This document shows positions 1 through 20,173 of a stretch of 20,173 bases of DNA, piece after piece. The translations under genes were made by a program, and so were the position numbers. The stretch is from a virus, in IMG/VR virus record IMGVR_UViG_3300034682_000173, positions 1 to 20,173 of that record. One strand, given 5' to 3'. Every line of letters begins with the position of its first letter. The stretch's first letter is position 1. The notes beneath the pieces were generated by a model. It had not been told where the DNA came from, did no database searches, and saw only the letters and a list, made by a program, of their open reading frames with translations.

Positions 1-544
1 CATCACGTTTTTCGGTGATGAGCCGGTGTAACACCAACCCTGCTTGCCCTGCGGTCATGTTCGCCATGATCCAGCTGATGCCGGGTGTACGTTGTCGGTT
101 ACCTTTCTTACCCGTAGGGATGGAGTACCCCAACTGGCGGAGCAGTCTGGCTTGATTGCGAGTTGCCGGAGCATCCGGATCCGTTTTCTCGCGCTCACGC
201 CTGGCCTGCCTGGCTGTGTATGTTTCGGTTACGCCGTGTTGGTGCTTGTAGGCGATGGCGGATGTCAGCCCATTACGCCATCCCACCGCCGTTTGTTCTG
301 TCGTTGTCTTTGCGGCCAGACCGCGGGCCATCTTGCGCAACATGCGCCGCTTGCCCTGCTTTCTGGCTTCCCATGCCGTGCCATCCGGAGAGCGTTGCTC
401 GCGGATGTTTTGTCGCGTTTCCTTGATTATTTCGCGGCCAATTTTTGCCAATACTTGCCGACGCTTACCGGGTGTCAGTTTCAGCAGCTCTAACTGCTGC
501 GTCAGCGCCAGGGATGATTGTTGGTTCAATCGGATTCGGATCAT
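1..544 (-). CDS. S: Tail completion / virion morphogenesis protein (gpS-like), 3' end cut by window
   Basis: The reading frame starts at an ATG whose ATGA overlaps the stop of the upstream gene, and stays open to the window edge for 181 codons. I translated it by hand: it begins MIRIRLNQQSSLALTQQLEL, continues with a KIGREIIKETRQNIREQ segment, then SPDGTAWEARK, and later the basic KRRMLRKMARGLAAKT. The N-terminal helix, the 'SPDGTAW' turn and the basic 'K-K-M-L' stretch are typical of the phage virion morphogenesis / tail completion family (P2 gpS, Mu gpG). The family acts at the head-proximal tail end to make tails competent for joining to heads. Its place straight after the gpR-like gene agrees with P2 order. 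The C-terminus is not visible. Confidence 0.85.
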   Translation of the reverse strand, partial: MIRIRLNQQSSLALTQQLELLKLTPGKRRQVLAKIGREIIKETRQNIREQRSPDGTAWEARKQGKRRMLRKMARGLAAKTTTEQTAVGWRNGLTSAIAYKHQHGVTETYTARQARREREKTDPDAPATRNQARLLRQLGYSIPTGKKGNRQRTPGISWIMANMTAGQAGLVLHRLITEKRD

Positions 545-1041
545 GGTTGACCATCCAGCGGCGCATCTGGCAAGGAGCCAACGGTCAGCTCCCCGTGCTC
601 GGCAACCCAGATCTCATAGGGCGCTACGGTGTAGCGCTGGCCGTCATAGCGAACCGGTCCATTCACATCGGGCAGCAACCGCAGGGGCTCGCTGAACGTG
701 ACGGTGATTTCCAGATCGGCGGTGTTGTCGTCGTCTGGGGTGACGGCATAGGTCGGGTCTGGCAGCTCCAGCCCCTCGCGTTCGTCGTCGTGGTCTTGCA
801 GCCAACCCGCCACAATTGCCAGCACTGTGGCTGGGTCAGCCTCGCGGAACGGTAGCCGCTCGATGTAAATCACGGCGTCATATTGCAACCGGCCCACATC
901 AACGCCCTGTCCCTGGTCTTTCGGGCAGAGTTGAATGGTCCCGTTCTCCATCCAGCTATCGAGGCCGCGACGGCATTTCTCCGGCAGGGCATCTTTGATC
1001 GCGGCTGTCAGTGCCTTGAGGTAGTAGCCTTGGCCGCTCAT
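541..1041 (-). CDS. R: Tail completion protein, gpR-like
   Basis: 166 residues, close to P2 gpR in length (about 155). It overlaps L upstream (ATGA) and S downstream (ATGA), so translation is probably coupled. Features shared with the gpR family as I remember it: an N-terminal helix (about residues 5-20), a W-x-E-N-G-T-I segment near 30-36, an alternating hydrophobic strand (AVIYIE, about 55-60), an 'LAIVAGWLQDH' helix, and a C-terminal acidic strand-rich part. Together with gpS it is thought to finish the tail so that it can join the head. The assignment rests on gene order plus weak family resemblance; I see no enzymatic motif. The protein is acidic, with DDD and DDE clusters in its second half. 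Confidence 0.75.
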   Translation of the reverse strand: MSGQGYYLKALTAAIKDALPEKCRRGLDSWMENGTIQLCPKDQGQGVDVGRLQYDAVIYIERLPFREADPATVLAIVAGWLQDHDDEREGLELPDPTYAVTPDDDNTADLEITVTFSEPLRLLPDVNGPVRYDGQRYTVAPYEIWVAEHGELTVGSLPDAPLDGQP

Positions 1042-1499
1042 ATCAGTGATACCCCCACTCGGCCGCGCAGCTTCAAGGTGCGGATCCGTTGCTGACTGGT
1101 TGCCAGCAGGCTGTCTCGGGTCTCACGGGCACTCACGGCCTGGTTGTTGGCGGTCGCACGTTGGGTTGCCGTGTTCCACTCGGTGATCATGTCGGCCTTG
1201 GCCCGTGCAAAGACGGCCTGCCAATAGAGCTCGGTGGTCTGGTTGATGCCTGGCGCCAACGATGGCCCCGGAACGTCTTGTGCGCGCTTATACCCTTGAT
1301 CCAACCACTCGGCCTTTCGTGCTTCCAGCAGGGGGTTTATTTCGGCAACAGCGGCCAACACGGCTCCGGCGACTGCAGACGGATCTACATCGGCGGGCAC
1401 AACGCCTCTGCGCTCAAAATCAGCGACGGCGATATCTGGCCAAAACCCATCATTGCTGATGGTGGTGGCTTGATAGTTGGCTTCGTTACCTGAAAACAT
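1038..1499 (-). CDS. L: Head completion/stabilization protein gpL
   Basis: 153 residues from the chosen ATG. The frame is also open from an ATG at 1520, but the internal ATG (MFSGNEANYQ) has an AGGGGG Shine-Dalgarno core just upstream, so 1499 is preferred. The pattern FWPDI-x-VADFERR near the N-terminus, the central 'WLDQGY' segment, 'YWQAVFARAKADMI' and the basic C-terminal 'RIRTLKLRGRVGVSLI' match the P2 GpL family well. GpL binds the capsid after DNA packaging and stabilises filled heads. It sits between M and R as in P2, and its stop overlaps the start of R. Confidence 0.9.
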   Translation of the reverse strand: MFSGNEANYQATTISNDGFWPDIAVADFERRGVVPADVDPSAVAGAVLAAVAEINPLLEARKAEWLDQGYKRAQDVPGPSLAPGINQTTELYWQAVFARAKADMITEWNTATQRATANNQAVSARETRDSLLATSQQRIRTLKLRGRVGVSLI

Positions 1500-1611
1500 G
1501 TAACCCCCTGTGTGACTCAAATCGGTGTGCCGGTGACGCCACGGATCTACAGCTCACCAGATCACTCCGGCTGCCTCCCCGCCCCGGCACATGGCGTGCG
1601 GGAGATGGTGC

Positions 1612-2328
1612 TTACTCTTTCCCTTGCTGCAGCGCCCGGATGCGCATGGCAATCCGTTCGCGGTGCGTCTTGACGCCAATCGCCGGGTGGAACTCTTCGG
1701 CCTTGGCCAGTAACTCATCGGCCTGTTTCAAGGTTTCCAGATCAGACACGGCGCTGGCGACCGGCTTGCCTTGCTCATCGGTGAGCAGCAGCAGGCCTGC
1801 CGTCTTCAGCCATTTGGCGGTCAGTGGCTCGTTCAGGCGCCATTCGTTCATCACTTTGACCAGTACTTGGCTGAACCAGGGTTCCACGGCGTTGCCGCGC
1901 TGGATCTCGGGTTCTGCCCACTCCAGTACCGTGTCGGCTACGAAGTGCGGCCAGTCGCGCTTGATGGTGCTCGGGGTGGCCTGCTGTTGGGTGATAGCGA
2001 TATCGGCCCATGCTAGAGCGGTTTCAAAGTCGCCCACGTCAAACAACCAGATGATGAGCTGGGCAAACAGCGGGTTGCTGAATACCTCGCCCTTTTCCAA
2101 ATACTTCGCGGCAAACGGGAGGTACTTGGGCAGCAACTCGGCGCGCTTGAGTTCTACGCGGTCAGCGGTGCGGTCCAGACTGCGCAGGCGAGTGATGTCG
2201 GCATCCAGCGCCAGCAGCTGCAGGTGCAGACTATCGGCAACTGGTCCGAATACTTCGCCTGTGCTGGCCGCCGTTGCGGCGGCCTGCTGGGCTTGATGGC
2301 GTTGTTTGTGCTGACGGAATACGCTCAT
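1612..2328 (-). CDS. M: Terminase small subunit / endonuclease gpM
   Basis: 238 residues, near P2 gpM (about 247). The N-terminus is basic and Gln/Ala-rich (MSVFRQHKQRHQAQQAAATA), followed by helical 'RAELLPKYLPFAAKYLEKG', 'NPLFAQLIIWLFDVGDFETALAWADIAI' and 'RDWPHFVADTVLEWAE'. These segments are characteristic of the P2 small terminase family. With gpP, gpM cuts concatemers or circles at cos. It lies 10 bp after N and about 110 bp before L. That latter gap (1500-1611) contains no gene; an imperfect GC-rich inverted repeat (CTCCCCGC / GCGGGAG) is visible there. Confidence 0.93.
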   Translation of the reverse strand: MSVFRQHKQRHQAQQAAATAASTGEVFGPVADSLHLQLLALDADITRLRSLDRTADRVELKRAELLPKYLPFAAKYLEKGEVFSNPLFAQLIIWLFDVGDFETALAWADIAITQQQATPSTIKRDWPHFVADTVLEWAEPEIQRGNAVEPWFSQVLVKVMNEWRLNEPLTAKWLKTAGLLLLTDEQGKPVASAVSDLETLKQADELLAKAEEFHPAIGVKTHRERIAMRIRALQQGKE

Positions 2329-2338
2329 GGATCACCCC

Positions 2339-3352
2339 TTACGGCTTGGGCCCAATGACCACATCGGTGGCGGCACCGAATGCCAGATAGTCGCCGATGG
2401 CATAGCCTTCATTGCGCCAGTACTTGTTCTCCCAGGCCTTGCGATCCTGGTTGTTGTCAGCCTGGCGCTGACGGGTACCGCGCTGGGTATAGAGGTGCAG
2501 GTTTTCCAGCATGGTGACGACGATGGCATTCGCCGGGAAGAACGGCGGTGACATAGCCGGACGACCGGCAATGGTGTTCGCCAGTGATTGGGCGGCCTGC
2601 TGCTCGGTCGGTTTGTTCGCCTCATCAAACAGGCGGGCCTGTGCGGCTGACAGCAGATCCGCGCCAACCAACACGACAAGGCGCGGGTCGGTGCGATACA
2701 CAGGATCAATCTGGTTGTTGATGATGTCTGAGGCGATGGCATCCAGCGTTTTGTAGTCACCCGCGCCATCGGCATCGAAATAGACCTTGGTGGTCACTAC
2801 CTGGCTGCCGTTGTTGAATTCCTTGGCTAGCTGGATCCAGCCTTTATTGACATCTTCGCCGTTCGGATTGGCGTTCGGATCGGTGGTGGCGGCAGTCTTT
2901 GCCACGCCGTGCCAGCCGATGCGGATCATGTCCAGGGCAAAGCAGCGATTGGCAAAGCTGTTTACCCGAGCAAAAAACTCGCCTTCACCGCCACTGTTCG
3001 CCCACGAGCTCAACGTGGCCCATGGCAGGGCGGCGCAGGAGTCGGTTTCGACCAGGGTGTAGGAATTGCCAGCCACACCGACGTTCTTGGTAAATCGTCC
3101 GTTTTCCTTTCGGCCGGTATAGAGGCCACCGATGCCGACTTCAACCACTTGACCGGTCAGCTGATCCACGTCAGCCATGGTGATGCGGTTTAGAAAGTCA
3201 GCGGATGCCAACAGCGCATCGCGCAGGCGGGTTTCCATCGGCGGTGACACATTGAACTGCTCTTTGATCTGTTCAGGTGCCAGTCCATATTGCTTTGCCA
3301 GCTCAACCCGGTAGTGGTTGAGCATGATGCTGGCGGTTGCAGATAAATTCAT
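2339..3352 (-). CDS. N: Major capsid protein gpN
   Basis: 337 residues against about 357 in P2. It begins MNLSATASIMLNHYRVELAK, and contains 'FNVSPPMETRLRDALLASADFLNRIT', 'LPWATLSSWANSG', 'FANRCFALDMIRIGWHGVAAKT'-like sequence and the acidic loop 'ANPNGEDVNKGWIQ'. All are recognisable parts of the P2 capsid family (HK97-type fold). In P2 the N-terminus is trimmed by the gpO protease; a matching cut near residue 30 would be expected, but I cannot locate it. It is flanked 9 bp upstream by O and 10 bp downstream by M, which indicates one late operon. Confidence 0.95.
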   Translation of the reverse strand: MNLSATASIMLNHYRVELAKQYGLAPEQIKEQFNVSPPMETRLRDALLASADFLNRITMADVDQLTGQVVEVGIGGLYTGRKENGRFTKNVGVAGNSYTLVETDSCAALPWATLSSWANSGGEGEFFARVNSFANRCFALDMIRIGWHGVAKTAATTDPNANPNGEDVNKGWIQLAKEFNNGSQVVTTKVYFDADGAGDYKTLDAIASDIINNQIDPVYRTDPRLVVLVGADLLSAAQARLFDEANKPTEQQAAQSLANTIAGRPAMSPPFFPANAIVVTMLENLHLYTQRGTRQRQADNNQDRKAWENKYWRNEGYAIGDYLAFGAATDVVIGPKP

Positions 3353-3361
3353 GACGGCTCC

Positions 3362-4243
3362 TTAGACCAGTTGAACGACGTTGCCTGCCGGGTTGTGCGG
3401 CGGCTCTTGGTTCGGCTTCTCTTGCAAGAGGCTGGCAAACTTGGTTTCCAAGCCGCTCTGCTTCTCGCCAACGGACTTCACCGCCGCCAGCAATTCGCTG
3501 AACTGCTCCGGGGTGACGCCGGTTACCTGGGCTGTGACTGGTTCGGTGACGGGCGCAGTTGCTGTGGGCGCGGTCCCTTGCAAGGCGGCAAACTTATCGA
3601 CCTTTTCTTGCAGGGCGGTTTGTTTATCCGCGACGCCAGCAATCAGCCCTTTGAGCTCATTGAACTGTTCTACTTTCATTTCATCGGTGTCCTCTGGTTC
3701 CGGCGTTTGTGGGGTGGGTTCGCCGTGGGTGGAGAGAAAGTTTTTCAGCGCAGCAAAGAACCCTGTTTCGTTTGGTTGGGATGACTCACTCAGGGAGCCC
3801 AGCGTTAGCGGCTCACTCGCGCAGGTCACGGCTGGGATTTGCTTGCTGGCGAACTGCAGGCGAGTGGTTCCAGTACTGGCTGGGGTATCGGTTACGCCGA
3901 GACCAAACAAGTAGGTCTTGCCATCTCCGGCGAAGTCTTCAACCGGCTCGATGGAACAGAACTTGTATTGGCCGTTTTGGTTGTAATAGATGAGATCGCG
4001 GGTCGGAGAGAGCTGGGCAAACAACTTCATTTTGCCGTCTACTTCTTCGGCTTTGAGTGCCAGCACATCGCCCATCGCGTAATAGCGTTGATGGTCCGGC
4101 CAGAGGCTAGCGCTATAGAATTCAGGGTCATAGCTCTCGGCCATGTCGGTCAGCCATTCGCGCTTGATTTGACGCTCATCGACTGTCTGCCCTTCAGTGG
4201 CGATACATACCCAGTCGGTTCTCAGTTTCGATGCGCTGCTCAC
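3362..4243 (-). CDS. O: Capsid scaffold and maturation protease gpO
   Basis: About 293 residues from a GTG start at 4243. The frame is open further, from TTG at 4276, but the GTG has a strong AAGAGGGG site 7 nt upstream and gives an N-terminus the same length as P2 gpO. P2 gpO is a serine protease with an Asp-His-Ser triad. By alignment from memory, the counterparts here are Asp22 (in TVDERQ), His51 (in WPDHQRY) and Ser97 (in KFCSIEP). The family hallmark 'GLGVTDTPASTGTTRL' follows. The C-terminal half is a Gln/Lys/Glu-rich coiled-coil scaffold ('FNELKGLIAGVADKQTALQE'), ending in a low-complexity tail with a Pro/Thr/Val linker between the two parts. It processes capsid, portal and itself. Confidence 0.93.
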   Translation of the reverse strand: MSSASKLRTDWVCIATEGQTVDERQIKREWLTDMAESYDPEFYSASLWPDHQRYYAMGDVLALKAEEVDGKMKLFAQLSPTRDLIYYNQNGQYKFCSIEPVEDFAGDGKTYLFGLGVTDTPASTGTTRLQFASKQIPAVTCASEPLTLGSLSESSQPNETGFFAALKNFLSTHGEPTPQTPEPEDTDEMKVEQFNELKGLIAGVADKQTALQEKVDKFAALQGTAPTATAPVTEPVTAQVTGVTPEQFSELLAAVKSVGEKQSGLETKFASLLQEKPNQEPPHNPAGNVVQLV

Positions 4244-4429
4244 ATGTACGCCCCTCTTATCCGCGGCCTGTTTCAATCTGTTGGCGACAGAGTAGGGCTG
4301 TTAAGACGCTGTTTCATGTGGTCGAGTTCTGGCGGATTCGGATATCGGCGATATCGGAATTTTGCGGAATCGAACTACCCGTTACCCCTGGTTTGCAGCC
4401 GTTAAGATGACGACGAAACAGGGGGGACG
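4244..4429. promoter_or_regulatory. Divergent late promoter region between O and P, with a 15-bp quasi-palindrome
   Basis: In P2 this gap carries back-to-back late promoters activated by Ogr. Here it holds GATATCGGC followed directly by GATATCGGA at 4341-4358. Read another way, GATATC-GGC-GATATC (4341-4355) is a near-perfect palindrome. I looked for the P2 Ogr half-sites (TGT-N12-ACA) and found none, and no convincing -35/-10 pair, as expected for activator-dependent promoters. The promoter role is inferred from gene direction; only the repeat is seen directly. Confidence 0.55.
4251..4258 (-). promoter_or_regulatory. Ribosome binding site that fixes the start of O
   Basis: On the minus strand AAGAGGGG is followed by 7 nt and then GTG. 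No comparable site stands before the longer TTG-started frame. This favours the GTG at 4243 as the true start. Confidence 0.7.
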
Positions 4430-6229
4430 ATGGCCTATTGTGAGGAAATACGGCTCGCAGCGATGAGGCTCTATCTCAAGCGCTGGACGCCGAAAGAGAT
4501 CAAAGATGAACTCGGGTTGGCATCACCCCGGGTCGTTTACTATTGGGCTGAGAAATACAATTGGGCCGATCTGCTCTCTGAGGAATCCATAGAGGACGGC
4601 ATAGCCCGGCGCATCCAGTTGCTGACAACACGGGAGAATAAAAACCGTGATGAGCTGGATGAACTGGATCGGCTGATTGGGCACCATGTAAAGCTGATCG
4701 CGCACCGCGCCAAAACTGAGCGGCAGCAACAGCGACAGACAGAAACTGGCGAGCGGTATGATGCCGACAGCAAACCCGATACTCGGGTGGAACGGGGTGG
4801 CGATAAGCCCAGACGCCGCGGCGGCAAGCCCCCGAAAAACGATGTTAGCGAACTGACTGCAGAGAGCTTTCATGCGTGGTTGGATACCTTGTTTGGCTAC
4901 CAGCTGCGGTGCCGTGATGCCAAGAACGACCCCGAGATCCCCCGCACACGAAACATCCTCAAGTCACGCCAGATCGGCATGACTTACTATTTTGCTGGTG
5001 AGGCGTTAGAGGATGCGATCCTGACGGGTGGCAATCAGATATTCCTGTCTGCTACTCGCGGCCAAGCCGAGGTGTTCCGCTCATACATCATCAAGATCGC
5101 CCAAGAGTTTTTAGGCGTCACCCTGACTGGCAACCCCATCACGCTATCCAATGGGGCCAACCTCTATTTCCTAGCAACCTCCAGCCAGTCGGCCCAGTCG
5201 CGATCCGGCAATGTGTATATCGATGAATACTTCTGGATCCGTGACTTCACAAAGCTGAACAACGTGGCCGCCGCAATGGCGACCCAAACCAAATGGCGAA
5301 AGACCTACTTCTCTACTCCGAGCGCGAAGAATCACTCAGCCTATCCGTTCTGGACTGGTGATACCTGGCGAGGTGAAAAAAAGGCGCGGCAAAACGCGGA
5401 GTTCCCTGGCTTTGATGATCTGCGCGATGGCGGGCGTATCTGTCCCGATCGGCAGTGGCGATATGTCATCACGGTTGAGGATGCGGTGGCGCTGGGCCTC
5501 AACTTGGTGGATCTCGATGAGCTGCGGGACGAGAACTCAGAGGCGGCCTGGCTCAATCTGTATATGTGCCAGTTCGTGGATGATGCGGCCAGCGTGTTCA
5601 AGTTCCACGATCTGGAGCAGTGCTATACCGATGCCGCGCACTGGACCGATTTTCAACCGCGCAACCGCCGGCCGTTTGGCGAGCGCGAGGTGTGGCTTGG
5701 ATATGACCCGAGCCGCACCCGGGATAATGCCACCCTGGTGGTGCTGGCGCCGCCGATGACGGTGGCCGAGCGGTTCCGGGTGCTGGAGCGTGTGCAATGG
5801 CGCGGCCTCAATTTCCGCTATCAGGCCAGTGAGATTATCAAGATAGCCGAGCGCTACCGGGTGACCTATATCGGTATCGATATCACCGGGATCGGCTATG
5901 GGGTATATGACGAACTCAAGGACCATTTCGGCAGCAAGTGCCGAGCTATCCATTACTCGGTCGAGAGCAAGAACGAGTTAGTTCTCAAGATGATCGATCT
6001 GGTTGAGGGGCAACGCATCCAGTGGGATGCAGGCAGTAAGGATATTCCCGCCGCATTTATGGCCATCAAGCGCGGAACCACCGGATCCGGCAACGCCATG
6101 ACTTTCCGAGCTGGCAGAGATGCTACTACTGGCCATGCCGATGTCTTCTTCGCTATCGCCCACGCTGCGGCCAATGAGCCGCTGAATACAAACCGCAAAA
6201 CTAAATCTCGATGGGTAGCCGCCGCATGA
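4430..6229 (+). CDS. P: Terminase large subunit (ATPase and nuclease) gpP
   Basis: 599 residues, about the size of P2 gpP (590). The start has an AGGGGGG site just upstream. The N-terminus is a helix-turn-helix (about 7-43: RLYLKRWTPKEIKDELGL). A charged linker (95-140) follows. The ATPase has a deviant Walker A, K-S-R-Q-I-G-M-T (178-185), and a Walker B ending Y-I-D-E (263-266). The C-terminal nuclease domain shows RNase H-like acidic residues: Asp426 (WLGYDPS), Asp484 (IGIDITG) and Asp571 (GHADVFF). The protein pumps DNA into the prohead and, with gpM, makes the cos cut. Its TGA overlaps the ATG of the portal gene. Confidence 0.96.
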   Translation: MAYCEEIRLAAMRLYLKRWTPKEIKDELGLASPRVVYYWAEKYNWADLLSEESIEDGIARRIQLLTTRENKNRDELDELDRLIGHHVKLIAHRAKTERQQQRQTETGERYDADSKPDTRVERGGDKPRRRGGKPPKNDVSELTAESFHAWLDTLFGYQLRCRDAKNDPEIPRTRNILKSRQIGMTYYFAGEALEDAILTGGNQIFLSATRGQAEVFRSYIIKIAQEFLGVTLTGNPITLSNGANLYFLATSSQSAQSRSGNVYIDEYFWIRDFTKLNNVAAAMATQTKWRKTYFSTPSAKNHSAYPFWTGDTWRGEKKARQNAEFPGFDDLRDGGRICPDRQWRYVITVEDAVALGLNLVDLDELRDENSEAAWLNLYMCQFVDDAASVFKFHDLEQCYTDAAHWTDFQPRNRRPFGEREVWLGYDPSRTRDNATLVVLAPPMTVAERFRVLERVQWRGLNFRYQASEIIKIAERYRVTYIGIDITGIGYGVYDELKDHFGSKCRAIHYSVESKNELVLKMIDLVEGQRIQWDAGSKDIPAAFMAIKRGTTGSGNAMTFRAGRDATTGHADVFFAIAHAAANEPLNTNRKTKSRWVAAA

Positions 6230-7251
6230 AAAAAACACACCAAGCCAAACCTCGCGCCATGATCCAGGCTGCCGCTGAGACTCCATCAGTTGGTAAGAAC
6301 TCCCCGGTGATGTTCAGCCTGCCCGAGCCTGTTGATACGTCGCGCTGGCTGACGGATTACACCGAGCTGTTCTATGACGAATGGCGCAACCACTACTGCT
6401 TGCCCGTCAGCCGTAAAGGCTTGGCGACTATCAGCCGAGTGAATGCCCACCACGGGGCGATGATATACGCCCGGCGGAATATGATATCTGGCCGGTTCGT
6501 GGGGGGCGGTGGCCTGCAGCTGCAGGATATGCAGGCGTTCTGCCACAACTGGATCCAGTTCGGCGATTCGGCGTTTCTCAAAATCCGCAACTGGCTTGGC
6601 CAGGTAGTGAGGCTGTCGGTGTTACCGGCCATGTATCTCCGGCGCCGCCGTGATGGCGGATTCAATCTTGTTGATCGCTACGACTCGGTAACCGCTCGTT
6701 ATGAGGCCGATGATGTGATTTTCATTCGGCAGTATGACCCTGAACAGCAGGTCTATGGGTTGCCCGATTACCTGGGCGGTATGCAATCGGCCTTGCTGAA
6801 TCGGGATGCCACGTTATTCCGGCGGAAATATTTCATCAACGGCGCGCACATGGGCTTCATCTTCTATGCCACGGATCCAGATATGGACGATGAGAAAGAA
6901 AAGGAGATGAAAGAGCTGATCGCGCAATCCAAGGGCGTTGGTAATTTCCGGAGCCTGTTTGTAAACATCCCGAACGGCAAGCCGGACGGGATCAAAATTA
7001 TTCCGGTCGGAGACATTGCGACCAAGGATGAGTTTGCGAACGTGAAGGGGATCACCGCCCAGGATGTTCTAACCGCGCACCGGTTCCCGGCTGCGCTTGC
7101 CGGGATCATCCCGACGAACAGCGGCGGGCTGGGTGACCCGCAAAAGTATGAGGCCACTTATGCGAAGACAGAGGTTTTCCCCATCTGCCGACTGATTGCA
7201 GATGCATGCTCTGCGGCTGGAATATCATTGGATTTCAACCTGGAGGTTTGA
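6226..7251 (+). CDS. Q: Portal protein gpQ
   Basis: 341 residues from the ATG that overlaps the terminase stop (ATGA); P2 gpQ has 344. A longer frame from 6211 is possible, but the overlap start fits coupled translation better. Typical portal-family segments are 'YYDEWRNHY'-like sequence near 50-60, 'HHGAMIYARRNMI', 'FCHNWIQFGDSAFLKI', 'RQYDPEQQVYGLPDYLGGMQSALLN', 'FRRKYFINGAHMGFI' and the C-terminal 'HRFPAALAGIIPTNSGGLGDPQKYE'. Twelve copies form the ring through which DNA enters the head. Its C-terminal end is followed by a 108-bp leader to the Ogr-like gene. Confidence 0.95.
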   Translation: MKKTHQAKPRAMIQAAAETPSVGKNSPVMFSLPEPVDTSRWLTDYTELFYDEWRNHYCLPVSRKGLATISRVNAHHGAMIYARRNMISGRFVGGGGLQLQDMQAFCHNWIQFGDSAFLKIRNWLGQVVRLSVLPAMYLRRRRDGGFNLVDRYDSVTARYEADDVIFIRQYDPEQQVYGLPDYLGGMQSALLNRDATLFRRKYFINGAHMGFIFYATDPDMDDEKEKEMKELIAQSKGVGNFRSLFVNIPNGKPDGIKIIPVGDIATKDEFANVKGITAQDVLTAHRFPAALAGIIPTNSGGLGDPQKYEATYAKTEVFPICRLIADACSAAGISLDFNLEV

Positions 7252-7278
7252 TAACTGTTTTTATATCCACCTGTCGGT

Positions 7279-7308
7279 TTGTTTTTGTGCAACCCATTGG
7301 TTTAATAT
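7279..7308 (+). promoter_or_regulatory. Possible promoter of the ogr-like gene
   Basis: TTGTTT (7279-7284), an 18-bp spacer and TAATAT (7303-7308) lie in the 108-bp gap upstream of the zinc-finger gene. The gap is much more AT-rich than its surroundings. This is a sequence match only, and the gene could also be read from the P-Q transcript. Confidence 0.35.
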
Positions 7309-7359
7309 GTCAATGTTTGCCATGGGGCAATAAAAACAATAATACGCACGGGGGTGGGT

Positions 7360-7620
7360 ATGCGAGTAATTTGCCGGGAGTGTGGAGCCTTTGGCCGCAT
7401 CACGAAAACAAACCGGATGAGCCGGGATTATGCGGTGCTGTACTGCCAGTGCGGTGATGCAGAGTGCGGTCATACATGGGTAGCCGACTTAGGTTTTAAG
7501 CACACACTGAGCCCTAGTTCTAAATCCGCTGAGCAGCTGGCTTTAGATTTTGTTCGGGCCTTGTCACCTGGCGGCCGCCAGATGGTTCTCTCACAACTGC
7601 AACTGCAAGGGGCGCACTGA
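7360..7620 (+). CDS. ogr: Ogr/Delta-type zinc-finger activator of late transcription
   Basis: 86 residues from the ATG at 7360, which follows GGGGGTGG; a GTG two codons earlier is the alternative. The N-terminal half has Cys5-X2-Cys8-X22-Cys31-X4-Cys36. This is the same C-X2-C-X22-C-X4-C spacing as in P2 Ogr and P4 Delta, which bind one zinc and touch RNA polymerase alpha at late promoters. An additional Cys29 lies next to the third ligand. The C-terminal half ('AEQLALDFVRALSPGGRQMVLSQ') is helical and longer than in P2 Ogr (72 residues). The gene stands right after Q, whereas P2 ogr lies at the far end by the attachment site. It is closed by a strong terminator that overlaps its last codons. 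Confidence 0.85.
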   Translation: MRVICRECGAFGRITKTNRMSRDYAVLYCQCGDAECGHTWVADLGFKHTLSPSSKSAEQLALDFVRALSPGGRQMVLSQLQLQGAH

Positions 7621-7636
7621 GCGCCCCTTGTTTTAT
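7606..7636 (+). terminator. Intrinsic terminator after the ogr-like gene
   Basis: CAAGGGGCGC, loop ACTGA and GCGCCCCTTG form a perfect 10-bp stem, followed by TTTTATT. The stem begins inside the last codons of the ogr-like gene and the TGA lies in the loop. The T-run is on the plus side only, so it acts mainly on plus-strand transcripts and ends the P-Q-ogr unit. Confidence 0.9.
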
Positions 7637-7782
7637 TCCCCCTCCAACGCTGCAATGACTCTCTCTAACTTTCGCTGGATCATGGTGTCCCGTCTGTCCA
7701 TCTGCTGGCAATCATGCCACTCGACCAGCATCAATGCCTGGATCAGTAGCTCTATCATTGTGTCTCTATCGTTCCTGCTCAT
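7633..7782 (-). CDS. Small hypothetical protein, antisense to flanking genes
   Basis: 49 residues from the ATG at 7782 (MSRNDRDTMIELLIQALMLV...), with a GGAG about 10 nt upstream. The frame also extends upstream to a GTG at 7842, without a good ribosome site. The product is predicted helical and amphipathic, and it contains two similar charged turns, R-N-D-R-D-T-M-I and R-R-D-T-M-I, about 24 residues apart, which hint at an internal repeat. No known family is recognised. It is convergent with the ogr-like gene, and its stop codon lies in the T-run of that gene's terminator. It is the only minus-strand gene in the 4244-8433 interval. I give it a moderate chance of being real. Confidence 0.45.
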   Translation of the reverse strand: MSRNDRDTMIELLIQALMLVEWHDCQQMDRRDTMIQRKLERVIAALEGE

Positions 7783-7880
7783 TATTTTTGGGCTCCGTGC
7801 TCTTACTGCTTTGATTGAATCCAACAGCCCCAAATAGAGCACATGCTCAATTTCAAAAATATTCGTGCATCGATGCCGAC

Positions 7881-7908
7881 TTCCACTTTTGGAACTACTG
7901 TTTATAAA
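7881..7908 (+). promoter_or_regulatory. Possible promoter/operator upstream of the HTH gene
   Basis: A TATAAA -10-like element (7903-7908) has no good -35. The -35 position is covered by an inverted repeat, TTCCA-CTTT-TGGAA (7881-7894). A second short inverted repeat, AAACC-CTCC-GGTTT, follows at 7906-7919. Such an arrangement would suit a regulated promoter. Evidence is limited to the sequence. Confidence 0.3.
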
Positions 7909-7958
7909 CCCTCCGGTTTTGTTATCAGCGTCACAGATTCGGACGAGTCGAGGCCTCT

Positions 7959-8318
7959 ATGAGCAAGCACAAAACGTATGTCACCCCGCAAGCACGGCAA
8001 TTCGTTGATGCCACCAAGTTGCACTTTGCCAATCTGCTCGATGCCAAGAAAGTCAGCCCGGCGCGGTTGTCTCGCATGACCGGCATTCCTGAATCGACGC
8101 TATCGCGCTGGTTGAATGTGAATGTTCCGGACTGGATGGGCTTCGACCAGGCGGCCGTGGTGGCCAGTGCATTGGGTGTCACTGTGCGCGAGATGCTAGC
8201 GCACCCCGGGATCCGGTCGGCTGACGATGAGCGGTACCAGGTGATTGGCCCATTGCTTGCCGCGCCCATTGAGCATGTTCGGGCGTTGACGCGGATGTAT
8301 GTTGAGGTCAGGGCCTGA
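7959..8318 (+). CDS. XRE-like helix-turn-helix DNA-binding protein
   Basis: 119 residues, with GAGG 5 nt before the ATG. Residues about 22-82 form a Cro/CI-type domain: a first helix (FANLLDAKKVSPARL), then 'LSRMTGIPESTLSRWLN' (about 37-53) as the helix-turn-helix, then 'FDQAAVVASALGVTVREML'. The remaining 37 residues carry no recognisable domain, and there is no peptidase domain. It is therefore a small regulator rather than an SOS-cleavable repressor. It stands alone between the ogr-like terminator and another terminator, away from the cI/cox switch, so it might control late genes, the nearby small transcript or host genes. The target is unknown. Confidence 0.8.
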   Translation: MSKHKTYVTPQARQFVDATKLHFANLLDAKKVSPARLSRMTGIPESTLSRWLNVNVPDWMGFDQAAVVASALGVTVREMLAHPGIRSADDERYQVIGPLLAAPIEHVRALTRMYVEVRA

Positions 8319-8337
8319 CTGTTAGGTTTACTGACAA

Positions 8338-8365
8338 TCGACGCGACTGGCCGACTGGCTATGAT
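8338..8365 (+). promoter_or_regulatory. Candidate promoter with tandem 8-bp repeat in the spacer
   Basis: TCGACG (-35, 4 of 6 consensus), a 16-bp spacer and TATGAT (-10, 5 of 6). The whole spacer is two exact tandem copies of CGACTGGC (8344-8359), which could be an operator. It lies 20 bp after the HTH gene stop and points toward the terminator at 8405. Confidence 0.4.
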
Positions 8366-8371
8366 GACTGA

Positions 8372-8437
8372 GTAGTGATTCGAACACACGACGACGCGTG
8401 GGGCGCCCCCCTGCTGGAGAGCAGGGGGGCATTTTAT
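8372..8437 (+). ncRNA. Candidate small RNA (about 65 nt), no ORF
   Basis: Between the candidate promoter (8338-8365) and a very strong terminator (8405-8436) there is no plausible gene. A transcript starting near 8372 would have about 33 nt of mostly unstructured 5' sequence, including GATTCGAACA, followed by the terminator hairpin and a T-rich tail. This is the layout of many trans-acting small RNAs. The alternative is that the terminator simply ends the HTH gene message. Confidence 0.35.
8405..8436 (+). terminator. Strong intrinsic terminator
   Basis: GCCCCCCTGCT, loop GGAG and AGCAGGGGGGC form a perfect 11-bp GC-rich stem followed by ATTTTAT. There is no T-run on the other strand, so it acts on plus-strand transcription coming from the HTH gene or the promoter at 8338. 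It shields the end of the convergent early operon. Confidence 0.9.
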
Positions 8438-8652
8438 CTAGGTTCGATCACCTTGTTCAGAATGGCCACATGGTATTTCAGCATCACGATGCTGACCCCT
8501 ATGGAGCTGGCCAACGCCGCGTATCGAGTGAATACCGGCAGGGTCAGGTTGGTATAGTCTTTCGGCTTCGCTCCATGAACAACCTTCCGGCATTCGGCAT
8601 TACATCGCCGCGCCAACTGCCAAATGGCGTTCTGTTGGTCATAGTGCATCAT
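8434..8652 (-). CDS. Hypothetical protein, last gene of the early operon
   Basis: 72 residues from the ATG at 8652, chosen because AAGGAG lies 6 nt upstream. The frame remains open to 8811, but that part is the shadow of the preceding gene. It overlaps the end of that gene by 14 bp. The product starts MMHYDQQNAIWQLARRCNAE; residues about 45-68 (AALASSIGVSIVMLKYHVAIL) are hydrophobic enough for an amphipathic or weak membrane helix. No family is recognised. Its stop is a few bases from the plus-strand terminator, so the two transcription units converge here. Confidence 0.6.
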   Translation of the reverse strand: MMHYDQQNAIWQLARRCNAECRKVVHGAKPKDYTNLTLPVFTRYAALASSIGVSIVMLKYHVAILNKVIEPR

Positions 8653-9061
8653 GTGCCACTCCTTCCATTGCTGATGCGTAGTTGAAACGTCTGTTGTGTT
8701 GCAGAGCCGAGATCTTCGCCCACCGGCGACCCATCTTCTCGAATGGTTTATTGCCTTTGTAGATATCGAGTACTTCGGTGAGCGGGGCTTGAGGAAGCTC
8801 TTCGCGGTCACCGTCCCGTTGGCGCTTGTAGTGGGCTAGGTAATGGTTCAGTCGGTCGCGGAACCAGGCGTGCAACTCGCCGCTGATGTCTCGTTGGTCC
8901 AGCAGTTCGCGGCTGATCTCAATCCGGGTCATCGGCAATCCTCCGCGTTTGCGCGGTTGCTGCAGCACCAGGCTCCACATCAGGAACGCGGCTCGTTTAT
9001 CCAGTTCGACACGCTGCCGTTCAATGGCTGGCAGTGCGGTCAGATTAATCGATGTCGGCAT
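8639..9061 (-). CDS. Hypothetical protein downstream of replication gene A
   Basis: 140 residues from the ATG at 9061 (MPTSINLTALPAIERQRVEL). This start has GGAG 7 nt upstream and overlaps the end of gene A by 17 bp; the frame above it is a shadow of gene A. The protein is mostly helical and charged, with 'RKRGGLPMTRIEISRELLDQ', a Tyr/His-rich 'WFRDRLNHYLAHYKRQRDGD', and basic 'FEKMGRRWAKISALQHNRRF'. The basic clusters suggest nucleic acid contact, but no domain is identified. Its place after the Rep gene is where HP1-type phages keep small unassigned early genes. Confidence 0.7.
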   Translation of the reverse strand: MPTSINLTALPAIERQRVELDKRAAFLMWSLVLQQPRKRGGLPMTRIEISRELLDQRDISGELHAWFRDRLNHYLAHYKRQRDGDREELPQAPLTEVLDIYKGNKPFEKMGRRWAKISALQHNRRFNYASAMEGVAHDAL

Positions 9062-11363
9062 TTGCGTGCTCCATGGCTGTGATGGCCGCGCCCAGTTGCT
9101 CGATGGCGGTCTCGTGATAGTCATATGGCAGTTGCTCCAGCCACTGCTCCACATCGCCGCCACAGGCGACTAGCTCGATCGCCTCTGTACGCATTTGGTC
9201 GACTCGGTCTGATATCCGGTTGTTTGCTTCGCAATCCAGCCACACATGGTCATCGTCCTGTGCGTTCGGGTGGCTCTGGCTGATCATCAGCTGTTTCGTT
9301 TGATGCCCGAGCCAGACAAATTGCCCTTCAAAACTCACCACTGCGCCTTGAATGACCCGATCTTGTGTCCAGTCATCGAGCCCCATGCGGTTCAACTCGC
9401 GCGACAGTGGGTGGCTCTGGCTTACGGTCAGTTCTCTCGTCGGATGGTCAAGCCAGACAAATTGCCCCGCAAACTTCACCACTACGCCTTGAATGACTCG
9501 GTCTTGTTTCCAGTCATCCAGGCCCAGACGGCTCATTTCGTCTAACAACTCCTTCAGTCGGATCCTTTCTTGATCCTCCGTACAGTTATTGTCAGAGCTC
9601 CAAGGGGCTCCGGCTTCGCCGAGCCCAAGATCAACAGCCACAGCACTGCCCTGGCGGGCAGCTAACGGCACCAAGCCCCGAGCTTCGAGGCCATACTTGC
9701 TGATCTCCCAGCCTTCCAGTCTGGTTTCAATCTGTTCGCGCCAGCCCATCACGCCCATCATCTTGGTGACGTCCTCGCCGTATTTGCTGGCGGCCTCCTT
9801 AATGATGTTCAGCAGACGAACCGGGCGATCTGCTCGGCAGCAGACCGGCCCCCCCATGGCATCGGTATACCAGCGCCAGTTGCCGACATCGGCTGCGCGG
9901 CGACAGGTCTCCAGCTGATAATCGAGCGGTGGCCCCACAATGGCACGGACTCGGCGCAGCTCACGCCAAACGGTCACGCTCGGGCCGCCGATCTGTTGGA
10001 ACTGACGGATACCCCACCACGACGCCCAGCCGGTGACGGCGGTGGCAGTGGTCTCTGCGGGTAACCCTGTTTCGTCATCTAGCCCAACGGCGTGGCCGTC
10101 CAAATTCTTGGCGATGTATTTGGCGATGTAGCCGGTGGCACTGCCCTTTGACGCATCGATAAATTTCCAATCGAATCGGGGCGTGATGTCGGTAAATGGC
10201 GGGCAGGAGCGCCCCTGCTTGGTATGGCGGCGCAACAACTCTTCTTTGTCATCCGTGATGGCATATTCCTGCAGGATGCTGATGCATGTTGCCCATTGAT
10301 CCGGATGCACAAACAGCAGCATGTGCCAGTGCGGGGTACCGTCATGGTGTGGTTCGCAGACCCGGAACCCGAATGGCTGGATGTTTTCGCGCTTTAACTT
10401 GGCGCGGGCCTTGGCCCATAGGCGGCACAGGTACTGCTGGGTTTCTCGCGGGGTAACCCCGCTATATTTCTGGTTTTCCACGGCCTTGCCGTTACTGGCC
10501 TGCTTCCATGAATGAAAGCGGCTCGGGGCCGTCCAGGTGATGAAGAGGCCGACATAGCCATTATCTGTCGCTATATCTTCAAAGCCGCGCATGCGGGCCA
10601 TGAGTTCGAACCGGCGGATTTTTGGATTAGCGGGGCTGGCCATAATGGCCTGCTCCAGCGAGATTTCGTAACCGTGTTCTGGATTCACTGCCAGCATGTC
10701 ACGCATCCACAATGCGGCTGCCCGCTTGCGGTTCCGGTGTTCCTGCAGGTTCTTCTCGCTCATGTAGGCCGAGACGCCCTTGCGCACTTTGCCCAGCAGG
10801 ATCGCGCCATGCTCGGTGTATCGGTCCCACGCCCGGCTGATACGGCGCTCCCACCACTTCGGGTCCAGCACGCGGATCAGCACGGATGAAACCCACAGTT
10901 GTCGAGCATCATCATTCGGGAAATTGGCTGGCAGTGGCGGCAAGAAGCCCCACTTCTTTGCGACGCTGCCGACTTGGAAATAGCAATCCATGGTGTCGGC
11001 TTGCTCGGTGCCGAAGTTGGTCATTTCATGCAGGATGAGTGCAGATTGGTTAGCCTGCTCTGCCGCTACTTCTGCTCTGCGCTCTTCGTTGCGCAGCTCA
11101 TGCAGATCCACAGGGAATGCGGCTAATAGACTGGCTAACCAATCGACACGGGCGCGGAGCCAGACGTTGGCCTTGTATGCGTTATAGGCTTCGCCTTTTT
11201 TCCGCTTGGCCAGATACTGCTTGAATATCTCAATGCCTGACTCATCGGGCAGTTTGCCCAACAGATCCATGGACCATGTCAGATCTTCTCTGCCCGGAGC
11301 ACCGACAAAATAGGCCGGTATGTCGATACCGGCCAGCCTGGTTTGCAGTATGACTAGATTCAC
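9045..11363 (-). CDS. A: Rolling-circle replication initiator, gpA-type
   Basis: 772 residues (P2 gpA: 761). The start is a GTG that overlaps the stop of the methyltransferase gene by one base (TAGTG). The family nicks one strand at its own origin and stays covalently joined through tyrosine. Visible motifs are the metal-binding HUH-like P-H-W-H-M-L-L-F with His345 and His347, and the double catalytic tyrosines Tyr412 and Tyr416 in GYIAKYIAKNLDG, spaced as in P2 gpA. The N-terminal 200 residues are helical and specific to the gpA family. Odd feature: residues 611-657 and 658-704 are a tandem duplication. In P2 the origin lies within gene A; I cannot locate it here. Confidence 0.95.
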   Translation of the reverse strand: MNLVILQTRLAGIDIPAYFVGAPGREDLTWSMDLLGKLPDESGIEIFKQYLAKRKKGEAYNAYKANVWLRARVDWLASLLAAFPVDLHELRNEERRAEVAAEQANQSALILHEMTNFGTEQADTMDCYFQVGSVAKKWGFLPPLPANFPNDDARQLWVSSVLIRVLDPKWWERRISRAWDRYTEHGAILLGKVRKGVSAYMSEKNLQEHRNRKRAAALWMRDMLAVNPEHGYEISLEQAIMASPANPKIRRFELMARMRGFEDIATDNGYVGLFITWTAPSRFHSWKQASNGKAVENQKYSGVTPRETQQYLCRLWAKARAKLKRENIQPFGFRVCEPHHDGTPHWHMLLFVHPDQWATCISILQEYAITDDKEELLRRHTKQGRSCPPFTDITPRFDWKFIDASKGSATGYIAKYIAKNLDGHAVGLDDETGLPAETTATAVTGWASWWGIRQFQQIGGPSVTVWRELRRVRAIVGPPLDYQLETCRRAADVGNWRWYTDAMGGPVCCRADRPVRLLNIIKEAASKYGEDVTKMMGVMGWREQIETRLEGWEISKYGLEARGLVPLAARQGSAVAVDLGLGEAGAPWSSDNNCTEDQERIRLKELLDEMSRLGLDDWKQDRVIQGVVVKFAGQFVWLDHPTRELTVSQSHPLSRELNRMGLDDWTQDRVIQGAVVSFEGQFVWLGHQTKQLMISQSHPNAQDDDHVWLDCEANNRISDRVDQMRTEAIELVACGGDVEQWLEQLPYDYHETAIEQLGAAITAMEHANADID
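9252..9533 (-). repeat. In-frame tandem duplication (2 x 141 bp) in gene A
   Basis: Copy 1 (9393-9533, residues 611-657) and copy 2 (9252-9392, residues 658-704) both contain G-L-D-D-W, then D-R-V-I-Q-G, then G-Q-F-V-W-L and S-Q-S-H-P. By my count 30 of 47 residues are identical. The DNA also matches, as in TGAATGAC-C/T-CG and TCTTGT-G/T-TCCAGTCAT. The unit length is exactly 47 codons, so the frame is kept. Confidence 0.92.
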
Positions 11364-11899
11364 TAACTACCGTTCCCTGCAATCAGGTGGCTTATTCCAT
11401 TCGGTAGTGCAACCCGATCTCCGTTATCCCAAATGAACCAGCAATACTCACAGCTATCAGAGGCACCATTCACGAATCGAGGTCTCGGAACCAGCACGGG
11501 TGTCTTGCCCGGGAACCCGATGCGCTTCCAGAACGGCACCCGCTTACGACTCCCCAAAAAGTTGACCCGCTGCAGGTAAATCAGTGTTCCACCCAAGGCC
11601 AACTCCGACATGCTCTTTTCGAGGAATTGCTCTGTCAGTGAAAATGGCGGATTGGTGATAATCAGGTCGAACTGGCCGCCCCAGTTTGTGTCCAAGTAGT
11701 CTCGGCCCAGGCGAATTTCGGCCCACTCTTTTTGCGCTACCGGTAGCGGCACTGCGTCATAAATGGCGCCTTCGCCTTTGCACGGCTCGAGGAACCGATC
11801 ATCCGGATTGATGGTCAGAACGGCCATCAGTGCGGCCACTGCATCGGCTGGCGTTGGATAAACTTCTTTGTCGATTACGGTCCCGTTGGTGCTGCTCAT
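11363..11899 (-). CDS. Class I SAM-dependent DNA methyltransferase (NPPF type, probable adenine)
   Basis: 178 residues from the ATG at 11899, which overlaps the stop of the cytosine methyltransferase (ATGA) and follows a strong GAGGAGG. The frame extends 10 codons upstream, but that part lacks a ribosome site. Motif I is L-E-P-C-K-G-E-G (37-44), for SAM binding. Motif IV is N-P-P-F (83-86), typical of amino (N6-adenine or N4-cytosine) methyltransferases. A C-terminal 'CEYCWFIWDNG' is also seen in small phage enzymes of this type. It is short and has no separate target recognition domain, so its specificity is unknown. No restriction enzyme gene is next to it. It precedes Rep in the same operon. 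Confidence 0.82.
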   Translation of the reverse strand: MSSTNGTVIDKEVYPTPADAVAALMAVLTINPDDRFLEPCKGEGAIYDAVPLPVAQKEWAEIRLGRDYLDTNWGGQFDLIITNPPFSLTEQFLEKSMSELALGGTLIYLQRVNFLGSRKRVPFWKRIGFPGKTPVLVPRPRFVNGASDSCEYCWFIWDNGDRVALPNGISHLIAGNGS

Positions 11900-13551
11900 G
11901 CGGCCTCCTCGTTTGCGCTTTGTTGGCACAGCTCAGGCATGTTTGCTCGCACCAGAGCTTCAGCCAGCGGTGGACAAACGGCATTTCCGCACCGTGCGAT
12001 CTGCGCGGTTTTGGTTATTTTGTTGCCATCTGCATCGTGATCGATGATGTAGTCAGCCGGGAATCCCTGTGCGGCGAACAGCTCATGGGGCTCCAGCATC
12101 CGCATCCCGATATCCACGATTTGATAATCGACACCACTAACAGTCACTAAGCCAAAGCGGTGCTTGGTGGTAACAGTTTGCAGAGGCTCATCGCAGGGGT
12201 GGCCGATGTTGGTGCCGTAATACTTGAGCAGGAAGGCCCGCACTTCTCCGATATGCAGGCCGCCAGCGGTAATAGTTGGCATTGGCTCTGTGACTGGCTG
12301 ACCGTGTTGGCATGTGCCGCGCAGCTTCACTAGGTGGCTTGTGACCAAAGCGTTGTGGTCTATGGTTGTCACTGTCGGCAATGGTTGCTGGAGTTCTGCG
12401 CCGGTAACGCCCGTGTAGTGCTTGGCTAAAAAGGCCGCGACCAGTTGGCATTTTCCTGCGCCGCCAGCGGTGACTGTGCCAAGTGGTGCTTCAATGGTGT
12501 GACCGACAGAGTTTCCGAACTGGCGAGCAATCACCGGGGCTACCAGAGCAAAGTGGCCACCTTTCACCTGGGCGCAGACGGTGCGCAGCGGTTCATCCAC
12601 TGGCATGTTGCGCTGGCTGCTGGCGTTGGCATGTTCGGTGATGAATGGGGTTAGTGTTGGTTCCACCATGGCAAATCCGGGTGATTGGGTGATGGTCTGC
12701 AATGGCTCACCCATTCCCTGACCACGAAATGCCTCGTATCGAGTGCGGTTGCTTGTGTGGTTGCATTTGACGATGAACGGCTCGCCTGCCTCCATTACGA
12801 ACTTCTGCAGACCCTTGGCGATGCGCTTCATGGTGGCTTCTGCAAGCGGGCGCTTGCGCTCGAAGATGGACGGGCATGGCAGAGACCAGTCAATGATCTC
12901 GGCGGCAGTGCGCCACGGCTGCAGCAAGCCTGATTTCACCTCCTGGCTGGACGGATTGCCGTGTGTCTTGGCTGGCCAGACGATTGGGCGGCCATCCCGG
13001 CGGGCAACCAAGAATAAGCGCTTGCGGATGGTAGGTGTGCCGTAATCGCAGGCTCGTAGCTCGCGCCACTCCACCTGGTAGCCCTGGCGGCGCATCGCGT
13101 TGACGAAGCTGTTGAAGGTGCGCCCCTTCTTAGCCGGATCCGGTCTGGCGTTGCCGTCTTCGTCAATCAGCAGTGGCCCCCAAGTGGTGAACTCTTCCAC
13201 GTTCTCCAGCATGAGCACACGGGGGCGAACCTGACCAATCCAGCGCATAGCCACCCAGGCTAGCCCTCGGATCTTCTTTTCCACCGGGGTGCCGCCCTTG
13301 GCCTTGGAGAAGTGCTTACAGTCTGGTGACAGCCAGACCAACCCAACCGGGCGGCCAGCAGCTACGTCTCTCGGAACCACATCCCACACTGACTCGCAAT
13401 AAACCTCGCAGCCAGGGTGATTAACCCGGTACATGGCTATGGCTTTTGGATCATGATTAATGGCCACATCTGGAGTAAAACCAACGGCGTTGGCAATCCC
13501 AGTTGATGCACCGCCACCACCGGCGAAGTTGTCCACGATGATTTCTCTCAT
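11896..13551 (-). CDS. C5-cytosine DNA methyltransferase with repeat-rich variable region
   Basis: 551 residues from the ATG at 13551, which overlaps the preceding stop (ATGA); a longer frame to 13626 is less likely. Motif I is F-A-G-G-G-G (9-14). Motif IV is S-P-D-C (75-78) with catalytic Cys78, where most family members have P-C-Q. Motif VI is E-N-V (116-118). Motif VIII is D-Y-G-T-P-T-I-R-K-R (169-178), and motif X is G-N-A-V-C-P-P (522-528). Between VIII and X, where the target recognition domain belongs, residues 281-476 are six degenerate repeats of an EPLxTVT unit. The enzyme is probably an orphan modifier that protects or marks phage DNA during replication. Confidence 0.93.
   Translation of the reverse strand: MREIIVDNFAGGGGASTGIANAVGFTPDVAINHDPKAIAMYRVNHPGCEVYCESVWDVVPRDVAAGRPVGLVWLSPDCKHFSKAKGGTPVEKKIRGLAWVAMRWIGQVRPRVLMLENVEEFTTWGPLLIDEDGNARPDPAKKGRTFNSFVNAMRRQGYQVEWRELRACDYGTPTIRKRLFLVARRDGRPIVWPAKTHGNPSSQEVKSGLLQPWRTAAEIIDWSLPCPSIFERKRPLAEATMKRIAKGLQKFVMEAGEPFIVKCNHTSNRTRYEAFRGQGMGEPLQTITQSPGFAMVEPTLTPFITEHANASSQRNMPVDEPLRTVCAQVKGGHFALVAPVIARQFGNSVGHTIEAPLGTVTAGGAGKCQLVAAFLAKHYTGVTGAELQQPLPTVTTIDHNALVTSHLVKLRGTCQHGQPVTEPMPTITAGGLHIGEVRAFLLKYYGTNIGHPCDEPLQTVTTKHRFGLVTVSGVDYQIVDIGMRMLEPHELFAAQGFPADYIIDHDADGNKITKTAQIARCGNAVCPPLAEALVRANMPELCQQSANEEAA
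12124..12711 (-). repeat. Six degenerate 33-38-residue protein repeats (EPLxTVT units)
   Basis: The units begin at residues 282 (EPLQTIT), 320 (EPLRTVC), 355 (APLGTVT), 389 (QPLPTVT), 422 (EPMPTIT) and 455 (EPLQTVT), spaced 38, 35, 34, 33 and 33 residues apart. Most continue into a hydrophobic strand such as FALV, CQLV, NALV or FGLV and then a short helix such as FLAKHY or FLLKYYG. Similarity is at the protein level; the DNA copies have diverged. Confidence 0.85.
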
Positions 13552-13877
13552 GCGGCACCGCCTTGTTGCTCGGCTTCGCGGTCGCATAACATGCACGACC
13601 CATACAGGATCGTGCCGTGCTGGCACTGGCGTGGCTCTCTGGAATACGACTTCTCAGCACCAGCTGATAGCGCCTTCACGGCATCAATCACCCCCTGATA
13701 ACCAGCTGCAACCAGATCCAGGCCAAGCACGGTGCAGAGCTCGTCGTAGAAGACGCCAGCCTGGAACCTGTCGACTTCTAGTTCTTCAATGTCCTGCGGC
13801 AAAACGAACGTGATTGTTTCGGCAGACATCATCTTCACGCGCATTTCCGGCGTGATGGTTATGGTTACTTCACTCAC
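13548..13877 (-). CDS. Hypothetical protein with C-terminal Cys cluster
   Basis: 109 residues from the GTG at 13877, which has GGGG 7 nt upstream and overlaps the end of the preceding gene by 8 bp. The first ATG in the frame is only at codon 12 of this form, so a shorter protein is possible. The body is an alternating strand/helix pattern (VTITITPEM, ITFVLPQDIEELEVDRF, VFYDELCTVLGLDLVAAGYQ). The C-terminus holds C-Q-H-G-T-I-L-Y-G-S-C-M-L-C, a C-X9-C-X2-C cluster that with the His could bind zinc. Its TGA overlaps the start of the cytosine methyltransferase. No family is recognised. Confidence 0.65.
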   Translation of the reverse strand: MSEVTITITPEMRVKMMSAETITFVLPQDIEELEVDRFQAGVFYDELCTVLGLDLVAAGYQGVIDAVKALSAGAEKSYSREPRQCQHGTILYGSCMLCDREAEQQGGAA

Positions 13878-14073
13878 AGTTGCACCCCGTGCGCTTTTTG
13901 AGCTCGGCGGCGAATTGGTCGAGCTGTTGGTTGTCTGCAAAGCCGTCGATCACGATGGTGTGAGTCGGGCCGTTCTTCTGGCTGGAAAACTCCAGCTGCG
14001 GGAACTGGTGATCGACAAAGGCGTGGATCATGGCGATGTCGATCTGGCTGGTCATGTGGCGGCTCATCAGCAT
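13870..14073 (-). CDS. Small hypothetical early protein
   Basis: 67 residues from the ATG at 14073, which follows AGAGGAG with an 8-nt gap. It overlaps the upstream gene by 7 bp and the downstream gene by 8 bp, so it is embedded in the coupled operon. The sequence (HAFVDHQFPQLEFSSQKNG..., THTIVIDGFADNQQLDQFAAELKKRTG) suggests a small alpha/beta fold, with a strand around TIVIDGF and a charged helix, ending in Cys-Asn-Cys-Glu. No family is recognised. Confidence 0.65.
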   Translation of the reverse strand: MLMSRHMTSQIDIAMIHAFVDHQFPQLEFSSQKNGPTHTIVIDGFADNQQLDQFAAELKKRTGCNCE

Positions 14074-14381
14074 TTGCGGTACTCCTCTGGTGAGCCCAAC
14101 CCAAACGGGACCTCATCAACTCGCATCCCGAACACATCCATGGCCACAGCCCGCAGGTCATAGATGCTGATAGCCAATGCCAGTTCGGTGGCTTCGAGTG
14201 TCATGGCCCGGTCGCAATGCTCCAGCACAGCGAATGCATGGCCGCTGTGGGCGGCGCGAACGGCGGCAAACAGGTGGCGATAAACCCGCTCAGTGGTAGA
14301 TGGTTCTTTCTGATCGTGGTGAGGGAGGTGCTGTGTCGTTCCTGGTATGTAGCGGCCGACTCGGCTCATCAGGCGGCTCAT
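14067..14381 (-). CDS. Hypothetical early protein
   Basis: 104 residues; the ATG overlaps the TGA of the 58-residue gene upstream and has AAGGGG 7 nt before it. The basic N-terminus (MSRLMSRVGRYIPGTTQHL) is followed by a predominantly helical region (TERVYRHLFAAVRAAHSGHAFAVLEH, then TLEATELALAISIYDLRAVAMDVFG). No motif or family is recognised. The tight overlaps on both sides show that it is translated as part of the early operon. Confidence 0.65.
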   Translation of the reverse strand: MSRLMSRVGRYIPGTTQHLPHHDQKEPSTTERVYRHLFAAVRAAHSGHAFAVLEHCDRAMTLEATELALAISIYDLRAVAMDVFGMRVDEVPFGLGSPEEYRKC

Positions 14382-14554
14382 ACATGCACCCCTTCGTTGA
14401 TCCAGACTCTGCCGGATGGCAGGCGCTGCAACGTGGCGAAGCCATTGAACTTCATCCAGTGGCCCCGGATGCAGTCATAGCCTTGGTCGCGCAACCAGCG
14501 GTTCGCTTCTTGGAGGTTCTTGCGGATCTTGGTATTGCGGATTGCGGTGCTCAT
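14378..14554 (-). CDS. Small (58 aa) hypothetical protein
   Basis: I translated this by hand: it begins MSTAIRNTKIRKNLQEANRW and later reads 'LRDQGYDCIRGHWMKFNG' and 'LQRLPSGRVWINEGVHV'. Its ATG overlaps the stop of the upstream gene (ATGA) and its TGA overlaps the next ATG, with GGGGGTG upstream of the start. It is short and basic, with a helix at the N-terminus and a strand-rich C-terminus rich in Trp/Gly. The perfect fit between its neighbours is the main evidence. No family is recognised. Confidence 0.65.
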   Translation of the reverse strand: MSTAIRNTKIRKNLQEANRWLRDQGYDCIRGHWMKFNGFATLQRLPSGRVWINEGVHV

Positions 14555-14862
14555 GACTGCACCCCCACACGCTCATCAACAAACTTGATCTCTGGGATGG
14601 CGGCGTGAATTTCCGCGACTTGTTCCAGGGTTAATGAGAGGTGAGTTCTGACTGCACCACTGCCAACGAGGCAGCCTAAATATTCATCATTGGTGCCATA
14701 TATCTTCTGTATGGCTAACTCGAAATAACAAGCTCGGCCGCTCGCCATCATTGTTGACGCTATCGCTATCACAAAATCATCGTCAATGATGGTGACTTCA
14801 GTAAAGGTGTCGCTATCTGGCTTAGAAAACCGACAGACTCTTTGTGCTGCTTCTGTGCTCAT
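14551..14862 (-). CDS. Hypothetical early protein
   Basis: 103 residues, starting at an ATG that overlaps the preceding stop (ATGA). The composition is acidic (DSDTFTEVTIIDDDFVIAI, VAEIHAAIPEIKFVDERVG), with several predicted beta strands in the first half and a helix near the end (LSLTLEQVAEIHAAI). No catalytic motif or known family is visible. The DNA around 14650-14800 is more AT-rich than its neighbours, which may point to a separate origin. Confidence 0.65.
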   Translation of the reverse strand: MSTEAAQRVCRFSKPDSDTFTEVTIIDDDFVIAIASTMMASGRACYFELAIQKIYGTNDEYLGCLVGSGAVRTHLSLTLEQVAEIHAAIPEIKFVDERVGVQS

Positions 14863-15263
14863 GACTGCACCTCCGCCGTTTCCAGTTGCTCAATCCGAGC
14901 GCTGGCAAGCTCCAGGAGCTGGTCGAGCTGGTTGCTCATGCGGTCGATCAGATCATTCTGGGCTGCCAGCTTTTCCCGGCCGAGTTGCAACACGGCGCAG
15001 GCATCCGCAAAAGCGGCGTGGCTGTTTGGCTCGATGAGAGACAGTACCTCATCAGCAAAAATCCCCATCTCTTCGCCGGTGCTGTTGTGCTGCACCTGGC
15101 AGACAATTTCCGGCGCATTGGCATCCGGAGTTAGGGCGATGACGGTACACAGTCCGCCCTCGAATAATCCCCACTCCTGAGTGATGACTTGGCGGCCTAG
15201 CAGTTTTTCGGCAAAAGCAGCGGCTATCAGACCGGCATTACCGGTCAGGGTATTGAGTAACAT
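14859..15263 (-). CDS. Hypothetical early protein with C-terminal coiled coil
   Basis: 134 residues; the ATG has AAAGGA about 8 nt upstream. The N-terminal half has 'LIAAAFAEKLLGRQVITQEWG' and strands (CTVIALTPD, EIVCQVQHNSTGEEMG). The C-terminal half (about 85-130: REKLAAQNDLIDRMSNQLDQLLELASARIEQLE) has the heptad-like leucine spacing of a coiled coil, so it probably forms oligomers. It ends overlapping the next ATG. No family is recognised. Confidence 0.65.
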   Translation of the reverse strand: MLLNTLTGNAGLIAAAFAEKLLGRQVITQEWGLFEGGLCTVIALTPDANAPEIVCQVQHNSTGEEMGIFADEVLSLIEPNSHAAFADACAVLQLGREKLAAQNDLIDRMSNQLDQLLELASARIEQLETAEVQS

Positions 15264-15278
15264 GGGTGAGTCCTTTCG

Positions 15279-15767
15279 TTAGGTGGTGGGTTGCATCGCT
15301 TTGATGGTGTTGAGTCGGGCCTGCAGACTGCGGGCCTGCTGATTCAGTTGGACGCGGCGCAGTATTTCGCCTTTTTTGGCTTCGACGCTGTTGGCGGCGG
15401 TTTCGCGCATCGGGATCAGCATCCAGTCGCGGCGGTCGAGCAGCTGCTCGCCGAACGCTCCGCTGATTTCACGAACCAGCTTGATACCGCGGCGAATCGC
15501 TTCGCGCTGTTCGATGGTCATTTCATCCAGCTCCAGGCTGGCGGTGGTCTTCGGGTGCAGGTGGGCGGCATAGCAGATCATCTGTCTGGCGCTCAGACTC
15601 AGCGCCGACCAGCGAGCGCCCGGGCCAGAGCGGCCGAGCTGCTGGCGCATTTCTGCCAGCGCAGCATTACCCGCTGACTGTTGATATGCCTCTGGGCTCA
15701 GGAACGGGATAACCTGGTGCTCTGCTGGCAAGTTGGAAATGTCTGAAATCCGGATCGCTTCACCCAT
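15279..15767 (-). CDS. Hypothetical early protein
   Basis: 162 residues, with GAGAGGGT upstream of the ATG and only 5 bp between it and the previous stop. It begins MGEAIRISDISNLPAEHQVI. A mid-section 'WSALSLSARQMICYAAHLHPKTT' and a basic helical C-terminus (KKGEILRRVQLNQQARSLQARLN) are visible. I have seen proteins of this general look in HP1/K139-like early regions, but no function is known to me. No enzymatic motif is seen. Confidence 0.7.
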   Translation of the reverse strand: MGEAIRISDISNLPAEHQVIPFLSPEAYQQSAGNAALAEMRQQLGRSGPGARWSALSLSARQMICYAAHLHPKTTASLELDEMTIEQREAIRRGIKLVREISGAFGEQLLDRRDWMLIPMRETAANSVEAKKGEILRRVQLNQQARSLQARLNTIKAMQPTT

Positions 15768-15772
15768 GGCTG

Positions 15773-15904
15773 CTACCCTCTCGGCATCATGACTGTGGTT
15801 TTCGTGACGAACTGGCCGCCGATAACAACGCGGCGGATCCCGACACTCAGGCGCGCACGGCGCACAAGCAGCCGGCTGAGTGGGATGATGGTTTGCGTAT
15901 TCAT
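15773..15904 (-). CDS. Very small (43 aa) basic protein
   Basis: I translated this by hand: MNTQTIIPLSRLLVRRARLS followed by 'VGIRRVVIGGQFVTKTTVMMPRG'. The ATG overlaps the TGA of the CII-like gene, and GGGGGT lies 6 nt upstream. It then runs to 5 bp before the next gene, filling a space that would otherwise be empty in a tightly packed operon. It is strongly basic with a strand-like C-terminal half. No family is recognised. Confidence 0.5.
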   Translation of the reverse strand: MNTQTIIPLSRLLVRRARLSVGIRRVVIGGQFVTKTTVMMPRG

Positions 15905-16419
15905 GCTGTTACCCCCGGGATACCGTTCAGCAGGGCATCGGTGGCGCACGACAACACAGGTACGCTGGCAAACCGCTGCTCGACTTCGTAGATGAAAATG
16001 GCCAGTTGGCCCATGGCTGCGGTGGCAACACCCACCGATCTGTCTCTGTCCGTTTTCGTGACCCGTCCGGTGGTGCTGATCTTGATGGCATCACCCGAGA
16101 GCTGGCCGACTGCCTGACTCAACTCCAGCGCCTTGGTCAGCATTGCGGGTGCCTCCGGTGATTCCGGTATGGCCACCGCTGTCAGCCCACAGCACAGCAA
16201 TGCCCCATCGATCAGGGTTTCATCACCGGTTGCGTGGTAAAGCCCGATCATCTCAGCCACCGTCAACTGGTGCGGCTGGCCTGGGTTTAACTTGTTGCGC
16301 AACATCTGAACTGCGATCCCCGTCTTCCGTGAGACATCGGCGAGGTTATGTGCTGCGGCAAATCGTTCGCACGATGAATCGAATGCGTCTGATTGTTTGC
16401 TCATTTTTGAATCAAACAT
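15901..16419 (-). CDS. Phage regulatory protein CII family
   Basis: About 172 residues from the ATG at 16419 (MFDSKMSKQSDAFDSSCERF). The frame also opens at GTG 16443; the shorter form matches the usual 'MFD...' beginning of this family. The N-terminal helix-turn-helix region 'FAAAHNLADVSRKTGIAVQML' followed by R-N-K-L-N-P-x-Q-P-H-Q-L-T is the signature of the CII-like regulators of P2/K139-type phages (CP76 family). Downstream, 'TGDETLIDGALLCCGL' is also typical. It likely acts on the switch or the early promoter, and it is the second gene of the early operon after cox. It ends overlapping the 43-residue gene. Confidence 0.85.
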   Translation of the reverse strand: MFDSKMSKQSDAFDSSCERFAAAHNLADVSRKTGIAVQMLRNKLNPGQPHQLTVAEMIGLYHATGDETLIDGALLCCGLTAVAIPESPEAPAMLTKALELSQAVGQLSGDAIKISTTGRVTKTDRDRSVGVATAAMGQLAIFIYEVEQRFASVPVLSCATDALLNGIPGVTA

Positions 16420-16464
16420 GGCGATGTCCATCCAATGGTTCACTATGCTTACTATTGGTTTGAT

Positions 16465-16686
16465 TCACGCATCAACAGATGCGGTGATGTTGGCGGCTTT
16501 GGCGCACTTGATGGTATAAGCCACCATGTTGACGCGGATACGCTCTTTGGCGGTGGCCTTGGGCATGATGGGGATTTCACCCTCGGAGATACGCATCCGA
16601 GCGGTGCTATCCGGCATACCGGATCGTTTGCAAAACTCTTCCAGAGTGAGCACTGGCGAGTCGATTTGGATTGCTATTTGTGCCAT
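16465..16686 (-). CDS. cox: Cox-like excisionase and repressor antagonist
   Basis: 73 residues, with AAAGGGG 6 nt upstream of the ATG. The sequence 'LEEFCKRSGMPDSTARMRISEGEIPIMPKATAKERIRVNM' is the winged-helix pattern of the Cox/Apl group: a helix-turn-helix around residues 16-33, then the 'G-x-I-P' turn, a basic loop and a final strand. In P2 and HP1, Cox represses the lysogenic promoter and works with Int in excision. It is the first gene of the early operon and is divergent from cI across a 175-bp switch region, as expected. Confidence 0.85.
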   Translation of the reverse strand: MAQIAIQIDSPVLTLEEFCKRSGMPDSTARMRISEGEIPIMPKATAKERIRVNMVAYTIKCAKAANITASVDA

Positions 16687-16861
16687 GATTGGCCCCTTTG
16701 GTTGCAGTTGTTGCTGATTGTTGTTTGTTTTGTCTTATATCGGTTGATGTGTGGCATCAATCGATATGACTCATATCTAACGATCTGAATCATTACTGTT
16801 GGCTCTATTGTTGTCAACTGTTCGGTTTGGATTTTTGTAAAAGATTCTATGGTGGTGATCT
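16687..16861. promoter_or_regulatory. cI/cox genetic switch with two operator-like inverted repeats
   Basis: An inverted repeat ATCGGTTGATG-TGTGG-CATCAATCGAT (16739-16765) has arms matching at 10 of 11 positions. A second repeat, GATATG-ACT-CATATC (16763-16777), is perfect. On the minus strand the first repeat overlaps a possible cox promoter: TTGATG (complement of 16755-16760) and TATAAG (complement of 16734-16739), with a short 15-bp spacer. On the plus strand TTGTCA (16811-16816) and TTGTAA (16835-16840), 18 bp apart, could serve cI. The region is clearly more AT-rich than the genes around it. Which protein binds which repeat is not known. Confidence 0.65.
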
Positions 16862-17623
16862 ATGTCAATTATTAATGCCAATAGCGGCACCGCTGGGGTT
16901 GAGTTTGATCGCGAGGCATTTAGTGCGCGACTTGTAAGGTTGATTGGTCGTGAGTCATATCGATCATTTGCAAAGCGCTGTGATATGTCGGACACAGGCT
17001 TAAAGAAATACGTCCTTGAGGGGACCATCCCGCCTGTCGACAGAGCAATGAAAATTGCCGCAGCGGCTGGAGTTGACTTCGGCTGGTTGTGTACTGGTGT
17101 TGGTAATGAACCAGCCACAGCTGCAGATGGTTTCTATGTGAGGGAGGAAATGCCCTCTAACTATCTGATGAAGAGACCTCTTCAGGCGCCTGAAGTTAGC
17201 AAAGATACCGAGTTCACCCTGATCGACTCCTTCGCTGTGTTCGCTAGTGCGGGACATGGCAGTGAGATCGGTCACGAGCTGCAAACAGAACCGATGTCAT
17301 TTCGTACAGACTGGTTGCGTAAAGAGGGGTTACCAAAAGAACGGCTTGCCGTTATCCGAGCTAAGGGTGACAGCATGGAGCCGACCATCAGCGACAACGA
17401 TGTGATTTTGGTGTTGCTATCGAACGGCGATGCGCCACGGGATGGTCTGCATGTCATTCGTCTGGATGGCGGGTTATTCGTCAAACGGCTGCAGTTCGAT
17501 CCGTTGGGCTCTGTCCATGTGAAATCGGATAACCCCGTTTATACGTCAGTGATCATAACCAAGGAGCAGCGTGACCAGGTCCATATCATTGGTCGCGTTG
17601 TTTGGGCTGGTAAAAAGTTTTGA
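16862..17623 (+). CDS. cI: CI-type lysogeny repressor with S24 autocleavage domain
   Basis: 253 residues. The N-terminal domain (about 15-82) is a CI/Cro-type helix-turn-helix: 'YRSFAKRCDMSDTGLKKYVLEG' and 'RAMKIAAAAGVDFGWLCTG'. The C-terminal domain is LexA/S24-like: a likely cleavage site Ala130-Gly131 (FASAGHG), the catalytic Ser171 in G-D-S-M-E-P, and Lys208 in L-F-V-K-R-L. It should therefore be inactivated by RecA during DNA damage, as for HP1/K139-type repressors and unlike the short, non-cleavable P2 C protein. It starts the cI, zinc-ribbon, BRCT, int operon. Confidence 0.93.
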   Translation: MSIINANSGTAGVEFDREAFSARLVRLIGRESYRSFAKRCDMSDTGLKKYVLEGTIPPVDRAMKIAAAAGVDFGWLCTGVGNEPATAADGFYVREEMPSNYLMKRPLQAPEVSKDTEFTLIDSFAVFASAGHGSEIGHELQTEPMSFRTDWLRKEGLPKERLAVIRAKGDSMEPTISDNDVILVLLSNGDAPRDGLHVIRLDGGLFVKRLQFDPLGSVHVKSDNPVYTSVIITKEQRDQVHIIGRVVWAGKKF

Positions 17624-17644
17624 TGAAAATCTAAGGATGGATTT

Positions 17645-18226
17645 ATGGCGCTAGTTAAATGCAAAAAATGCAAAGCCGAGGTTTCCAGTGTTGCTAAGGT
17701 CTGCCCAACGTGTGGCGTGAAAAGCCCTGGTACCAAATGGTGGCACAAGTTGATCGTCGCAGCGGTTCTGGTTTTTCTTATCGTCTTGGTATTTTCCCGA
17801 GGTGCGGCAAATAAAGACGGAAGCGTGAACACGCCTGAAGCTACAGGTACAGATCAATCAGCACGAACTGCTCAAGGTACAGCAGCCGATACCTATTCCG
17901 CTTCGGCTCAGAAATTTACGGTAACGAAAACCAAAGACTTTAGCTTTGCTGGCCGCAACCGTAACCAGGTGTTTATCGTTGTTGATAACCCTGGCAGCGA
18001 CTCGCAGATAATCGGTTCTGCCGTTCAGGCGATAAAGGATTTGCAACGCGAAACCCATTGTGTGGTCTGTGATGTGGTCGTTGAGGTCAGCCCCGGATCT
18101 GCATCTGATGGTGACACTCTGGCACTTGTTCACCATGTTGCTGATGGCCTGGGTAATGGTGGGGAAACCAATGACGGCCAGTTTTGGTTCGGCACCATTA
18201 GAAGTAACCCAATTCAATTTCAATAG
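17645..18226 (+). CDS. Zinc-ribbon single-pass membrane protein, accessory gene
   Basis: 193 residues, 21 bp after cI, with AAGGATGG before the ATG. Residues 6-23 form a zinc ribbon, Cys6-X2-Cys9 and Cys20-X2-Cys23. Residues about 35-50 (LIVAAVLVFLIVLVF) are one transmembrane helix, so the ribbon is probably cytoplasmic. A Ser/Thr/Ala-rich linker follows, then a folded domain (about 88-190) with 'NQVFIVVDNPGSDSQII', a Cys139-V-V-Cys142 pair and 'DGQFWFGTI'. The gene lies in a cargo position between repressor and integrase and would be expressed in the lysogen. No known function; effects on superinfection or on the host envelope are possible. Confidence 0.85.
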   Translation: MALVKCKKCKAEVSSVAKVCPTCGVKSPGTKWWHKLIVAAVLVFLIVLVFSRGAANKDGSVNTPEATGTDQSARTAQGTAADTYSASAQKFTVTKTKDFSFAGRNRNQVFIVVDNPGSDSQIIGSAVQAIKDLQRETHCVVCDVVVEVSPGSASDGDTLALVHHVADGLGNGGETNDGQFWFGTIRSNPIQFQ

Positions 18227-18257
18227 CTGGCAATCATTCAACAAGGATTCCTGATCA

Positions 18258-18893
18258 ATGAAGCTAGATAGAGACAACCAACCAGGCGCCAACTTAAACA
18301 AGAAAGCCAATATCGATAAATCGATTGAGAACCTGCTGGGCCTTTGTAGTGGGCTCTCTGCCGATCAGCATCTTAATGACCATGAAATATTCTTTCTGCG
18401 GAATTGGCTGGATGACCATGCCCTGATCCGTGATTGCTGGCCCGCCAATGTAATCGGTGAGCGAGTGCTGTCGGTGCTGGCAGATGGAGTGATTACTGAC
18501 GATGAGCGCTCTGACCTGCTGGATACACTGAATCAGTTGCTCGGCTCACCGCATGAGATTGGCACATCATCTGGCGTTTCTTCGTCTTTGCCGGTGACTC
18601 CTGGTGTCGTTGTTTCCTATCCGTCTTTTTTCTGCCTAACAGGCAAGTTCGTCACCGGCACTCGCTCCAAGTGTGAAGACTTGGTTGTTCGTTGTGGCGG
18701 CAGGCCTGAATCGGATGTGACTCTGAAAACCAATTATCTGGTGATCGGTGATTTGGCGAGTAGGGATTGGAAGTTCTCATCCTTCGGTCGGAAGATCGAG
18801 CGAGCCATGGATCTGCGCGAGAAGGGCCAGCAGATATCCATCCTGTCGGAAGAGATGTGGATGGACGGCTTGAAGACTAACGGCGTGGTGTAA
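18258..18893 (+). CDS. BRCT-domain protein with helical, TerB-like N-terminus; accessory gene
   Basis: 211 residues, 31 bp after the zinc-ribbon gene, with AAGGA upstream. Residues about 20-97 are helical with D-D-E-R near 81-84 ('VLSVLADGVITDDERSDLLDTL'), reminiscent of TerB-like domains. Residues about 121-205 are a BRCT domain: 'SFFCLTGKFVTG', the Gly147-Gly148 turn, 'TNYLVIGDLASRDW', and 'GRKIERAMDLREKG' with 'ISILSEEMW'. It resembles the LigA and DNA polymerase-associated BRCT group. BRCT domains bind DNA ends or phosphoproteins; in a lysogen-expressed gene this might mean sensing DNA damage or foreign DNA. The stop is 2 bp from the int start. Confidence 0.85.
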   Translation: MKLDRDNQPGANLNKKANIDKSIENLLGLCSGLSADQHLNDHEIFFLRNWLDDHALIRDCWPANVIGERVLSVLADGVITDDERSDLLDTLNQLLGSPHEIGTSSGVSSSLPVTPGVVVSYPSFFCLTGKFVTGTRSKCEDLVVRCGGRPESDVTLKTNYLVIGDLASRDWKFSSFGRKIERAMDLREKGQQISILSEEMWMDGLKTNGVV

Positions 18894-18895
18894 TC

Positions 18896-19963
18896 GTGAG
18901 CGTCAGGAAGCTAGACGATGGAGGAAAGAAACCTTGGCTTGCCGAGGTGTATCCGTCTGGCCGTGACGGCCCCCGCAAGCGCAAGCGCTTTGCAACAAAG
19001 GGCGAAGCTACCGCGTGGGAGAAGTGGCAACTTGAGGAAACCAACTCAAAACCATGGCTCCCTGAGTCGCACAAAAATGAAGTGGACTCCAGGCGGCTGA
19101 CTGATCTGGTTGATGTTTGGTACCGCATGTACGGAGCCAGCTTATCGTCTGGCGACACGATCCGGGCTCTCTTGGTTCGTGTTTGCACTGCCCTTGGTAA
19201 CCCTGTGGCCACCGAGTTTACTGTTCGCGACTTCGCCGCTTATCGTGAGGCTCGGATTTCTGGGCAACTGGTGTTCTCTCGCTATGGCCACGGCGGCCGG
19301 CCTGCTGGCCCCAATTCAGTGAACCGCGAGCAGTCACTCATGTCCTCCATGTTCAATGAGCTTATCCGGCTTGGTGAGTGGCAGCACGCCAACCCTCTCC
19401 AAGGGTTGCGACTGTTCACAATCCCGGAAGGTGAGCGCGGGTACCTGACGCACGATGAAATTTCAGCGCTGATCGCTGTCTGTGAGGGAAGCAAGAACCC
19501 CGACCTGGCCACTGTCGTGAAGCTATGTCTTGCCACCGGAGCTCGCTGGTCTGAAGTTGAACTGATGACTGGTGCAAGTGTCTCCCCCGGCCGGATTACC
19601 TTCTTGCGCACAAAGGGCAAACGCAATCGTACCGTGCCGATCACTGATGAGCTGTATGACTTATTGCCCCAAAAAAGCGGGCGCCTGTTCTCTGATTGCT
19701 ATGAATATTTCAGAACCGCGATCAGCAGGGCCGGGATATCGTTGCCCGATGGACAGAGCAGCCATGTGCTTCGCCACACATTTGCCTCTCATTTTATGAT
19801 GAGCGGGGGTAACATCTTGGTATTGCAGCGCATCCTTGGGCACACATCGATCACGATGACCATGAGATATGCTCACTTTGCCCCAGATCACCTGGATGAA
19901 GCGATCAGGCTAAACCCTCTCGCCACATCCGATAAATGGCGGCAAAATGGCGGCAGAAAATAA
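18896..19963 (+). CDS. int: Tyrosine site-specific integrase
   Basis: 355 residues from a GTG start 2 bp after the BRCT gene; the Shine-Dalgarno is weak, so translation may be coupled. The N-terminal arm-binding part (MSVRKLDDGGKKPWLAEVYP and a basic stretch at 24-35) is typical of P2-like integrases. The catalytic residues are all present: Arg217 (ATGARWSE), Lys240 or Lys242 (beta-hairpin TKGKRN), His290 and Arg293 (HVLRHTF), His316 (LGHTS) and Tyr325 (MRYAHF). It catalyses integration at, and with Cox excision from, the site next to the FtsY-like gene. Co-transcription with cI is likely. Confidence 0.96.
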   Translation: MSVRKLDDGGKKPWLAEVYPSGRDGPRKRKRFATKGEATAWEKWQLEETNSKPWLPESHKNEVDSRRLTDLVDVWYRMYGASLSSGDTIRALLVRVCTALGNPVATEFTVRDFAAYREARISGQLVFSRYGHGGRPAGPNSVNREQSLMSSMFNELIRLGEWQHANPLQGLRLFTIPEGERGYLTHDEISALIAVCEGSKNPDLATVVKLCLATGARWSEVELMTGASVSPGRITFLRTKGKRNRTVPITDELYDLLPQKSGRLFSDCYEYFRTAISRAGISLPDGQSSHVLRHTFASHFMMSGGNILVLQRILGHTSITMTMRYAHFAPDHLDEAIRLNPLATSDKWRQNGGRK

Positions 19964-20040
19964 TTACTACCGATAATAACCAATCATAACCGGCCTACAA
20001 CCGTTTGATTTTGTTATAACTTATTGAGAAATCAAAGCAT
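19964..20040. other. Prophage-host junction with candidate attachment-site repeats
   Basis: The gap between int and the FtsY-like gene holds two direct copies of ATAACC 10 bp apart (19976-19981 and 19986-19991), a possible pair of integrase arm sites. It also holds TTTGATTT (20004-20011) and its exact inverse AAATCAAA (20029-20036), 17 bp apart, with the palindrome GTTATAAC (20013-20020) between them. P2-like attachment cores lie beside int, so this is the likely attL/attR. The core itself cannot be proven without the other junction. Confidence 0.55.
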
Positions 20041-20173
20041 ATGAAAAAAGGTTTCCTGTCGTGGCTAGGTCTCGGCCGTTCGGCCAATGAAGCAGCATCC
20101 CCTGTCGACGCAGCGCCCGAGGCGGCCGAGCTCGATCCATCACCAGTCACTGAGGTGGATAACTCCAGCGCCG
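20041..20173 (+). CDS. ftsY: Signal recognition particle receptor FtsY, N-terminal fragment (window edge)
   Basis: 44 codons are visible: MKKGFLSWLGLGRSANEAAS and then an acidic, Ala/Pro/Glu-rich stretch. The start K-K-G-F-x-S-W-L-G-x-G resembles the membrane-targeting N-terminus of E. coli FtsY (RGFFSWLGFG), and the acidic region that follows matches the FtsY A domain. The GTPase (NG) domain lies beyond the window. FtsY brings ribosome-bound signal recognition particles to the inner membrane and is essential. Only GAGAAATC-like weak ribosome-site sequence precedes the ATG. No tail or lysis gene follows, so this is taken as host DNA. Confidence 0.75.
   Translation, partial: MKKGFLSWLGLGRSANEAASPVDAAPEAAELDPSPVTEVDNSSA

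Follow-up and report, generated by a model that had tools for sequence, protein, structure and literature searches.

The window analysed here is a whole IMG/VR virus record of 20,173 bp, in which the interval between the genes for the CI repressor (cI) and the integrase (int) is filled by two plus-strand open reading frames, ORF1 and ORF2, with gaps of 21, 31 and 2 bp. When the coordinates were recomputed they agreed exactly with the original prediction in position, strand and spacing. The features of this region are:

15901-16443, minus strand: CII-like activator (PF06892, E 1.7e-32)
16465-16686, minus strand: Cox-like excisionase/repressor, divergent from cI (phrog_575, E 3.7e-22)
16862-17623, plus strand: CI-type repressor with an S24 peptidase domain and a GDSMEP serine motif, head of the presumed lysogenic operon (Pfam PF00717, E 3.9e-18; PHROG repressor)
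17645-18226, plus strand: ORF1, 193 aa, with a Cys4 zinc ribbon, one transmembrane (TM) helix and a shortened DUF4875 domain (Pfam, Foldseek, AF2)
18258-18893, plus strand: ORF2, 211 aa, with a four-helix domain and a BRCT domain, of the phrog_3989 family (PHROG, AF2, PDB profile search, Foldseek)
18639-18794, plus strand: segment of ORF2 encoding T128, G129, R136 and K179, the equivalents of 5'-phosphate-binding residues of Rfc1 (conservation among 90 relatives)
18896-19963, plus strand: tyrosine integrase, the distal border of the variable slot (Pfam PF24624/PF00589)

An AAGGA-type ribosome-binding site precedes both ORF1 and ORF2. A promoter scan found no plus-strand promoter-like match within the cI-int interval, and all of the plus-strand terminator-like matches in a scan of the interval lie inside the ORFs, making it plausible, as far as the sequence can indicate, that cI, ORF1, ORF2 and int are read as a single transcript. 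The GC content of the interval is 0.498, compared with 0.560 for the contig. Elsewhere in the window two minus-strand genes adjoin the replication gene, one encoding a C5 DNA methylase-type protein of 576 aa (11896-13626) and the other a putative small adenine methyltransferase with an NPPF motif (11363-11929); both are possible anti-restriction cargo. The ORF found 3' of int (20041-20173, plus strand), which starts MKKGFLSWLGLGRSANEAAS and continues past the end of the contig, looks like a host protein with an acidic start, for which FtsY came under consideration, and could indicate the flank of the attachment site.

ORF1 begins with a zinc ribbon (C6xxC9...C20xxC23), which is followed by a single TM helix (residues 36-54) and by a DUF4875 domain (residues 87-181). 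The domain matches PF16175 with an E value of 4e-12 and 46.6 bits, against a curated cut-off of 25, and the match is shortened, covering only positions 2-97 of the 156 in the profile. The net charge of +7 N-terminal to the TM helix and -2 C-terminal to it points to a predicted N-in/C-out topology, in which the zinc ribbon would be cytoplasmic and the DUF4875 domain would lie on the periplasmic side. In the AF2 model the pLDDT is 64.5 overall and about 80 in the core of the DUF4875 domain, and the DUF4875 protein DESPIG_00776 from Desulfovibrio piger (4LG3) was recovered both by Foldseek (E 5e-6) and by sequence profile (E 2.6e-15). The CxxC/CxxC ribbon, single TM helix and folded domain of the original prediction are thus all present. 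The second Cys pair that it described also exists (C139/C142) but is missing from the other DUF4875 proteins compared, and a functional role for it was rejected. A PADLOC match of ORF1 to Cas1 (0.06) was regarded as chance. DUF4875 is rare. A search found nothing in 369 Gammaproteobacteria genomes, a negative to be read with caution because not one genome gave a signal, nor in plasmids, and a close-relative search for ORF1-like proteins found none.

A MALVKCKEC zinc ribbon with a TM helix is the N-terminus common to 36 IMG/VR loci (loci are given here by L numbers). Several of these genes lie directly 3' of a repressor, and in P2-like contigs they lie directly 5' of int (L092, L098 and L104; also L106, L115, L117 and L125). 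The C-terminal domain of the encoded proteins is DUF4875 in L090 and L092, and none was recognised in L012, L016, L097, L104, L115, L117 and L125. While the N-terminus is near constant, the C-terminal domain varies by phage (L012:4300-5004, L016:2490-2981, L097:3551-4105, L115:5001-5465), as though one fixed anchor held swappable ectodomains.

ORF2 gives a full-length match to phrog_3989 (E 6e-63, residues 17-207), and its AF2 model, with a pLDDT of 89.5, comprises four helices (residues 15-95) and a canonical BRCT domain (residues 124-207). At 17.3 bits, the BRCT match of the sequence alone falls under the Pfam cut-off of 21.3; the presence of the domain, as originally predicted, was confirmed by a PDB profile search (RFC1, E 1e-6; LigA, 1e-5), by the AF2 model and by Foldseek. 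The BRCT domains of RFC1 and LigA are its nearest solved relatives by both profile and fold. The helical part carries twin D-x6-E motifs (D36/E43 and D76/E83) that are kept in 87-89 of 90 relatives. The TerB-like label that the original prediction gave to this part is tentative at best: it has no Pfam TerB match and no PDB relative, and hhalign gave 42% over one motif of the TerB alignment. A PADLOC match of ORF2 to PDC-S48 (7e-6) was set aside, PDC-S48 being an unvalidated candidate.

In yeast Rfc1, residues Thr166, Gly167, Arg174 and Lys209 bind the 5' phosphate (PMC9359705). The equivalent residues of ORF2 are highly conserved among 90 non-redundant relatives, with T128 kept in 85, G129 in all 90, R136 in 85 and K179 in 86. 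The spacing of eight residues from T to R is identical in ORF2 and Rfc1, and the choice of K179 as the equivalent of Lys209 follows its K-x3-A motif and helix position rather than a superposition. Every residue conserved across the family is kept in the ORF2 of the window. To judge from these residues, the BRCT pocket of ORF2 most likely serves to bind DNA ends or junctions that carry a 5' phosphate, which gives concrete form to the DNA-end role first suggested for the BRCT protein and provides for the whole family a directly testable prediction involving four residues. If true, ORF2 would be a dedicated prophage DNA-end sensor, and end binding would give a reason for the recurrence of BRCT genes at lysogeny control regions.

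The ORF2 family adjoins repressors across unrelated temperate phages and is also found in bacterial chromosomes. Annotated phage records matching ORF2 number 30, of which 17 match over most of the query, and there are 277 relatives in IMG/VR and 74 genome loci. A strong match to phrog_3989 (E below 1e-45) was found in 16 of the 369 Gammaproteobacteria sampled; the weaker matches in these genomes are many, and most cover just a short BRCT stretch within a frame of ~650-800 aa, as expected of LigA. Homologues of ORF2 occur as stand-alone, non-prophage chromosomal genes in SAR86 and Pseudomonadales genomes. The chromosomal helical-BRCT copies (L144:4935-5828 and similar SAR86/Pseudomonadales loci) have a conserved neighbourhood that includes a TonB receptor and an SPFH/band-7 protein, and these neighbours were uninformative as to function. 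On a Hymenobacter plasmid (L212, NZ_CP094535.1, 1056-1709) a BRCT gene of the ORF2 family lies 3' of a TerB/ATPase/DEAD-helicase operon. Directly 3' of the BRCT gene in two further loci (L014:5628-6293 and L005:5582-6013) are staphylococcal-nuclease proteins with a signal peptide, one of them with Excalibur; a secreted nuclease in this position could attack incoming phage DNA.

The cI-integrase interval of K139/phiO18P-type phages was named an antiviral hotspot by Rousset et al. 2022 (PMC9122126). The cI, int and Rep of the window are nearest to those of the Aeromonas phages phiO18P, P05B, A051 and LPM4; its CI is 50-54% identical to the CI proteins of P05B, phiO18P, A051 and LPM4, and its integrase 56-57% identical to those of LPM4, phiO18P and A051. 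Comparison of the interval across relatives, which had been proposed along with the original prediction, showed that its content changes, with 40 distinct upstream regions among 80 integrase relatives. In a scan of 33 slot proteins, including ORF1 of the window, seven KAP/PifA-like matches, one PARIS AriA match and one PD-Lambda-1 match were obtained. Glo homologues occupy the slot in phiO18P (phiO18P_3, phmmer 2e-7) and P05B (P05B_17, 3e-6); it is empty in A051, contains secreted proteins and a zinc ribbon-TM-DUF4875 protein in LPM4, and in K139 is occupied by a BRCT gene and glo. For K139, a Vibrio cholerae phage, the GenBank annotation describes the glo product as periplasmic and 'involved in phage exclusion', and has the lysogenic operon transcribed from the promoter PL. 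ORF1 has no sequence similarity to Glo and was ruled out as a Glo homologue.

A second type of BRCT protein, of about 160 aa, was seen in the slot of four integrase relatives (L215:2092-2580, L217:4462-4989, L222:4500-4988 and L245:3060-3542). It is without the four-helix part and starts instead with a different domain that has a KTFRKDRV motif and recalls WYL; the FTG and K-x3-A motifs are kept. With this second architecture also present, BRCT proteins are recurrent in the cI-int slot.

The window thus combines a cI-int position in a P2-related phage with high turnover between conserved flanks and known defence occupants, and the variable lysogenic slot that had been proposed to carry this cargo proves to be an antiviral hotspot already described (PMC9122126), with strong variation among integrase relatives. 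Because the slot is such a hotspot, the most likely role of the pair is to help in the exclusion of other phages from the lysogen. The explanation we prefer, to which we give an about even chance of being correct, is that ORF1 and ORF2 are interchangeable lysogeny cargo of the cI-int antiviral hotspot that serve exclusion or defence, ORF1 through exclusion and ORF2 through DNA-end binding. Both proteins would probably be translated from the transcript that also encodes the repressor, during the silent state of the prophage. ORF1 would most likely be an inner-membrane superinfection-exclusion protein, in the role of Glo and the Glo-like membrane proteins of the closest relatives, and its periplasmic DUF4875 domain could block the entry of DNA from another phage. 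ORF2, in the cytoplasm, may provide an accessory function or second line on incoming or damaged DNA, after binding a 5'-phosphate end or junction, and might cooperate with ORF1. Counted against this explanation are the lack of similarity between ORF1 and Glo, and the rarity and shortening (97 of 156 positions) of DUF4875; moreover, stand-alone ORF2 homologues outside prophages are not predicted by a purely anti-phage role. Should it hold, ORF1 would tie the MALVKCKEC zinc ribbon-TM family, which is common directly 3' of cI, to envelope-level exclusion. The slot belongs to a kind established as an antiviral reservoir, so that its uncharacterised occupants are good candidates for new exclusion or defence genes.

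The main rival explanation is that ORF2 is a lysogeny regulator, sensing DNA ends or damage and tuning the repressor level or induction, with ORF1 as an unrelated moron. In viral contigs the ORF2 homologue is usually directly 3' of a CI-like repressor, 17 of 41 candidate proteins encoded upstream matching a single repressor PHROG, and several P2-like groups have a plain cI-BRCT-int order with nothing else in the interval (L024, 17 times; L054, eight times; L025, five times; and L080), as would suit a regulator. A 2026 preprint likewise connects prophage cassettes with BRCT genes to the sensing of DNA damage and views them as an alternative to regulators of the quorum-sensing type (PMC13345283), but this claim is based on annotation. 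Among 34 neighbouring CI proteins the S24 serine motif is present in those of the window and L079 only, so that the BRCT gene is not tied to SOS-cleaved repressors and a link to SOS-type CI was judged unsupported; the BRCT gene is also absent from many P2-like relatives. We consider a regulatory role for ORF2 unlikely, if still a serious competitor to exclusion or defence cargo.

It is improbable that the prophage carries the pair as neutral or decaying passengers, with ORF1 a DUF4875 protein that has been truncated and ORF2 a repair-type BRCT protein that has been left over. The DUF4875 match over 97 of the 156 profile positions and the Cys pair unique to the window copy would fit such decay, but both ORFs are intact, tightly spaced and provided with ribosome-binding sites, the fold core of DUF4875 can still be recognised in ORF1, and ORF2 retains all of the residues conserved across its family.

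We also asked whether the two genes form one module. Zinc ribbon-TM and BRCT genes are adjacent in at least five lineages (the window, L012/L128, L016, L097 and L125), with their order reversed in L016. They occur together in 3 of 34 viral BRCT clusters, 1 of 74 genome loci and 2 of 36 zinc ribbon loci; the ORF1-type and ORF2-type genes are thus usually apart and do not form an obligate module. A strict two-gene module was rejected, each gene being mostly without the other, and the single dedicated module originally envisaged is not supported, as ORF2 homologues stand alone in non-prophage chromosomes and the zinc ribbon-TM proteins beside other BRCT genes have different C-terminal domains.

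A TM or signal-like segment was found in 13 of 20 partners of BRCT genes and in 25 of 230 background ORFs (Fisher p 1e-7), in a comparison where some of the background ORFs are spurious and the partners were hand-picked. Slot occupants without a BRCT gene also favour envelope proteins (12 of 33 with such a segment, p only 0.05 against the BRCT partners), and the BRCT partnership may therefore reflect a preference of the slot alone. Pentapeptide, nuclease and lipoprotein partners of BRCT genes are as common as zinc ribbon-TM partners. On the broadest reading of these partnerships, BRCT genes would belong to a widespread, hitherto undescribed exclusion system of temperate phages, whose cytoplasmic component, a BRCT protein, senses the free 5'-phosphorylated ends of incoming genomes and is paired with a swappable envelope partner from the lysogenic operon (zinc ribbon-TM proteins with varying ectodomains, Glo, BamE-like or other lipoproteins, or secreted nucleases); we regard this as a long shot. 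Also improbable is a two-gene defence system with ORF2 as the detector of phage DNA ends and ORF1 as a membrane effector that kills or depolarises the cell, for although the shared lineages, the envelope bias of the partners and the L212 operon, which resembles the Shango defence system (PMC10250203), would agree with it, both genes are mostly alone, partner types, C-terminal domains and gene order vary as described above, and ORF1 has a single TM helix and is without pore or toxin features.

Set beside known systems, the hotspot and the ORF2 family (phrog_3989; orf2 of K139) are already known, so that the pair is not as undescribed as it first appeared, and it is the combination of cargo that is new. 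The hotspot of Rousset et al. 2022 has the same cI-int position as the window, the same phage lineage by cI, int and Rep, the same turnover and occupants that match defence models; the main text of that paper does not mention BRCT, zinc ribbon or DUF4875 (PMC9122126). For ORF1, 4LG3 supplies a solved DUF4875 fold, with the zinc ribbon and TM context absent from the tool output for that structure. A nearer counterpart is gp54 of the closely related Aeromonas phage LPM4, which has the same zinc ribbon-TM-DUF4875 plan and lies directly 5' of int, but is 345 aa in length, with a full DUF4875 domain and an extra C-terminal part, in an interval without a BRCT gene. ORF2 resembles the single BRCT domains of Rfc1 and LigA, which are its best structural and profile matches, and keeps the residues of the 5'-phosphate pocket; unlike these proteins, it has no clamp-loader or ligase domains, its BRCT domain is fused to a four-helix domain, and a W-containing insertion precedes the second helix. 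In the cI-orf2-glo-int operon of K139, Glo is unrelated to ORF1 in sequence and is encoded on the opposite side of the BRCT gene, and a second helical repeat is present at the N-terminus of orf2. The K139 operon nevertheless has the same flanks as the window and an envelope gene adjacent to a homologue of ORF2 (36% over 87% of ORF2).
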